Positions 1-64,000 of a stretch of 64,000 nt of DNA are shown one piece after another. How positions within the stretch are numbered: position 1 is the stretch's first letter; the number at the start of each line of letters is the position of its first letter. The notes beneath the pieces are model-generated. The model saw nothing but the letters and a program-made list of their open reading frames with translations, did not search any database and was not told the DNA's origin. The stretch covers positions 62,001 to 126,000 of the forward strand of contig CACPPD010000001.1 in assembly GCA_902635865.1 (NCBI GenBank), written 5' to 3'. Origin of the DNA: an uncultured Pelagibacteraceae bacterium. Lineage in GTDB: Bacteria > Pseudomonadota > Alphaproteobacteria > Pelagibacterales > Pelagibacteraceae. Made by a program: the position numbers and the translations under genes.

Positions 1-571
1 CAAGGCCGACTAAAATTTTAGCATGGCCCGAAGTCAATTTTTGAGACTCTATTAATTTTATTACGTCACTCGGTAAAGTTAAAAGTCTCAAAGAGTTACT
101 TATATGACTTCTACTTTTTCCGATAAATTTTGAAACTTTTTCTTGATCATAATCAAAATCGTCAATTAATCTTTTATAGCCCTGAGCTTCCTCTAAAGGG
201 TTTAAATCATGTCTTTGAACATTTTCAACAATTGCAAATTCTAAAGATTTTAAATCATCAGCTTCAGTAATCACCACAGGAACATTATGAAGACCAGCTC
301 TTTGAGCCGCAATCCATCTTCTCTCCCCAGCAATTATCTCATATTTTGACTTATCATCATTTGAGCTCCTGACAACTATAGGCTGGATCATTCCTCTTTC
401 TTTTATTGAATTTGTTAAATCTTCTAAACTTTCTTCATCAAAAATCTTTCTTGGTTGGTATTTATTTGGTACTAAATCGCTTATTGATACTTTATTTTTT
501 TCAGTTTCAACTTTTGTTTCACCTATCAATGAAGATAAACCTCTGCCCAATCCTTTTCTAATTTTATCCAT
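1..571 (-). CDS. parB: Chromosome-partitioning protein ParB (C-terminus cut by window edge)
   Basis: ParB binds parS and spreads around it as a CTP-dependent clamp, working with ParA to segregate replication origins. About 190 N-terminal residues are visible. They start MDKIRKGLGRGLSSLIG, a typical ParB start, followed by the ParB/Sulfiredoxin-fold motif GERRWIAAQRAG, the segment ENVQRHDLNPLEEAQGY, and a helix-turn-helix around KVSKFIGKSRSHISNSLRLL. The dimerisation domain lies beyond base 1. The ATG overlaps the parA stop (TAATG), so parA-parB are translationally coupled. A perfect parS lies 1.4 kb away inside rsmG. Confidence 0.95.
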   Translation of the reverse strand, partial: MDKIRKGLGRGLSSLIGETKVETEKNKVSISDLVPNKYQPRKIFDEESLEDLTNSIKERGMIQPIVVRSSNDDKSKYEIIAGERRWIAAQRAGLHNVPVVITEADDLKSLEFAIVENVQRHDLNPLEEAQGYKRLIDDFDYDQEKVSKFIGKSRSHISNSLRLLTLPSDVIKLIESQKLTSGHAKILVGL

Positions 572-1365
572 TAGGCTGCGCTTCCTATTGTTGTTTCTTG
601 ATTCATAAACTCATTGGTAAAACTGAAATATGATTTACTACCTGGACAGGTTTTGTCATAAATTAAAACAGGTATCCCATGTGATGGAGCTTCTGACAAT
701 CTGACATTTCTTGGAATCACAGTTGAATAAACTTTTTCACTAAAATAATCTCTAGCTTCTTTCTCCACTTGAGAAGATAATTTATTTCTTTTGTCATACA
801 TTGTTAAAAGTATCCCCCTAATTTTTAAATCTGGATTTAAATTTACCTTTATCCTTTCAACTGTTTTCATCAGCTGTGTTAAGCCCTCCAGAGCAAAAAA
901 TTCTGTCTGGAGAGGTACCAATAGTGATTTCGAGCATACTAAAGCCATTATTGTTAGTAAGCTTAAAGAAGGTGGGCAATCAATTAAAACATAGTCGTAG
1001 GATCCGCTAGAATTGTTTAAATATGAGGCTAATTTAGTCTTGAGTATAAAAGCTCTGTTACTATCATCAGCTGTCTCTAACTCTAAGCCCGATAAATCAA
1101 CGTTTGATGTTATAATATCTAAATTTTCAAACTGTGTTTTTTTGATTACATCTCTAATATCCTTAGTTCCATTCAATACTCCATAAATTGTATCACTTGA
1201 ACTTTCCATATTAGATAATCCCAGACCTGTGGTAGCGTTGCCTTGAGGATCTAAGTCAATTACTAAAACTTTTTTATCTATTTGAGATAAGCCAGCTGCA
1301 AGATTAATCACTGTAGTGGTTTTTCCAACCCCACCCTTTTGATTTATGACTGAAATAATTTGCAT
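571..1365 (-). CDS. parA: Chromosome-partitioning ATPase ParA (Soj)
   Basis: This 264-residue Walker-type ATPase forms the nucleoid-bound gradient that moves ParB-parS complexes. The deviant Walker A motif KGGVGKTT is at residues 10-17 and VLVIDLDPQGNATTGLG gives the A' motif. The Walker B-like stretch is YDYVLIDCPPSLSLLT. Length matches chromosomal Soj/ParA without an N-terminal regulatory domain. The start codon directly abuts the rsmG stop and the stop overlaps the parB start. The order mnmG-rsmG-parA-parB is the classic origin-proximal alphaproteobacterial arrangement. Confidence 0.96.
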   Translation of the reverse strand: MQIISVINQKGGVGKTTTVINLAAGLSQIDKKVLVIDLDPQGNATTGLGLSNMESSSDTIYGVLNGTKDIRDVIKKTQFENLDIITSNVDLSGLELETADDSNRAFILKTKLASYLNNSSGSYDYVLIDCPPSLSLLTIMALVCSKSLLVPLQTEFFALEGLTQLMKTVERIKVNLNPDLKIRGILLTMYDKRNKLSSQVEKEARDYFSEKVYSTVIPRNVRLSEAPSHGIPVLIYDKTCPGSKSYFSFTNEFMNQETTIGSAA

Positions 1366-2031
1366 TTAATTTTTTTTTACAATTGTTTTAAATTTTTTTT
1401 TAATTTTTTTTATATTTATCAAAAATGAATCCTCATTTGTTAAACTTTTTTTTTCTACATACTCTAAGTCCCAATTTTTTTTTGAATATTCAAAAATTTT
1501 TTTTCCAGTCTTCCCCATAAAAAAAATTAAATTTTTGTATTTTGAAAAATTTTTATATACTAAATCTAAAACCACTGGCATTGGTTTAAATGCTCTTGAC
1601 ATTATTGTTCCTGTTTCTAAATTTTTTATTTCAAAAATATTTTTTTGAAATACTTTAGTATTTAAATTTAATTTTTCTGACACTTCCCTCAAAAAATGGC
1701 TTTTATGGTAGCTTTTTTCATAGAGGTGCACACTCATTTTATTTTTCATATTTTTAAGTATAATTGCTACTATAATACCTGGAAAACCCCCACCCGTGCC
1801 TAAATCTATAGTTGTACTACTATTTAAATCAACAAAATCAATAATTTGCGCTGAATCTATAATATGTCGCTCTATTATAATCTTTTTTAATGCCGTATTT
1901 TGTCCAATTATGTTGATTTTTTTATTTTTTTCAAGAATCATGGATATATAGTTTTCAAAGTCCAAAAATGTTTCACGTGAAACATTTAAGTAGTTGATTC
2001 TAGAATAAGAATTTAAAATTTCTTGATCCAT
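1366..2031 (-). CDS. rsmG: 16S rRNA (guanine-527-N7)-methyltransferase RsmG
   Basis: RsmG (GidB) uses S-adenosylmethionine to methylate N7 of G527 in 16S rRNA. The SAM-binding motif is TTIDLGTGGGFPGIIVAI, and the conserved VSRET motif lies near the N-terminus. At 221 residues it is normal size. Its ATG overlaps the mnmG stop (TAATG). The VSRET codons contain a perfect 16-bp parS palindrome, so this stretch carries both coding and centromere information. The C-terminus is rich in Lys and Phe, as expected at this base composition. Confidence 0.93.
   Translation of the reverse strand: MDQEILNSYSRINYLNVSRETFLDFENYISMILEKNKKINIIGQNTALKKIIIERHIIDSAQIIDFVDLNSSTTIDLGTGGGFPGIIVAIILKNMKNKMSVHLYEKSYHKSHFLREVSEKLNLNTKVFQKNIFEIKNLETGTIMSRAFKPMPVVLDLVYKNFSKYKNLIFFMGKTGKKIFEYSKKNWDLEYVEKKSLTNEDSFLINIKKIKKKFKTIVKKN
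1969..1984. promoter_or_regulatory. parS: parS centromere site inside rsmG
   Basis: The sequence TGTTTCACGTGAAACA is a perfect 16-bp palindrome identical to the widely conserved ParB-binding consensus. It sits in the rsmG coding sequence, encoding the NVSRETF region, about 0.6 kb upstream of parA and 9 kb from the candidate oriC. It is the only perfect copy I found in the window. Its identity rests on the sequence match; binding is inferred. Confidence 0.93.
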
Positions 2032-3902
2032 TAAGCTATATGCTTAATAGACCTTCTTTTGACGTGTGACAACAAAATATATACAGCTGCAGGAGTTATT
2101 CCATCAATTCTTAGAGCTTGGCCCAGAGTTTTTGGCTTAATTTGCTTAAATTTGGCTTTTACCTCATTGGATAAACCTGAAAGTCCATCATAATTAATTT
2201 TATCAGGAATAATTAGGTTTTCATCTCTCTTAAATGCTAAAATATCGGCTTTTTGCTTCTTTAAATATCCCCTATAATGCGCATTAATCTCTACTTGCTC
2301 ATCGATTTCTTCACTAAAAAAAGGTATATCAGGCCATATCTCCCTAATCTTAATCATGTTGACCCCCTTTTGGGTTAATACTTCGTCAGATGATCTCAAT
2401 ATACCATCTTTTGCTATTTTAATTCCAAATTTATCTGCTTTAGAAGGTGAAATCTTGGATTTAATCATTTTTTTGCTTATTTGATTAATTTGTTTGAATT
2501 TATTCAAATATATATTTTTTCTCTCATCACCTATTAAACCAATTTCTATTCCCTTGGCAGTTAGTCTCTGATCAGCATTATCAGATCTCAAGCTTAATCG
2601 ATATTCAGCTCTCGATGTAAACATACGATATGGTTCTGCCACTCCTTTAGTAACTAAATCATCAATCATTACTCCGATATAAGCATCAGACCTATCAAGG
2701 ATAAATGGCTCTAATTTTTTAATAGACAAGGCAGCATTTATTCCAGCTATTAGGCCTTGTGCAGCAGCTTCCTCATATCCTGTAGTTCCATTAATCTGTC
2801 CTGCAAGATAAAGATTGCTTATCTTTTTGGTTTCTAAGGTTAAAAATAGTTCACGTGGATCTACATAGTCATATTCTATTGCATATCCTGGTCTTAATAT
2901 GGATACATTCTCTAAACCATTGATATTATTACATATTTCTTGTTGAACATAAGCTGGTAGTGATGTGGAGATGCCGTTTGGGTAAATTGTGTGATCATTA
3001 AGACCTTCTGGTTCTAAAAATATCTGGTGCCGAACTTTATCTGCAAATTTAACTATTTTATCCTCTATAGATGGACAATATCTTGGACCTGCTCCTTTTA
3101 TACTACCTGAGTAGATAGCACTCTTAGTTAAATTCTTTTCTATAATTTTATGAACCTTCTCATTTGTATACGTCATTTTACATGACACTTGTTTATTTAA
3201 ATTTTTTTTTGTTAAGAAAGAAAAAAAATAGGGATCTTCATCAGCAAACTGTTCTTCTAAGTTTTCAAAATTAATCGTCCTAGCATCTAATCTTGGTGGG
3301 GTTCCAGTTTTTAATCTTCCAATTTTAAAATCATATTTAGCTAATTGTTCACTCAAACCTGTTGAAGGTTTTTCATCGTATCTGCCTGCAGGAGTTTTTT
3401 CATCACCTATGTGTATCAAACCGTTTAAAAAAGTGCCTGTTGTGAGTATTATCTTATTAGATAGAACTTTCTTGCCTTCTTTAGTTTCAAATCCACTTAT
3501 TGAATTTTTAACAAAAATAAACTTTATTACAGGATCAGAAAAAACGCTTAAATTACAATAGTTTAGCAGTTTTTGTTGCATATATTTACGATATAGTGAC
3601 CTATCTGATTGAGTTCTTGGTCCTCTAACTGCTGGCCCTCTACTTCTATTTAACAATCTAAATTGTATACCTGATTTGTCTGCTACATCTGCCATAACAC
3701 CATCAAGAGCATCTATTTCTCTAACTAAATGACCTTTACCTAAACCACCTATTGCAGGATTACATGACATCTCTCCAATAGTTTCTTTTTTGTGAGTAAA
3801 TAGGGCAGTGTTTACTCCTAGACGAGCCGATGCTGCTGCTGCTTCACAACCTGCATGCCCACCACCTATTACTACAACATCAAACGACAAATCATTTTTC
3901 AT
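2031..3902 (-). CDS. mnmG: tRNA uridine-5-carboxymethylaminomethyl modification enzyme MnmG (GidA)
   Basis: MnmG, an FAD protein, acts with MnmE to place (carboxymethyl)aminomethyl groups on the wobble uridine of certain tRNAs. The FAD-binding motif GGGHAG is at residues 13-18, followed by the family signatures [18 protein letters not shown] and [12 protein letters not shown]. The C-terminal helical region ends LSHVKRR. At 623 residues it has family length. Its partner gene mnmE lies directly upstream, separated by 116 bp holding a perfect hairpin. The stop overlaps the rsmG start. Confidence 0.96.
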
Positions 3903-3940
3903 ATCCCGAATTTATAGGTGATTATATATTTTACAAGGTA

Positions 3941-3963
3941 GGCTTATTTTTTTTAAATAAGCC
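3941..3963 (-). other. Perfect 9-bp hairpin between mnmE and mnmG
   Basis: GGCTTATTT (3941-3949) and AAATAAGCC (3955-3963) form a perfect stem around a 5-base T loop in the 116-bp gap. Read on the minus strand it lies 56 bp after the mnmE stop. No T-run follows on that strand, so it is not a textbook intrinsic terminator. A processing or RNA-stabilising hairpin, or a weak attenuator before mnmG, are alternatives. Its presence is clear; its role is unknown. Confidence 0.5.
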
Positions 3964-4018
3964 AATATTATCAACGTTTTTAGGCAAAAAAGTGCAAAAA
4001 AACCAGCAAATTGATGTA

Positions 4019-5350
4019 TTATTTACCGATACAAAAATCGTTGAAAATACTACCTAATATCTCCTCAACATCGACTTTTCCAACGATCATGCCTAAATGT
4101 CTAGTAGCTAATCTTAAATCTTCTGCTGCTTTATCGTAATCTTCTATTTCTTTTTTTTGATTAAAATTTTTTAAATGATGTAAACACTGTTGTAAATGTT
4201 GTCTGTGTCTTTCTCTGGTAATCAAAATATCATCACTTGAAATAAATTTATTTTTTAAATTATTTTTTATTTTTAAAATTAATTCTTCGATGTTTTTATT
4301 TTCTTTAATTGAAATTAAAACGTGATTTGTTTTTTTAATTTCTAGATCAATATCCTTTTCTAAAAGATCTGACTTATTTATTACTAATATAGCATTTTCA
4401 TCTAACAAACCTTTCAAAACATCGCTAAAATCAAGGCTTTTTGCATCAATCACAACTAGTTTTAAATCTGCTTCTTCCGCTCTATTTAGGGATAATTTAA
4501 TGCCTTTTTTTTCTATATCGTCTTTTGAGTCTCTTATTCCAGCTGTATCAGATATTATTACAGGAAAACCATCTAAGTTAAGATGGGTTTCGATAACATC
4601 TCTTGTAGTGCCAGCTATTTCAGAGACAATTGCTACATCACGATTGGATAAATGATTTATTAAACTAGATTTCCCCGCATTAGTAGGTCCTAGAATCGCA
4701 ATCTTAAATCCTTCCCTAATTATTTCTCCAACTTTTTGGTCATCTAATATTTTTTTAATTTGAATTATTACATCATCTAAACTATTTTTAATTTCATCTA
4801 AAATGTTATTAGGCAAATCCTCCTCTGGAAAATCAATTTTTGCCTCGACATGTGATAAAATTTTCAAAAGTTTTTCTCTAAGTAAATTAAATTGATTAGA
4901 TGATTTTCCGTTCATGATTTTAATTGCTTGTTGTCTTTGAATTTCAGTTTCTGATGAAATTAAATCAGCAATACTTTCGGCTTTAAGTAAATTTATTTTT
5001 CCATTTTGAAATGCAAGCTTTGTAAATTCACCTGGCTCAGCTAATCTACAATTTTCTATTCTTGAAATTGAAGACTGCAGGGCATTCACAACAGCCTTGC
5101 TCCCATGAACCTGGATTTCGGCCATATCTTCACCTGTGTAGCTCTCAGGAGCTGGGAACCACAAGATTAAGCCCTCGTCAATAAGCTCAGAAGTGTTGAT
5201 TTTATTGATTTTTCTCAATGTTGCTTCTCTGGGTTTGGGAACCTCTTTACCTGTTAGTGCCTTAATTACCCTTGATGTATCTTGTCCAGAAATCCTAATG
5301 ACAGCTATTCCTGATACACCGGGACCTGAGGAAAGAGCAAAAATAGTCAT
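4019..5350 (-). CDS. mnmE: tRNA modification GTPase MnmE (TrmE)
   Basis: MnmE is the GTPase partner of MnmG in wobble-uridine modification. The N-terminal folate-binding domain starts MTIFALSSGPGVSGIAVIR. The G domain is inserted in the second half with G1 ILGPTNAGKSS, G3 DTAG and G4 NKSD. The protein ends FCIGK, the conserved C-(I/L/V)-G-K tail bearing the catalytic cysteine. At 443 residues it is typical. It is read in the same direction as mnmG. Confidence 0.96.
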   Translation of the reverse strand: MTIFALSSGPGVSGIAVIRISGQDTSRVIKALTGKEVPKPREATLRKINKINTSELIDEGLILWFPAPESYTGEDMAEIQVHGSKAVVNALQSSISRIENCRLAEPGEFTKLAFQNGKINLLKAESIADLISSETEIQRQQAIKIMNGKSSNQFNLLREKLLKILSHVEAKIDFPEEDLPNNILDEIKNSLDDVIIQIKKILDDQKVGEIIREGFKIAILGPTNAGKSSLINHLSNRDVAIVSEIAGTTRDVIETHLNLDGFPVIISDTAGIRDSKDDIEKKGIKLSLNRAEEADLKLVVIDAKSLDFSDVLKGLLDENAILVINKSDLLEKDIDLEIKKTNHVLISIKENKNIEELILKIKNNLKNKFISSDDILITRERHRQHLQQCLHHLKNFNQKKEIEDYDKAAEDLRLATRHLGMIVGKVDVEEILGSIFNDFCIGK

Positions 5351-5356
5351 TATTAG

Positions 5357-5385
5357 ATTATATCTTGAAAATAATGTTTGTGTAA
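5357..5385 (-). promoter_or_regulatory. Putative sigma70-type promoter for mnmE, nearly leaderless
   Basis: On the minus strand TTACAC (5385-5380) and a perfect TATAAT (5362-5357) are separated by 17 bp. The -10 box ends 6 bp before the mnmE ATG at 5350, so transcription would begin at or next to the start codon. An imperfect hairpin (GAAAATAAT at 5367-5375 with ATTATTTTC at 5390-5398) overlaps it. The -35 match is weak. Confidence 0.4.
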
Positions 5386-5442
5386 AACGATTATTTTCTT
5401 AAAAAAAATAAAAAATTGATTTGTTTTATATTAAAGATGATT

Positions 5443-7122
5443 TTAACTATTATAAATTTTAATAAGTGCTTCGCTAAAATTTTGTGAAAAATTTCTAGTA
5501 TTAAATAAAGGTGTTTTCATTAAATTTTTATTTAAATTTTTTTTGATTGTTTTTAAAATCTGTTTGTTTTTATATAAATTTATCGCTTTAAAAATGTAAT
5601 CATCATCGTTTTCAGCAATTAAATTTTTTAAATTTAAATTTTTTATTATACTTTCTCCACACCTAGAGTTAAAATTAAATCCCTTTTTTACCAATACAGG
5701 CACATTCATCCATAATGCTTCAAAAGTTGTTGTAACACCGTTATAAGGAAATGTATCAAGAGAAAGATCTATTTTTTTGTATAAATTTAAATGATCATCT
5801 TTATCTAAATAATCTAACTTATTTAAAATTTCAATTTTATCATCGACATTGTATTCTCTAAACTTATTAAAGATAGAGTCACGATCACATGGCGTTGAGG
5901 ATTTTAATATTAACTTTGAGTTGGAAGTTTGTTGTAAAATTTTTGACCATGTTTTTACAACTTCATTTGAAATTTTTTTAAAGTTATTAAATGACCCAAA
6001 ATTAAAAGTTTTTTTTTCGTATGATTTTTCTTGATTTAATTTTTTTTCAAAGCCTGAATGAGCACTCCAGATGTAAGGTAATTTGATAATTTTTTCTGAA
6101 TAAAGTTGTTCTTCATCTTTTAATATTAAATTATTATCTGCTATTAAATAATCAATATTTTCTAGACCAGTTGTATTACAATATGCCAACCATGAAACTT
6201 GTTTCGGAGCAATCCTTGAATTAAATAATTCTAATCTATTTGGTTTAGTGTATCCAATTAAATCTATAAGAATATCAATTTTTTTATTTTGTATTTGACT
6301 AACTAAATTTTGATTATCAAATTCATATACATCACACCAGTTCTGTACCAAATTTCTTAATTCGTTTTGACTCCTATCATCTAAATTTTTTTTTGTTATA
6401 GAAAAGATAAATAAATTGAATTTTTTTGTATCTAGGTATTTAATTGTATCTTTTAAAAAATACGTTGTTGAGTGATTTTTTTCAAAATCACATCCTACCA
6501 ATCCTAAATTAATTCTTTTATTTATTTTATAAATATTATTTAAATTTTTAGTTTTTAACTTTGTAAAATATTTTGAGTTATTTTTTGCAAATTTTAAATG
6601 ATCTGACTGTTTCCATTCATAAGAATAGTTATTGTGAAAAATCGAAACCCCCCTTAAAAATATTGAATTACATTCACTATTTAATATTTCTTTTGAAATT
6701 TTATTAAGATTTTTATGATCTAATAAATATGAAAAAAGTGAAATGCCATTCTCCAAAAACTCCTCATTTTTTTTAAATTCGGTCTGAACACCAAGATAGT
6801 GTTCAGAAGCTCTATATAAAAAGAATGAAAAATTATTAAATGCAGATGATACTTTAATACCAACTTTGATTAAATTCATTAACCCATGAAATCCATGAAT
6901 TGATTTTTTTTCTTTTAAAAAAGCTCTTTCAAAACAGGAAAGTGCATCCTCTGCATCCTTTAATGATAAATTTTTGTCGCTATACTTTGATATGCCAATA
7001 ATATTTTCTAATCCAGCCGATCTATTTTCTGGATTAATTTTATCAGTTAATTCTATTACTTTTGAAAATTTTTTTTCTTTAAATAAAATTTTAATTTTTT
7101 CTTTTAAATTTTCATCTATCAT
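5443..7122 (-). CDS. GT41-type (OGT/SPINDLY-like) glycosyltransferase with degenerate N-terminal repeats
   Basis: The 559-residue protein has a helical, TPR-like N-terminal part (about 1-180) and a C-terminal region resembling the catalytic domain of O-linked GlcNAc transferases. Recognisable stretches are LGLVGCDF, IDILIDLIGYTKPNRLELF, RIAPKQVSWLAYCNTTGL, FNFGSFNNFKKIS and LDTFPYNGVTTTFEALWM. The family uses a nucleotide sugar and usually modifies Ser/Thr of proteins. Donor and target cannot be read from sequence. It lies between rho and mnmE, all on the same strand. The TPR part is shorter and more degenerate than in typical bacterial members. Confidence 0.8.
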   Translation of the reverse strand: MIDENLKEKIKILFKEKKFSKVIELTDKINPENRSAGLENIIGISKYSDKNLSLKDAEDALSCFERAFLKEKKSIHGFHGLMNLIKVGIKVSSAFNNFSFFLYRASEHYLGVQTEFKKNEEFLENGISLFSYLLDHKNLNKISKEILNSECNSIFLRGVSIFHNNYSYEWKQSDHLKFAKNNSKYFTKLKTKNLNNIYKINKRINLGLVGCDFEKNHSTTYFLKDTIKYLDTKKFNLFIFSITKKNLDDRSQNELRNLVQNWCDVYEFDNQNLVSQIQNKKIDILIDLIGYTKPNRLELFNSRIAPKQVSWLAYCNTTGLENIDYLIADNNLILKDEEQLYSEKIIKLPYIWSAHSGFEKKLNQEKSYEKKTFNFGSFNNFKKISNEVVKTWSKILQQTSNSKLILKSSTPCDRDSIFNKFREYNVDDKIEILNKLDYLDKDDHLNLYKKIDLSLDTFPYNGVTTTFEALWMNVPVLVKKGFNFNSRCGESIIKNLNLKNLIAENDDDYIFKAINLYKNKQILKTIKKNLNKNLMKTPLFNTRNFSQNFSEALIKIYNS

Positions 7123-7163
7123 TTAAAAGAATTATAGCTTTGTTTGTAGATATTATAAATAAT

Positions 7164-8432
7164 TTATGCTGGCTTATTCATTGAATTAAAAAATTCAGCA
7201 TTATTTTTTGTATCTTTTAATTTTGAATTAATAAATTCAATAGCATCCATAGTCCCCATTGGAGCAATAATTCTTCTTAAAACATTCATTTTTTGAAGGT
7301 CATTTTTATTAAACAACAATTCTTCTCTTCTTGTCCCTGATTTTGTGATGTCAATTGCTGGGTATATTCTTTTATCTGCAATTTTTCTATCTAGTATTGT
7401 TTCACTGTTACCTGTTCCTTTAAATTCTTCAAAAATTACTTCATCCATCCTACTCCCTGTATCAATTAAAGCTGTAGAAATGATTGTCAATGAACCGCCT
7501 TCTTCAATATTTCTTGCTGCACCAAAAAACCTTTTGGGTCTTTGAAGTGCATTCGCATCAACACCTCCTGTTAGGACTTTACCTGAACTTGGAATAACTG
7601 CATTATAAGCTCGACCTAATCTTGTAATAGAGTCTAATAATATAATTACATCTTTTTTATGCTCGGTTAATCTTTTAGCTTTTTCAATAACCATTTCAGC
7701 TACTGCTACGTGCCTTTGAGCTGGTTCATCAAAAGTAGAACTAATCACTTCTCCTTTAACAGTTCTCTGCATGTCTGTTACCTCTTCTGGACGCTCGTCA
7801 ATCAAAAGTACCATAAGATAACATTCTGGATAATTTTTAGCTATTGAGTTTGCAATACTTTGCAAGATCATTGTCTTTCCAGCTTTTGGTGGAGAAATAA
7901 TTATAGATCTTTGTCCCTTACCAATTGGACTAACTAGATCAATTAGTCTTGGGGTCAAATCTTGTTTTTTTTCAACTTTAGTAGTTTCAACTTCCATCAC
8001 CAGCTGTTTGTCTGGATATAATGGTGTTAAGTTATCAAATGCAATTTTATGTCTTGCTTTCTCTGGTTCCTCAAAATTTATCTTACTAACTTGTAATAAT
8101 GCAAAATATCTTTCTCCTTCTTTGGGCGCTCTAACTGGCCCCTCAACAGTATCTCCAGTTCTGAGTCCAAATTTTCTAATCTGGCTAGGGCTAACATATA
8201 TATCATCTGGTCCTGGAAGATAGTTTGACTCCATTGCCCTCAAAAAACCAAAGCCGTCTTGTAATAACTGTAAAACACCTACGCCAGTAATTTCTTCTTT
8301 TTCAGCAACTTTTTTAAGAATAGCAAAAAGTATCTCTTGTTTTCTTAATGTGCTTGCATTTTCTATACCAAGCTCTTCAGCTTGAGTAATGAGCTGTTCA
8401 GATGATTTTAGTTTTAGTTCTTGAATGTTCAT
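7164..8432 (-). CDS. rho: Transcription termination factor Rho
   Basis: Rho is the hexameric RNA helicase that ends transcription. The N-terminal domain begins [22 protein letters not shown]. The RNA-binding cold-shock-like domain contains [22 protein letters not shown]. The ATPase domain has Walker [12 protein letters not shown] and the Q/R-loop region [21 protein letters not shown]. At 422 residues it is full length. Intrinsic terminators are nearly absent in this window, so Rho may carry much of the termination load (inference). It lies in the origin-proximal run after hemE-hemH-hemJ. Confidence 0.97.
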
Positions 8433-8443
8433 GATTAATTTTT

Positions 8444-8459
8444 TGATAAGGACTTATCA
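8444..8459. promoter_or_regulatory. Short palindrome just upstream of rho
   Basis: TGATAAG (8444-8450) and CTTATCA (8453-8459) form a perfect inverted repeat around 2 bp, starting 12 bp upstream of the rho ATG. It lies in the rho 5' leader, where autoregulation is known in other bacteria, and could be an operator or a small leader hairpin. No function can be assigned from sequence. Confidence 0.35.
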
Positions 8460-8498
8460 GATGATATTAATATATATACTACTGTTGTTATTTCAACC

Positions 8499-8933
8499 CT
8501 AGATTGGCTTAAAAATAGCTAAAAATACAACAATAATTAAGATAACCGTGGGTATTTCGTTAATAATTCTAAAGAATTTTGCAGATCTTGTGTTTGTATA
8601 ATTTTTTAAAGCAACAAGACATTTTCCTAAGTAATCATTGTAAGCTGATAACAAAATTATTAGGACAATTTTTATCTGAAACCATAATTGAGAAAAAATA
8701 TCTATTCCATTGAGATAAATTAATACTAATCCAAAGACCCAGGTAAAAATCATTGCGGGACGCATAATGTAGTAAAATAACCTTCTTTCCATAACTTCAA
8801 AAATATCTGTTGCATCTTTTTTCTCTTTATTTTCAACGTGGTAAACAAAAATTCTAGGAAGATACAAAAGACCAGCCATCCAGGAGACGACTGCAATCAA
8901 GTGCAAAGATTTAAATAATAAATAAGAATTCAT
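8499..8933 (-). CDS. hemJ: Protoporphyrinogen IX oxidase HemJ
   Basis: HemJ oxidises protoporphyrinogen IX to protoporphyrin IX in the inner membrane in bacteria lacking HemG and HemY. The 144-residue protein is a four-helix membrane protein with the family start SLHLIAVVSWMAGLLYLPRIFVYH, carrying conserved histidines, and a second signature RPAMIFTWVFGLVLIYLNG. Length matches the family. It lies 3 bp after hemH, whose product uses the porphyrin made here. hemE-hemH-hemJ-rho is a common alphaproteobacterial order. Confidence 0.93.
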   Translation of the reverse strand: MNSYLLFKSLHLIAVVSWMAGLLYLPRIFVYHVENKEKKDATDIFEVMERRLFYYIMRPAMIFTWVFGLVLIYLNGIDIFSQLWFQIKIVLIILLSAYNDYLGKCLVALKNYTNTRSAKFFRIINEIPTVILIIVVFLAIFKPI

Positions 8934-8936
8934 AAA

Positions 8937-9932
8937 TCAAATATTTCTTTCAATTAAGGATTTTAATAAAAGGATATGATCATCATTATCATTTAAACAA
9001 GGAACCATATCAAAATTTTCTCCTCCGACACTAATAAAACTCTCTTTGCCCTGAATTAAAATTTCCTCCAAAGTTTCGACGCAGTCAGATGAAAAGCCTG
9101 GACAAATTGTAAGAACATTTTTGACTCCTTCTTTAGGTAAGTTTTCAAGAGTCTTATCAGTATATGGTTGAAGCCATTCTTGTGGACCAAATCTTGATTG
9201 AAATGTTGTTTTAATTTTAATTGAACTAAATTTTTCTGAAATAAGTCTTGTCGTTTTATGACAATAACAATGATAAGGATCGCCTTTATCAAAATATTTT
9301 TTTGGTATGCCATGATAAGAGGCTACAATTAGATCTGGCTTCCAATTTATTTCATTAAGTTTTTTGTTAATAGAATTAACGAGTGCATCAATATAAAGGG
9401 GGTCAGATTCATAATGTGGTATTATTTTTAAAGAGGGTTGCCATCTCATTTTCATTAAAGTTCTATAAACTTCATCACAGACTGTTGCTGTTGTGGCAGC
9501 AGCATATTGTGGGTAAAGAGGGAGTATAACTAAATTTTCACAGCCTATTTCATGTAATTTATGAATCTTACTTTTAATACTAGGATTTCCATATCTCATT
9601 GCAAAATCTATAATGATATTTTCTTTAGAAATTGAGTTTGAAATTTTTTCACTCTGCTTTTTTGTATAATAGAGAAGTGGAGACATATTTTTGTCTTTTA
9701 TCCATATTTCCTTATAAGCTTTAGCTGTTTTGGAAGGCCTAAAATTTAAAATAAAAACATTTAAAATTATTTGCCAAATCACAGGATTTACTTCAATAAC
9801 TCTTCTATCAGAAAGAAATTCTTTTAAATATTTTCTTATATCGAGCCAGCGAGTAGAGTCGGGTGTTCCTAAATTAATTATGAGGACACCAGTTTTACCA
9901 AAGTTTACAAGAGGATGATTTTTTTCCATCAT
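8937..9932 (-). CDS. hemH: Ferrochelatase HemH
   Basis: HemH inserts Fe2+ into protoporphyrin IX, the last step of heme synthesis. Family motifs are GVLIINLGTPDS near the N-terminus, LPLYPQYAAATTATV, the catalytic-histidine region SYHGIPKKYFDKGDPY, and CPGFSSDCVETLEEI near the end. The 331 residues are full length. Its start overlaps the end of hemE by 4 bp, so the two are probably co-translated. Cysteines in YHCYCHKT and SDCVETLEE occupy places that hold iron-sulfur ligands in some ferrochelatases; whether a cluster is present is uncertain. Confidence 0.95.
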   Translation of the reverse strand: MMEKNHPLVNFGKTGVLIINLGTPDSTRWLDIRKYLKEFLSDRRVIEVNPVIWQIILNVFILNFRPSKTAKAYKEIWIKDKNMSPLLYYTKKQSEKISNSISKENIIIDFAMRYGNPSIKSKIHKLHEIGCENLVILPLYPQYAAATTATVCDEVYRTLMKMRWQPSLKIIPHYESDPLYIDALVNSINKKLNEINWKPDLIVASYHGIPKKYFDKGDPYHCYCHKTTRLISEKFSSIKIKTTFQSRFGPQEWLQPYTDKTLENLPKEGVKNVLTICPGFSSDCVETLEEILIQGKESFISVGGENFDMVPCLNDNDDHILLLKSLIERNI

Positions 9933-10933
9933 TTAAAATCTTTTACAATTTTAATTAAGTTTTCAACCATTTCTGGATTAGTTTCGGGCAGAATACCATG
10001 ACCGAGATTAAATATATATGGATGATCTCGGAAAATTTCCAAATATTTAGAAGCCTCTTTTTTTAATATTTCTTTGTCTGTTAACAAAATTTTTGGGTCT
10101 AGACCACCTTGTATAGGTATTTTTATATTTGTAAGAATATTTTTTGGATCAACATTATAATCGATGCTAATAGCATCAGGTTTAACAATTTCACAAAATT
10201 CTTTATAATTTTTAATGTCTTTGGGAAAGCATATCACAGGCACATTTAAAGATTTTACATAATTTACTAAATTTAAAGTTGGAGAATAAACATAATTAGG
10301 TAAATCTTTTTCTTCTAATAAGCCTGCCCAACTATCAAAAATTTGAATTATATTTGCACCACTATCAATTTGATTTTTTATGTGAACTTTTAAAAATTTT
10401 TCAATAATTAATAAAATTCTATTTATTAAAAAATCATCCTTAAAAAAATCTTTTTTTAAATTCTTTTTTGGTGATTGTTGGTTAATCATATAAACTAATA
10501 TAGTCCATGGGGCACCAACAAATCCAATAGTGTTTTTGTTGTTTAAAATAGTATTAGAGCTAACTTTTGTTATTGCCTTATATACACGATGTATTTTTTC
10601 TACAAAATCAATTTCATCAATTTTAGCGATTTTATTTAGATTTAATTCTCCTAATTTTGGGCCAAAGTTTTTTTCAAATTCTACCTTTTGACCTAATCCA
10701 TATGGAAGCATTAAAATATCTGAAAAAATTATTGCAGCATCTAGATCAAATCTTTTTAATGGTTGTAGAGTTATTGCTGAAGATAAATCATCATTTAAAC
10801 ACAAATTAATAAAATTAGGATTTTCTTTTCTAATCTCTCTAAATTCTGGTAAATACCTACCAGCTTGTCTCATAATCCATATAGGATTGAACGAAGTATC
10901 TTTGTTAACTACTACTTTGTTTAAAGGTTTCAT
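9929..10933 (-). CDS. hemE: Uroporphyrinogen decarboxylase HemE
   Basis: HemE decarboxylates the four acetate side chains of uroporphyrinogen III to give coproporphyrinogen III. The signature FNPIWIMRQAGRYLPEFR near the N-terminus carries the substrate-binding arginines. The motif GFVGAPWTILVYMI and the C-terminal FNLGHGILPETNPEMV are also diagnostic. At 334 residues it is full length. It is the first gene of the leftward block and flanks the candidate replication origin, as hemE does in Caulobacter and Rickettsia. Confidence 0.96.
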   Translation of the reverse strand: MKPLNKVVVNKDTSFNPIWIMRQAGRYLPEFREIRKENPNFINLCLNDDLSSAITLQPLKRFDLDAAIIFSDILMLPYGLGQKVEFEKNFGPKLGELNLNKIAKIDEIDFVEKIHRVYKAITKVSSNTILNNKNTIGFVGAPWTILVYMINQQSPKKNLKKDFFKDDFLINRILLIIEKFLKVHIKNQIDSGANIIQIFDSWAGLLEEKDLPNYVYSPTLNLVNYVKSLNVPVICFPKDIKNYKEFCEIVKPDAISIDYNVDPKNILTNIKIPIQGGLDPKILLTDKEILKKEASKYLEIFRDHPYIFNLGHGILPETNPEMVENLIKIVKDFK

Positions 10934-10971
10934 AAATAAGTATTATTAATTATTGTAGTTGTAATATATCT

Positions 10972-10980
10972 TGTGAATAA
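10972..10980 (-). promoter_or_regulatory. DnaA box 1
   Basis: TGTGAATAA on the plus strand is TTATTCACA on the minus strand, a full match to the TTATNCACA DnaA-box consensus, within the candidate oriC. Confidence 0.7.
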
Positions 10981-11004
10981 AGGTGATTAATTTTTATAAA
11001 CATT

Positions 11005-11013
11005 ATATTCACA
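11005..11013 (+). promoter_or_regulatory. DnaA box 2 (8 of 9 match)
   Basis: ATATTCACA differs from TTATNCACA only at the first base. It lies between the two perfect boxes and faces the opposite way. Confidence 0.55.
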
Positions 11014-11029
11014 ATTTACCAACATGTTA

Positions 11030-11038
11030 TGTGAATAA
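11030..11038 (-). promoter_or_regulatory. DnaA box 3
   Basis: TGTGAATAA on the plus strand is TTATTCACA on the minus strand, a full consensus match at the edge of the AT-rich segment. A fourth, weak site (TGTGGATTG, 11077-11085, 7 of 9) follows. Confidence 0.7.
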
Positions 11039-11199
11039 AATTGTTTAAAATGAAGCTTTTTTTACCATATTAATTTTGTGGATTGTTTTAACCTATTTAT
11101 TATTAATGTTAATAAATAGTAGTTTTTACAAGGTTATTTTTAGAAATATTAAATTGTGTAATTTAATTAAAATATTAAAAACTTACTAACAGTTTATTC

Positions 11200-12027
11200 A
11201 TGAGTAATACATATCAAATATATTTAATCTCTGACTCAACAGGCGAGACTTTAGATAGAATATTTTTAGCTCTAAAAGCTCAATTTTTAAATATCGAATA
11301 TAAGGTTCATTCTTATTCTTTCACAAGAACAGAAAATCAAATTTTAAAAATTTTAGAAGATGCAGAAAAAAATTCAAACGCAATAATTTTATATACTATT
11401 GTAGATAACAGCCTGGCTAAATATTTAGCAAAAGTAAGTGAAGATAAAAAAATCCCATGTTTTGGCGTTCTCGGCAATTTGATACTAAATTTTTCAAAAA
11501 TCCTTAATCAAAAAGCAACTCACGAACCAAGCGGCCAACATATATTGAATGAAGAGTATTATGATAGAATCGAAGCAATTCAATTTACAATGAACCACGA
11601 TGATGGAAATTTAATTAACGAAGTACAAAAATCAGACATCATCCTTGTGGGAGTAAGCAGAACAAGTAAAACGCCTACATCTATTTACTTAGCCAACAAA
11701 GGTTTTAAAACTTCCAATATTCCTTTGGTAAATGAAAATTCATTACCAGAGGCACTTAAAAAAAATCCAAGAATGACTTGTGTTGTTGGATTAAGCACTG
11801 AGCCAGAAAGATTGGTTGATTTAAGAAAAAATAGAATGACAACTTTAAAAGAAAGAGAAAGCATTCAGTATACAGATTTAGAAAATATTAAAAAAGAGGT
11901 TTTAGAGGCAAAAAAAACATTTCAAAAATATAAATGGCCGCTTATAGATGTTACTAGAAAGTCTGTTGAAGAAACAGCTGCCTCCATAATTAAAATTCAC
12001 GAAATATATTTAAACAATGTTAAATAA
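11200..12027 (+). CDS. ppsR: Pyruvate,phosphate dikinase / PEP synthase regulatory protein (PSRP)
   Basis: PSRP proteins are bifunctional ADP-dependent kinases and Pi-dependent pyrophosphorylases that switch PEP synthase or pyruvate,phosphate dikinase off and on through a threonine. The P-loop GVSRTSKTPTS is at residues 151-161. The start MSNTYQIYLISDSTGETLDR is the family N-terminus. At 275 residues it has normal size. It is the first rightward gene from the candidate oriC, and its end overlaps maf. The target enzyme is not in this window, so dikinase versus synthase cannot be decided here. Confidence 0.9.
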   Translation: MSNTYQIYLISDSTGETLDRIFLALKAQFLNIEYKVHSYSFTRTENQILKILEDAEKNSNAIILYTIVDNSLAKYLAKVSEDKKIPCFGVLGNLILNFSKILNQKATHEPSGQHILNEEYYDRIEAIQFTMNHDDGNLINEVQKSDIILVGVSRTSKTPTSIYLANKGFKTSNIPLVNENSLPEALKKNPRMTCVVGLSTEPERLVDLRKNRMTTLKERESIQYTDLENIKKEVLEAKKTFQKYKWPLIDVTRKSVEETAASIIKIHEIYLNNVK

Positions 12028-12604
12028 AATTATTCTTGCTTCAAAAAGCAAGGTTAGAAAAGATATTTTAGATAAAAATAATATCAAAAGTGATGTTGTG
12101 CCATCAAATGTGGATGAGAATGTAGTTAAAGAGAGTTTAATTAAAGAAAAAGCAACACCAGAAATCATCTCGAAAAATTTAGCAGAGTTAAAAGCAAATA
12201 AAGTTAGCATGAAAAAATCTGATAATATAGTCTTGGGTGCAGACAGCGTTATAGATTTAGACGGTGAACTTATATCAAAACCAAAAAACAGAGAAGATGC
12301 AATGAAGATACTGAAAAAACTAAATGGTAAGTCACATTTTTTAATTAGTTCTGTATGTATTTCAAAAAATGGATCTATGATTTGGAATTATACTGAAAAA
12401 GCAAAATTGACCATGAAGAGTTTTTCTGATGATGAGTTGAAAAATTATTTATCCAGAATATCTGACGAAAGTCTTTATGCATATAATGTTTATCAAATAG
12501 AGGGAGAAGGCAGAAGTTTGTTTGCAAGTATAGAAGGTGACGAAAATACAATTATGGGGCTACCAGTAAAAAAAATTAAGGAGTATATAGACTTATTGAA
12601 ATGA
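12017..12604 (+). CDS. maf: Maf-family nucleoside triphosphate pyrophosphatase
   Basis: Maf proteins hydrolyse non-canonical or particular nucleoside triphosphates (house-cleaning) and were first linked to septum formation. The start LNKIILASKSKVRKDIL matches the family signature (L-A-S-x-S-x-x-R). VLGADSVIDLDGELISKPKN provides the acidic catalytic region. The 195 residues are typical. It overlaps ppsR by 11 bp and aroE by 4 bp, within a tightly packed run. Substrate preference cannot be inferred. Confidence 0.9.
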   Translation: MLNKIILASKSKVRKDILDKNNIKSDVVPSNVDENVVKESLIKEKATPEIISKNLAELKANKVSMKKSDNIVLGADSVIDLDGELISKPKNREDAMKILKKLNGKSHFLISSVCISKNGSMIWNYTEKAKLTMKSFSDDELKNYLSRISDESLYAYNVYQIEGEGRSLFASIEGDENTIMGLPVKKIKEYIDLLK

Positions 12605-13395
12605 AAAATTATTTTGTAATTGGTAATCCTATTGACCATTCATTATCTCCAAAACTTCATAATTTTTGGATGAAAAAAAATAATATTGGGGCATTTTATG
12701 ATAAAAAAAAACTTGAAGAAAACGATATTGAAAGTTTTATACAACAAATTAAAGTTGGAGATATAACAGGTTTAAATGTAACTGTACCATTTAAAAAAAA
12801 AGTAATTCCTTTTTTAGATAAGTTAAGCCCAGAGGCTGAACAAACACATTCTGTTAATACTATAATTTTGCAAAATAACAGACTTATTGGTTACAACACT
12901 GATATTGGGGGTTTTACGAATGCGTTAAAAAGTTTAAATTTTGACTCAAAAGGTAAAAAAATTTTTATTTTAGGTGCTGGAGGTGTGGTTCCTTCAATAA
13001 TTTTTGCCTTAAACAAAATGGAGGCATCGGAAATAACTATAAGCAATAGGACCAGAAAAAAAGCAGAAGATTTAAAGCTTCAATTCAGTAATATTAAGAT
13101 TGAGGAGTGGGGGAATGTTTATGACTTTGATCTAATAATAAATGCGACAAGCTTAGGTTTAAATAATGAGGATATTGACTTAGATTTTTCAAAAATTGAT
13201 AATAATAAATTATTTTTCGATGTTATTTACAATCCAATCGAAACAAATTTTTTAAAAACGGGAAAAAAACTTGGCAACCAAACAGAAAATGGGAGATTAA
13301 TGTTTGTTTACCAGGCAGCAGAAGCATTTGAGTTGTGGCATGGGATAAAGCCAGAAATAGATAACAAAGTAATTAAGTTGTTAGAAAATGATTAG
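12601..13395 (+). CDS. aroE: Shikimate dehydrogenase AroE
   Basis: AroE reduces 3-dehydroshikimate to shikimate with NADPH. The substrate motif GNPIDHSLSPKLHN and the catalytic-lysine motif NVTVPFKKKVIP are both present. The nucleotide-binding motif is ILGAGGVVPSI, with NRTRKKAEDL after it as in NADP-using members. At 264 residues it is full length. It overlaps maf by 4 bp and coaE by 8 bp. Confidence 0.95.
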   Translation: MKNYFVIGNPIDHSLSPKLHNFWMKKNNIGAFYDKKKLEENDIESFIQQIKVGDITGLNVTVPFKKKVIPFLDKLSPEAEQTHSVNTIILQNNRLIGYNTDIGGFTNALKSLNFDSKGKKIFILGAGGVVPSIIFALNKMEASEITISNRTRKKAEDLKLQFSNIKIEEWGNVYDFDLIINATSLGLNNEDIDLDFSKIDNNKLFFDVIYNPIETNFLKTGKKLGNQTENGRLMFVYQAAEAFELWHGIKPEIDNKVIKLLEND

Positions 13396-13957
13396 AATAG
13401 GAATTTTGGGTGATATAGGCTCAGGAAAGACCTATGTAGCAAACAATTTTGGTTACCCCGTATTTAATGCAGATTACGAGGTATCAGAACTTTACAAAAA
13501 AAATAAAAAAATTTTTAGAAAGCTAAATAAAATATTGCCAAAACACATATTTAGATTTCCAATTGATAAGAATAAAATTTCAAAAGCAATATTAACTAAT
13601 CCAAATAATTTGAATAAAATAATTAATATTGTGCACCACGAGATTAGAAAAAAAATGAGAATATTTTTAAAAAAAAATAAAAATAAAAAAATTGTAATTT
13701 TAGATATCCCACTTTTGTTAGAAAATAAAATTTATACTAAAAAAGATGTATTGGTTTTTGTTGCTTCCAAAAAGAAGGATGTTGAAAAAAGATTACTTAA
13801 GAGAAAAAATTTCAACCGCAAGTTATTTAACAAATTTAAAAAGATACAGTTTTCATCTAATTACAAAAAAAATAAGGCTCATTTTATAATTAAAAATGAC
13901 TTTAAAAAACAAACTGTTAAAAATGAAGTAAAAAATATTTTAAGTAAAATTTTATAA
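13388..13957 (+). CDS. coaE: Dephospho-CoA kinase CoaE
   Basis: CoaE phosphorylates the ribose 3'-hydroxyl of dephospho-CoA, the last step of CoA synthesis. The P-loop GDIGSGKTYVA lies near the start. The family segments FNADYEVSELY and VILDIPLLLENKIY (with the LLFE-like motif) are recognisable. At 189 residues it is slightly short, with a very lysine-rich C-terminal half. It overlaps aroE by 8 bp and directly abuts dnaQ. Confidence 0.9.
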   Translation: MIRIGILGDIGSGKTYVANNFGYPVFNADYEVSELYKKNKKIFRKLNKILPKHIFRFPIDKNKISKAILTNPNNLNKIINIVHHEIRKKMRIFLKKNKNKKIVILDIPLLLENKIYTKKDVLVFVASKKKDVEKRLLKRKNFNRKLFNKFKKIQFSSNYKKNKAHFIIKNDFKKQTVKNEVKNILSKIL

Positions 13958-14620
13958 ATGAAAGAAATAGTTTTAGATACAGAGACAACAGGTATCTCGG
14001 TTAAAGATGGACATAGAATAGTTGAAATAGGATGCATAGAGCTAGACAATTTAATTCCAACAAAAAACAAATTTCACTGTTATCTAAATCCAGAAAGAAA
14101 AGTATCAGAGGAAGCCTTAAAAGTTCATGGATATTCAGATAGTTTCTTATCTGGGCAGAAAAAATTTATTGATATAAGTGAAGAATTTTTAGGATTTATA
14201 AATAATAAAAGACTGATAATTCACAATGCTGAGTTTGATTTATCTCATTTAAATAACGAATTAAAATTAATTGGTAAAGATAAAATTGATAATGAAATTA
14301 AAGATACATTAGTTTTAGCAAGAGATAAATATCCCGGATCTCAAGTGAGCTTAGATGCATTGTGTAGAAGATATAGGATAGATAATTCAAGGAGAACTAA
14401 ACATACAGCGCTAATCGATTGTCATTTACTTGCTAAAGTTTATATAAATTTAATAGATCAAAAGGAACCACAGTTAAATTTTAAAAATAGTTACAATGAA
14501 GCAGGATCAAAAAATATTGATGAGATACCTTATTTTAAAAAAATAATTAAACCTACCACCATTGAGTTAGAAAAACACAATGAATATTTAAAAAATAAAC
14601 TTAAAAAGAATTTTTTTTAA
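13958..14620 (+). CDS. dnaQ: DNA polymerase III epsilon subunit DnaQ
   Basis: DnaQ is the 3'-5' proofreading exonuclease of the replicative polymerase. Exo I is VLDTETTGI (Asp7 and Glu9), Exo II is HNAEFDLSHLNNEL and Exo III-epsilon is HTALIDCHLLAKVY. The C-terminal tail (about 175-220) would bind the alpha subunit. At 220 residues it is near the usual 230-240. The stop shares the tetranucleotide TTAA with the stop of the convergent secB. Confidence 0.93.
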   Translation: MKEIVLDTETTGISVKDGHRIVEIGCIELDNLIPTKNKFHCYLNPERKVSEEALKVHGYSDSFLSGQKKFIDISEEFLGFINNKRLIIHNAEFDLSHLNNELKLIGKDKIDNEIKDTLVLARDKYPGSQVSLDALCRRYRIDNSRRTKHTALIDCHLLAKVYINLIDQKEPQLNFKNSYNEAGSKNIDEIPYFKKIIKPTTIELEKHNEYLKNKLKKNFF

Positions 14621-15049
14621 TTTAATCTTTGAGCATATAGTTCCTCAAAGTTCACTTTTTTATCGAATTTAACTTCTGGAAATCCGCAATTATGTATTAA
14701 ATCTAAAAGAGATTTTTCTAAATCTGGATAAATAGCTGTCTGTACGTCACATAATATTATTTTTTCTAATTCTTTTTTTTTGTTTTATTTCATCCAGTAT
14801 TTGTATTACCGTTGCAAAATTAATTTCAAAATGTGATTTCTTTTTTTTTTTATCTTTTTCCTCAAATTTTAACAAAGTATTTATCTCAATCATTTTATTT
14901 TTTAGAGGTTTTGTGTTGATATCGATATTTAAATGATAATTGGCAATATGATCTTTAACAAATATAAAAGTCTCTATATCAGGAGTTTCTCCCGATATAT
15001 CTTTAATGTATTTACTTAAAATTTTATATTTTTCTTTCATTGTCATCAT
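14617..15049 (-). CDS. secB: Protein-export chaperone SecB, frameshifted in this sequence
   Basis: SecB keeps preproteins unfolded and delivers them to SecA. The N-terminal frame gives MKEKYKILSKYIKDISGETP and HFEINFATVIQILDEI, clear SecB segments, then runs into a stop. The second frame continues CDVQTAIYPDLEKSLLDLIH and ends NFEELYAQRLN, the expected SecB C-terminus. The break lies at a run of nine A (minus strand, about 14773-14781); eight would restore one frame of about 140 residues. A sequencing or assembly error is most likely, with transcript slippage possible. The start (15049 or the ATG at 15040) overlaps fxsA. Confidence 0.85.
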
Positions 15050-15449
15050 CTATATCTTTAAAATCTCCATCTATATAATCTTTTTTAAAATCTTCTTTTT
15101 TTTTAAATTTTTTTGCAATTTTTCCAAAAATAAATTTTCGACTAATCGGGAAAATTAATAAGAATCCAACTACATCAGTAGCAAATCCTGGAATAATTAA
15201 TAGCAATGCAGCGAAAGCAATTGCGGCTCCTGAAATCACTTCGTAAGTTGGAGTTTCATTTTTGCTTAATTGCAGAAAACCTGATTTAAGGGTGTTTAAT
15301 CCTTCATATTTTGCATAATACACACCAACTATTGCGGTTGTAAAAATAAGCAAAATAGTTGTTAAAGCTCCTATTTCTGTGCCAATTTTAATTAAAATAT
15401 AAATTTCAATTGCTGGTACTAAAATTATTGTTAGTAATATTGAGTTCAT
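15024..15449 (-). CDS. fxsA: FxsA-family membrane protein
   Basis: FxsA is an inner-membrane protein known for relieving F-exclusion of phage T7 in E. coli; its normal role is unclear. The family start LTIILVPAIEIYILIKIGTE and the segment GAAIAFAALLLIIPGFATD match well. Two or three hydrophobic segments precede a charged, Asp/Lys-rich cytoplasmic tail. At 141 residues the length is normal. Its end overlaps the start of secB. Confidence 0.88.
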   Translation of the reverse strand: MNSILLTIILVPAIEIYILIKIGTEIGALTTILLIFTTAIVGVYYAKYEGLNTLKSGFLQLSKNETPTYEVISGAAIAFAALLLIIPGFATDVVGFLLIFPISRKFIFGKIAKKFKKKEDFKKDYIDGDFKDIDDDNERKI

Positions 15450-15507
15450 TTGTCCTTAATCTAAATTGCTAGTTGAAATTAATCAACAGAGTAATTACTA
15501 TCGGATT

Positions 15508-16104
15508 ATGAGCTATAGTTTTGAATACATCGACATTATTTTATTGGCCATGATAGCGGGTTTTATTTTCTTAAGATTAAGAGGAATACTTGGTAAAAGA
15601 ACTGGATTTGGTGGTAAAGCACCCTCGCAGCTTAAAGAGGTTTTAAAAACAGTTAATCAAGATCAGTTAATAAAAAGAACTGATAAATTTGATGATGATG
15701 CACAAAAGGAATTTTTAAAAGGTGCAAAAATTGCCTACGAGACAGTAATTACTGACTTTAGTGACAATGATAACAAAATAACAACTAGCAGATCTCTTCT
15801 TAACAATAAAATTTATGATCAGTTCAATCAAGCTCTTAAAGAAAGAAGTTCAAGAGGCCATTATGCTGAAATAACTTTTATTGGAGTTAATTCAGCTAAA
15901 ATAAAAGAACATAAAAAAATAGGCAAAATACTAAATGTTACAGTTGATTTTATAGCAGAGGTAATAACATGCATTAGAGATAAAGATAAAAAAATTATTT
16001 CTGGAGATCCAGAAAAAATAAAAAAAATTTATGACACGTGGGTATTTTCAAGAGATATAACTTCTACAAATCCTAATTGGCAACTTGTTAATATATTAAC
16101 ATAA
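15508..16104 (+). CDS. Tim44/TimA-like domain membrane-associated protein
   Basis: The 198-residue protein begins with one membrane helix (IDIILLAMIAGFIFLRLRGILG), a basic Gly-rich link with KRTGFGGK, and a C-terminal domain resembling the mitochondrial Tim44 C-terminal fold (EFLKGAKIAYETVITDF; DKKIISGDPEKIKKIYDTW; NPNWQLVNI). Alphaproteobacterial homologues are thought to act in membrane protein assembly, but the role is not settled. I chose the ATG at 15508; an upstream TTG (15466) would add 14 residues unlike the family. The gene is divergent from fxsA and followed at once by the Smr gene. Confidence 0.85.
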   Translation: MSYSFEYIDIILLAMIAGFIFLRLRGILGKRTGFGGKAPSQLKEVLKTVNQDQLIKRTDKFDDDAQKEFLKGAKIAYETVITDFSDNDNKITTSRSLLNNKIYDQFNQALKERSSRGHYAEITFIGVNSAKIKEHKKIGKILNVTVDFIAEVITCIRDKDKKIISGDPEKIKKIYDTWVFSRDITSTNPNWQLVNILT

Positions 16105-16521
16105 TTGAGTAAAAATATTTCAGATAAAGATAAAAAAGATTGGAACAAATTTATTAACAGCACTGAAAAGCTACCTAATAAAGATCACGAAGGTAAAAAA
16201 AAAAATAAATTTAAAACAAGATCCATTGATTTGCATGGCTTTACTTTATCTGCAGCCAACAAAGCTGTAGAGAATTTAATTATTAACGCACATTTAGAAA
16301 AAGTTAATAAATTAATTGTTGTTACAGGTAAAGGTCTTCATTCTGAAAATAAAAAAAACCCATACGTATCAAAAGATCTCGGAATTTTGAAATATTCAGT
16401 TCCGGACTTTATTACTAAAAATAAAAGTTTAATGAGTTTAATTAACGAGATAACAGATGCTAAAATTGAAGATGGTGGTTCTGGAGCATTTTATATATAT
16501 TTAAAAAAAAATGAATCGTAA
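16105..16521 (+). CDS. Smr-domain protein
   Basis: The 138-residue protein carries a stand-alone Smr domain: SIDLHGFTLSAANKAVENLI, LIVVTGKGLHSE and GSGAFYIYLKK. Small Smr proteins are often nucleases or rescue factors acting on RNA or DNA, but substrates vary. A lysine-rich N-terminal segment (1-45) precedes the domain. Translation most likely starts at a TTG directly after the Tim44-like stop, as no in-frame ATG lies before the domain. The two genes are conserved neighbours in Alphaproteobacteria. Confidence 0.85.
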   Translation: MSKNISDKDKKDWNKFINSTEKLPNKDHEGKKKNKFKTRSIDLHGFTLSAANKAVENLIINAHLEKVNKLIVVTGKGLHSENKKNPYVSKDLGILKYSVPDFITKNKSLMSLINEITDAKIEDGGSGAFYIYLKKNES

Positions 16522-16535
16522 TCTAAACCAAAATA

Positions 16536-17378
16536 ATGATTATCTGGTTGGCTTCTTATCCTAAAAGTGGAAACACTTTACTTAGATCAATTTTAGCAAC
16601 CTATTTCTTTTCTGATGATGGTATTTTTAGTTTTGATCATCTTTATAAAATTGGACAGTTTCCTTCAATTGATTTTTTCAAAAAAGCTGGGGTTGATATC
16701 TCTAAAAGAGAAGAAATCTTTAAAAATTATATCTTAGCTCAGAAACAACTAAATCAAGAAAATAATAATAAATTAAAATTTTTCAAAACTCACAGTTGTT
16801 TTTTTTCTAATGAAAATTCAAGTTTTTCAAATTTAGAAAATACTCTTGGCGCAATTTATATTGTAAGAGATCCAAGAAACGTTGTGACATCTATGGCCCA
16901 TCATTATCAGTTAACTGAAAAAGAAGCGTTAAAGAGAATGAATGATAAGAATTCTTTTATTGCAAAAACAGAAACACATGCTGATATTTTTTTATCTTCA
17001 TGGAATTTAAATTATCAGTCTTGGAAAAAGTTAAAGGATAAGGTTCTATTAATCAAATATGAGGACTTAATCTCTCAAAAGAAAGCAACTTTAAAAAAAA
17101 TTTTTGAATATTTCATAAAATTAGGAATGAAAGAATCTTCTTTTGATAATATCAAATTAGAAAAAGCTATTGAAACTACAGAATTTGAAAAAATGAAGAA
17201 ACTTGAAAAAAATGTAGAATTTACTGAGGCTGTTGTTGACAAAAAAACAGGTCGAAGAAAACCTTTTTTTAATCTTGGTCCAAAAAATCAATGGGAGAAA
17301 ATTCTGGATAGGGAAGTTAAAGAAAGTATCGAAAAAGATTTCAAAAATGAAATGCAGGAATTGGGGTATTTATTATAA
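16536..17378 (+). CDS. Sulfotransferase-domain protein (paralogue 1)
   Basis: The 280-residue protein has the PAPS-binding 5'-phosphosulfate loop [17 protein letters not shown] at its N-terminus and the 3'-phosphate motif [19 protein letters not shown] in the middle. The C-terminal [12 protein letters not shown] resembles the sulfotransferase RKGxxGDWK-type motif. It should transfer sulfate from PAPS to an unknown hydroxyl or amino acceptor, perhaps a surface glycan (inference). It is a clear paralogue of the protein at 29067-29918, sharing [18 protein letters not shown] and the C-terminal motif. Its end overlaps convergent hslU by 6 bp. Confidence 0.86.
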
Positions 17379-18746
17379 AATAAATTTAGACAGATCTGTA
17401 TCTTTCACCAAGTTATCTAAGTTTTTATTTATATAGTCTTTATTGATGATAATTTTTTCTCCTGCACGATCTGTTGCTGTAAAGCTTATTTCATCTAAAA
17501 TTTTTTCAATAATAGTGTGTAATCTTCTTGCCCCAATATTTTCAACTGTTGTATTTACCTCCGAAGCAATATTGGCTATTGCATCAATGCCATCCTCTGA
17601 AAATTCAAGATCAACGTTTTCTGTTTTTAGAAGAGCTACATATTGTTTAATTAAACTAAAATCAGGCTCTCTTAAAATTCTTTTAAAATCATCACTTGTT
17701 AAAGCCTCTAGTTCTACTCTTATAGGTAATCTTCCTTGTAATTCTGGAAGTAAGTCCGATGGTTTTGCTAGTTGAAATGCACCTGATGCAATAAATAAAA
17801 TATGATCAGTTTTTATTGGACCATGTTTTGTATTAACAGTCGTACCTTCAATCAAAGGTAATAAATCTCTTTGTACACCTTCTCTAGATACATCTCCACC
17901 AACCCTGTCTGTTCTTGCAGAAATTTTATCAATTTCATCTAAAAATACTATTCCATTATTCTCCGTTGAAAGTTTTGCAGCTTTAATAATTTTATCTTGC
18001 TCGATTAATTTATCTGATTCGTCATTAATTAGAATTTCATGAGATTCCTTCACTGTCATTTTTTTCTTCTTTTCCTTATTACCCATTGATTTTCCAATCA
18101 TTTCACCAATGTTGATCATTCCAACATTTGCCCCAGGCATTCCAGGAATTTCAAAAGAAGCACCACTTGAGCCAGTATCACTTACTGCAATTTCTATTTC
18201 ATTGTCATCTAAATCACCATTTCTTAATCTTTTTCTGAAACTTTCCCTTGTCGCTAGGCTTGCTTTTTTTCCAACTAAAGCATCTAAAACTTTTTCTTCT
18301 GCAGCTTTTTGAGCTTGAGCAAAAACTTCTTTTCTTTTTTTCACTTTTTCCATCGAGATTGCAATTTCAATTAAATCTCTTACTATCTGCTCCACATCTC
18401 TTCCCACATAACCTACCTCTGTAAATCTTGTAGCTTCTACTTTTACAAAAGGAGCCTCAGCCAATTTTGATAGTCTTCTTGAGATTTCAGTTTTTCCAAC
18501 CCCAGTTGGCCCAATCATTAAAATATTTTTTGGTAAAACTTCATTTTTCATTTCACCCTTAAGCGCTTGTCTTCTCCATCTATTTCTTAAAGCAACAGCT
18601 ACAGCTCTTTTAGCTTTGTTTTGACCTACAACAAATCTATCTAATTCAGACACAATTTCTCTTGGAGATAAAGAACTTACTAAAGAAGCTTCTTCTTTTT
18701 GATTTTTATCTTTAGGGTGCAATTTAGTTACGTTTGAATTATCCAT
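17373..18746 (-). CDS. hslU: ATP-dependent protease ATPase subunit HslU
   Basis: HslU is the AAA+ unfoldase that feeds proteins into HslV. The start region has [20 protein letters not shown]. Walker A is GPTGVGKTE, the pore loop is [11 protein letters not shown], and Walker B is VFLDEIDKI. The C-terminus SKFIL is the tail that inserts into HslV. The I-domain (about 110-245) is intact. At 457 residues it is slightly longer than E. coli HslU. Its ATG overlaps the hslV stop (TAATG). Confidence 0.97.
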
Positions 18747-19261
18747 TATATTTTTTCAATTTTAACATTATTATTAGTGAATACACATATATCCGCTGCA
18801 ACTTTAATTGCTTTTTTTGCAACTTCTTCAGCAGACATACTGCCTTCCATTAAAACTTTTCCTGCAGCAAGAGCGTAATTACCACCCGAACCTATTCCGA
18901 TTACATCCCCTTCAGGTTCAAGTACATCACCAGTTCCTGAAATTATGTAACTATTATTTTTGTCTCCTACAGCCATTAAAGCCTCTAATCTTCTTAAATA
19001 TTTATCGGTTCGCCAATCTTTCGCTAGTTCAACTGCAGCTCTTGACAAGTTACCTGCATGTTTTTCTAATTTTCCCTCTAATCTTTCAAACAAAGTTAAT
19101 GCATCTGCAGTTGATCCTGCAAATCCTGCTACAACATCTCTTTTTTCAATTTTTCTGACTTTTGAAGCTGTGCTTTTAACAACAGTATTTCCCATACTTA
19201 CTTGTCCATCACCAGCTACAACTACTTCATTATTTTTTCTTACTAGTACAATTGTTGTCAT
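18746..19261 (-). CDS. hslV: ATP-dependent protease catalytic subunit HslV
   Basis: HslV is the proteasome-like threonine protease of the HslUV complex. After removal of Met1 the catalytic Thr starts [20 protein letters not shown], with the catalytic lysine region [22 protein letters not shown] is also a family motif. At 171 residues it is full length and has no propeptide, as is usual. It is the first gene of the hslVU operon and is divergent from hisB across 89 bp. Confidence 0.97.
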
Positions 19262-19310
19262 ACTTAATAAATGGTAACTATTTTTGATACTTCAAGTGTT
19301 GAGACTGATA

Positions 19311-19339
19311 TTGATATAGTTGAATTATGTATGTATACC
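19311..19339 (+). promoter_or_regulatory. Putative sigma70 promoter of the his run
   Basis: TTGATA (19311-19316), a 17-bp spacer and TATACC (19334-19339) lie just before hisB. A start about 7 bp after the -10 box would leave only about 5 nt of leader before the ATG at 19351. No leader-peptide or attenuator structure is evident in the 89-bp gap, so classical his attenuation looks unlikely. Confidence 0.45.
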
Positions 19340-19350
19340 ATTAAAAATAT

Positions 19351-19941
19351 ATGGCTAGAAAAGGTAAAGTATCTCGAAAGACAAAAGAAACCAGTATCAA
19401 TGTTGAAGTTAATATTGATGGTAAAGGGAAGTACCAAATTGACACCGGTATAGGATTCCTGGATCACATGCTTGAGCAATTATCAAAGCATTCTTTAATT
19501 GATTTAAAAGTTAAAGCCAAAGGAGATACGCATATTGATCTTCACCACACAACGGAAGATACTGGTATTGCCATAGGTGAGGCTTTAAAGAAAGCTGCTA
19601 AAAAATTTGTAGGCATAAAAAGATATGCTCATACAGTTATTCCAATGGATGAAACATTAACAAGGGTTGCGATAGATGTTTCAAACAGACCTTATTTGAT
19701 TTGGAAAGTAAAATTAAAAGTTGAGAAACTTGGCGAGATGGACACAGAGCTATTTAAAGAATGGTTCCAAGCATTTTCACAATCTGCAGGCATTACAATG
19801 CATGTTGAAAATATTTATGGTGATAATAGCCATCACATAATTGAGTCATGTTATAAAGCATTAGCAAGATCATTAAGAGCTGCATTGGAGATGGATCCAA
19901 GAAACAAGAAGAGCATCCCATCCACTAAAGGCTCATTATAA
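19351..19941 (+). CDS. hisB: Imidazoleglycerol-phosphate dehydratase HisB
   Basis: HisB converts imidazole glycerol phosphate to imidazole acetol phosphate. It is the monofunctional form (196 residues) without a phosphatase domain. The metal-binding histidine motifs are [34 protein letters not shown] and [17 protein letters not shown]. It opens the run hisB-hisH-hisA-hisF-hisE, which covers the middle of the histidine pathway. Confidence 0.97.
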
Positions 19942-19946
19942 GTTTA

Positions 19947-20573
19947 ATGAACGTCACAATTGTTGATTATAATTCGGGTAATATAAGCTCGGTAATAAAC
20001 TCCTTTAAGGAAGTTGCTAAAGACAAAGTAAATATCGATGTAACTTCAGATTTAAATAAGATTAAATCGTCAGATAAAGTGGTATTACCAGGCCAAGGTT
20101 CGTTTAAAAGTTGTGTTGACGCCTTAAATAACATCAGTGGTCTGGTAGATACTTTAAATGAGTTTGCAATTAATAATAAAAAACCACTTCTTGGAATTTG
20201 TGTTGGATTACAAATGTTTGCAGACGTTGGTTTCGAAGAAACTGAAACCAAGGGTCTAAGTTGGATTTCTGGAAAAGTATCAAAAATAGATAATCAAAAT
20301 GGAAAATATAAATTACCCCACATTGGTTGGAACGAAATTAATATAACCAAAGACAGTAAAATCTTTAAAGGTATTAAAAATAAATCTCACATGTACTTTG
20401 TACACAGTTATGAATTTGTACCAGAAGATAAAAATGTAATTTCAGCAACAACAGATTATTCATCAAATATTGTTTGCTCTGTTGAAAAAGAAAATATTTT
20501 TGGAACACAGTTTCATCCAGAGAAAAGTGATAAAATTGGACTCAAAATAATCAACAATTTTATAAGTTTATAA
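19947..20573 (+). CDS. hisH: Imidazole glycerol phosphate synthase, glutaminase subunit HisH
   Basis: HisH releases ammonia from glutamine and channels it to HisF. It is a class I amidotransferase with nucleophile Cys in LLGICVGLQMFADVG and His/Glu in QFHPEKSDKIGL. The start MNVTIVDYNSGNISSV is typical, and the oxyanion region VVLPGQGSF is present. At 208 residues it is full length. It follows hisB by 5 bp and directly abuts hisA. Confidence 0.97.
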   Translation: MNVTIVDYNSGNISSVINSFKEVAKDKVNIDVTSDLNKIKSSDKVVLPGQGSFKSCVDALNNISGLVDTLNEFAINNKKPLLGICVGLQMFADVGFEETETKGLSWISGKVSKIDNQNGKYKLPHIGWNEINITKDSKIFKGIKNKSHMYFVHSYEFVPEDKNVISATTDYSSNIVCSVEKENIFGTQFHPEKSDKIGLKIINNFISL

Positions 20574-21299
20574 ATGAAAATATTTCCAGCAATAGATATT
20601 AAAGATAAAAAGTGTGTGAGATTAGTAAAAGGAGATTTTGATAACAAAACTGAATATGAAATGTCCCCACTGGAACAAGCTGGCAAATTTAAAGATTACG
20701 GTTTTAAAAACTTACATATAGTTGATTTAGATGGAGCTTTAATTGGTGAAACAGTTAATTTAGATATTATCCAAGAAATAGTAAAAAAATTTGATCTTAA
20801 AATTGAAATTGGTGGAGGTATCAGAAACTTTGAAAGTATTCAGAAATATACAGATGCTGGTGTAGAGAAAGTTATATTAGGAAGTGCCGCTATAAAAGAT
20901 AAAAATTTTTTAAAAGAAGCATGTGAAAAATTTCCAAATGAAATTGCTTTAGGGTTAGATGCTAAAGATGGGTATTTGTCGGTTTCAGGTTGGAAGGAAA
21001 ATTCCAACAAATTAACTTTAGATTATTTAAAAGAAGTGAATGATTTTGGTGCAAGTAGATTGATTTTTACTGATATCAATAAAGATGGGATGAAGCAAAG
21101 TCCTAATTTTAATGAAACAGTGAAGGTTGCTGATACCTCTAATTGCCCAGTAATTATATCTGGTGGAGTTTCTTCAATTGATGACATTAAAAAGGCCAAA
21201 AAATTAAATAATAATAACATAGAAGGCATTATAGTTGGAAAAGCTATCTATGATGGTGATATTGAATTAGACGAATTGGTGAAAGAATTAGATGCTTAA
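20574..21299 (+). CDS. hisA: ProFAR isomerase HisA
   Basis: HisA opens the aminoaldose ring of ProFAR to the aminoketose PRFAR using a TIM barrel. The N-terminal catalytic Asp region is [19 protein letters not shown]. Phosphate motifs are [12 protein letters not shown] and [14 protein letters not shown], and the second acid is in TDINKDGM. At 241 residues it is normal size. It overlaps hisF by 8 bp. Confidence 0.96.
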
Positions 21300-22047
21300 A
21301 AATAGAATTATACCATGTTTAGATGTTAAAAATGGACGTGTTGTAAAAGGAATTAACTTTGTTGATCTGCAGGACGCAGGTGATCCTGTCGAACAAGTTA
21401 AAATTTATTCTGATGGTGGAGCGGACGAAATTTGCTTTTTAGATATTACTGCATCAAATGAAAATAGAGATACTATTTACGATGTAGTAGAGAAGACCTC
21501 GAAGAAATGCTTTGTTCCTCTGACAGTTGGAGGAGGTGTTAGAAGTGTTGAGGATATCAATAAACTACTGAACTGTGGTGCAGACAAAGTATCAATCAAT
21601 ACTGCTGCTGTTCAAAATCCAGAAGTAGTATTAGAAAGTTCTAAAAAATTTGGGTCACAATGTATTGTGGTAGCGATAGATGCTAAAAAAAATGGAGATA
21701 AATGGGAAATTTTCACTCATGGTGGAAGAAATAATACAGGAACTAATGCTATTGAATTCGCAAAAAAAATGGAGGACAGCGGGGCAGGTGAACTCTTAGT
21801 AACATCAATGGACAGAGATGGTACTCAAGTTGGTTATGATATTGAGCTTATGTCGAAAATATCATCAAAAGTAAATATTCCAGTTATTGCTTCAGGTGGA
21901 GTTGGAAATCTAGATCATTTAGTAGATGGAATTAAATTAGGAAACGCTAGTGCAGTTCTAGCAGCATCGATATTCCACTATGGCAAGTACTCTGTAAAAG
22001 AAGCTAAGGAATATTTGGATTTAAAAGGAATTCCTGTTAGAATTTAA
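21292..22047 (+). CDS. hisF: Imidazole glycerol phosphate synthase, cyclase subunit HisF
   Basis: HisF combines PRFAR and ammonia from HisH to give imidazole glycerol phosphate and AICAR. The start [19 protein letters not shown] carries the catalytic Asp. [31 protein letters not shown] and [14 protein letters not shown] are phosphate and active-site motifs. At 251 residues it is full length. The AICAR released feeds into purine synthesis through PurH, encoded 10 kb away. Confidence 0.97.
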
Positions 22048-22048
22048 T

Positions 22049-22321
22049 ATGCTTAATACATTAGAAGACCTAATCAAACTTGCAAGGGACAGAAAATCTG
22101 CACCTGTTGAAGGCTCATACACTAATAAGCTTCTTAATGATAAATCATTAAGCAAAGCAAAAGTTTTAGAGGAAGTTAATGAGTTGATTGAGGCTGTGGA
22201 GGAAAATTCAAATAAAATTCATGAAGCTGCAGATGTATTTTACCATTTGCTAATGTATCTTGAGGCAAATGACATTAAAATTGAAGAAGTAATGTCAGAG
22301 TTAGAAAAAAGAAAAAAATGA
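22049..22321 (+). CDS. hisE: Phosphoribosyl-ATP pyrophosphatase HisE
   Basis: HisE hydrolyses PR-ATP to PR-AMP, the second step of the histidine pathway. The 90-residue protein is an all-alpha NTP-pyrophosphohydrolase with the acidic metal motif KVLEEVNELIEAVEEN followed by HEAADVFYHLLMYLE. HisI is not fused to it. It lies 1 bp after hisF and its stop overlaps the HIT gene start. Confidence 0.94.
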   Translation: MLNTLEDLIKLARDRKSAPVEGSYTNKLLNDKSLSKAKVLEEVNELIEAVEENSNKIHEAADVFYHLLMYLEANDIKIEEVMSELEKRKK

Positions 22322-22683
22322 TTTACGACGATAATAATATTTTTGCAAAAATTTTACGTGGAGAAATACCTTGTAATAAAATTTATGAAGATGATTTTGT
22401 TTTGTCATTTCACGACATCAATCCACAAAAAAAAATTCATGCTTTAGTTATTCCCAAAGGTAAATATGTTGATTTAGATGATTTTAGTCTGAATGCCTCA
22501 TCGGAGGAGATGGTTGGATTATTAAAAGGCATTAATATAGTTGCTAAAAAGCTAGGTATTTCAACAGAAGTAGGGAAGGGCTACAGAGCTTTAGCAAATA
22601 TTAGTGACCATGGTGGACAAGAAGTACCGCATTTGCACTTTCATTTATTTGGAGGTGAACAAGTAGGAAAAATGGTTGAGTGA
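22318..22683 (+). CDS. HIT-family nucleotide hydrolase (HinT-like)
   Basis: Hint-type HIT proteins hydrolyse purine nucleoside phosphoramidates and related AMP conjugates. The histidine triad is HLHFHLFGG, near the C-terminus, and the start NNIFAKILRGEIPCNKIYED is the family N-terminus. At 121 residues it is typical. It overlaps hisE by 4 bp and the GNAT gene by 4 bp; linkage with hisE is common in Alphaproteobacteria. Confidence 0.93.
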   Translation: MIYDDNNIFAKILRGEIPCNKIYEDDFVLSFHDINPQKKIHALVIPKGKYVDLDDFSLNASSEEMVGLLKGINIVAKKLGISTEVGKGYRALANISDHGGQEVPHLHFHLFGGEQVGKMVE

Positions 22684-23183
22684 CTGAAGAAGTTAAAAGA
22701 AATTATCTAGAAATAAATTCACTAAAGGATCTTAAGGAGGGGAATAAACCATCACAAGATTATTCTTTAAGTTTAATTGATCCAATTAATTTTCAATTAA
22801 ATAAATTTTTTTATAAAACTATAGGAAAAAATCACAAGTGGACAGATAGATTGTCTTGGTCAGAGGAAAAATGGATTAATTATGTATCCAATGAGAGTGT
22901 TAGATCTTATGTGTTTAAATTTAAAGATGATCTAGTAGGTTTTTTTGAAATAATTATTCACCCAGAAAAAAATGAAACTGAAATTGCTTATTTTGGGATC
23001 TTAGAAGAATATCAAAATAAAAAATTAGGTTCCTATTTATTATCTGAGGCTATTAAAAAATCGTTTAATAATAAAGTTAATCGTGTTTGGGTTCATACAT
23101 GTTCTTTAGATCATAAAAATGCTTTAAATAATTATATTTCAAGAGGAATGAAAATATTTAAAACAGAAATTTTGAATATTTAG
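22680..23183 (+). CDS. GNAT-family N-acetyltransferase
   Basis: The 167-residue protein has the GNAT acetyl-CoA motif ILEEYQNKKLGSYLLSEAI (Q-x-x-x-x-G form) preceded by a beta strand TEIAYFG, and a C-terminal VHTCSLDHKNALNNYISRGM. Substrate is unknown. The start is a GTG overlapping the HIT stop. The stop overlaps that of convergent lolA by 4 bp. Confidence 0.85.
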   Translation: MTEEVKRNYLEINSLKDLKEGNKPSQDYSLSLIDPINFQLNKFFYKTIGKNHKWTDRLSWSEEKWINYVSNESVRSYVFKFKDDLVGFFEIIIHPEKNETEIAYFGILEEYQNKKLGSYLLSEAIKKSFNNKVNRVWVHTCSLDHKNALNNYISRGMKIFKTEILNI

Positions 23184-23731
23184 TTTTGTAAGGGAATTTT
23201 AAATAGGTTTTTTGAAAGAACTCTATTTTTTCTTATTGATGAAAGAAAAGTAATATTAAAATTTTGATAAATATCAGTATTTTGCCAACCAATTAAATCA
23301 AAAGTTTTATTATCAAAAAAAATATTAATTTCGTTATCATTTTCTGAAATTGTAAAATTAACAAGATTTTTATTAACAATTCTTTCTTCAAGATTATAAA
23401 TTTTATTTATTAGAAAATTTTTATCTAAGATTAGATTTAAAGCAGTTTTTTCAAGTGGATACCTGTAATAACTTGTTCTGGTTTTTATTACCAAAGATTT
23501 TCCATTTGAAACTAAAATTTTATTATTACTTCTTGCATACTCACAAAATATTTTTTTTGGATATTCAATTGTACAATTTCCATTTTCTATTTTTCCATTT
23601 ATATTTTGCTCAAAATTAAAATCAAAATTATTAGTTTTGTTTAAATTTTGGATTATTTTTTCCTTTATTTCTGCATTCGAGTTAAGTGTAAAAATAATAC
23701 ATAGAAAACAAATTGAATAACACCTTAACAT
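23180..23731 (-). CDS. lolA: Outer-membrane lipoprotein carrier LolA-like protein
   Basis: LolA carries lipoproteins across the periplasm from LolCDE to LolB. The 183-residue protein has a signal peptide (about 1-20, LRCYSICFLCIIFTLNSNA) and the LolA-like pattern FDFNFEQNINGKIENG, a strand-rich core and YRYPLEKTALNLIL. Sequence identity to model LolA is low by eye. Its place directly after ftsK is the usual proteobacterial neighbourhood and supports the call. Confidence 0.8.
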   Translation of the reverse strand: MLRCYSICFLCIIFTLNSNAEIKEKIIQNLNKTNNFDFNFEQNINGKIENGNCTIEYPKKIFCEYARSNNKILVSNGKSLVIKTRTSYYRYPLEKTALNLILDKNFLINKIYNLEERIVNKNLVNFTISENDNEINIFFDNKTFDLIGWQNTDIYQNFNITFLSSIRKNRVLSKNLFKIPLQN

Positions 23732-25816
23732 TAAAGTACTTCTCTTTTACCCACATGATTAGCTTTACTTACAATGCCATCAGCCTCCATCATATCAATT
23801 ATTCTTGCAGCTCTGTTGTAACCAATTTGTAGTTTTCTTTGTAAGAACGAAGTAGAAGCTTTACCTTCTGATTTAATTATTTCCAAAGCTTGTTGATATA
23901 AATCATCTTTATCACCGAGATTTTGACTATCTCCTATTTCTTTTTCATCAGCAAAATTTAAAATTTCATCAACATAATCTGGTTCTGCTTTTGATCTCAA
24001 ATAATTATTTATTTTTTCTATTTCATTATCAGAAACGAAAGGAGCATGAATTCTGACTATTCGATTAGCAGAGGACATATACAGCATATCACCTTTTCCT
24101 AACAATTGTTCAGCACCCTGTTCTCCAAGAATTGTTCTACTGTCTATTTTTGATGTTACTTGGAAAGATATTCTTGTTGGAAAGTTTGCTTTAATTGTTC
24201 CAGTGATGACATCTACACTAGGTCTTTGTGTAGCCATTATAATGTGAATACCAGCTGCCCTGGCCATTTGAGACAATTTCTGAATATAATTTTCAATTTC
24301 TTTTCCAGCTACAAGCATTAAATCAGACATCTCATCAACTACTACAACTATGTATGGCATCGGAAGTTTGTGTTTAGTGTTATAACTATCAATATTTCTA
24401 ACGCCTTCTTTAGTCATTAATCTATATCTACTTTCCATTTCTTTAACGACCCATCCGAGTACTGAGGCTGCTTTTTTTTGCTTCAGTTATCACAGGACAT
24501 AACAAATGTGGAATTCCTTCATAAGTAGAAAGCTCAAGCATTTTTGGATCAATTAATATAAACTTACATTTTTCTGGAGTGTGCCTAAAAAGAAGAGATA
24601 ATATTATTGTATTAATACAAACTGATTTACCCGAACCTGTAGTTCCGGCGATAAGAAGATGAGGCATTGACGATAAATCACCAACTATAGGTTTGCCTGA
24701 AATACTTTTTCCCAATGCAATGGGTAATTTAATATCTTTTTTCTTAAAATCTCCATTATTTAAAATTTCACTTAAATAAACATTTTCTCTGGAGTTATTA
24801 GGAAGCTCGATACCTATAGTATTACTTCCAGGTATGGTAGAAATTCTAGCAGACTCAGAACTAGTATTTCTTGCAATATCATCAGATAAATTAATTATTT
24901 TTGAAACTTTTACACCAGCAGCTGGTTCGAACTCATTTAAAGTTACAACTGGTCCATGGCTAACTTTTTTAATATTACCATTCACTCCAAAATCTAATAA
25001 TATTTTTTCTAAAAATTTTGAATCATTAGCTTCATCTTTATCTAAATTTTCTCTCTCTTCTTTTTTTGGTTTTTTGAGCAAATCTAAACTAGGTAGTTTG
25101 AAACTTACATTACTAATATTTTTTTCTTCTGCTTTGATAAAAGGCAAATCCTCCTGTATTAAGTTTTTAATATCTTCTTGGGGAATATACTCACTTATTA
25201 TTTCGCTTTTATCTGTGTAGTTTTTTTCTTTTTTACTAATTAAAAAGTTAAAAATTTTTTTTAAAAATTTAGAAAAATTTACTGGATGAAAGTTAATACT
25301 TAAAGAAAAAATTAAAATAATTACGAAAAATAATATAAAGTATGAAATTTGTTCATTAATTTGAATAATATTATTCATAAAAGTTTGATTAAAATAATTA
25401 CCTACAAAACCCCCATTGCCATTAATAAAAAACGTAAATGAATCTAAATAAAAGTGAGCCAAGAAAAGTGATGCTAACAAAGAATAAATTACTGTAAAAA
25501 ATAAATTTTCAATAATTAAAAAAAATTGTTTTATTTTAAAAATATTTATACCAGTTATTATAAAAGTTATAGAAATTAGATAAGAGACTAATCCAATAGA
25601 TTGAAAAAATAAATCAGAAACAAAACTTCCTCGAAAACCTAAAATATTATTAATTTTTGTATTCTCAGGAAATATAAAATTTGGATCTTCAGGCGAATAG
25701 GATAACAAAGAGATTAATAAAAGAATTCCTAGAATAGTAACTATAATACCAAATATTTCTGCCAGTCTTTTACTGGCAAAATTTACGAAGAAACTAGCTG
25801 TTTTTTTAATATCCAT
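23731..25816 (-). CDS. ftsK: DNA translocase FtsK, frameshifted in this sequence
   Basis: FtsK anchors at the septum and pumps DNA toward the terminus for dimer resolution. The N-terminal part (from 25816) has four to five membrane helices, a short linker, and the motor alpha/beta domains with Walker [17 protein letters not shown]. That frame ends at 24443. The second frame (to 23731) carries [20 protein letters not shown] (Walker B) and the winged-helix gamma domain [20 protein letters not shown]. One extra A in a run of eight (minus strand, about 24471-24478) separates them: ITEAKK should read on to [19 protein letters not shown]. Corrected length is about 694 residues, short for FtsK owing to the brief linker. 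Confidence 0.92.
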
Positions 25817-25878
25817 ATAAATGAATCAATTATACCACTTTGTATCATCTAATTTTTGTTGTTAAAATTAAAAATAAT

Positions 25879-26952
25879 ATGAGAGTTTGTATCATTGGCA
25901 GTGGTTTAACAGGTTTGGCTTTAGCAAAAGCTTTAGTCAATCAAAAAATTAATGTTGATATTTTTTTTAAGTCCAAAACAATTAATATCAGCAAAACCAG
26001 AACTCTTGGAATTTCAAAAAGTAATGTTAAATTTTTCAATGAAAACATAATCAATATTGAAAAAATAGTTTGGAAATTAAACAAAATAGATATTTACACA
26101 GAAAATTTAAAAAATGAGAAAATAATACAGTTTGAGGATAATACAGAATATCTTTTTTCAATTGTAAAAAATTATAAACTTTATGAAAGTTTAATTAAAA
26201 ATTTAAAAAAAAGTAAATTTTTTAAAAAAATTAAATTAAATCGAAATATTAATCATGAAAATTATAATTTAATAATTAATACTGATAATTATAACTTTAT
26301 TACAAAGAAATATTTCAGTAAAAAAATAATTAAAAAATATAATAGTAAAGCCAATATCACTGTTATTAAACATGATAAAATTTTAAACAATGTTGCAACG
26401 CAAATTTTTACTAATAAAGGGCCATTAGCATTTCTTCCTGTTTCTAATTATGAGACATCAGTTGTATATTCAATCAAAAGTCAAAATATGAATAAAAATG
26501 AAACTATTAATGATTTAATTCATCAATACAATTTTAAATATAAAATTAAGAAAATTGAAAAAATTGAGGCTTTTGAACTGTCTTCGCTAAATCTTAGGTC
26601 ATACCATTATAAAAATATCTTAGCATTTGGTGATTTGCTTCATAGAATTCATCCACTTGCTGGTCAAGGTTTTAATATGACTATAAGAGATATTAAATAC
26701 TTAATAAACATTATAAATCATAGAATTAATTTGGGATTACCTTTGGATTATTCTGTTAATTATGAGTTTGAAAAAAAAATAAAACATAAAAATTTCATTT
26801 TTTCTAATGGTATAAACATAGTTCATGAATACTTTAATTTAGAAAGTAAATCAAAAAGTTCATTATTAAGTAAATCTGTTCAAGCGCTTGGAAATAATTC
26901 TTCTGTAAAAAAAATGTTCGCTAAAATTGCTGACGAAGGACTTATTTTTTAA
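25879..26952 (+). CDS. UbiH/UbiF-type FAD-dependent monooxygenase
   Basis: The 357-residue protein is a class A flavin monooxygenase of the ubiquinone hydroxylase group. The FAD motif RVCIIGSGLTGLALAKAL is at the N-terminus, and the second FAD motif FGDLLHRIHPLAGQGFNMTI is in the C-terminal half. The middle is strongly eroded toward Lys/Asn/Ile. A role in ubiquinone ring hydroxylation is probable, but which carbon is unknown. I use the ATG at 25879; an upstream TTG at 25840 would add 13 unlikely residues. It is divergent from ftsK, and its stop is 1 bp from that of the convergent LON-domain gene. Confidence 0.83.
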   Translation: MRVCIIGSGLTGLALAKALVNQKINVDIFFKSKTINISKTRTLGISKSNVKFFNENIINIEKIVWKLNKIDIYTENLKNEKIIQFEDNTEYLFSIVKNYKLYESLIKNLKKSKFFKKIKLNRNINHENYNLIINTDNYNFITKKYFSKKIIKKYNSKANITVIKHDKILNNVATQIFTNKGPLAFLPVSNYETSVVYSIKSQNMNKNETINDLIHQYNFKYKIKKIEKIEAFELSSLNLRSYHYKNILAFGDLLHRIHPLAGQGFNMTIRDIKYLINIINHRINLGLPLDYSVNYEFEKKIKHKNFIFSNGINIVHEYFNLESKSKSSLLSKSVQALGNNSSVKKMFAKIADEGLIF

Positions 26953-26953
26953 C

Positions 26954-27598
26954 TTACTGCAGAGTATAATTATCATATATATCATGTGTATAAGTCTTTA
27001 AAATCTCGCTTATTTTATTTTTCCTCATATCAAGGTTTTCTGACTCTAGCAAAATTTGTTTTTCTTCAAGTGAAAAAGGAGAAGCCATTGCTAAAGCGTT
27101 AATTGTTTCATCAAGACTTTGTTTTTCTAATGCTTTCCAATTTATTATAAAGCCTCTTTTTTCAAATAAAGATTTCAGATCTTTAAAAATAAGTTCAAGA
27201 TCTGAGAACTTTAAATTTTCTTTTTGTTCACTTAAATCATGAGTATACTTTTCATAGTCTATATTAAGAATTCTGTATTTTTTTTCTGTTTTTAACTCTT
27301 TAACTTTTTGAAATCTGACGATTCCTTTTAATTCGATAAGATACCTTCCATCTTCTGTTTCGGAAAAAGTTTTAATTTTTCCAAGACAACCAACTTTATG
27401 AAGCTCAGGTATTTTATTGTTATCTTGAGAGCTTTTAGGTTGGATCATTCCAATTAATTTATTGGATTTCATACTGTCATTAATCATATCTATATAACGA
27501 GGTTCAAATATATTTAGAGGGACTGTAGTTTTAGGAAAAATTATGAAATTACTTAAAGGAAATACAGGTATTGAATTTGGTAAGTCTTTTTTTTCCAT
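26954..27598 (-). CDS. LON substrate-binding-domain protein
   Basis: The 214-residue protein consists of a LON N-terminal domain: NSIPVFPLSNFIIFPKTTVP followed by NIFEPRYIDMINDSM. It has no AAA+ or protease domain. Stand-alone LON-domain proteins are common in Alphaproteobacteria; their function is not established. It is convergent with the UbiH-type gene and divergent from the TPR-sulfotransferase gene. Confidence 0.88.
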   Translation of the reverse strand: MEKKDLPNSIPVFPLSNFIIFPKTTVPLNIFEPRYIDMINDSMKSNKLIGMIQPKSSQDNNKIPELHKVGCLGKIKTFSETEDGRYLIELKGIVRFQKVKELKTEKKYRILNIDYEKYTHDLSEQKENLKFSDLELIFKDLKSLFEKRGFIINWKALEKQSLDETINALAMASPFSLEEKQILLESENLDMRKNKISEILKTYTHDIYDNYTLQ

Positions 27599-27645
27599 TT
27601 TAATTATATAATTTTAAAATATAACAAATTAAAACAAATTACTAC

Positions 27646-29010
27646 ATGGATTTTAATTTAGGAAAAAAACTAATTGACCAGAAAAAGTATAAAAAGGCAT
27701 TATCTTTTTTTTTGAATGAGATTGAGAAAGGTAATAAAGGTATAAGATTATATTTTCTCTTAGGAATTGTTTATTTTAAACTTAACCAAATAGAAAAAAG
27801 CATATATTATTATAAGTTAGCTAAACAAATTGACCCTAAGTCAATAAATGTAAATTTAAATTTAGCAAACGCATGTTACGTAATTGGAAATTTTCTAGAT
27901 GCTAAAAATTATTATTTGGAGGCACTAAAAATTAATAAATATGATCCAAGATCTTATTACGGCCTTTATTTGATTGATCAAAATAATTTAACAAGTGAAT
28001 ACATCTCACTTTTAAATGAATTAAAAAATAAAGATATTTCAATAAGTGAAAGTTATTTAGTAGAATATTTGCTTTCAAAAATTGCAAAAAAAAACAAACT
28101 CTATGAACAAGAATTATATCACTTAAATAATTTTCAAAATCAATGTTTTAAATTAAAGGAAGATTTTAACTTACAAGGATTGTTTTATTACAATAAGATT
28201 ATAAATAAATATTGTAATAAAATTAATTTTTATAATGACAAAACTAAAGACAATGAACTTGATGAAATTAAGCCTATTTTTATAATTGGATTGCCCAGGT
28301 CAGGTTCAACTATGATTGAGTCATTTATTTCTACTTCAGATAAAGAAATAGTTAGCTTGGGGGAAACTTCAATAATAAATGCAGCAGTTGTAGATCAATT
28401 AAAAAATATCATTTTTCAAAAAAATTTCAAAATTGAAAATTTTAATTTAGAATTAAATTTAAATGAGTTGAGAAGCCAAGTTTTGAATGAATATAAAAAT
28501 TATTTTAGTACTAATTCTAAAAATTTATTTATTATAGATAAATCATTAGAAAATTTTTTTAATATAGATGTTATATTAAAAATTTTTCCAAGGGCTAAAT
28601 TTATTAATTCAAGTAGAAATTATAAAGATACCGCCATAGCAATTTACCAATCAATGTTACCAGAATTACCTTGGACACATTCTATTCCTAACATATTAGC
28701 TTATGTTGATAATTATATAAAAATCATGAGTTTTTTCAAAAAAAAATATTCACACAAAATTTTAACGATTGATCTAGAGAACTTAACTGAAAAAAAAGAG
28801 GAATGCTCAAAAAAAATATTTTCTTTTTGTGAACTAAAATGGTCACCAGAGGTAGTTGAATTTCACAATAAAAAAAATCTTGTTATTAAAACATTGAGTG
28901 GAACGCAGCTAAGAAAGAAAATATCTAAATATAATCGAAATAAATATAAACCTTATGAAAATATTTTAAACGAATATAAAAGAAAATACCAGTGGTTAGA
29001 ATTATTTTAA
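27646..29010 (+). CDS. TPR-repeat protein with C-terminal sulfotransferase domain
   Basis: The 454-residue protein has about four TPR units in residues 1-150 (for example ALSFFLNEIEKGNKGIRLYF and NLNLANACYVIGNFLDAKNY). A sulfotransferase-like domain follows: the 5'-phosphosulfate loop IFIIGLPRSGSTMIESF at about 208-224 and AKFINSSRNYKDTAIAIYQS as the 3'-phosphate motif. Such fusions are typical of marine alphaproteobacteria. The acceptor is unknown. It is followed after 56 bp by a second sulfotransferase gene, so the two may act on the same glycan or protein (inference). Confidence 0.82.
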   Translation: MDFNLGKKLIDQKKYKKALSFFLNEIEKGNKGIRLYFLLGIVYFKLNQIEKSIYYYKLAKQIDPKSINVNLNLANACYVIGNFLDAKNYYLEALKINKYDPRSYYGLYLIDQNNLTSEYISLLNELKNKDISISESYLVEYLLSKIAKKNKLYEQELYHLNNFQNQCFKLKEDFNLQGLFYYNKIINKYCNKINFYNDKTKDNELDEIKPIFIIGLPRSGSTMIESFISTSDKEIVSLGETSIINAAVVDQLKNIIFQKNFKIENFNLELNLNELRSQVLNEYKNYFSTNSKNLFIIDKSLENFFNIDVILKIFPRAKFINSSRNYKDTAIAIYQSMLPELPWTHSIPNILAYVDNYIKIMSFFKKKYSHKILTIDLENLTEKKEECSKKIFSFCELKWSPEVVEFHNKKNLVIKTLSGTQLRKKISKYNRNKYKPYENILNEYKRKYQWLELF

Positions 29011-29066
29011 ATTTAAAATATGTTTATTATTGTAAAAATTTAGATAAAAATTAAAAAAAACTTTTT

Positions 29067-29918
29067 ATGATATTCTGGATTGCATCTTATCCAAAAAGTG
29101 GAAATACATGGCTAAGAACATTAATTAGTTCGTATTATTATTCTGATGATGGAATTTATATGGAGAATAACATAAAAAAAATTGGCCAGTTTCCCGAAAA
29201 AAAATATTTCTCAACTTTTAATTATAATCAAAATATAGTGACTGATACCTCCAGGTTTTGGATAAAGGCTCAGGAAAAAATAAATTCAGATAAACAGCTA
29301 AGATTTTTTAAAACCCATAATGTTTTTGGTAAGATAAATGAAAATCCATTCACTAACAAAAAGAATTCTTTAGGATGTATTTATATAATTAGAGATCCAA
29401 GAAATGTAATAACTTCACTTTCTAATCATTATGAACTAAATTTAGAAGATTCTTTAAATTGGATGACTAATCACAAAAAATATATTTTTGATAATAGAGG
29501 AGGGAAAGATTTTGGTAACTTTCAATTTATTAGCTCATGGACAAATAATTATAAGTCCTGGAAGATACAAAAAGATTTGCCAGTTAAGATAGTTCGTTAT
29601 GAAGATTTATTGGAAAAAACTTTTTCTATCACTAAGGAGATTATAGAATTTATAAATAAATCAGCAAATCTAAAACAAAAAATTAATATAAACAAACTTA
29701 AAAACTCTGTTAAATCAACTTCATTTGACGTTTTAAAAAAGTACGAAACGCAAAATGGTTTTTCAGAAGCAATTTTTTCTAACAAAAAAAATAAAATGAT
29801 TCCTTTTTTTAACCTTGGTCCAAAAAATAATTGGAAAAATATTTTAAAAAAAGATTTTGCTGATAAATTAACTGTAATATTCAAAGATGATTTGAAGGAG
29901 TTTAAGTATTTTGTCTAG
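29067..29918 (+). CDS. Sulfotransferase-domain protein (paralogue 2)
   Basis: The 283-residue protein begins [19 protein letters not shown] (5'-phosphosulfate loop) and has CIYIIRDPRNVITSLSNHYE (3'-phosphate motif) and [14 protein letters not shown] near the end. It matches the protein at 16536-17378 along its whole length and is a paralogue. Acceptor unknown. It lies after the TPR-sulfotransferase gene and before the tRNA-Gly promoter region. Confidence 0.86.
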   Translation: MIFWIASYPKSGNTWLRTLISSYYYSDDGIYMENNIKKIGQFPEKKYFSTFNYNQNIVTDTSRFWIKAQEKINSDKQLRFFKTHNVFGKINENPFTNKKNSLGCIYIIRDPRNVITSLSNHYELNLEDSLNWMTNHKKYIFDNRGGKDFGNFQFISSWTNNYKSWKIQKDLPVKIVRYEDLLEKTFSITKEIIEFINKSANLKQKININKLKNSVKSTSFDVLKKYETQNGFSEAIFSNKKNKMIPFFNLGPKNNWKNILKKDFADKLTVIFKDDLKEFKYFV

Positions 29919-30118
29919 TATTAAAGTCTTAAAGTTATGTATATTTCATAGAATTCTAAGTAAGATAATAAAAATTTTTAAAAATTTATAGATTTTTACA
30001 AAAAAATAATAATTCGTTGTTTTTTTTGTTACACCCCTCGCGCACTTGTTTATAAATTTTATCAATTATCTTATTACTTGCATTTGTAAAAACCGCTATC
30101 TATAATGATTTTTAATTA
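29919..30118. other. Intergenic stretch upstream of tRNA-Gly
   Basis: About 200 bp without a gene between a sulfotransferase gene and tRNA-Gly. It contains A/T runs, a short GC-richer island (ACCCCTCGCGCAC, about 30032-30044) and the tRNA promoter. No open reading frame with codon bias and no clear terminator hairpin was seen. Confidence 0.6.
30078..30106 (+). promoter_or_regulatory. Sigma70-type promoter of tRNA-Gly
   Basis: TTGCAT (30078-30083), a 17-bp spacer and a perfect TATAAT (30101-30106) stand 12 bp before the tRNA 5' end. A start near 30113 would give a leader of about 6 nt to be trimmed by RNase P. Confidence 0.6.
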
Positions 30119-30193
30119 GCGGGCATAGCTCAGTGGTAGAGCGTCTCGTTGCCAACGAGAAGGTCGAGGGTTCGACCCCCTTTGCCCGCTCCA
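30119..30193 (+). tRNA. tRNA-Gly (anticodon GCC)
   Basis: A complete cloverleaf can be folded. The acceptor stem pairs GCGGGCA (30119-30125) with TGCCCGC (30183-30189), the D arm is GCTC..GAGC, the anticodon stem is CTCGT/ACGAG with GCC in the loop, and the T arm is GAGGG-TTCGACC-CCCTT-like. The 3' CCA is encoded (30191-30193). GCC reads GGC and GGU glycine codons. Confidence 0.97.
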
Positions 30194-30251
30194 ATATTTG
30201 TTATCATTATTTTTAATTTAAATCTGATTTTTTAAAATTATAATATGGGCT

Positions 30252-31562
30252 ATGAATGAAGTTGAAGGAACAGAAATTAAGAAATTATTTATTTTTGCGA
30301 TTGAAAATCAAAAAAAAGGTAACTTAAAAATAGCTAGAGAAACTTATGAGAAAATATTAAAATTCAATCCGAACATTGTAAGTGTACAATATAACTTGGG
30401 AATTGTTTTTACAGAATTAAAAGAAAATGAAAAAGCAATTAAATGTTATGAAAAGGTAATTGCAATAAATCCAAAAGTTGCTGATCCACATAATAATCTT
30501 GGTTTAATATATTATGAATTAGGAAATCGTGAAAAAGCATTAAGTTATTTTGAAAATGCAATAAAAATAAACTCTAATTATCCTAATGCATTTAATAATA
30601 TAGGTTTACTTTATGTTAGTGAGGGCAAATTTGAGGAAGCAATTGAAAATTATAACAAAGCATTATTGTGTGATAATAAACATAAAGATGCCAATAAAAA
30701 TATAATTTCAGCTTTAACTTTCTATAAATCAAATAATGAAAATCCTATTGTAACTTCTAATAATAATTTAAAAAAAATTTGTGAAGAAATTTCTATTGAT
30801 GAATTTTACAAAAATGAAAATTTAAGAAAATTATTTCAAAAATCTAAAAAAATTCTTAGTAGCATTGAGAATAAATTTAATTTTATCGATAATGAAGAAA
30901 CTCAAACATACAGAAGAAATTCAAATAATCTTAATTGTGAAAGACATCATGATGTATTCAATAATTTTAAAATTATACCAAAGTATTGCTTTGATTGTTT
31001 TAAAATTCAAATAGAACCTAAAAGTGTAGTAGATTTAATTAAATTATTTTTTATTTTCGATAAATTTAAATTTCCAAAAAATAATTGGAGGAAGTGTATG
31101 ATTGAGCTTAGAAAAGGTGTCCCAGGTACATATAAAGGATTTATCTATTGTTCAAGTGTAGATGAAGCAAATCAAATATTGAGTATTTTTCAACCATTTA
31201 TTAAAAATTATTTAAAATATGACCTTAAAATTAAACGAGGTTGCACAGAATTTTACAGTTCTTTTCCTGAATTTAACGAGATAGATAAAAATAAGTTAAA
31301 CTTTATGAACTATAATAAAAACTGGCAAAAAATCGAGTCCAATTATGATTTAAAAAATAATACTAAAAAAAAAAAATTTATGGACTCTGTTTCTGGAATG
31401 ACAATATTGGATTTTTTAATAATAAGTAATTGGTTAAATTTTGCTAAAATCATTAATGATTTATCCTATAAAGATATAAGTGAAGACTTTTATTATTCGT
31501 CTTTTATTTTTGATACACTTTCACATCAAATAGAATTTCGAAAAAATGAATTTATGTGCTAA
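30252..31562 (+). CDS. TPR-repeat protein with an unrecognised C-terminal domain
   Basis: The 436-residue protein has about four well-formed TPRs in residues 10-150 (VSVQYNLGIVFTELKENEKA, PHNNLGLIYYELGNREKA, NAFNNIGLLYVSEGKFEEAI). The C-terminal 230 residues contain PKYCFDCFKIQIEP, a CxxC-type cysteine pair, and NNWRKCMIELRKG, then YKGFIYCSSVDEANQI. I do not recognise this domain; its pattern of conserved-looking Cys, Arg and aromatic residues suggests a folded unit rather than decay. The gene sits between tRNA-Gly and the pterin dehydratase gene. Function unknown. Confidence 0.78.
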   Translation: MNEVEGTEIKKLFIFAIENQKKGNLKIARETYEKILKFNPNIVSVQYNLGIVFTELKENEKAIKCYEKVIAINPKVADPHNNLGLIYYELGNREKALSYFENAIKINSNYPNAFNNIGLLYVSEGKFEEAIENYNKALLCDNKHKDANKNIISALTFYKSNNENPIVTSNNNLKKICEEISIDEFYKNENLRKLFQKSKKILSSIENKFNFIDNEETQTYRRNSNNLNCERHHDVFNNFKIIPKYCFDCFKIQIEPKSVVDLIKLFFIFDKFKFPKNNWRKCMIELRKGVPGTYKGFIYCSSVDEANQILSIFQPFIKNYLKYDLKIKRGCTEFYSSFPEFNEIDKNKLNFMNYNKNWQKIESNYDLKNNTKKKKFMDSVSGMTILDFLIISNWLNFAKIINDLSYKDISEDFYYSSFIFDTLSHQIEFRKNEFMC

Positions 31563-31571
31563 TGTATATTT

Positions 31572-31916
31572 ATGGATGATTTAAATAATAAAAAATGTGT
31601 ACCTTGTGAAGGAGGTGTAATTCCTTTTGATATTTCTGAAATTCATAAATATCAAAAAAAAGTTGACGGTTGGGACATAATTAAAGGTATTGAAGATATT
31701 TTTTACTTATCTAAAAAATTTAAATTTAAAGATTTTTTAGATAGTCAAAATTTTGTTATTATTGTTGGTAAAATTTCTGAGGAAGAGGGTCACCATCCAG
31801 ACATAAATTATGGCTGGGGTTACGCAGAAATAAAAATTACTACTCATGCTATAAAAGGACTCTCAGAAAATGATTTTATTTTAGCTGCTAAAATTGATAA
31901 AATAGCTAATGTTTAA
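31572..31916 (+). CDS. Pterin-4a-carbinolamine dehydratase-like protein
   Basis: The 114-residue protein has the PCD/DCoH signature EEGHHPDINYGWGYAEIKI with the catalytic His-His, and a C-terminal TTHAIKGLSENDFILAAKID. The family dehydrates 4a-hydroxytetrahydropterins. No aromatic amino acid hydroxylase is in the window, so it may instead serve another pterin-linked role. Its stop overlaps purH (convergent) by 11 bp. Confidence 0.88.
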   Translation: MDDLNNKKCVPCEGGVIPFDISEIHKYQKKVDGWDIIKGIEDIFYLSKKFKFKDFLDSQNFVIIVGKISEEEGHHPDINYGWGYAEIKITTHAIKGLSENDFILAAKIDKIANV

Positions 31917-33444
31917 AATGTCTAGTTTTAGAAAATACTAAAACTGTATTTGTTTCGTTTGCAAATTTAATTACATCCTTGTCTTTAATTGATCCAGAAG
32001 GCTGAATTACAGCTTTGACACCAGATTGTACTAATTTCTCAATACCATCCACAAAAGGAAAAAAAGCATCAGAGGCTGCTACCAAACTATTTGTGTTTAA
32101 GTTAAATTTTTTCATTTTATTTATTGCTATTTCACAGCTATCTAATCTACTTGGTTGGCCAGAACCAATACCAACTGTTGTTTTATTAGATGCTAATACT
32201 ATTGCATTTGATTTAACATATCTGCATACATTAAAAGCAAAAATAAGATCATTAAGTTGTTTAGAAGTTGGCTTTTTTTTTGAGACAATCTTAAAATTTT
32301 TTTTAGCAAAGGAATTCAAATCTTCAGATTGTAATAGAATATTTTGGTTGAACGATGTATATTTAAGAAATTCCCCCTTATTATAATTCGTTCCATCAAT
32401 TAACCTCAGATTTTTTTTTGACTCTAATATTTTAATAGCATTTTTATCAAAACCATTTCCAATAATCACTTCTAAGAACAATTTATTTAACTCAATTGCT
32501 AAATTACTACTAATTTTAAAGTTACAAGAAACTACCCCACCAAAAGCACTAACTGGATCACATGCAAGAGCAGATTTATAACTATCTAAATAATTAGTTT
32601 TAACTGAGACCCCACAAGGATTAGCGTGCTTTACTATTACAGTACCTTTATTATTTGGAAAAGATTTAGAAATAGCTATAGCACTAAATATGTCATTGTA
32701 ATTATTATAACTGAGTTGTTTTCCATGAATTTTTTTTAAATTCATATTTGAACTAGTAGAATAAATTGCACTTAATTGATGGGGATTTTCTCCATACCTA
32801 AGTTGTTCTAAAAGATTTCCGTGAAAAATTTTTTTTCTTGGAAAAATAATGTTTGTTTTTTTATTAAAATAGTTTGAAATTACTGAATCATAGTATGCTG
32901 TTTCAGCAAATGCTATTCTAGATAGTTTTTCTCTAAAATCTAATGAAGTGGATCCTTTGTAGTTTTTAAGTTCTTGAATTAATTCCTCGTATTGGTTTGA
33001 AGATGTTATTACAGTTACATAATTATAATTTTTAGCTGCAGACCTTACCATTGTAGGTCCACCTACATCTATATTTTCTATAATTTTTTCATGACTTTTA
33101 GTTCTAGTCAGAGTTTTTTCAAAAGGATAAAAATTAACAATTACTAAATCAATATTCTCAAAATCATTATCTTTAAGATCTTTTAAGTGAGATTTTTTTT
33201 TTCTTTTATTTAAAATTCCTGCATGAATCTTTGGATGAAGTGTTTTTACTCTACCTTCTAAAATTTCAGGAGAATTAGTAAATTCAGATACTTCTAAACA
33301 TTTAAATTTTAATTTTTTAATTTCTTTAAATGTACCACCTGAACTAATTATTTTAATTTTGTTTTTATTTAAAACATTTAATAGTGGTTTTAAATTTTTT
33401 TTATCTGATACAGAAATAAGAGCTGTTTTGATTTTTATCTTCAT
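31906..33444 (-). CDS. purH: Bifunctional AICAR transformylase / IMP cyclohydrolase PurH
   Basis: PurH formylates AICAR with 10-formyl-THF and closes the ring to IMP. The N-terminal IMP cyclohydrolase domain has TALISVSDKKNLKPLL, SSGGTFKEI and EILEGRVKTLHPKIHAGIL. The transformylase domain has VIVKHANPCGVSV (catalytic Lys-His) and ASDAFFPFVDGIE. At 512 residues it is full length. It also recycles AICAR released by HisF/HisH and abuts the heparinase-like gene. Confidence 0.97.
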   Translation of the reverse strand: MKIKIKTALISVSDKKNLKPLLNVLNKNKIKIISSGGTFKEIKKLKFKCLEVSEFTNSPEILEGRVKTLHPKIHAGILNKRKKKSHLKDLKDNDFENIDLVIVNFYPFEKTLTRTKSHEKIIENIDVGGPTMVRSAAKNYNYVTVITSSNQYEELIQELKNYKGSTSLDFREKLSRIAFAETAYYDSVISNYFNKKTNIIFPRKKIFHGNLLEQLRYGENPHQLSAIYSTSSNMNLKKIHGKQLSYNNYNDIFSAIAISKSFPNNKGTVIVKHANPCGVSVKTNYLDSYKSALACDPVSAFGGVVSCNFKISSNLAIELNKLFLEVIIGNGFDKNAIKILESKKNLRLIDGTNYNKGEFLKYTSFNQNILLQSEDLNSFAKKNFKIVSKKKPTSKQLNDLIFAFNVCRYVKSNAIVLASNKTTVGIGSGQPSRLDSCEIAINKMKKFNLNTNSLVAASDAFFPFVDGIEKLVQSGVKAVIQPSGSIKDKDVIKFANETNTVLVFSKTRHFKH

Positions 33445-35069
33445 TACAATTTACCTATTTCCCACCTTATTATCTGTTCTTTATCATTATTTATGCCAGA
33501 TATGAAAATATTGTGATTTTCTTTATATAAATTTTTATTACCGAAATATAATCCATTATCAATATTTATATCGAAGTTTTCACAACTAAATTTCCATCCC
33601 TCATCTCCTATTTCTATAAGTATAGATTTGTTGTCTTGTGTTTTCATTACTTTTGCGCTTGGGTCAAGATGAAATCTAACATCAAATTTAATTTCTTTGT
33701 TTGGATTTTTTCTAAATAATTTATCATAGCCAGTAAACTTCATTTGCTCTGGGTAGAACTCAATTTCTCTCTCATAGCTTGTACCAAATTTTAATAAATA
33801 TCCATCATGTGAACCCGATATTTTCCAATAATTATTTTCAAAAACTATATTTTTTTTTGTAACTTTTAACCCTTTATTAATAAATAAATTATTTTTATTT
33901 TTTGTAAAATTACAAGATGAGTAATCTTCAATTGTTAAAGTACAATGCGAAGCTGTACTTTTTGATATTTTATTAAATCTATTATTTCCATCTGAAAAGT
34001 AACCAGCGTTTGAAATTAATTTTTTATCATTTGAAAAAATTTCAAATGATAAGGCGCCTGCCTGGTAATCTTTAGAAAAAATTTTATTGGGGGTGGAACC
34101 AATATCGGCAGCAATAATTATTTTTTTATTTCTCAGTATTGCATATCCACCAAGTTCATTTATTTGATTTTTAAAAGTATAACCAAACCTTCTTAAGTAT
34201 TGATCAAATTCTTTATTTTCAGACGAAAAATTTCCATTAAAAAAAATATCTTGTTTAATATTTTGCCATACGAAGGCGTAACTTGATCCTAAATAGTAAA
34301 TAGTTTCATCAATATATTCAGGTATTAAATTTTGAGATTCTTTAAACCACTCCCTAATAATAATTAAATATTTTAAATAAAATATTAATTGTCTGATATT
34401 CCTCGATTTTGGAAAACCCTGGTTATCAATAGAGGATTTAATTATATTTTTTAATAAATTTAATCCACTTAAAAGATATTGTTTTTCATTTTTATAAGCT
34501 AGTCCAGTTAAAATAATTGCAGCACAACCAATCATTTTATTTTCTACTTCTTTTGGACTTTTTATTTCATTCAATAAATGGTTTGTTTGTTTTTGTATCA
34601 TGTGATCAAAAGTAGATCTATATTCTTGCTCACTATCATCATAAGTAAGTTGGTGATTTGACAACCATGAAATAATTCTTTTTGCGGTTAAATCAAATCC
34701 CCAGCTTTTTTTTTCATATTTAGAGTTATTTGAAATCCAATTTTTAATAACCGATTGTGTAGTTTTTTTAGAGGATTTCAAATCTAAGCTGAAAAACCAA
34801 AAAAAATTATTTAATTTTTCATAATCTTTTGAGCTTAAATTTTTTTGCCAAATAGATTCAATAGCAAAATCTTCGATTTTATATTTCTTATTTTGGTATT
34901 TTATTATAGATGAAAGTAAGTGAGGACTTGGCTTATATTCAAAATTACTATCAAAAGTTTTTGATATTTTTTTTTCATAAAAATTTGAATTTTGATAAAT
35001 TGATTTAAAACTTTCTTTTATATTAAAATATAGTTGACCTAAAATGCCTAAGGAATTTGTATTAATCAT
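33444..35069 (-). CDS. Heparinase II/III-like protein
   Basis: The 541-residue protein has an alpha-helical toroid N-terminal half (WGFDLTAKRIISWLSNHQLT) and a beta-sandwich C-terminal half typical of the heparinase II/III-like fold, with IIAADIGSTPNKIFSKDYQAGALSFEIF split across the active-site strand region and STASHCTLTIEDYSS. No signal peptide is visible. Such proteins regularly stand next to purH in Alphaproteobacteria; their natural substrate is not established. The ATG is 4 bp after the rpe stop. Confidence 0.82.
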   Translation of the reverse strand: MINTNSLGILGQLYFNIKESFKSIYQNSNFYEKKISKTFDSNFEYKPSPHLLSSIIKYQNKKYKIEDFAIESIWQKNLSSKDYEKLNNFFWFFSLDLKSSKKTTQSVIKNWISNNSKYEKKSWGFDLTAKRIISWLSNHQLTYDDSEQEYRSTFDHMIQKQTNHLLNEIKSPKEVENKMIGCAAIILTGLAYKNEKQYLLSGLNLLKNIIKSSIDNQGFPKSRNIRQLIFYLKYLIIIREWFKESQNLIPEYIDETIYYLGSSYAFVWQNIKQDIFFNGNFSSENKEFDQYLRRFGYTFKNQINELGGYAILRNKKIIIAADIGSTPNKIFSKDYQAGALSFEIFSNDKKLISNAGYFSDGNNRFNKISKSTASHCTLTIEDYSSCNFTKNKNNLFINKGLKVTKKNIVFENNYWKISGSHDGYLLKFGTSYEREIEFYPEQMKFTGYDKLFRKNPNKEIKFDVRFHLDPSAKVMKTQDNKSILIEIGDEGWKFSCENFDINIDNGLYFGNKNLYKENHNIFISGINNDKEQIIRWEIGKL

Positions 35070-35073
35070 TAAC

Positions 35074-35733
35074 TTATTTTAATTTTAATAAATTAATATT
35101 TTTTTTTATATCTCCATTATTACTTTTAAATACAGTAGTACCAGAAACAAGAATATTAGCACCAGCATCAATTACACTTTTACAATTTTCAAAATTGATT
35201 CCACCATCAATTTCTATGTCAAAGTTCATTTTTTTTTGTTCTCTTATTTTTGTTAGTTCTTTAATTTTACCTAAAACTTTTGGCATAAACTTTTGACCTC
35301 CAAATCCAGGATTTACACTCATAATTAAAACTAAATCTATTTGACCTAATAGATTTAATATTAAATCAATTTTAGATTCAGGATTTAGTGAAACTCCAAC
35401 TTTCTTATTTTTTTCTTTTATTTTTTTAATTGAATTTTCTAAATTATCAGTTGCTTCGGGATGTATAGTAATTATATCTGCTCCCGCATCAGCGTAAGCA
35501 TCTATATATCTATGAACTGGTGATATCATTAAGTGAACATCAAATTTTAATGAGCAATGTTTTCGAAGAGCTTTAATTACAGGTGGTCCTATAGTTAAAT
35601 TAGGAACAAAATGACCATCCATTACATCTACATGGATCATGTCAGCACCACCTTCTTCAAGTCTTCTTATTTCTGTACCTAACTGACTAAAATCAGCTGA
35701 TAAAATTGATGGTGAAATTTGTATATTTTTCAT
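35074..35733 (-). CDS. rpe: Ribulose-phosphate 3-epimerase
   Basis: Rpe interconverts ribulose 5-phosphate and xylulose 5-phosphate in the pentose phosphate pathway. The TIM-barrel motifs are PSILSADFSQLG, HVDVMDGHFVPNLTIGPPVI (metal/catalytic Asp and His), LIMSVNPGFGGQKFMP and DIEIDGGI. At 219 residues it is full length. Confidence 0.97.
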   Translation of the reverse strand: MKNIQISPSILSADFSQLGTEIRRLEEGGADMIHVDVMDGHFVPNLTIGPPVIKALRKHCSLKFDVHLMISPVHRYIDAYADAGADIITIHPEATDNLENSIKKIKEKNKKVGVSLNPESKIDLILNLLGQIDLVLIMSVNPGFGGQKFMPKVLGKIKELTKIREQKKMNFDIEIDGGINFENCKSVIDAGANILVSGTTVFKSNNGDIKKNINLLKLK

Positions 35734-35767
35734 TGATTACCTGATTAACTAGTATCAATTTTAAAAA

Positions 35768-36118
35768 TTAAAATGAATTAAAAAATTGATAAATTTGTCT
35801 AGAAATTTCACTCTCCAAAGGAAATGACAACATTCCCATTACCGAATAGCCTAAGATCCAAGGCATTAGATAAAATCTAATCATGTAGAAAAACCAAGCT
35901 ACATATAAAGGTACTAATGGCCCAATGATAAATGACGGTGTTATTGGTTTAAATAATTTTATTAGAGGATTTGTGTATTTCACAAATACTCTCATAAAAA
36001 AGAATTGCGAGTCTTCTCTTTGAAAAATATTCATCGCCACTCTTCCAATAAGAGTCCACATTATGATCCCAAGTAAATAATCAATAAAATATATTAAGGG
36101 ATGAAAATTTGCTGACAT
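35768..36118 (-). CDS. Small membrane protein, YggT-like
   Basis: The 116-residue protein has about three hydrophobic segments (PLIYFIDYLLGIIMWTLIGR; IIGPLVPLYVAWFFYMIRFY) and the pattern YTNPLIKLFKPITP, reminiscent of the YggT family motif before its second helix. I cannot assign a function. It lies between the terminator of the symporter operon and rpe, on the same strand as both. Confidence 0.65.
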   Translation of the reverse strand: MSANFHPLIYFIDYLLGIIMWTLIGRVAMNIFQREDSQFFFMRVFVKYTNPLIKLFKPITPSFIIGPLVPLYVAWFFYMIRFYLMPWILGYSVMGMLSFPLESEISRQIYQFFNSF

Positions 36119-36150
36119 TCAAAATTTATATTGGAAAATTTATTGAAATA

Positions 36151-36176
36151 AAAGGGGCGAAATTAATCGCCCCTTT
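36151..36176 (-). terminator. Intrinsic terminator after the symporter gene
   Basis: AAAGGGGCGA (36151-36160) and TCGCCCCTTT (36167-36176) form a perfect 10-bp stem with a 6-base loop. On the minus strand it stands 11 bp after the symporter stop and is followed by a T-rich stretch (TTTATTTC). It is the only strong intrinsic terminator I saw in the window. Confidence 0.88.
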
Positions 36177-36186
36177 AAAAGATTAT

Positions 36187-37998
36187 TTAGTGTGATTTAC
36201 CAAGAATTGATTTACCACTCGGTACACGAACATCATCAACCATTTTTTGAGTAGCTTTATCTGGTTCTGTAGTCATCAAACTAACTACCACCATTAAAAC
36301 TAAACTAACAGCTGATCCGAAGATACCAAATGTTAACTGTGTAATTCCTAGGAATCCACTTCCACCAGTTCGTACCCAAACTAAGTACCACGCACCGGCG
36401 ATTAGACCACCTAGCATACCAGCAATCGCACCTTGTCTATTAGCTCTTTTCCACCATACACCAAGTACAAGTGGGAAGAACAATCCAGACATCGCAAAAT
36501 CGAAAGCCCAGATAACTGAACCTAAGATTCCTTGAATCTCCATTGCTGCGATAGTTGCTCCAGCAAAACCAATTATTACAAGTAATACCCTTGCAACAAG
36601 TAGTCGTTTTGCAGTTTCCGCTTTTGGATCAATGATCTTATAGTAAACATCATGTGATATAGCGTTTGCAATCGCTAGAATCAAACCATCGGCAGTAGAC
36701 ATGGCAGCTGCCATACCTCCTGCAGCAACTAGACCTGAAATTACATAAGGTAATCCAGCTATCTCTGGTGTTGCTAATACAACGGCTTTACCACCCATGA
36801 AAAACTCATTTAATTCTAGAGTTCCATTTCCGTTAAAGTCGCTGATAAACATTAGGTTTGCTTGGTTCCAGTTTTGGTACCAATCTATCGCTTCCACTTC
36901 TGCAAATGTCTTACCGATAATACCTGTTGGTAAATTCGGGTCGATCAATGATAACTTAGATAATGTAGCTAACATTGGAGCAGAAGAATAAAGTAGGAAG
37001 ATAAAGAATAATGACCAACCTACTGATTTTCTAGCTGCTTTTACACTTGGAGTAGTAAAGTATCTCATCATCACGTGCGGTAATGATGCTGTTCCCATCA
37101 TCATCGCTAATGCTAATGAAATAAATGCCCAAGGTGTAGCGTTCACTGCAGAGTGAGCTTTAGTTATTCCTGCTAAGCCTTTAGGTACTGATTTTAGATC
37201 AGCAGCTGCGTTTTTAACAAAACCAAACTGTTGTTCTAATTCACCAATTCTAGCTACCTCGTCAGCTAACATAAAGTGAGGGAAGAAACCCGCACCCATT
37301 TTGTTACTGATCCAGAATACTGGAAGTAGGTAAGCTATAATCAGTACGATATATTGTGCAACCTGTGTCCAAGTTACCCCTCTCATACCACCTAACATTG
37401 AACATAATAAAATACTTATTAGCCCAACGTAAACTGCGTATTGGAATGGGATATCAAGTGCAACAGATGCAATAGTACCTGTAGCGTTAATTTGTGCAGT
37501 CACATAAGTAAATGAAGCAACAGTTAAAACGACCACTGCGCTAAATCTTGCTAAATTACCACCGTATCTCGTACCTATAAAATCTGGAACTGTATAACAG
37601 CCAAATTTTCTTAGGTATGGTGCTAATAAAGATGCAACAAGCACGTATCCACCAGTCCAACCAACAAGTAGAGCCATATAACCGTAACCTTTAAAGTAAA
37701 TACCACCTGCCATAGCAACGAATGATGCACCAGACATCCAGTCTGCTGCAGTCGCCATTCCGTTGAAGACTGTTGGTACTTGCCTTCCAGCTACATAATA
37801 TGCATCTGCTTGGGCTGTTCTTGATAGATAACCGATTAATGCATAGATGAATACAGTAAATGCAACGAAAGCGATACCTATCGTTTTAGCTGTCATACCC
37901 ATCTGTTCAGCAATTGCCATAATGATTATGAAACCTACAAATCCTCCTGTATAGATTCCGTAAATCTTAGGCAAATTATCTATGAAATTACCTTTCAT
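36187..37998 (-). CDS. Sodium/solute symporter (SSS family, ActP-like), large subunit
   Basis: The 603-residue protein has about 12-13 membrane helices. Family motifs are ADAYYVAGRQVPTVFNGMA, ATAADWMSGASFVAMAGGIY, and ISGLVAAGGMAAAMSTADG for the sodium site helix. It pairs with the DUF4212 small subunit directly upstream, a known two-gene SSS subfamily. Acetate or a related short acid is a plausible substrate given nearby acsA, but this is inference. Residues 387-398 form a complete EF-hand-like loop in an external or internal loop. Codon use is richer in C/G than in neighbours, suggesting high expression. A strong terminator follows. Confidence 0.92.
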   Translation of the reverse strand: MKGNFIDNLPKIYGIYTGGFVGFIIIMAIAEQMGMTAKTIGIAFVAFTVFIYALIGYLSRTAQADAYYVAGRQVPTVFNGMATAADWMSGASFVAMAGGIYFKGYGYMALLVGWTGGYVLVASLLAPYLRKFGCYTVPDFIGTRYGGNLARFSAVVVLTVASFTYVTAQINATGTIASVALDIPFQYAVYVGLISILLCSMLGGMRGVTWTQVAQYIVLIIAYLLPVFWISNKMGAGFFPHFMLADEVARIGELEQQFGFVKNAAADLKSVPKGLAGITKAHSAVNATPWAFISLALAMMMGTASLPHVMMRYFTTPSVKAARKSVGWSLFFIFLLYSSAPMLATLSKLSLIDPNLPTGIIGKTFAEVEAIDWYQNWNQANLMFISDFNGNGTLELNEFFMGGKAVVLATPEIAGLPYVISGLVAAGGMAAAMSTADGLILAIANAISHDVYYKIIDPKAETAKRLLVARVLLVIIGFAGATIAAMEIQGILGSVIWAFDFAMSGLFFPLVLGVWWKRANRQGAIAGMLGGLIAGAWYLVWVRTGGSGFLGITQLTFGIFGSAVSLVLMVVVSLMTTEPDKATQKMVDDVRVPSGKSILGKSH

Positions 37999-38258
37999 TA
38001 TTCGTCCTCTCTTTCGCTAAAGCCGAACTCTTCATCGATTTTTTCTTGTCTATTCGCAAACCAGAAAATCAAGATTACGAAAGCACCAAGAGATCCCTGA
38101 CATGTAAACCAGTATGTCCACGGATAACCGAAAGGTCCTGTGACCTCGTTCATTTCAGCTCCAAAGAGAAAGATGCCAATTGAGAAAACAAACCAGATTG
38201 CCAGTGTTATAAATAACAATCCCCTGGTTTTTTCCCAGTGTTTTTGTTGATTTGACAT
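37998..38258 (-). CDS. DUF4212 sodium/substrate symporter small subunit
   Basis: The 86-residue protein has two membrane helices (GLLFITLAIWFVFSIGIFLF; WFTCQGSLGAFVILIFWFAN) and an acidic tail. It matches the DUF4212 small subunit that accompanies SSS-family large subunits: FGAEMNEVTGPFGYPWTYW is diagnostic. A clear Shine-Dalgarno, AGAGAGG (38264-38270, minus strand), precedes the ATG, unusual strength for this window. Its stop overlaps the large-subunit ATG. Confidence 0.92.
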   Translation of the reverse strand: MSNQQKHWEKTRGLLFITLAIWFVFSIGIFLFGAEMNEVTGPFGYPWTYWFTCQGSLGAFVILIFWFANRQEKIDEEFGFSEREDE

Positions 38259-38263
38259 TTATA

Positions 38264-38306
38264 CCTCTCTTTTTAGTTATAACTGGGTGAAACCATAACC
38301 ATTATA
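38264..38306 (-). promoter_or_regulatory. Promoter -10 and Shine-Dalgarno of the symporter operon
   Basis: On the minus strand a perfect TATAAT (38306-38301) stands about 43 bp before the DUF4212 ATG, giving a leader of about 35 nt. AGAGAGG (38270-38264) is a strong ribosome-binding site. No convincing -35 box was found, which may mean an activator is needed. Confidence 0.45.
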
Positions 38307-38393
38307 AGGGTTTTGAAAAGACCTAAAATTCACCATATTAGGTACTTATTTACTTACTTTTTTAAGATATAATTGGCGCACTTACAAATTAAC

Positions 38394-39017
38394 ATGGGAA
38401 AATACAAATTAACTTGGAGAGACATAAAACTTGAAGATTTCAAAACATATTTATTCGCTATGTTTAAGGCGTTTATTCCCAAAAAAAAAATAAAAAATTT
38501 AGATGAACTAGAACAATTTATTCAAACAAAATCTGCTTGGGCAACCCAAGTTACTTTATATAATTACTTAAAAACTCGAATGGGAACAAGATACGTTCTT
38601 CATTTTGATAACGATGAATTTATGTCATCAGTAAATCTTGCTAAATGGAATATTTATTCTGTTGCGTTACAAGATTTGACTTTTTTTACTTTTTCATATT
38701 TGAAAGTTAATTTCAATTATCAGGATATTGATAAAGCAAACGAAATTTTTAATAAAATTTTAGATGATGAAATTTCTAATAAAATGCCATTAGATATTAT
38801 TGATGAAGCTAGAAAAAGTTTTGACGAACGATTGGAGAAAATAAATTGGGATGGGTATTTTCAAGACTTACCTTTTAATCCTAGTGCCCTTTCTTTGTAT
38901 AAGTGGGCTCCAATTGCAGACGAATTAAAAACTTTAGATCGAAAGATCGTTTTAAATTCTATGATTTTAAAATGGGATGTTGTTAAACAAGAGTTTAAAG
39001 ATTTAATTCAGTTTTAA
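38394..39017 (+). CDS. Conserved-looking protein of unknown function
   Basis: The 207-residue protein starts [19 protein letters not shown] and is soluble, mixed-helical and rich in aromatic residues ([38 protein letters not shown]). I recognise no domain. I take the ATG at 38394; a TTG at 38373 would add seven residues. It is divergent from the symporter operon and shares stop bases TTAA with acsA, so it may relate to acetate use only by position. Confidence 0.7.
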
Positions 39018-41110
39018 ATATTTTTTCTATTATCTACTAAACTTTCAACAACACTCGGATCCGCTAGAGTAGTTGTGTCTCCTAATTGACCATGCTCATT
39101 AGCAGCAATCTTCCTTAAAATTCTTCTCATTATTTTTCCAGATCTCGTTTTTGGAAGGCCAGGAGTAAAATGAATTAGATCTGGAGTCGCCAATGGCCCA
39201 ATTTGTTTTCTAACCCAAAGTTTTAGATCTCTTTCAAGTTCGCCTGTTTCAGTTTCTCCTGCATTCAAGGTTACATAACAATATAAACCATTACCTTTAA
39301 TATCATGAGGGTAACCAACGACAGCAGCTTCAGCTACTTTTGGATGAGCAACAAATGCACTTTCAATTTCAGCAGTTCCTAGGTTGTGGCCAGAAACAAT
39401 AATCACATCATCTACTCTTCCAGTGATCCAGTAATAACCATCTTTATCTCTTCTACATCCATCACCAGTAAAATATTTTCCATTAAATTGAGAAAAGTAC
39501 GTATTTATAAATCTTTCATGATCACCATAAACAGTTCTCATTTGTCCAGGCCATGATTGAGCTATGCACAACCTTCCTTCACCAGCTCCTTTAATTTCTT
39601 TACCGTTTTTATCAACTAACACTGGCTTAATTCCATAGAAAGGTTTAGTTGCAGAACCAGGTTTAAGAGGAATTGCCCCTGTTTGTGGTGCAATCATTAT
39701 TCCTCCTGTTTCTGTTTGCCACCACGTGTCTACAATTGGGCATTTAGAATTACCTACAGTTTTATAATACCACATCCAAGCCTCTGGATTTATTGGTTCT
39801 CCGACTGTTCCTAAAAGTTTTAGTGATCTCCTAGAGGTTTTTTTAACCGGTTTATCTCCCTCACGCATTAAAGCTCTAATTGCAGTTGGAGCTGTATAAA
39901 AAGTATTTACTTTATATTTATCAACTATTTGCCACCACCTAGAACTATCGGGATAATTTGGAATTCCTTCAAACATTATAGTTGTTGCACCATTCGAAAG
40001 CGGCCCGTAAATAATGTAACTATGTCCAGTTACCCAGCCAATATCAGCAGTACACCAATAAATATCTTTTGGTTTATAATTGAAAATATATTGATGTGTC
40101 ATTGATGCATAAACCATGTATCCTCCTGTAGTATGAAGAACTCCTTTAGGTTTACCAGTCGAACCAGAAGTATATAAAATAAATAACGGATCCTCTGCAT
40201 TCATTTCTTCAGGTTCACAATGATTAGGAACGTCTTTAATTAGATCATGATACCAAACGTCTCTATTTTGATCCCAGTTGATGTAATTACCTGTTCGTTT
40301 CACAACAATACATTTCTTAACATTTGGGCAACTCATTAAAGCTTCATCGACTGTGTATTTCAGTGGAATAGTTTTTCCACCTCGCACACCTTCATCTGCA
40401 GTAATAATGTATTCAGATTCACAATCATTTACTCTTCCCGAAATAGAATCTGCTGAAAAACCTCCAAAAATAATTGAATGGACTGCACCAATTCTTACAC
40501 AGGCCAGCATTAAAATTGCTAACTCTGGTATCATTGTTAAATAAATTGTTACTCGATCTCCTTTTTTAATTCCTAATTTTTTTAAACCATTTGCAGCTTT
40601 AGAAACTTTTTGGTGAAGCTGTTTATAAGAAATTTTTTGACTATCTTTTGGATCGTCTCCCACCCAAATAATAGCAGTTTTATCTTTTTTATCTTTTAAA
40701 TGTCTATCAATACAATTCACTGAAGCATTTAAAGTACCATCTTCAAACCATTTAATTTTTACCTCTTTTGTACTGTACTTTACATCTTTTATTTTTTTAT
40801 ATGGTTTTATCCAAGTAATTCTTTTTCCTTCTTTTCTCCAAAATTCATCATTACTCTTTATAGATTGAGAATATTTTTGCTGGTATTTACTTTTGTTTGC
40901 TAAGCTACTTTTAACCCACTCTGGTTTTGTTTTAATAACCACTTCAGGAGGTGTATTTCCGTTATCTTTTTTTGCGTTAATTTTTTTTTTTACTTTTTTG
41001 GAATTTTTTTTTCTAACTTTAGATTTTTTTTTAACCTTTTTTGAGGTTTTTTTTCTAACTTTAAACCTTTTTTTTCTTACCTTGCTTTTCTTTTTCTTTT
41101 TTTTTGGCAT
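39014..41110 (-). CDS. acsA: Acetyl-CoA synthetase with lysine-rich N-terminal extension
   Basis: AcsA activates acetate to acetyl-CoA through acetyl-AMP. The adenylation core has [20 protein letters not shown] (A3), [11 protein letters not shown] (A5), [20 protein letters not shown] (A7) and the C-terminal lysine motif [12 protein letters not shown], the target of acetylation control in this family. The catalytic part spans about residues 60-698. The first 48 residues are almost only Lys, Arg, Ser and Val and include two copies of a 14-residue unit; typical Acs lacks this. No internal ATG offers a shorter start. It may serve with the neighbouring symporter. Confidence 0.93.
40982..41062 (-). 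repeat. Tandem 42-bp repeat encoding the AcsA lysine-rich tail
   Basis: Residues 17-29 ([13 protein letters not shown]) and 31-43 ([13 protein letters not shown]) are near-identical with a 14-residue (42-bp) period, and a partial copy precedes them. The DNA is a string of A-runs on the minus strand, prone to slippage. Confidence 0.8.
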
Positions 41111-41125
41111 AGGATAATTTATTTT

Positions 41126-41539
41126 TTAAATTCTACTCATGTTATTTATAATTTTCCAGCTTTTATAATCAACAGGCATTACAGAAAGCCTACTTTGCTT
41201 TATCAGAGCTAAATGGCTTAAATACTTATTTTTTTTAATACTTTCGAGAGTTATGGGCTTTAAAAATTTAGACTTAAATTGAACAGTAACAGCAACAAAT
41301 CTCCCTGTCTTGTCTGTTTTATCTATATAAAATTCTTTAATAACTTTTACTATTCCAACTATCTCTTTTCCTATGTTTGAATGATAAAAAAAACATAGAT
41401 CTCCTTTCCTCATACTTTTTAAATTTTTTGCAGCTTGATAATTTCTAACACCATCCCAAGGTGCACCTTTAATTCCAGCCTTTTTTTGTTGGTCAATTGA
41501 CCAAACATCAGGTTCAGATTTCATCAACCAATATTGCAT
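41126..41539 (-). CDS. EVE-domain protein
   Basis: The 137-residue protein is a stand-alone EVE domain: YWLMKSEPDVWSIDQQKKAG, PWDGVRNYQAAKNLKSMRKG and DLCFFYHSN. EVE domains belong to the PUA-like fold and are thought to bind modified nucleobases in DNA or RNA. The place next to tsaD is frequent in Alphaproteobacteria. Its ATG overlaps the tsaD stop by one base. Confidence 0.9.
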   Translation of the reverse strand: MQYWLMKSEPDVWSIDQQKKAGIKGAPWDGVRNYQAAKNLKSMRKGDLCFFYHSNIGKEIVGIVKVIKEFYIDKTDKTGRFVAVTVQFKSKFLKPITLESIKKNKYLSHLALIKQSRLSVMPVDYKSWKIINNMSRI

Positions 41540-42612
41540 TACAATTGAACTCCAGCACCTTTAAGAAAAGCTGCATCTTCGTCTAAAGGCCATCTAGGTT
41601 TTGCCGGATAATCTAAATTACTAAATTGATTTAATTTAAATTTTTCCAAACCTACCATTGCAATCATTGCTGCATTATCTCCACAGAACTCTATTGGTGG
41701 AAAAATACCTTTATAATTATTTTCTTCGCACAGATTAATTAACATAGACCTAATTTTTTTATTTGCTGCAACTCCTCCAGCAACAACGAAAATTTTTTCA
41801 TTTAATTCATTTGTTTTTTCAAATTCAGTAAAAGCAATCTTTGTTTTTTTATATAAAATATCCTCAATTGTTTTTTGAAAGGATGCTGCAAGATCATATT
41901 TATCTTGTTCTGATTTAATAGTTTTGCTTATCTTCAACACAGCAGTTTTTAGACCTGCAAAAGAAAGATTGCATCCTCCTTTGCTGAAAATTGGTTTTGG
42001 TAAATCATATTTTTCTGGATCACCTTTTTTAGCTAAAATTTCTATTTGAGGTCCTCCTGGAAATTCGATTCCTAGAAGCTTTGCCGTTTTGTCAAACGCT
42101 TCACCTAATGCATCATCAATAGTTGTTCCTAATCTTTTGTATTTACCAAGATTCTGAACACTTACATATTGTGAGTGCCCACCTGAAACTAAAAGAAGTA
42201 AATATGGATAATTTAAATTTTTATTTAGTTTTGGACTTAAAGCATGTCCTTCTAAATGATTAACAGCAATAAAAGGTTTATTTATTCCTGTTGCGAAAGC
42301 TTTTCCAAAACTTAACCCAACTGATAAACAAACAATTAATCCAGGACCAGCGGTAGAAGCAACCGCATCTATTTCTTCAATTCTTCTTCCACTTTCATCA
42401 ATAGCTTTTTTTACAATCCAATCAATTTTTTCAATGTGTGAACGTGCTGCTAGTTCAGGAACAACACCACCAAACTCCCTATGAACCTCTTCTTGGCTAG
42501 AAACAATGTTGGATAAAACTAATGGAAATCCATCTTCATTTTCAGTTATTAATGAAGCTGCTGTTTCATCACAACTAGTCTCTATTCCAAGAATTAAGGG
42601 TTTTTTGCTCAT
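41539..42612 (-). CDS. tsaD: tRNA threonylcarbamoyladenosine synthase subunit TsaD
   Basis: TsaD transfers the threonylcarbamoyl group to A37 of ANN-decoding tRNAs. The start ILGIETSCDETAASLI is diagnostic. The iron-binding histidines are in VNHLEGHALSP, the ATP loop is LLVSGGHSQYV, and the end has FCGDNAAMIAMVG. At 357 residues it is full length. It is divergent from hemC. Confidence 0.96.
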   Translation of the reverse strand: MSKKPLILGIETSCDETAASLITENEDGFPLVLSNIVSSQEEVHREFGGVVPELAARSHIEKIDWIVKKAIDESGRRIEEIDAVASTAGPGLIVCLSVGLSFGKAFATGINKPFIAVNHLEGHALSPKLNKNLNYPYLLLLVSGGHSQYVSVQNLGKYKRLGTTIDDALGEAFDKTAKLLGIEFPGGPQIEILAKKGDPEKYDLPKPIFSKGGCNLSFAGLKTAVLKISKTIKSEQDKYDLAASFQKTIEDILYKKTKIAFTEFEKTNELNEKIFVVAGGVAANKKIRSMLINLCEENNYKGIFPPIEFCGDNAAMIAMVGLEKFKLNQFSNLDYPAKPRWPLDEDAAFLKGAGVQL

Positions 42613-42666
42613 TCAAATAGTTTTTAATAATTGTACAATCTTTATACAAGTAAGAAATAATTTTTT
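42613..42666. promoter_or_regulatory. Divergent tsaD/hemC promoter region
   Basis: Only 54 bp separate the two starts. A 10-bp palindrome ATTGTACAAT (42630-42639) lies in the middle and supplies a TACAAT-like -10 for tsaD; TATACA (42643-42648) may serve hemC. The -35 matches are weak. Confidence 0.35.
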
Positions 42667-43584
42667 ATGAGAAAAAAAATAATAATTGGATCTAGGGGTA
42701 GCAAACTTGCCTTACTTTATGCTCAACAAGCTAAAGATAAGATTATTGAAAATACTGACCTTGATAATGAAGATATTTTAATTAAATCAATTACAACTAA
42801 AGGTGACGAAGTACAGGATATAAGATTATCTGAGCTTGGTGGCAAAGGTTTGTTTTCCAGTAATATAGAAAAAGAACTTCAGTTAAAAAATATTGATATC
42901 GCAGTCCATGCACTCAAAGATATGCCTGCTAATGAAACAAAAGGATTAACAACAGACTCTTTCCTTGAAAGAAATGACCCGAGAGAGATTTTAATTACAA
43001 AGAATAAAAAAAAACTTAAAGACTTGGATCAAAAGTCAACTGTTGGTACCTCATCATACAGAAGAGAATTTCAAATAAAAAAAATTAGACAAGATTTGAA
43101 CTGTAAACTAATTAGAGGAAATGTAGATACTAGGATTAGAAAATTGAATGAAGGGATGTATGATGCAATTATTTTGTCTTATGCTGGTATCAAATTTTTA
43201 AAATTTGAAAATGAAATCTCAGAAATTTTTTCAGCTGAAGAAATAATTCCTAGCGCAGGACAAGGCGTAATTGCTCTTCAGTGCAGAGAGAATGATGATG
43301 AGACAATTTCTATTTTAAACAAAATTAATCATGAGGAAACATATAAAAGAGCTCACCTTGAGAGAAATATTTTAAAAGTTTTAGATGGAGATTGTGAAAC
43401 AGCAATTGGCGCTCATTCAGTGGTTGATGGAGATAAGATTATAGTGGAGGCTGAACTTTTTTCTTTAGATGGTAAACAAAGGTTTTATGAAAAAAAAGTT
43501 GGTAATTTGAATGAGTTTAAAGAAATTGGTAAAGAGATTGGAATACTTTTAAAAACAAAATCAAATAATTCATATAAAAGATAA
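42667..43584 (+). CDS. hemC: Porphobilinogen deaminase HemC
   Basis: HemC polymerises four porphobilinogens to hydroxymethylbilane. Motifs are GSRGSKLALLYAQQAKD, AVHALKDMPA (catalytic Asp), GTSSYRREFQIK, RGNVDTRIRKL and the dipyrromethane-cofactor cysteine in LDGDCETAIGAHS. At 305 residues it is full length. It stands 1 bp before hemD, whose product closes the ring. Confidence 0.97.
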   Translation: MRKKIIIGSRGSKLALLYAQQAKDKIIENTDLDNEDILIKSITTKGDEVQDIRLSELGGKGLFSSNIEKELQLKNIDIAVHALKDMPANETKGLTTDSFLERNDPREILITKNKKKLKDLDQKSTVGTSSYRREFQIKKIRQDLNCKLIRGNVDTRIRKLNEGMYDAIILSYAGIKFLKFENEISEIFSAEEIIPSAGQGVIALQCRENDDETISILNKINHEETYKRAHLERNILKVLDGDCETAIGAHSVVDGDKIIVEAELFSLDGKQRFYEKKVGNLNEFKEIGKEIGILLKTKSNNSYKR

Positions 43585-43585
43585 T

Positions 43586-44284
43586 ATGCATATTTTGTTA
43601 ACTAGACCACTGGAGGATTGTTCAGAAATGATATTAAAATTTCAATCATTAGGACATCAAGTTTCTCATCTTCCATTAATAAGAATTGAAAAGGTTAATT
43701 ATGAAGAAATTAACTTTTCTGAATATGGTGGAATTGTTTTTACTAGTGCAAATGCAGTAAAATTTTTAAACACAGTAAAATTAGATAAAAATATTAAATG
43801 TTTTTGTGTTGGAAACGCTACAGAAAATAAAGCAAGAAGTATTGGTTTTCAAAATACAATTGCGGCTGAAGGAAATGTTACAAACTTAAAGGAGTTAATT
43901 ATACAAAGTTATGAGTCCAAAAATAATGAATTACTTTATGTTAGTGGCGAAACAATATCGGTTGATTTAGACCAACAGTTATTAAGCGAAGGTTTTAAGG
44001 TAAAAAGAATTATTAATTACAGAGTAGATCATAATCAAAAATTTGATGAGAAATTTGTTAATGAATTAAAATTAAATATGCCTGATATGGTCTATGTTTA
44101 CTCTCAAAATAGTGCATCAAGTTTCTTAAATTTCATAAAGATTTACCAAACCGAAAATTTATGGATGAATACAAATTTGATGTGTATAGGCGAAAAAACC
44201 TCGTCAATACTGAACGAAATTAAATGGAAAAAGATTTTTCTTTTTAACCCTGGAGAAGAAGAGTTTTTGTTATATAAAATTTAG
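43586..44284 (+). CDS. hemD: Uroporphyrinogen-III synthase HemD
   Basis: HemD cyclises hydroxymethylbilane with inversion of ring D. The family is poorly conserved. The start MHILLTRPLEDCSEM, the segment GGIVFTSANAVKFL and the C-terminal VYVYSQNSASSFLNFI fit HemD, and the position after hemC strongly supports it. At 232 residues the length is normal. Confidence 0.88.
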   Translation: MHILLTRPLEDCSEMILKFQSLGHQVSHLPLIRIEKVNYEEINFSEYGGIVFTSANAVKFLNTVKLDKNIKCFCVGNATENKARSIGFQNTIAAEGNVTNLKELIIQSYESKNNELLYVSGETISVDLDQQLLSEGFKVKRIINYRVDHNQKFDEKFVNELKLNMPDMVYVYSQNSASSFLNFIKIYQTENLWMNTNLMCIGEKTSSILNEIKWKKIFLFNPGEEEFLLYKI

Positions 44285-44286
44285 AA

Positions 44287-45372
44287 ATGGAATTAATTAA
44301 TAATTTTTCAGAGATATTTTTATCAGTATGGAATAAAGGAATTCTTGGTGTTGATATTTTTCAAATCTTAATTGGTATTGGAATATTTTTACTATTCTTA
44401 ATTTTTAGAGGTCTAATAAGCAAATTAGTTATTAAAAAATTAGAAATTATCTCTAAAAGAACAACAAATAAATTAGATGATACTTTTGTTCAATCACTTG
44501 TAGGTCCAGCAAGATTTTTACCAATTGTATTGGGATTTTTTATCGCAAGCTATTACATGACTTTCTCACTAGAAGGAAGAGAAGTGGTAGATACAATTAA
44601 TAGAACATTGATCACTATTTTAATTTTTTGGGTAATTCACCAAATCATAGAACCAATCTCATACATACTAAGTGGTTTAGACAAATTGTTAACTAGAGAA
44701 CTTATTGGCTGGATAATTAAGTCATTAAAAATTTTAATTTTTATTTTAGGTTTAGCTGCCGTTTTAGAATTGTGGGGAATTAAAATAGGTCCAATCATTG
44801 CAGGTCTTGGACTGTTTGGTGTTGCTGTAGCATTAGGGGCACAAGATTTATTTAAAAATTTAATATCAGGAATTTTAGTTTTAGTTGAAAAGAGATTTAA
44901 AATTGGAGACTGGATAGCTGTTGAGGGTATTATTGAAGGTGTAGTAGAAAAGATTGGATTTAGATCAACAACAATTAGAAAGTTTGACAAATCTCTTGCT
45001 ATTATTCCTAATTTTCAATTTGCAGAAAATGCAGTTGTAAATGTAAGTGAAACCTCAAATTGGTTAATAAGTTGGATAATTACACTCCAATATGACACTA
45101 CTGTTGATCAGTTGAAAAAGATTAGAGATGAAATCGAAAGTCATATCAATTCAAGTGAGGATTATAATACTTCAATTGGAGTTGCGGTAAGAGTTGATAA
45201 ATTTTCAGATAGTTCAATAGATATGTATGTAAGATGTTTTACAAAATCTGGAAGTTGGAATAATTGGCTAGATGTTAAAGAAAGACTAGCAATAGCTATT
45301 AAAGAAATTGTTGAGAAAAATGGTGCTTCATTTGCGTTTCCAAGCCAGTCGATTTACGTTGAGAAAAAATGA
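44287..45372 (+). CDS. MscS-type mechanosensitive ion channel
   Basis: The 361-residue protein has about four or five membrane helices. The pore helix AGLGLFGVAVALGAQDLFKN, with its Gly/Ala pattern, is followed by the beta domain LVEKRFKIGDWIAVEGIIEG and FRSTTIRKFDKSLAIIPNFQ. Such channels release solutes on osmotic downshock. It lies between hemD and yggT, overlapping the latter by 4 bp. Confidence 0.93.
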   Translation: MELINNFSEIFLSVWNKGILGVDIFQILIGIGIFLLFLIFRGLISKLVIKKLEIISKRTTNKLDDTFVQSLVGPARFLPIVLGFFIASYYMTFSLEGREVVDTINRTLITILIFWVIHQIIEPISYILSGLDKLLTRELIGWIIKSLKILIFILGLAAVLELWGIKIGPIIAGLGLFGVAVALGAQDLFKNLISGILVLVEKRFKIGDWIAVEGIIEGVVEKIGFRSTTIRKFDKSLAIIPNFQFAENAVVNVSETSNWLISWIITLQYDTTVDQLKKIRDEIESHINSSEDYNTSIGVAVRVDKFSDSSIDMYVRCFTKSGSWNNWLDVKERLAIAIKEIVEKNGASFAFPSQSIYVEKK

Positions 45373-45659
45373 TAGCTATTTTTTATTTAGTTTTACAAAT
45401 TTTAAAATTGTATTCTTATGTTGTAATCGCCAATGTTATTGTAAGTTGGTTAATAGCTTTTAACGTTCTTAATACTCAAAATAGGTTTGTGTATGCAATT
45501 TTAGAGTTGAGTTACAAATTAACCGAGCCTTTCCTTAATAAAATTAGACGTTTTTTGCCAAATTTAGGTTCATTAGATATTTCTCCAATCATTCTTCTTT
45601 TATTGATTTGGTTTATCGAAATGTGTATGAAGCTGTACATCGCACCTATGATTTTTTAA
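45369..45659 (+). CDS. YggT-family membrane protein
   Basis: The 96-residue protein has two membrane helices flanking the family motif SYKLTEPFLNKIRRFLPNLG, followed by LDISPIILLLLIWFIE. YggT proteins are linked to osmotic tolerance and membrane organisation, with no defined mechanism. Placement after mscS is consistent with an osmotic role (inference). folD follows after 9 bp. Confidence 0.9.
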   Translation: MIAIFYLVLQILKLYSYVVIANVIVSWLIAFNVLNTQNRFVYAILELSYKLTEPFLNKIRRFLPNLGSLDISPIILLLLIWFIEMCMKLYIAPMIF

Positions 45660-45668
45660 GAGAGAAAT

Positions 45669-46514
45669 ATGATTTTAATTGATGGAAAAAAAGCAGCTGC
45701 AGAATTAAGAGCAGAGTTAAAAGAAGAAGTCACAGAGTTAAAAGCAAAACATAATAAAGTGCCAGGTTTAACAGTAATACTGATTGGTGATTTAACACCT
45801 AGTCAGATTTATGTAAGAAACAAAGAGAAATCAGCAAGTGAGGTAGGATTAAAATCTGAGGTTATAAAATATCCTGATTCAGTTGAGGAAAAGACTGTTT
45901 TAGAAAAAATTAAAGAATTAAATAATGATGATACTGTTTCAGGAATTTTAGTTCAACTTCCTTTACCTAAGCATATTGATAAGCAGAAAGTTATAGAAGC
46001 TATTGATCCCTCAAAAGATGTAGATGGATTTCATCCGATGAATGTAGGCAATCTTTCATCTGGTTATGAAAGTTCGGTACCTTGTACTCCGCTTGGATGT
46101 TATTTGTTGATAAAAAAAATTGAACCTAATTTAAGTGGTAAAAAAGCTGTGGTTGTGGGTAGATCAAATTTAAATGGTAAACCAATGACACAACTTCTTT
46201 TAAAAGAACATTGTACCGTAACTATAACTCATTCAAAAACTAAAGATTTAAAAGCTGAATGTTTAGAGGCAGATATAATTGTTGCAGCTGTAGGTATACC
46301 CGAACTTGTTAGAGGAGATTGGGTTAAGAAAGATGCTATCGTTATTGATGTTGGCATTAATAAAACTGATAAAGGTATAGTTGGTGATGTACATTTTAAT
46401 GAAGTTTCAAAAAATGCAAAAGCACTTACACCTGTTCCAGGTGGAGTTGGCCCTATGACTATTGCTTGTTTACTTAAAAATACTATAGACTGTTTCAAAA
46501 GATCGCAAATTTAA
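45669..46514 (+). CDS. folD: Methylenetetrahydrofolate dehydrogenase/cyclohydrolase FolD
   Basis: FolD interconverts 5,10-methylene-THF and 10-formyl-THF. Motifs are VGNKEKSA-like YVRNKEKSASEVGL (catalytic Tyr and Lys), GILVQLPLPKHID, KDVDGFHPMNVG, VVVGRSNLNGKPMTQLLL and PVPGGVGPMTIACLL. At 281 residues it is full length. It supplies 10-formyl-THF, used by PurH. Confidence 0.96.
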   Translation: MILIDGKKAAAELRAELKEEVTELKAKHNKVPGLTVILIGDLTPSQIYVRNKEKSASEVGLKSEVIKYPDSVEEKTVLEKIKELNNDDTVSGILVQLPLPKHIDKQKVIEAIDPSKDVDGFHPMNVGNLSSGYESSVPCTPLGCYLLIKKIEPNLSGKKAVVVGRSNLNGKPMTQLLLKEHCTVTITHSKTKDLKAECLEADIIVAAVGIPELVRGDWVKKDAIVIDVGINKTDKGIVGDVHFNEVSKNAKALTPVPGGVGPMTIACLLKNTIDCFKRSQI

Positions 46515-46552
46515 TAATTAAACCTTAAGCTGTATTCTGTTAATTTATTAGG

Positions 46553-46756
46553 ATGAAAAAACCTAAACGACCTTACAGATTTGGTATAATTTTTTTACTT
46601 CTTACTGTTCCACCTATTGGAGCAACACAGCTAGGTTGGTATTTGCATGACATGCAAACTGGTTTTGATTATGGTATGATTGTAGGCACAATATCAGTGA
46701 TCTATGCTGCATATTTGATGTATGAAAAAAAATGGCGTGAAGAAGATGAAGATTAA
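46553..46756 (+). CDS. Small two-helix membrane protein, unknown
   Basis: The 67-residue protein begins MKKPKRPYRFGIIFLLLTVP and has two hydrophobic stretches (second: YGMIVGTISVIYAAYLMY) and a charged tail EKKWREEDED. I do not recognise a family. Its clean position 3 bp before the SHOCT gene and base composition support a real gene. Confidence 0.65.
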   Translation: MKKPKRPYRFGIIFLLLTVPPIGATQLGWYLHDMQTGFDYGMIVGTISVIYAAYLMYEKKWREEDED

Positions 46757-46759
46757 ATT

Positions 46760-47035
46760 ATGGAAAAAATAATTTTTTTTGGATTGGTTATTCCTATTAT
46801 GGCTTATGTTTTATACTTAGGTGGAATGGCAATAATGAATGGTTTTAAATCTAAGGAAGCTAATAGAGCTGAAAAGGAACAATATAAAAGTGAGACTGAT
46901 GAGATAAGCGAGACTACTTCCGAACAAACTAGCAATCTTAGTGATGAACTTAGTAAATTAAATGATTTAAAAGAAGAAGGAATTATTTCTCAAGAGGAAT
47001 TTGAAAAGGCGAAAAATAAACTATTAAATAATTAA
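46760..47035 (+). CDS. Membrane-anchored SHOCT-like protein
   Basis: The 91-residue protein has an N-terminal membrane helix (IIFFGLVIPIMAYVLYLGGM), a charged Ser/Thr/Glu-rich linker, and a C-terminal SHOCT-like motif LNDLKEEGIISQEEFEKAKN. SHOCT is a short helical element of unknown role, often in oligomerisation. It follows the small membrane protein at 46553, and the two may form a unit. Confidence 0.72.
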   Translation: MEKIIFFGLVIPIMAYVLYLGGMAIMNGFKSKEANRAEKEQYKSETDEISETTSEQTSNLSDELSKLNDLKEEGIISQEEFEKAKNKLLNN

Positions 47036-47046
47036 ATAGTTTAATC

Positions 47047-47934
47047 ATGTTTAATGGTTTTAAAAAAAAATTTGTTAAAGTAAGTAAGGGTAAAATTTTT
47101 TGTAGATTTAAAGGTAACGGTCCTCCCTTATTATTACTTCATGGATATCCTCAAACACATGTTATGTGGCACAAGACTGCCCCTGAACTTAGTAAATATT
47201 TTACTGTAATAGTTGCTGACCTTAGAGGATATGGAGATAGTTTAGTTTTACCTGGTGGCATTAATCATAAAAATTATTCTAAAAGAGAAATGGCTAAAGA
47301 TATGGTTCAATTGATGAGTAAATTAAATTTTAAAAAATTTTTTGTTGCAGGACATGATAGAGGCGGGAGAGTTGCACATAGAATGGCAAGAGATTATAGA
47401 AATAAAATTATAGCTTTAAGTGTATTAGATATTTGTCCAACTTTAGATATGTACGAGCATACTGATATGAAATTTGCAAAAGGATATTTTCACTGGTTTT
47501 ATTTAATACAGCCAGCACCTTTACCAGAGAAAATGATAATGGCAGATCCTAAAAGATGGTTAAAAAGTCGTTTTAATAGGTCATCAAAACGTGCGGTTGG
47601 AAAAACTGAAGACGAATATTTAAGAGCCTTCAAACAAAAGAAAAGAATCCATGCATCTTGTGAAGATTATAGGGCTGCTGCAACTATAGACTTAGATCAT
47701 GATAAAAAAGATAGAAATAAAAAATTAAACATTCCTATTCATGTTTTGTGGGGAAAAAAAGGAGTAGTTGGAAAGCAATTCAACCCAATTAAAATATGGC
47801 AAAAATATACAAACAAAAAAGTTTATGGAGCAGAAATTAATTCAGATCATTTCATTCCAGAGGAAAGTCCAAAACAAACTATAAATTATTTAAAAAAATT
47901 TTTTTTAAAAAATGTTAAAAATAATACCGAATAA
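47047..47934 (+). CDS. Alpha/beta hydrolase resembling fluoroacetate (haloacetate) dehalogenase
   Basis: The 295-residue protein shows the fluoroacetate dehalogenase pattern. The nucleophile is Asp104 in AGHDRGGRVAHRMARDY, with Arg105 and Arg108 to hold the carboxylate. Asp128 is the acid in SVLDICPT. His149-Trp150 and Tyr208 form the halide pocket, and His268 in NSDHFIPEE is the general base. The segment FHWFYLIQPAPLPEKMI is typical of the family. Related hydrolases can be epoxide hydrolases, but the Arg pair and His-Trp favour haloacid substrates. Its end overlaps the TauD-like gene by 23 bp. Confidence 0.85.
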   Translation: MFNGFKKKFVKVSKGKIFCRFKGNGPPLLLLHGYPQTHVMWHKTAPELSKYFTVIVADLRGYGDSLVLPGGINHKNYSKREMAKDMVQLMSKLNFKKFFVAGHDRGGRVAHRMARDYRNKIIALSVLDICPTLDMYEHTDMKFAKGYFHWFYLIQPAPLPEKMIMADPKRWLKSRFNRSSKRAVGKTEDEYLRAFKQKKRIHASCEDYRAAATIDLDHDKKDRNKKLNIPIHVLWGKKGVVGKQFNPIKIWQKYTNKKVYGAEINSDHFIPEESPKQTINYLKKFFLKNVKNNTE

Positions 47935-48703
47935 AAACAATATTGGTGCGGAAATAATTGTAAATTTAAAAGAAATTACCGATAAAGATATTTTTAAAAT
48001 TAAAAAAGCACTTAACAAATATGGAATGTTATATTTTAGGGAACAAAAATTAACTTCTAAACTTTATATTAAGTTTGCAAAATATTTTGGAAATTTAGCC
48101 AACTATCCAAGATTAAAAGGTTTAAATAAAAAATTTCCTCAAATCACGGTAGTGCAAAGAAAGTCAACTGATAAAGGACCAAGTTTTGGTGAACAATTTC
48201 ATACCGATTCAATTTATACAAAAAAGCCACCAAGATTTACAATGTTGTTTTCTAAACTTGTGCCAAAAAAAGGAAAAGCTAATACAGAATTTTGTTCTCA
48301 ATATCTTGCTTATAAAGGATTACCAAATTCAGTAAGAAGAAAATTTAAAAATATTAAAGCTAAATATTCCTCTGAAGGTCCAATTTCGGTTACGACAAAA
48401 GAGAGAGTAAAAGAAAAAGGAAAAAATATTAAAGAACTTAGATCTTCACATAAAATCATCAGGAAAATAAATACAAAATATTCGATTTATTGTAGTCCAG
48501 GACATTTTGTTGGTTTTAGTTCAAAGATAAAAAATCAAGAAAAATTTAAGAAATTTTTATTTAATCATCAAATTAAAAAGAAGTTTCAATTTTCATTGCC
48601 TTGGGAAAAAAATCAATTGGCTATATGGGATAACAGATCTATGCTTCATCAGGCAACACCCTTTAGGGGAAATAGAATAATGCATAGAATAACGATTAAA
48701 TAA
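47912..48703 (+). CDS. TauD/TfdA-family 2-oxoglutarate-dependent dioxygenase
   Basis: The 263-residue protein has the iron motif H97-x-D99 in FGEQFHTDSIY and the distal His246 in AIWDNRSMLHQATPF, with a 2-oxoglutarate-binding Arg in NRIMHRITI. TauD family members oxidise sulfonates, phenoxyacids, carnitine-type and other small acids. The substrate here is unknown. Overlap with the dehalogenase-like gene suggests a shared pathway for small organic acids (inference). Confidence 0.87.
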   Translation: MLKIIPNKNNIGAEIIVNLKEITDKDIFKIKKALNKYGMLYFREQKLTSKLYIKFAKYFGNLANYPRLKGLNKKFPQITVVQRKSTDKGPSFGEQFHTDSIYTKKPPRFTMLFSKLVPKKGKANTEFCSQYLAYKGLPNSVRRKFKNIKAKYSSEGPISVTTKERVKEKGKNIKELRSSHKIIRKINTKYSIYCSPGHFVGFSSKIKNQEKFKKFLFNHQIKKKFQFSLPWEKNQLAIWDNRSMLHQATPFRGNRIMHRITIK

Positions 48704-48706
48704 TTT

Positions 48707-49634
48707 ATGTTCACAATTTTTTTAGGACTAACTCCATTTATATTTATTACTTTTTTTAGGGTTTGTTTTTGGTAAGTTAAAAGTTTTAGATCTTAGTCAT
48801 GCTAAAATTTTAAATCTTTTTTTGTTCTATGTTGCAGTTCCGGCATTGATAATTAAACTAATATCACAAAATGAAATTGGACAAGTAGATTTCAAACAAA
48901 TTTTTTCTTATTTAATTATGCAATCGATATGTGGAATTATCGCTTACTTAATTACTTCAAAATATTTTAAAAGATCAATCCCAGAGTCAATTATTTGGGC
49001 TTTAACAGTTGCATTATCAAACCATGTGACTTTGCTTTTACCAATAACAGAAATTTATTTTCAACAAAATGTAATTACACAAGTTGCAAGCATCATATTA
49101 ATGGATGGGATAATTTTATTATCTATAATTGCTTTTTTTCTTGAATTATCTACAAAACAAAATGTAAATTTATTTAATTTTATTAAAAATTTATTCTTAA
49201 ACCCATTTATTTTTTCAATAATTATAGGTCTATTATTTTTATTATTAAATTTTAATATTGATCAAACACCGATTGAATACACTTTGTATAAACTTGCAGC
49301 ATGTGTTTCACCAGTTGGATTGTTTGCAATTGGTATAATTCTCTCGTTTTATACAAAAAATGTAATTAATAAATTATCTGTTTCTATTTCAGTTTTAAAA
49401 TTAGTCATTTCCCCGATAATTTTATTGTTAATTGGATTAGTTTTTTTTAATGCAGGATTGCCAGCTGAAATACCAGGTGCTTTTTTTGTGAGTGTTGCAC
49501 CTTGCGGAGTTACCTCTATAGTTTTATGTGCTGCTTATAATGTAAGTCCTGAAAATATAATAAAAGCAATTTTTCTCTCTACTATTGCTTCTATAGGTAC
49601 TATATTTTTTGCAATTAAGTATTTAACTCTATAA
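48707..49634 (+). CDS. AEC-family (auxin efflux carrier-like) permease, frameshifted in this sequence
   Basis: From the ATG at 48707 the frame reads MFTIFLGLTPFIFITF and then stops after a run of seven T (48751-48757). Removing one T joins it to the downstream frame, giving LGFVFGKLKVLDLSHAKIL and the rest (FYVAVPALIIKLISQNEI, DGIILLSIIAFFLE, SVAPCGVTSIVLCAAYNVSP). The corrected product is about 308 residues with about ten membrane helices, normal for the family, which exports or imports malate, malonate or other acids. A sequencing error is the simplest cause. It follows the dioxygenase gene by 3 bp and overlaps the convergent MBL gene by 6 bp. Confidence 0.85.
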
Positions 49635-50612
49635 CAATTTATCTAGAGGATTAACTTCTCCAATTTTAAAAATAATTGCATCTTTTTTATTAAAACCATA
49701 TTTTTCAGCACTATCTTTAAATCTAATTGGAGGTTCCATAATCGGCTCTAATGACAAAACAAATGTTCCCCAATGCATTCCCAATACTTTTTTACTTTTT
49801 AGGTCCTGTGCAACATTCAAGGCTTCTTCTGGTGTAGTATGATAAATAGTTTTATCAAACATTGGTTTAAAATTATAAGCACCAATATTAATCATTGTCA
49901 GATCTATAGGACCATATTTTTCTCCTAGTTCTTTGTAGATTTCCCCATAACCTGTGTCACATGCAAATAAAATTTTTTTACTTTTATATTCTATAAGAAA
50001 ATTACCCCACAAAGTTTTATTTGTGTCTGTTAAACTTCTCTTTGACCAATGAACTGCAGGAAGTAAAGAAATTTTCAAATTCTCATTAATAATTATTTGA
50101 TCATACCAATCCATTTCATTTATATCTTTATATCCTTTAAAATATTTACCAAGATTTAGTGGAGTTAATACTTTTGCACTCTTAAAAGGAAAATTTCTAA
50201 TAGTTGACATGTCCTGATGATCGTAATGATTATGAGTGAGTAAAAATATATCTGTTTTAGGTATCTCGTTTAATTTTATTGCAGGATTAGTAAATCTTTT
50301 TGGACCAAAGATTAGTGGTCCAGCATTCTTTGAAAATATAGGATCTGTTATAATTATAGTTCCACCTAATTTTATTAGGTATGTCGCGTGACCTATCCAA
50401 GCAATATAATCATCGTTTTTATATTTTTCTAAATCAGCTAGTACTTTTTCTTTTTCAATCACATGTTCTTTTGGATAAGATAAATCAACTTTTTTTCTCA
50501 ATTTACTGAAAGTTCTATAAGAAAATTTTCCTGACCTAGATATTATTACTGGAGATCCTTTTGGATTTCTGAAAGTGCCATCAGGTAAATGATGATAAGG
50601 TCTTTCTTTCAT
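49629..50612 (-). CDS. MBL-fold metal-dependent hydrolase (NAPE-PLD/UlaG-like)
   Basis: The 327-residue protein has the metal-binding motif H127-x-H129-x-D131-H132 in LLTHNHYDHQDM, with the upstream AWIGHATYLIKLGGTIIITD and downstream IGAYNFKPMF and VLGMHWGTFVLS. The pattern matches the N-acyl-phosphatidylethanolamine phospholipase D-like branch rather than beta-lactamases. No signal peptide is visible. Substrate unknown. It is 1 bp after the PQQ-type dehydrogenase gene. Confidence 0.86.
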   Translation of the reverse strand: MKERPYHHLPDGTFRNPKGSPVIISRSGKFSYRTFSKLRKKVDLSYPKEHVIEKEKVLADLEKYKNDDYIAWIGHATYLIKLGGTIIITDPIFSKNAGPLIFGPKRFTNPAIKLNEIPKTDIFLLTHNHYDHQDMSTIRNFPFKSAKVLTPLNLGKYFKGYKDINEMDWYDQIIINENLKISLLPAVHWSKRSLTDTNKTLWGNFLIEYKSKKILFACDTGYGEIYKELGEKYGPIDLTMINIGAYNFKPMFDKTIYHTTPEEALNVAQDLKSKKVLGMHWGTFVLSLEPIMEPPIRFKDSAEKYGFNKKDAIIFKIGEVNPLDKLL

Positions 50613-50613
50613 A

Positions 50614-51681
50614 TTATTTGTTTTTCTCCATCAACCATAAGCTATTTCCCGCAAGAAAATATATTTTTCCATTTACAGGGTGAACTTGTATATCTCTTAT
50701 TCTCCCAATTTTATCTTTAAAAATAATTGTTTCTTCAATGTCAGACAAATTTTGAAAGTTTAATTTTCTCATTGATTTATCTTTTAAAGAAGTAATAAGC
50801 GCTTCGCCATTCCATTCTTTAAATTCATTTCCTTTATAAATAGTGATGGCACTTGCAGCTATTGAAGGCACCCAGTATTGGATTGCTTTGGTAAATCCTG
50901 GTTTCCATTTAGGTCCAATCTTTGACCCTGAATAATTTGTTCCACCCCAACCTAAAATTTTCCAACCATAATTCTCTCCCTTTTTTACTTCACCAAACCA
51001 ATCACCACCTTTTGCACCATGGTTGCTTGCATAAATTTTTCCATCAAAAGAGGAATAGGTTAGGCCTTGAGGATTACGAACACCAATTTGATAAATCTCT
51101 GGTAACCAATCTGATTTACCTTCAAACTTAGGATTATCTTTTGGTATACTGCCATCTAAATGAATTCTGATAATACTTCCAGGATGTTTTGTTGGATCTT
51201 GAGCAATCATGCCTCCACCTCTTTCTCCAGCAGATGCAAAAAGATAATTATCTTTTATAGCTAGTCTGGAACCGAAATGATAACCGGATTCTATTGGTGG
51301 TTCAGCTTGAAATATATTTTTAAAATCTAAATTTTTTTTATTTAATTTAGCTTTTGCAATCGAGGTGCTTGTTTTCCAATTTCCTCTATTTCCTGAATAA
51401 GAAATCCATAAGTAATCATTTTGATAAATAATATCTAATAAACCTCCTTGTCCGTGTACAAAATAATTTAAGTTATGTTTAACTTCGTAGGCTTCTTTAG
51501 AAGTAATATTTACTATTTTTATTTTTCCAGTTTTTTCAGTGATGATTAATTCTTCATCATTAATAAAAGATGATCCCCAAGGTTCATTTAATGATACTAA
51601 TTGTGTAAAATTATAACTTTTAGAGTATGAAAGTGAAACTTTTGTAAAAAAAATTATTATAATTAAAAGAATAAACCTCAT
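50614..51681 (-). CDS. PQQ-dependent soluble aldose sugar dehydrogenase-like protein
   Basis: The 355-residue protein starts with a signal peptide (about 1-20, MRFILLIIIIFFTKVSLSYS) and is a six-bladed propeller of the GDH/YliI type: NEPWGSSFINDEELIITEKT, SAGERGGGMIAQDP, PEIYQIGVRNPQGLTYSSFD, ENYGWKILGWGG and WVPSIAASAITIY. It would oxidise sugars in the periplasm using PQQ. No PQQ synthesis genes are in the window, so cofactor may be scavenged. Confidence 0.88.
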   Translation of the reverse strand: MRFILLIIIIFFTKVSLSYSKSYNFTQLVSLNEPWGSSFINDEELIITEKTGKIKIVNITSKEAYEVKHNLNYFVHGQGGLLDIIYQNDYLWISYSGNRGNWKTSTSIAKAKLNKKNLDFKNIFQAEPPIESGYHFGSRLAIKDNYLFASAGERGGGMIAQDPTKHPGSIIRIHLDGSIPKDNPKFEGKSDWLPEIYQIGVRNPQGLTYSSFDGKIYASNHGAKGGDWFGEVKKGENYGWKILGWGGTNYSGSKIGPKWKPGFTKAIQYWVPSIAASAITIYKGNEFKEWNGEALITSLKDKSMRKLNFQNLSDIEETIIFKDKIGRIRDIQVHPVNGKIYFLAGNSLWLMEKNK

Positions 51682-51684
51682 AAA

Positions 51685-52395
51685 TTATATTAATCTACCT
51701 TGAATATAAAACTCATTAGTTTCATTTTTTTTTACTCGATCTCTTGTATCAAACCAATTATTTCCAAAAACACTTATATCTCCTTTTACATGTAGTATGC
51801 CTTTTTCAATTTTTGTATCACAGTAAACATCATCTCCCATTAAAGTTCCTTCTAGCGCTCTCTTTTTATAATCTTTAACTGCATCTATATCTTTAAAAAC
51901 AGTGTTAATTGCACAAGGTCCAATTTCAGTCATGCCCCAATTGACCATAAAATGACAACCTTTTTTAACAAATTTTGTGATTAATTCCCACTCCACTGGT
52001 TCACTACCACAGGTGATCCATACACCTTTTAAATTTAAATCTTGAAATGATTTGGTTAGCATTATAGCTCTAGCATGTTTTGGTGTTATGTGAGTGTGAG
52101 TAAAGTTTTTAATTCGTTTACAAAAATTATAAGCATTAAATTTTTCAATTTCTATGTGTGCACCTACCTCAAAACCTGGTAATGTTTGCGCTAAAAGTCC
52201 ACCAGCATGTTCTAATTTACAAACTGTATAAATTTTACTTTTAGGTGAAATTTTTTGACATTCACGTGCAATCTTATTTGCATTTCTTAGCTTGTAAGGA
52301 GTTTGATAAATCTTTTTTTGTGGACCTGTAGTACCACTTGATTTTAGTTCAATTCCTTTTTTTAGAATGAGAGATAAATTGTTTTTCTGTTCCAT
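51685..52395 (-). CDS. Short AMP-binding (adenylate-forming) domain protein
   Basis: The 236-residue protein holds core motifs of the ANL superfamily: A3 ELKSSGTTGPQKKIYQTP near the start, A5 FMVNWGMTEIGPCAI and A7-like NNWFDTRDRVKKNETNEFYI ending in QGRLI. It lacks the roughly 150-residue N-terminal part and the whole C-terminal lid with the catalytic lysine of full enzymes (about 500 residues). It may adenylate or merely bind a ligand. I use the ATG at 52395; a TTG at 52413 is possible. It overlaps the DUF6356-like gene by 47 bp. Confidence 0.78.
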   Translation of the reverse strand: MEQKNNLSLILKKGIELKSSGTTGPQKKIYQTPYKLRNANKIARECQKISPKSKIYTVCKLEHAGGLLAQTLPGFEVGAHIEIEKFNAYNFCKRIKNFTHTHITPKHARAIMLTKSFQDLNLKGVWITCGSEPVEWELITKFVKKGCHFMVNWGMTEIGPCAINTVFKDIDAVKDYKKRALEGTLMGDDVYCDTKIEKGILHVKGDISVFGNNWFDTRDRVKKNETNEFYIQGRLI

Positions 52396-52570
52396 CAACA
52401 ATTTTTTTTGCAAGTTTGTAAGGTGTAAAAGTAAAAATCCATGGTAAGATACTGTGTATCATACCTGTGATTAAAATTAGAAGTGCCAAAAAGTTAAAAT
52501 AGCTTGCATACAAAAAATGTTTAAACCAAGAAGATTTTATTTTTTTAAGATGCTTTAAGTCCCAATCCAT
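52349..52570 (-). CDS. DUF6356-like small membrane protein
   Basis: The 73-residue protein has the pattern SSWFKHFLYASYFNFLALLI, then GMIHSILPWIFTFTPYKLAK, matching the DUF6356 arrangement with His-containing helix and IH-x3-P motif. Function is unknown. The ATG at 52570 lies next to the SDR stop; upstream in-frame starts would read back into the SDR gene. Members often sit in photolyase-containing clusters of marine bacteria (recalled association). Confidence 0.72.
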   Translation of the reverse strand: MDWDLKHLKKIKSSWFKHFLYASYFNFLALLILITGMIHSILPWIFTFTPYKLAKKIVDGTEKQFISHSKKRN

Positions 52571-52571
52571 T

Positions 52572-53282
52572 TTAAGAAAGTTTAGATCTACCACCATCAA
52601 CAGCAATTATTTGACCTGTAACCCAAGAACTATCTTCTGTAAGTAAGAATTTAGCTAGTGCAGCAGAGTCTTTACCTTCACCCAACCTTTTAAGAGGATG
52701 TGCTTTTGCAATACCTTCGGCTATAGCAGTATTTTTTAACATTGGTTCTGCTATTTTAGATTTTGTTAAACTTGGTGCCACACAATTTACTCTTATGTTT
52801 GGAGCAAATTCTGCTGCAAGAGAAACTGTTAAACCTTCAACAGCTGCTTTTGCTGAAGCTATGATTGCATGATTGGTAAAACCTCTTTGAGCAGCAACAG
52901 TTGAAAATAACACTATCGAACCTTTATTTTTTTTTAAACTTTCCTGATATCCTTTAATAGCTTCTACAGCAGAATAAAGATTAAGCTTCATGCATTTTTG
53001 AAAGTCCTGTTCATTTACCATTCTTAAAGGTTTTAAATCAATGGAACCGACACAATAAGCTAGGCCTTTAATTTCAGAAATATCTGATTTAACTTTTTCT
53101 ATAAACCCATCCTCTAAAACATCCACAACGGTATGTGAGCAACCAAGTTTTTCAGAAACAGAACTAAGTTCACTTTCATTTCTTCCAACTAAATGAATAT
53201 TGTTTCCAGAGTTTTTTAATTGTTCCGCTAAACTTGACCCAATAGAACCTGTCGCACCAAAAATTACATATTTTTCTGACAT
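52572..53282 (-). CDS. Short-chain dehydrogenase/reductase
   Basis: The 236-residue SDR has the NAD(P) motif VIFGATGSIGSSLAEQL, the NADP-favouring VGRNESELSS, and the active-site serine region SIVLFSTVAAQRGFTNHAI. The usual Tyr-x3-Lys is replaced: the text reads NHAIIASAKAAVEGL, where the canonical Tyr position holds Ile or Ala beside Lys. This pattern is seen in some SDRs of light-linked clusters. Substrate unknown. It is divergent from the photolyase-related gene across 27 bp. Confidence 0.88.
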   Translation of the reverse strand: MSEKYVIFGATGSIGSSLAEQLKNSGNNIHLVGRNESELSSVSEKLGCSHTVVDVLEDGFIEKVKSDISEIKGLAYCVGSIDLKPLRMVNEQDFQKCMKLNLYSAVEAIKGYQESLKKNKGSIVLFSTVAAQRGFTNHAIIASAKAAVEGLTVSLAAEFAPNIRVNCVAPSLTKSKIAEPMLKNTAIAEGIAKAHPLKRLGEGKDSAALAKFLLTEDSSWVTGQIIAVDGGRSKLS

Positions 53283-53309
53283 AAAAAATTTTATTAGTTA
53301 TATTTAACT

Positions 53310-54800
53310 ATGAAGTTATTTTTTATACTTGGTAATCAATTATTTCCAATAAAATACCTAGACCGCTTCAAAAAAGACCACCTATTTTTTATGGCTGAAG
53401 ATAAGGGTTTATGCACTTATGAAAAGCATCATAAACAAAAAATTTTATTATTTTTATCTTCGATGCGTTCTTATGCTGACGGATTAAGAAAAAACAAATT
53501 TAAATTAGATTATTTTAAAATTGAAGACAAAGAGTTTAATGATGATTATTTAAAAAAATTAAAAAAAATAATTACACAAAATAAAGTAAAAGAAATTTCA
53601 AGTTTTGAAGTAGAGGATAAATTTTTTGAAAAAAAAATTTCACAATTTTTAAAAAAAGAAAAAATACACTGGAATATTGTTCAAACTCCTATGTTTTTAA
53701 ATTCAAGAACTGAATTTAAAAATTATTTATCAAAATCAAAAAAACCTTTTATGGCAACTTTCTATAAAGATGTTAGAAAAAAATCAGGGATATTGATGGG
53801 CTCAGATGGTAATCCAATCGGGGGGAAATGGAGCTTTGATGAAGATAACAGAAATAAATTACCTAAAAACATTTCAATTCCTAAATTTCCAAAAATAAAT
53901 GAAACCAGTCATACAAAAAAACTAAAGCCTATTATTGAAAAGGAATTTAAAAATCACCCAGGGAGTATAAATAATTTTTGGTTTGCAACTGAATACGAGG
54001 AAGTTCTTAAACTTTTAAATTTTTTTATAAAAGAAAAATCAAACTTATTTGGTGATTATGAGGATGCAGTTGATCAAAAAGATAATATTCTATTTCATAG
54101 TGCATTAAGTCCTTATATAAATTTAGGTTTAATTACTCCTGAATTTGTTATCCAAAAAATTTTAGATTTTCATAAAAAAAAAAAAATTAGAATGAATTCT
54201 TTAGAGGGCTACATTCGCCAGGTGATTGGTTGGCGAGAATTTATGCGTGGAATTTATCAGTCCTATTCTCAAGAAATGGAAACTGGAAATTTTTTTAAAC
54301 AAAATAGAAAAATGAAAAGTTCTTGGTATGATGGGACTACTGGTCTTCCACCTTTGGATTATGCAATTAAAAATGCCGTTAATCATGGTTGGTCACATCA
54401 CATTGAAAGGTTAATGATCTTATCCAACATAATGAACCTTTGTGAAATTAAGCCAACAATTGTTTACAAATGGTTCATGGAAATGTTCGTAGACTCTTCA
54501 GATTGGGTGATGGTTCCTAATGTTTATGGAATGGGATTATTTAGTGACGGAGGAATTTTTGCGACCAAACCTTATATTTGTGGATCTGCATATTTTATGA
54601 AAATGATGGATTTTAAAAAAGGTGAGTGGTGCAACATTATGGATGGTCTTTATTGGAGATTTATTGACCGAAACAGGAAATTCTTTTTAAAAAATCCTCG
54701 TCTTTCGATGATGGTAAGAATATTTGATAAAATGAAATCTGATAGAAAAAAATTAATTTTATCTGAAGCTGATAAATTTATTAAACTAAATACAATTTGA
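53310..54800 (+). CDS. Cryptochrome/photolyase-related protein (PhrB/FeS-BCP type) with reduced cysteine set
   Basis: The 496-residue protein belongs to the deoxyribodipyrimidine photolyase-related (PhrB) class that repairs (6-4) lesions. The N-terminal domain begins KLFFILGNQLFP, and the FAD region includes LEGYIRQVIGWREFMRGIY and NHGWSHHIERLMILSNIMNL with the His-His pair typical of (6-4) enzymes. The four [4Fe-4S] cysteines of PhrB appear incomplete: Cys378 (MNLC) and Cys441 (EWCN) are candidates, but the C-x2-C pair is replaced by DFKKGEW. It overlaps the DUF2256 gene start. Confidence 0.88.
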   Translation: MKLFFILGNQLFPIKYLDRFKKDHLFFMAEDKGLCTYEKHHKQKILLFLSSMRSYADGLRKNKFKLDYFKIEDKEFNDDYLKKLKKIITQNKVKEISSFEVEDKFFEKKISQFLKKEKIHWNIVQTPMFLNSRTEFKNYLSKSKKPFMATFYKDVRKKSGILMGSDGNPIGGKWSFDEDNRNKLPKNISIPKFPKINETSHTKKLKPIIEKEFKNHPGSINNFWFATEYEEVLKLLNFFIKEKSNLFGDYEDAVDQKDNILFHSALSPYINLGLITPEFVIQKILDFHKKKKIRMNSLEGYIRQVIGWREFMRGIYQSYSQEMETGNFFKQNRKMKSSWYDGTTGLPPLDYAIKNAVNHGWSHHIERLMILSNIMNLCEIKPTIVYKWFMEMFVDSSDWVMVPNVYGMGLFSDGGIFATKPYICGSAYFMKMMDFKKGEWCNIMDGLYWRFIDRNRKFFLKNPRLSMMVRIFDKMKSDRKKLILSEADKFIKLNTI

Positions 54801-54928
54801 TGAAAAAAGAAAATTTACCAACAAAAATCTGTCCAGTTTGTAAAAGAACATTTACTTGGCGAAAAAAATGGAAGTTAAATTGGGATAGAGTAAAATATTG
54901 TTCCAAGAAGTGTTCTAAGCTAAGCTAA
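54800..54928 (+). CDS. DUF2256 zinc-ribbon microprotein
   Basis: A 42-residue frame reads MKKENLPTKICPVCKRTFTW, then RKKWKLNWDRVKYCSKKCSK, ending LS. The CPVC and YCSKKC pairs form a probable zinc ribbon and the whole matches DUF2256, whose genes often accompany photolyase-related genes. The ATG overlaps the photolyase stop (ATGA), giving tight coupling. Function unknown; a partner or cofactor-handling role for the photolyase is a guess. Confidence 0.9.
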   Translation: MKKENLPTKICPVCKRTFTWRKKWKLNWDRVKYCSKKCSKLS

Positions 54929-54933
54929 GCTTA

Positions 54934-55653
54934 GTGAACATAATAGTATTACAACATATCAAAATAGAAGATCCAGGTTACATTAAAGATTTAATGTTAG
55001 CTGATGGGTTTAATTTAACTACCATTGAATTAGATGAAGGTGAAAAAATACCAGACGATTTAAGTAAATTTGATGGAATGTTTTGTATGGGGGGTCCAAT
55101 GGATACCTATATGGAACAAGAATATCCTTGGTTAATAGAAGAAAAGAAAAAAATTAAAGAATTTGTTTTGAATTTAAAAAAACCTTATTTAGGTTTTTGT
55201 TTAGGTTGTCAGCTTTTAGGAGAAGTAGTTGGTGGAAAAGTGGTTAAATCAAAACCAGCAGAAATAGGAATTATGGATATTAATTTTTCTAATGAAAAAG
55301 ATAAAGATAAATTATTTTCAAAATTTCCTAATACGATTAAAAGTTTACAATGGCATTCTTATGAGGTTCAAGGCATTGAAAATAATAAAGATGTAACTTT
55401 ATTAGCTTCGTCCCCGATCACCAAGTATCAAATCTTTAAATATCAAAACCATGCTTATGGAATTCAATTTCATATAGAAATAAAAGATTCTACTGTTAAT
55501 GAATGGGGGTGTGTTCCGGAGTATAAAAAAGCTTTGGAAGATCAACTCGGTAATGGTGCGTTAGAAAAGTTTGATCAATCTGCAAAAGATAACATAAAAG
55601 ATATGAATAACTACTCTACAATCCTTTATAATAATTTTAAAAAACTTTTATGA
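54934..55653 (+). CDS. Class I glutamine amidotransferase-like protein
   Basis: The 239-residue protein has the amidotransferase triad: nucleophile Cys in YLGFCLGCQLLGEVVGG, and His/Glu in YGIQFHIEIKDS. The N-terminal GMFCMGGPMDTYMEQEYPW matches GuaA-like stand-alone proteins (YfeJ type). The synthase partner is not known. A GTG at 54934 is the start, 5 bp after the DUF2256 stop. It ends overlapping a small membrane protein gene. Confidence 0.88.
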   Translation: MNIIVLQHIKIEDPGYIKDLMLADGFNLTTIELDEGEKIPDDLSKFDGMFCMGGPMDTYMEQEYPWLIEEKKKIKEFVLNLKKPYLGFCLGCQLLGEVVGGKVVKSKPAEIGIMDINFSNEKDKDKLFSKFPNTIKSLQWHSYEVQGIENNKDVTLLASSPITKYQIFKYQNHAYGIQFHIEIKDSTVNEWGCVPEYKKALEDQLGNGALEKFDQSAKDNIKDMNNYSTILYNNFKKLL

Positions 55654-55871
55654 ATAATAAAATTTTTGAATGGGCAGGAGTTATAACTGCAATATTGTAT
55701 TCTTTGTTTGTCGCTTTAAATATAGGCATAGAATTTTTTGGGTTTTGTTTACTGTTATTGTCAGCCATTTTAATTGGAATTTGGGCCTATAGAGGTGGTC
55801 ACAAAGGAATTTTATTTTTGCAATTTTTTTATGCAACTGCTGGAATTATTGGAATGGTTCGTTGGTTTTAA
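55650..55871 (+). CDS. Small membrane protein, unknown
   Basis: The 73-residue protein has two or three hydrophobic segments (WAGVITAILYSLFVALNIGI; FGFCLLLLSAILIGIWAYRG; FLQFFYATAGIIGMVRWF). No family recognised. It is coupled to the amidotransferase gene by a 4-bp overlap and shares stop bases TTAA with the convergent photolyase-family gene. Confidence 0.68.
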   Translation: MNNKIFEWAGVITAILYSLFVALNIGIEFFGFCLLLLSAILIGIWAYRGGHKGILFLQFFYATAGIIGMVRWF

Positions 55872-57007
55872 TTAAAGCTTGAAACTATTTTAGGAATATA
55901 ATTTTTAAAATTAAAAAAACCTTTATTACAGTATTGCCAAGCTAATTGATCAAGATTTCTATATAAAAAATCTATCTTTAAATTATTAGAATTAAAAAAA
56001 TCTAAATTTTCACCTACTGTTGGATACAAACCGTAATAATTTTCAATATTTTTTAATTCACTTATATCTATAATTTGACAATCGATTGATTGATTTTTTA
56101 ATCTTTGTTCTTGGTTTTCTATTAAATGAGATTTAAATTTTACTAACTTTTCACTGAGTTTTATTGTTCTATTTTCATTTTTATTAGAAACTAGGTAAAT
56201 TTTCTTAAAGTTGTTTTCCTTAAAGTCAGTGATTTCAAAAGAGAGATTATTTTCAAAAATTAAAAGATTCTTATTCTCAATCTTTTGTGGGTTATTGAAA
56301 TCCTGTTTAATTATTTGATAAGATTTTTCAGATACTTTTGGAGGAGCATTTTCATTTAATTTTATATTTTGAAATCTATTGTTAGTGAATTTTTTAATAT
56401 TCCATTCACTTGCAAGGTAATGTTTTCCTTGAGTTTGAACACCCGCAACCCATCGCCACCCAAGAGTATTTGATGCAGCATCTCCATCATAAAGATGTTG
56501 CATAAAAAATTCTGCACCTAATTGCCAAGGCAATTCTAAAGTAAAAATCCAAATACTAGCAAACCACATTCTTGTGTGATTATGCAAATAATTGTTTTCT
56601 TTAAGCTCTTTCACCCACTCATTAAAGCAATCTACTTTTGTGTTTCCTTCGATTGCTGCAATAAAATCTTTATTATCTTTAAATTCATTTTTGATTTGAT
56701 TTAATTCGATAAGATAATCAGTCCAAACATTCGGTCTAAGTTCTAACCAACCTTTCCAATAAGTTCGCCATAAAACTTCTTGAATAAACTTTTCATTTTT
56801 TGAAAAAGAAAATTTACTTAGAGCTTTCTGAATGACTTCTTGTTCATTAATTATTCCATGAGTTATATATGGTGATAAGCAAGATATATTAGATCTTTTT
56901 TCAGGTCCAAAATCAAAATTTCTTAATTTTGAATATTCTCCAAGATTATTCTCAACAAAATTATTTAATTGATTTAAGGCTTTAGCCCTTGAAGCTTCAA
57001 ATATCAT
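55868..57007 (-). CDS. Photolyase/cryptochrome-family protein with N-terminal FAD domain (lacks the usual antenna domain)
   Basis: The 379-residue protein begins directly with the FAD-binding photolyase domain: LSPYITHGIINEQEVIQ (44-60), FIQEVLWRTYWKGWLELRP (74-92), NNYLHNHTRMWFASIWIF (138-155) and DGDAASNTLGWRWVAGV (174-190), all intact. The N-terminal Rossmann antenna domain (about 130 residues) of normal photolyases is absent. Instead a C-terminal region (about 240-379) with alternating predicted strands and helices (KIYLVSNKNE; DCQIIDISEL) follows. It may be a relocated or unrelated domain. Repair or light-sensing activity is unproven. Confidence 0.86.
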   Translation of the reverse strand: MIFEASRAKALNQLNNFVENNLGEYSKLRNFDFGPEKRSNISCLSPYITHGIINEQEVIQKALSKFSFSKNEKFIQEVLWRTYWKGWLELRPNVWTDYLIELNQIKNEFKDNKDFIAAIEGNTKVDCFNEWVKELKENNYLHNHTRMWFASIWIFTLELPWQLGAEFFMQHLYDGDAASNTLGWRWVAGVQTQGKHYLASEWNIKKFTNNRFQNIKLNENAPPKVSEKSYQIIKQDFNNPQKIENKNLLIFENNLSFEITDFKENNFKKIYLVSNKNENRTIKLSEKLVKFKSHLIENQEQRLKNQSIDCQIIDISELKNIENYYGLYPTVGENLDFFNSNNLKIDFLYRNLDQLAWQYCNKGFFNFKNYIPKIVSSFN

Positions 57008-57013
57008 TTTAAA

Positions 57014-57394
57014 TTATTTTGATTTTTTTTTCTTAAGACCTAATTTGTCACTATGTCTTAATCTTAAGACAACAATTGCTCCAGCTATTAACAAAATAGC
57101 TACAGCTTCATAAACAAGTGCAGTAGGATCCATTTCTTTACCTTGTAAAATAATAAATCTTGCAAGGGCGGTAATTGCAATAAGAAGTGGTAGGGTAATA
57201 CTAATAGATTGTTGGTTCCAAAAAACTCTGACCATTGCTAGCACCTCCAAATAAAGAAACATTAAAAGCAAATCTGCTAATGTAACAGATTGATTTAAGA
57301 ACATGTTTTTCATTTCAATCCCAACAGCAATAACAGTGCTGATTAAGATAATAACCATTAATGCTAACTGTAAATTTTTTGCTATCTTATCCAT
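57014..57394 (-). CDS. PsiE-family membrane protein
   Basis: The 126-residue protein has four membrane helices and matches the phosphate-starvation-inducible PsiE family: LLLMFLYLEVLAMVRVFWNQ and LLIAITALARFIILQGKEMD. Its molecular function is not known. It stands between the photolyase-family gene and an unknown membrane protein gene whose stop overlaps its ATG. Confidence 0.85.
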   Translation of the reverse strand: MDKIAKNLQLALMVIILISTVIAVGIEMKNMFLNQSVTLADLLLMFLYLEVLAMVRVFWNQQSISITLPLLIAITALARFIILQGKEMDPTALVYEAVAILLIAGAIVVLRLRHSDKLGLKKKKSK

Positions 57395-57852
57395 TATTTA
57401 TCTTTACTAAAAGGTAACCATTTTTCAATTGCAGATTTTAAGGGACCATCATAAGGGATTGAATAAGAGTTCGGGTTTGGACTTGTTAAAACCTCAATTC
57501 CTTTTGAAAATACAAAAATAAATACTATTACAAAAACTATGACCATGATTTTAAAAGGATCAAAATTCTTTGTTTGAAAAACACTTGCAGACTTCTCTTC
57601 TGCTCTATGGAATTGTTTAAAAGTCATATAGACGGCAAAAATTAAACCTATATGAGCTAAAAAAAGTCCAGCCCATCCAAATGCGAAAGTTGTGTAAGAA
57701 AAAACATATAAACTAAAAACAGTAGTCCAAATAAAACTTAAAACTAAAAGAATTTGTAATCTAACTGTTTTAGGAAGTGCGCGTAGATCATTCTTACTAT
57801 CATCAAATAAAATATTTGCAGCATCTCTCATCCAATTCTTTATTGATTCCAT
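57394..57852 (-). CDS. Membrane protein of unknown function
   Basis: The 152-residue protein has three hydrophobic segments (LQILLVLSFIWTTVFSLYVF; WAGLFLAHIGLIFAVYMTF; IMVIVFVIVFIFVFSKGI) and a C-terminal periplasmic-like tail with PNSYSIPYDGPLKSAIEKW. No family recognised. It overlaps PsiE by one base, so the two are probably expressed together. Confidence 0.72.
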   Translation of the reverse strand: MESIKNWMRDAANILFDDSKNDLRALPKTVRLQILLVLSFIWTTVFSLYVFSYTTFAFGWAGLFLAHIGLIFAVYMTFKQFHRAEEKSASVFQTKNFDPFKIMVIVFVIVFIFVFSKGIEVLTSPNPNSYSIPYDGPLKSAIEKWLPFSKDK

Positions 57853-57909
57853 GATCTAAGGATATAATTTTTAGTGATTTAAACAAATGTTAATTTGTCC
57901 TAAACGTTA

Positions 57910-59097
57910 CTAAGAACTAAGCTTTTTTTTGTGAAAATTGATAAATCTTTCAACGTTAGATTTATTAAATGACTTATTTTCTTCAAATGAGACTTTTTTC
58001 ATCGAGTAAGCGCTGCTATTAGTAACTCTAGATTGAATTGTAATATTTCCTTTATACAATTTAAGTTTAACTGAGCCATTAACTTTGCTTCTCTTTAAAT
58101 CTACAATTTTTTGAAGTTTAAATCTTTCTTTTGAATACCAATAACCATTATAAATTAACTCTGCATATCTAGACATTATCTGGTCTTTTTTATGCATAGT
58201 CTCTTTGTCTAAGGTAACAGACTCAATTGCTCTATGAGCATTTATTAAAAGAGTCCCACCAGGTGTTTCATACACACCTCTAGATTTAATACCTAAAAAT
58301 CTATTCTCTACTAAGTCAACTCTTCCAATTCCATTTTTACCTGCTAGATCATTTAATTTTGTTAATAATTTAGCTGGAGATAATTTTTTTCCATTAATTC
58401 CAAAAGGATCACCATTTTTAAAATTAATAGTAACAAAAGATGGTTTGTTAGGTGCTTTTTCAGGAGAAACTGTTCGTTGAAAAATAAATTCTGGAGCAGA
58501 ATTTTTTGGATTTTCTAAAACCTTACCTTCAGTTGATGTATGAAATAAATTATCATCCACTGAAAAAGGAGGTGCACCTTTTTTATCTTTAGGAATAGCT
58601 ATGCTATGTTTTTTTGCATAATTAATTAAGTCTGTTCTAGATTTTAGTTTCCAAATTCTCCACGGAGCTATAATTTTAATTTTAGGACCAAAATAATGAT
58701 AGCCTAATTCAAATCTAACTTGGTCATTGCCTTTACCAGTTGCTCCATGTGAAACTGCATAGGCTTTAAATTTTTTAGCTACTCTTATTTGATCTTTTGC
58801 AATAAGAGGTCTTGCTATTGATGTCCCTAATAAATAAACACCCTCATAGATCGCGTGTCCTCTGATCATGGGATAAACATAATCCTTAACAAAAATATCT
58901 TTTAAATCTTTAATAATTATATTTTTAACACCAAATTTTTTTGCATTAGTAATAATTTTTTTTCTATCAATTTCTTGTCCAACATCTGCTGTATAACAAA
59001 TTACATCTGCATCATAATTTTCTTGAAGCCATTTTAAAATTATAGAAGTATCGAGCCCTCCAGAATAAGCTAGAACAATTTTCTTTTTTGATTTCAT
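57910..59097 (-). CDS. argG: Argininosuccinate synthase ArgG
   Basis: ArgG joins citrulline and aspartate with ATP. The pyrophosphatase loop VLAYSGGLDTSIILKWL is at the N-terminus, followed by CYTADVGQE, HGATGKGNDQVRFELGY and EGKVLENPKNSAPE. At 395 residues it is full length and of the short (bacterial/eukaryotic) type. It follows the IalB-like gene by 4 bp. Confidence 0.97.
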   Translation of the reverse strand: MKSKKKIVLAYSGGLDTSIILKWLQENYDADVICYTADVGQEIDRKKIITNAKKFGVKNIIIKDLKDIFVKDYVYPMIRGHAIYEGVYLLGTSIARPLIAKDQIRVAKKFKAYAVSHGATGKGNDQVRFELGYHYFGPKIKIIAPWRIWKLKSRTDLINYAKKHSIAIPKDKKGAPPFSVDDNLFHTSTEGKVLENPKNSAPEFIFQRTVSPEKAPNKPSFVTINFKNGDPFGINGKKLSPAKLLTKLNDLAGKNGIGRVDLVENRFLGIKSRGVYETPGGTLLINAHRAIESVTLDKETMHKKDQIMSRYAELIYNGYWYSKERFKLQKIVDLKRSKVNGSVKLKLYKGNITIQSRVTNSSAYSMKKVSFEENKSFNKSNVERFINFHKKKLSS

Positions 59098-59101
59098 TGA
59101 A

Positions 59102-59614
59102 TTAACTACAAGCTTTTCTTGAAGCGTTATAAGCTTTAGTAAATCCTAGTAATGAGTAATGATCAATTGTTTGAGAACCTTGTTGATTGTATCCAGTGAT
59201 CATAATTCTAGATCCCTTTCTCATTTGTTTGATCATTTTTAATTCGATTTTATTGTCTGCAATCCACGCAAAACCTTGTTCTTTAATATCAAATTTAAAT
59301 TTATTCTTCCCTGAAGCAGCTGTTACAGAATTATTTTTGTTGAATTCATAACCCGGGGTAACACTTACTTCATTTTTTATATTGTCGTTTGGTCTAAATG
59401 CTACAAATAATTTTGCATCTCTTTTATTAGTTTTGGGTGCTTGCAAAATAGGTAAAGATTGCGCAAAGCATACTTTACCTTCAGCATCCATAACGACCAT
59501 TGCCTCCCAATCTTTATATTTACCAATTTTTTTGATTTCCTGAGCTGAAACTTGAGCAACACCACTTATAAAAAATATTCCTAAAAATATTGTAATTTTT
59601 TTAATTATGGACAT
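59102..59614 (-). CDS. IalB-family secreted protein
   Basis: The 170-residue protein has a signal peptide (about 1-24, ending SAQE) and resembles the invasion-associated locus B family of Alphaproteobacteria: KYKDWEAMVVMDAEGKVCFA and KKIELK-like AWIADNKIELKMIKQMRKGS, with a C-terminal cysteine RKACS probably paired with VCFAQ. Function in free-living bacteria is unknown. Its start overlaps the aldo/keto reductase gene end by 10 bp. Confidence 0.8.
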   Translation of the reverse strand: MSIIKKITIFLGIFFISGVAQVSAQEIKKIGKYKDWEAMVVMDAEGKVCFAQSLPILQAPKTNKRDAKLFVAFRPNDNIKNEVSVTPGYEFNKNNSVTAASGKNKFKFDIKEQGFAWIADNKIELKMIKQMRKGSRIMITGYNQQGSQTIDHYSLLGFTKAYNASRKACS

Positions 59615-60639
59615 GGATTTGGATAAATTGTTTGTACGTAGTTAATTTCTTTAATGATATCATCAGATAAGTTTACATTTACACTTTCTATATTTGTTTT
59701 CAACTGCTCCATTGTAGTTGCTCCAATTATTACACTGGTCATAAAGTCTTGGATTTCACAAAATTTTATCGCCATCTGACTCATATCTAGATCAAACTTT
59801 TCACTAATTTTATAATAATGTTCAACGGCATCCTCAGTATTTGGCTTTCTATACCTTGTCCAGAAATCGAAATCTCTCTCCATTCTCGATCCTTTGGGGA
59901 AATTCTTGTTTCTATACTTTCCACTTAAATATCCACTTGCTAATGGTGAGTAAGCTAAGCAGCCAATGTTTTCTCTTATAGAAACTTCAGCTAGTCCAAC
60001 TTCGTAAGATCTATTTAATAAACTATAAGGATTTTGGATTGACATCATTCTTGGCAACTTTTTATCTTTAGAAAACTGAAGATAATTTAAAACTCCCCAA
60101 GGGGTCTCATTTGATAAACCAACGTATCTTATTTTTCCATGATCAATATATTTGTTTAACTCTGCAAGAACATCTTCAAATTTATTCCATTCATTTTCCT
60201 TATGAACATAACCAAGTCTTCCAAAATTATTTACATTTCTTTCTGGCCAATGAAGTTGATATAAATCTATATAATCAGTTTTAAGTCTTCTAAGACTGTC
60301 ATTTAAAGCAGATTCTAAATTTGGACCTGTAAAACTATTTTCTCCATTTCTTAAATAATCTCTTGCTGGACCAGCAACTTTTGTTGCAAGAATGACTTTG
60401 TCTCTTTTTTTTGTTTTTTCAAACCAGTTTCCAATAATTTCTTCTGTATCACCATAGGTTTCCTTTCTTGGTGGTACTGCATATAATTCAGCAGTGTCCC
60501 AAAAGTTCACTCCTTGATCTAAAGCAAAATCCATTTGTTCAAATGCTTCAAGCTCAGTATTTTGTTCTCCCCACGTCATAGTACCGAGACAAATTGTACT
60601 CACTTTGATATCTGTATTACCTAAATTTTTGTAATTCAT
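59605..60639 (-). CDS. Aldo/keto reductase (Tas-like)
   Basis: The 344-residue protein shows the AKR fold: LGTMTWGEQNTELEAFEQMD, the catalytic Tyr in VNFWDTAELYAVPP, the Lys region ILATKVAGP, and QLHWPERNVN with the active-site His. The NADPH site is VIIGATTMEQLKTNI. It most resembles E. coli Tas. Substrate unknown. It is divergent from the BI-1 gene over 79 bp. Confidence 0.9.
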   Translation of the reverse strand: MNYKNLGNTDIKVSTICLGTMTWGEQNTELEAFEQMDFALDQGVNFWDTAELYAVPPRKETYGDTEEIIGNWFEKTKKRDKVILATKVAGPARDYLRNGENSFTGPNLESALNDSLRRLKTDYIDLYQLHWPERNVNNFGRLGYVHKENEWNKFEDVLAELNKYIDHGKIRYVGLSNETPWGVLNYLQFSKDKKLPRMMSIQNPYSLLNRSYEVGLAEVSIRENIGCLAYSPLASGYLSGKYRNKNFPKGSRMERDFDFWTRYRKPNTEDAVEHYYKISEKFDLDMSQMAIKFCEIQDFMTSVIIGATTMEQLKTNIESVNVNLSDDIIKEINYVQTIYPNPCP

Positions 60640-60718
60640 TAGAAATATTAAGTTAAAATTTTGTTAATCTTTTAAGGTATCTTGAATAATTAGTAAAAGA
60701 ATATATATATCACTTATT

Positions 60719-61480
60719 ATGGAATTTGATAAAAACGGAATACTAAATAGAGCAAAAGCAGCACAACAAACAGCTGCTGTTATGGATGAAGGCTTAAGAG
60801 CCTACATGCTAAAAGTTTACAACTACATGGCAACGGGTATATTGCTAACTGGAATAGTAGCACTAGTAACATTTAAAATGTCTGTTGTTACTAATGATGC
60901 AGGTTCAATCGTTGGTCTAACGCAGATTGGGAATGCAATTTATTTATCAGGTCTTAAATGGCTTGTAATGTTAGCACCTCTTGGTATCGTTTTTTACATG
61001 AGTTTTGGAATTAATAAAATGAGTGCATCAAAGGCACAAACTACGTTTTGGGTTTTTGCAGCTTTGATGGGTCTATCATTATCTTCAATTTTATTGGTTT
61101 ATACTGGAATGAGTGTAACAAGAGTTTTCTTCATTACATCTGCAACATTTGGAGCGATGAGTATTTATGGATACACAACTAAAAGAGATCTTACAAAGTT
61201 AGGATCTTTTTTAATGATGGGTTTAATTGGAATAATTATAGCTTCAATTGTTAATATCTTTATGAAATCTTCTATGATGTATTTTGTGATTTCAATTTTA
61301 GGTGTTTTAATATTTGTTGGTCTAACAGCTTATGACACTCAGAAAATTAAAAATATGTATGTTGCGTCAGATTCAGGCGAGTTAATAGGCAAGAAAGCCG
61401 TTATGGGCGCTTTAACTTTATATCTAGATTTTATCAATCTATTTATAATGTTGTTAAGATTATTTGGTCAAAGAAGATAA
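60719..61480 (+). CDS. Bax inhibitor-1/YccA-family membrane protein
   Basis: The 253-residue protein has seven membrane helices. The family pattern includes VYNYMATGILLTGIVALVTF near the start and FVGLTAYDTQKIKNMYVASD plus LYLDFINLFIMLLRLFGQRR at the end, with the paired acidic residues of the pH-sensitive leak site. YccA-like relatives modulate FtsH; BI-1 types leak calcium. The stop is 2 bp from that of convergent DUF2794. Confidence 0.93.
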   Translation: MEFDKNGILNRAKAAQQTAAVMDEGLRAYMLKVYNYMATGILLTGIVALVTFKMSVVTNDAGSIVGLTQIGNAIYLSGLKWLVMLAPLGIVFYMSFGINKMSASKAQTTFWVFAALMGLSLSSILLVYTGMSVTRVFFITSATFGAMSIYGYTTKRDLTKLGSFLMMGLIGIIIASIVNIFMKSSMMYFVISILGVLIFVGLTAYDTQKIKNMYVASDSGELIGKKAVMGALTLYLDFINLFIMLLRLFGQRR

Positions 61481-61482
61481 AT

Positions 61483-61830
61483 TTATTTTTGAAGTTTCTT
61501 CCAGCTGGTGTTTTTTAATAAAATTTTAAGATCGTAAGAATTTTTTAGTATTTTACCATTCGTATCAGTAATAAAATATTTAAGATTTTTATTTTTAGGC
61601 TTAAAATTTTTACAAATTTTATATAGGGCATTTTCAGTAGCATTTCTAAAAACGCTAAACCCAACTTGTTTATTTGATATACTTAAACCATAATCTTTCC
61701 AAGATCCTTCGGAAACCATCTTAGCATATAAGTCTAATATAATTTTTAGCTCATCTTTTTCAAAAAAGTGTTTTTCTTCAATTTTATTATGATGATTATT
61801 TACTACTAATTTTAAATTACTACGCATCAA
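61483..61830 (-). CDS. DUF2794 protein
   Basis: The 115-residue protein matches DUF2794, an alphaproteobacterial family: FFEKDELKIILDLYAKMVSE, GSWKDYGLSISNKQVGFSVF and LYKICKNFKPK. Function is unknown. Its start overlaps the end of ispZ/yciB by 11 bp, a frequent arrangement. Confidence 0.88.
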   Translation of the reverse strand: MMRSNLKLVVNNHHNKIEEKHFFEKDELKIILDLYAKMVSEGSWKDYGLSISNKQVGFSVFRNATENALYKICKNFKPKNKNLKYFITDTNGKILKNSYDLKILLKNTSWKKLQK

Positions 61831-62371
61831 TCTTATGTTTATTAATTAATGGTACTTGGAACCCTGTGAATATTATTGTTATTGGAAGCATTCCCCACAC
61901 TTTAAAATTAACCCAAAATTCTTCTGTTTGTGTTCTCCAAATAAATTCATTTAATAAAGCAAGGCCAAAGAAAAAATACATCCATCGTTTATTAAGAATT
62001 TCCCATCCAATATCGGTTAGAGGAATAGATTTACCCATAATTTTTTTAAGAATAGGTTCATTGGTAAAATATTTTCCAAAAAATAATGCAAGAGCAAACA
62101 TAATATTGATGATTGTTGGTTTTACATAAATAAATATAGGATCATTAAAGTAGATAGTTAATCCACCAAAAAAAGTAATTAAAATTCCACTCACCAAAGG
62201 CATTGGAGGAATTTTTTTTTCAAAAAACCAAACCACTGCTAATGCAACTAAAGTTGCAACTATCAGTGGAGGTATTGCTACTGATAAATTTTTACCACTA
62301 TTGTAATAATAGAAAAAAAATATTGCTAAAGGACCGAAATCAGTTACAAATTTTAAAAAAGATTTATTCAC
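61820..62371 (-). CDS. yciB: Inner-membrane septation protein A (YciB/IspZ)
   Basis: The 183-residue protein has five to six membrane helices and family motifs KFVTDFGPLAIFFFYYYNSG, GGLTIYFNDPIFIYVKPTII and GWEILNKRWMYFFFGLALLN. YciB is required for normal cell envelope synthesis and septation in some bacteria. It is divergent from hspQ over 87 bp. Confidence 0.93.
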   Translation of the reverse strand: MNKSFLKFVTDFGPLAIFFFYYYNSGKNLSVAIPPLIVATLVALAVVWFFEKKIPPMPLVSGILITFFGGLTIYFNDPIFIYVKPTIINIMFALALFFGKYFTNEPILKKIMGKSIPLTDIGWEILNKRWMYFFFGLALLNEFIWRTQTEEFWVNFKVWGMLPITIIFTGFQVPLINKHKIDA

Positions 62372-62458
62372 TAAAAAGATATTAACATATTTGCCACATC
62401 ACAAAACATTTATATTTTTAGCATTGATTTTTATTTTTAAATACCCATACTAAGATTA

Positions 62459-62779
62459 ATGCCAGTTCAAAAAGCAAAATTTTCAATTGGAGACATCGTG
62501 AAGCATAAACACTTTGAATTTAGAGGTGTGATTTATGATGTTGATTTTGAATTTAATAATTCTGAGGAATGGTATCAATCTATTCCAAAAAATGTGAGAC
62601 CAAGAAAAGATCAACCGTTTTATCACCTATTAGCAGAAAATGATGAGATAACTTATGAAGCCTATGTTTCTGAGCAAAACTTACTATTCGATGACTCTGA
62701 TGAACCAATAAAACACCCTTTAATTGAAGAGATTTTTTCAGGAAAAAAAGGCTCCAGTTATTTCAAGCTTTCTAATTAA
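62459..62779 (+). CDS. hspQ: Heat-shock protein HspQ (hemimethylated-DNA-binding domain)
   Basis: HspQ is a small Lon substrate and enhancer in enterobacteria that was first described as binding hemimethylated DNA. The 106-residue protein matches: AKFSIGDIVKHKHFEFRGVI, then YDVDFEF, RPRKDQPFYHLLAENDEITY and VSEQNLLFDD. Length is normal. Confidence 0.92.
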   Translation: MPVQKAKFSIGDIVKHKHFEFRGVIYDVDFEFNNSEEWYQSIPKNVRPRKDQPFYHLLAENDEITYEAYVSEQNLLFDDSDEPIKHPLIEEIFSGKKGSSYFKLSN

Positions 62780-62846
62780 GGCAACCATCATTCAACCACA
62801 TTTAGCTCAAATCTAGGCCATACAAATTAGCTATATTTTTAATATC

Positions 62847-62912
62847 TTCTGATCAAGAGTGTTAAACGTTAATTTCAATCTTATTATCTCCCCTCTGCAT
62901 TCTTGATCAGAA
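62847..62912. repeat. Long-looped inverted repeat upstream of ccmC
   Basis: TTCTGATCAAGA (62847-62858) and TCTTGATCAGAA (62901-62912) are perfect reverse complements; one wobble and two more pairs extend the stem inward to 15 bp. The 36-42-base loop includes the run ATCTCCCCTCTG. It sits in the 179-bp gap between hspQ and ccmC, the second longest gap with no gene. It could be an operator pair or a structured leader RNA; no T-run follows, so it is not a terminator. Confidence 0.6.
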
Positions 62913-62958
62913 AACAATTTCATAATAGAAATCACCAAAAAAAATTCAAAATTAAAAT

Positions 62959-63666
62959 ATGTTTAAACTTTTTGAACCTAACAAGATTTTCAAAATTACG
63001 TCAAAAGCACCTAAGTACGTTTTATTTTTGTTTATTATTGTATTAAGTGTTGGTTTAGTTGAAGCATTGGTCATATCTCCTGAAGATTACAAACAAAGTG
63101 ATGCAGTTAGGATTATGTATGTTCATGTTCCTGCAGCTTGGATTTCACTTGGAATATTCTCTTCTATAACTTTGTTATCTATTTGTGGTTTTGTATTTAG
63201 AAACAAAAATTTTTTTTTGATTTCTAAAAGTTTAGCTCCTTCGGGATTTGTTTTTAATATTATAGCATTAGTTACAGGATCAATTTGGGGAAAACCAACT
63301 TGGGGAACATGGTGGGCTTGGGATGCAAGAATTACTTCAATGTTAATATTAGCTTTGTTTTATGCAATGTATTTAATTGTATGGAGAATTTATGATAAGA
63401 AAGAAAAAGTCTATAAGATTTCAACTTTAATAACTATTTTAGGAATTATTAATGTTCCAATTATAAAGTACTCAGTTGATTGGTGGAATACACTCCATCA
63501 ACCTGCATCTATTAATATTTTGTCAAAAAGCTCAATTCATTCATCAATGCTTTACCCATTATTGATAATGACTGCGGCATTTGCTCTTTTTTCATTGTTA
63601 ATTTTCTTAATGAAATATAATACAGAACTGATAAAAATTAAAAATAAAGGCTTAGATAGATTATGA
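62959..63666 (+). CDS. ccmC: Heme exporter / cytochrome c maturation protein CcmC
   Basis: CcmC loads heme onto CcmE in cytochrome c maturation. The 235-residue protein has six membrane helices and the WWD domain WGKPTWGTWWAWDARITSML flanked by histidine ligands in MYVHVPAAWISLG and WWNTLHQPASI. Length is normal. It overlaps ccmD by 4 bp. Confidence 0.95.
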   Translation: MFKLFEPNKIFKITSKAPKYVLFLFIIVLSVGLVEALVISPEDYKQSDAVRIMYVHVPAAWISLGIFSSITLLSICGFVFRNKNFFLISKSLAPSGFVFNIIALVTGSIWGKPTWGTWWAWDARITSMLILALFYAMYLIVWRIYDKKEKVYKISTLITILGIINVPIIKYSVDWWNTLHQPASINILSKSSIHSSMLYPLLIMTAAFALFSLLIFLMKYNTELIKIKNKGLDRL

Positions 63667-63890
63667 TATATGAATTACTTTTTATGAATGGATATGCAGT
63701 GTATGTGTTATCTGCTTTTAGCTTTACCTTACTAAGTTTTCTAGGTTTGTATTTGTTAACTAAAGCGCAATTTCTTAAAGAACAAAAAAAATTTGTTGCT
63801 AAATTTGGATCACTTACTACTGAGCAAGCTAATTCTGCAAAATCACAAAGAGTAAATAAAGAAATTTTAGCAAACGCAACAAACAATTAA
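63663..63890 (+). CDS. ccmD: Heme exporter protein CcmD
   Basis: CcmD stabilises the CcmC-heme-CcmE complex. The 75-residue protein has one membrane helix (YAVYVLSAFSFTLLSFLGLY) followed by a cytoplasmic tail. The call rests on size, topology and position between ccmC and ccmE. Confidence 0.87.
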   Translation: MIYELLFMNGYAVYVLSAFSFTLLSFLGLYLLTKAQFLKEQKKFVAKFGSLTTEQANSAKSQRVNKEILANATNN

Positions 63891-63900
63891 CTTTGAAGCC

Positions 63901-64000
63901 ATGTATGGTCGAAAAGTTAAATTAAGGTTATTGTTTATAATAATAATCTTAATTACTTTAATTTTAACAACATTTTTGGTTTTAAAATCTTTGGAGGAAA
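63901..64000 (+). CDS. ccmE: Cytochrome c maturation chaperone CcmE (N-terminus only)
   Basis: About 33 residues are visible before the window ends: MYGRKVKLRLLFIIIILIT, then a hydrophobic anchor and LKSLEE. This basic start plus single membrane anchor fits CcmE, the periplasmic heme chaperone that follows ccmD. The heme-binding histidine would lie beyond the edge. Confidence 0.75.
   Translation, partial: MYGRKVKLRLLFIIIILITLILTTFLVLKSLEE

Follow-up and report, generated by a model that had tools for sequence, protein, structure and literature searches.

The gene at positions 55,868 to 57,007 of the window (the whole stretch of 64,000 nucleotides analysed here, from an uncultured Pelagibacteraceae bacterium of the SAR11 group) encodes a protein that is very probably a member of the known NewPHL class of photolyases (Phr7 in Prochlorococcus), in which the FAD domain is followed by an antenna-like domain. 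The evidence supports well a fresh example of a known photolyase layout, with no new protein type or class. The features were as follows:

55868..57007, reverse strand: inverted-order photolyase gene (probable NewPHL/Phr7 type), 379 aa, ATG start, stop codon within the coordinates
56363..57007, reverse strand: N-terminal FAD/catalytic domain, residues 1-215, with ten invariant residues in 27 aligned rows
56291..56362, reverse strand: linker of low conservation, residues 216-239
55871..56290, reverse strand: alpha/beta domain at the C-terminus ('Z-domain'), residues 240-379, with a predicted fold closest to PhrB-type antenna domains
53310..54800, forward strand: convergent DPRP/PhrB-type photolyase gene (context only), a neighbour of the inverted gene in 79 of the 80 closest SAR11 loci

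The reading frame and the N-terminal FAD domain

Pfam recognized FAD_binding_7 alone in the 379-residue protein (E-value 5.8e-18, residues 74-198) and found no antenna family. In a phmmer search of PDB sequences, stretches within residues 3-204 matched the FAD half of photolyases and cryptochromes; for example, residues 7-197 were aligned with residues 204-395 of the E. coli photolyase. An in-frame stop codon is located two codons 5' of the ATG, which rules out that an antenna domain is restored by an upstream extension of the frame. Among SAR11 relatives, the open frame began 0-35 codons 5' of the aligned methionine (22 loci: L001, L004-L022, L103, L104) or 0-8 codons 5' of it (80 loci, L023-L102). 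The stop near the ATG and the short upstream frames of the relatives therefore indicate that the FAD domain comes first and that no upstream Rossmann domain is missing. An earlier reading, based on the sequence only, had placed the FAD domain at residue 1 and named an upstream coding extension as the observation that would overturn this. The placement was borne out by the Pfam and phmmer matches, and such an extension was found neither in the gene nor in its SAR11 relatives.

The domain order separates the protein from two other photolyase types. Class I CPD (cyclobutane pyrimidine dimer) photolyases share its catalytic FAD-domain residues but carry their antenna (PF00875) at the N-terminus, where the SAR11 protein has no PF00875. 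DPRP/FeS-BCP proteins combine an N-terminal PF04244 with membership of the matching FAD clade, and the SAR11 protein has neither.

Probable assignment to the NewPHL class

Although the sequence-only reading described the C-terminal region as unexplained, the same layout has already been published as NewPHL/Phr7 (PMC9426592), and thus the SAR11 gene does not represent a new type of protein. PMC9426592 describes Phr7/NewPHL proteins as single polypeptides with the FAD domain first, a short C-terminal 'Z-domain' and no Fe-S cysteines, and cites 2020 work according to which the D. shibae and M. mesophilicum proteins repair CPDs in single-stranded DNA. Similarly, in PMC13274461, NewPHLs or SPLs are credited with CPD repair in single-stranded DNA and with an inverted domain topology, and members are listed in Dinoroseobacter, Methylobacterium, Erythrobacter, and Rhodospirillum.

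The SAR11 protein likewise consists of a single chain that opens with the FAD domain and ends with a second domain, which in the predicted model is also short, alpha/beta and antenna-like. Its cysteines (43, 127, 310, and 360 only) are scattered, none of them being invariant in 27 aligned rows, and the Fe-S cluster cysteines are absent, as stated for Phr7. No defining difference from the class was found. The link to NewPHL was drawn from layout, taxa and published descriptions of characterised members such as D. shibae A8LJA9 and M. mesophilicum M7YZC8, the inverted rows of the alignment and the tree being other proteins.

On a phylogenetic tree of the FAD domain, 41 inverted proteins (the SAR11 one and 40 others) formed one clade with support of 100/99, apart from class I photolyases (33 rows), DPRPs (19 rows) and FAD-only proteins, for which the term SPL is used here (eight rows). 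SAR11 rows were nested within the inverted clade, among other small-genome relatives. The tree comprised 101 rows, as six of 107 were left out (two spurious frames and four duplicates), and its groups had been pre-assigned by HMM score: 282-368 bits for inverted proteins, 138-165 for SPLs, 77-105 for class I, and 13-34 for DPRPs.

Predicted fold of the C-terminal domain

Residues 240-379 were modelled with 79 SAR11 sequences (mean pLDDT 80, pTM 0.76). Strands and helices alternated in the predicted model, in keeping with the alpha/beta character that had been suspected for these approximately 140 residues. A full-length AlphaFold model had a mean pLDDT of 49 and was left out of any inference on domain packing.

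No Pfam or NCBIfam family matched the C-terminal region, and no Foldseek match of its model had an E-value below 0.001. The first match by E-value was the universal stress protein (USP) 2gm3 (E-value 0.028, probability 0.91, TM 0.42). PhrB-type photolyases had similar probabilities and higher TM values: 9q8f (0.92 and 0.55), 3zxs (0.90 and 0.56), and 8a1h (0.82 and 0.48). When the top 1000 Foldseek chains were compared with VIA-align, the best nine entries were all antenna domains of photolyases or CryB, with Z of 7.5-8.5, values near 8 being within the range that the tool warns may reflect a common arrangement. These entries represented five proteins, R. sphaeroides CryB and the S. elongatus, V. 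cholerae, Caulobacter, and Agrobacterium PhrB enzymes, all of the PhrB type. The matches began at residue 1 or 2 of the chain (21 in one entry). Ranked next was a USP (Z 6.5), and class II photolyase antenna domains reached a Z of about 6 over 138 residues. With the weaker full-length model, the PhrB-type photolyase family likewise occupied VIA-align ranks 1-6. Class I photolyase chains were absent from the 50 rows listed in each VIA-align result, which excludes nothing.

Profile comparison pointed in the same direction. The Z-domain profile scored 32.5 against the DPRP antenna (P 1.7e-4; columns 7-124 on 2-126, 115 columns, start to start), which was the best of six profiles compared and was matched by none of 100 shuffles; the DPRP profile held 29 rows, with the own protein in twice. 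The other scores were 24.1 for USP, 22.6 for the class I antenna, 21.9 for the Phr5-type antenna, and 13.4 for shikimate dehydrogenase. After removal of the five SAR11-family rows, the scores were 27.9 (DPRP), 24.9 (class I), 24.5 (Phr5-type), and 23.7 (USP). The DPRP match supports an antenna kinship of the Z-domain but is not decisive.

The class I antenna was rejected as a specific relative. Its score was above those of 199 of 200 column shuffles in one set and of all 100 in another, and the global alignment gave only 5.4. As the Z-domain scored USP as high as the class I antenna, and the class I antenna itself scored 35.5 against USP, the class I match was not counted as specific. The class I profile was built from 22 of 31 loci, those with a simple motif, class being judged by that motif alone. 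The USP and shikimate dehydrogenase profiles comprised 22 and 10 of 30 fetched loci each, picked for near-complete matches.

Judging from the predicted fold, the most likely identity of the Z-domain is a shortened alpha/beta domain of the antenna type with normal internal order. Since the match runs in this normal order, starting with the first antenna strand, the protein would differ from usual photolyases in the order of whole domains. The sequence-only reading, which considered a circular permutation, is supported in part: the fold search with residues 240-379 favours a reversed domain order, as a swap of whole domains with normal order inside the C-terminal one.

FAD-only relatives and the origin of the Z-domain

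On the FAD tree, SPLs were sister to the inverted proteins (94/82, short of the 95/80 mark set by the tree tool), with class I and DPRP photolyases further out. Six genomes contained a Phr5-type antenna gene, each with an SPL FAD frame in the same locus, adjoining where ORFs were read. At two further SPL loci, an antenna-like ORF came directly after the FAD gene with a 4-base overlap. Individual loci at which a small antenna-like gene came directly after the SPL gene or overlapped it were L163 (1971-3097), L164 (1819-2948), L166 (2218-3563), L199 (20-1911), L200 (1483-2704), and L202 (588-1923). A C-terminal cysteine cluster of the Fe-S type was kept in the SPLs of L166, L125/L199, and L201 and absent in those of L163, L164, L200, and L203.

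The cyanobacterial phr4/phr5 and phr6 genes also have the FAD part followed by the antenna part, according to PMC9426592. The order of FAD before antenna in SPL loci is thus common to the split and the fused forms. The SPL/Phr4-Phr5/Phr6 systems share this gene order with the SAR11 protein, but their FAD and antenna parts were separate genes in the eight genomes examined, whereas the SAR11 protein fuses both.

These relatives bear on a second reading, in which a short FAD-only photolyase (SPL/Phr4) acquired a new partner domain of unrelated origin at its C-terminus. It would agree with the sister position of SPLs, with the lack of a Pfam match to the C-terminal region, and with the USP score being as high as that of the class I antenna. 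However, the top structural rows and the top profile match were both PhrB-type antenna domains, and SPL genes adjoin a separate antenna-like gene, so that an antenna partner is not new on the SPL side. Moreover, SPL/Phr4 proteins have FAD alone in the chain, whereas the SAR11 protein has 165 residues past the FAD match and belongs to a separate tree group. We consider this reading unlikely, and an antenna-type origin of the Z-domain is preferred.

As for the source of such an antenna, the DPRP/FeS-BCP (PhrB) proteins provide the nearest fold and profile match of the Z-domain, but their own antenna is N-terminal and their FAD domain is distant from the inverted clade on the tree. The Phr5-type partner profile scored 47.0 against the class I antenna versus 22.2 against the PhrB type; this partner thus resembles the class I antenna, unlike the Z-domain, which leaves room for a chimeric origin. 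It is possible, though less likely than not, that the inverted class combines a FAD domain of the SPL/class I branch with a shortened PhrB/DPRP-type antenna rather than a Phr5-type one.

Catalytic residues and gene neighbourhood

Ten residues of the FAD domain were invariant in the 27 aligned rows (26 distinct): E77, W80, N143, R146, M147, W161, D174, D176, N180, and W184. They aligned with E. coli E274, W277, N341, R344, M345, W359, D372, D374, N378, and W382, respectively, all of them flavin- or lesion-site positions. The core FAD motifs are therefore intact, as had been claimed from the sequence. (6-4) photolyases have two histidines at the positions equivalent to E. coli N341 and M345, and the retention of N143 and M147 there fits CPD repair. 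The position of E. coli R342 was occupied by H144 (His in 26 of 27 rows). The position of W306, the outer tryptophan of the E. coli electron chain, was occupied by F109; since all 27 rows lack tryptophan in this column, the electron path must have another end point. Overall, the conserved residues are compatible with light-dependent CPD repair.

The gene neighbourhood was assessed in 80 SAR11 loci, which were the closest 80 of 569 confirmed stretches, and hence the counts are not independent. The inverted gene faced a DPRP-type photolyase gene in 79 of them, a glutamine amidotransferase gene was located between the two in 75, and the inverted gene followed a weakly PsiE-like gene in 78. The own genome encodes two other photolyases, this DPRP and a class I photolyase on another contig.

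The Fe-S site of the SAR11 DPRP (53310-54800, forward strand) lacks the CxxC pair, with a 10-residue gap at that place. The pair was also absent in three other genomes of 1.2, 1.4, and 2.5 Mb (loci L193, L194, and L195) and kept in 24 other distinct rows. The inverted photolyase was detected in all four genomes without CxxC (G000, G158, G068, and G164) and in at least four of the 24 CxxC-keeping genomes (G072, G093, G095, and G169). Prochlorococcus has a Phr2 without Fe-S together with Phr7, according to PMC9426592. In the genome G090, the DPRP gene (C1:818569-819212, L196) yielded two matches, one with two in-frame stops, and looks broken; this genome has a FAD-only SPL in place of the inverted form.

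With two further photolyases in the genome, repair by the inverted protein could be redundant, and together with the missing tryptophan at the W306 position this would suit a cryptochrome-like light sensor rather than a repair enzyme. Such a sensor is nevertheless quite improbable: the ten flavin- and lesion-site residues are kept in every row, even though H144 replaces R342, the gene adjoins another photolyase in nearly all of the loci, and published relatives repair CPDs, as stated in PMC9426592 and PMC13274461. The short light sensor, one of the options in the sequence-only reading, had nothing of its own in its favour.

Distribution and conservation of the C-terminal region

Full-length inverted copies were present in 25 of 61 genomes searched, including the own genome, and partial copies in two more, one of them at a contig start. 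Within this SAR11 genus, the gene was detected in 25 of 37 genomes, counting the two partial copies and with many of the genomes incomplete. Among 289 genomes drawn from the class, 21 contained full-length relatives (E-value 1e-30); four further matches were FAD-only proteins. Among 349 genomes drawn from the phylum, with an unspecified share of other classes, 18 had a match at 1e-30: besides the own genome, these were 17 others, all from its class.

Plasmid-borne full-length inverted relatives were found in Ruegeria sp. TM1040, Niveispirillum, Peteryoungia, Asticcacaulis, and Novosphingobium. Four of these copies were labelled merely 'FAD-binding domain-containing protein', and the Niveispirillum copy was located in a stretch without listed genes. 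An AarF/ABC1/UbiB kinase gene was observed beside or near the plasmid inverted photolyase, itself under that label, in three records (L127, L129, and L130) from different taxonomic orders. No relatives in viral contigs were confirmed in three scans with three queries; matches in phage records were to the FAD half only (49-52% coverage).

The C-terminal region is a real domain under purifying selection in SAR11. Median dN/dS values were 0.116 (FAD part) and 0.139 (C-terminal part) over 150 sampled pairs from 73 SAR11 genes of equal length; a pair was discarded when its dS was outside 0-1.5 or lacked an estimate. In the 27-row alignment, G332, G363, and F365 were invariant, D353 was kept in 26 rows and W357 in 25, and the tail motif R..D...W....GFF.FK..IP was common to inverted proteins. 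All 42 inverted rows had 156-203 residues beyond the FAD match. Listed copies from the SAR11 genus were 378-381 aa long, compared to 382-423 aa in other aligned relatives. The C-terminal region could have been discounted had it proved unconserved; instead, relatives across Alphaproteobacteria, the low dN/dS and the invariant residues show that it is conserved.

SAR11 genomes are reduced, the own genome being 0.93 Mb, and across the class the C-terminal part varies more than the FAD part, but a truncated, decaying photolyase with a lost antenna and a meaningless tail is refuted by the conservation of the C-terminal region, namely its length in all inverted rows and a dN/dS close to that of the FAD part.

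Proposed function

Single-stranded CPD repair is probably the main job of the protein, by analogy with its published relatives. The protein would bind FAD, which in the reduced state would absorb blue light; the excited reduced flavin would then transfer an electron to a CPD that had been flipped into the site, and the CPD would split after this transfer. Single-stranded DNA would be the preferred substrate, as in the published relatives. Emmerich and colleagues reportedly found in 2020 that the NewPHL C-terminal domain seals the FAD site. By the same analogy, the Z-domain would probably pack on the FAD site and close it, with or without an antenna pigment, rather than serve mainly as a light antenna.

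Significance

SAR11 bacteria are among the most abundant bacteria of sunlit water, and their photolyase set thus bears on how UV is handled in the surface ocean. The inverted photolyase occurs regularly in this SAR11 genus, and many natural sequences are now available for asking about the origin of the C-terminal domain. If the chimeric origin is true, a FAD-only photolyase was fused to the antenna of another lineage, possibly from a DPRP gene like the one that still adjoins it in SAR11.
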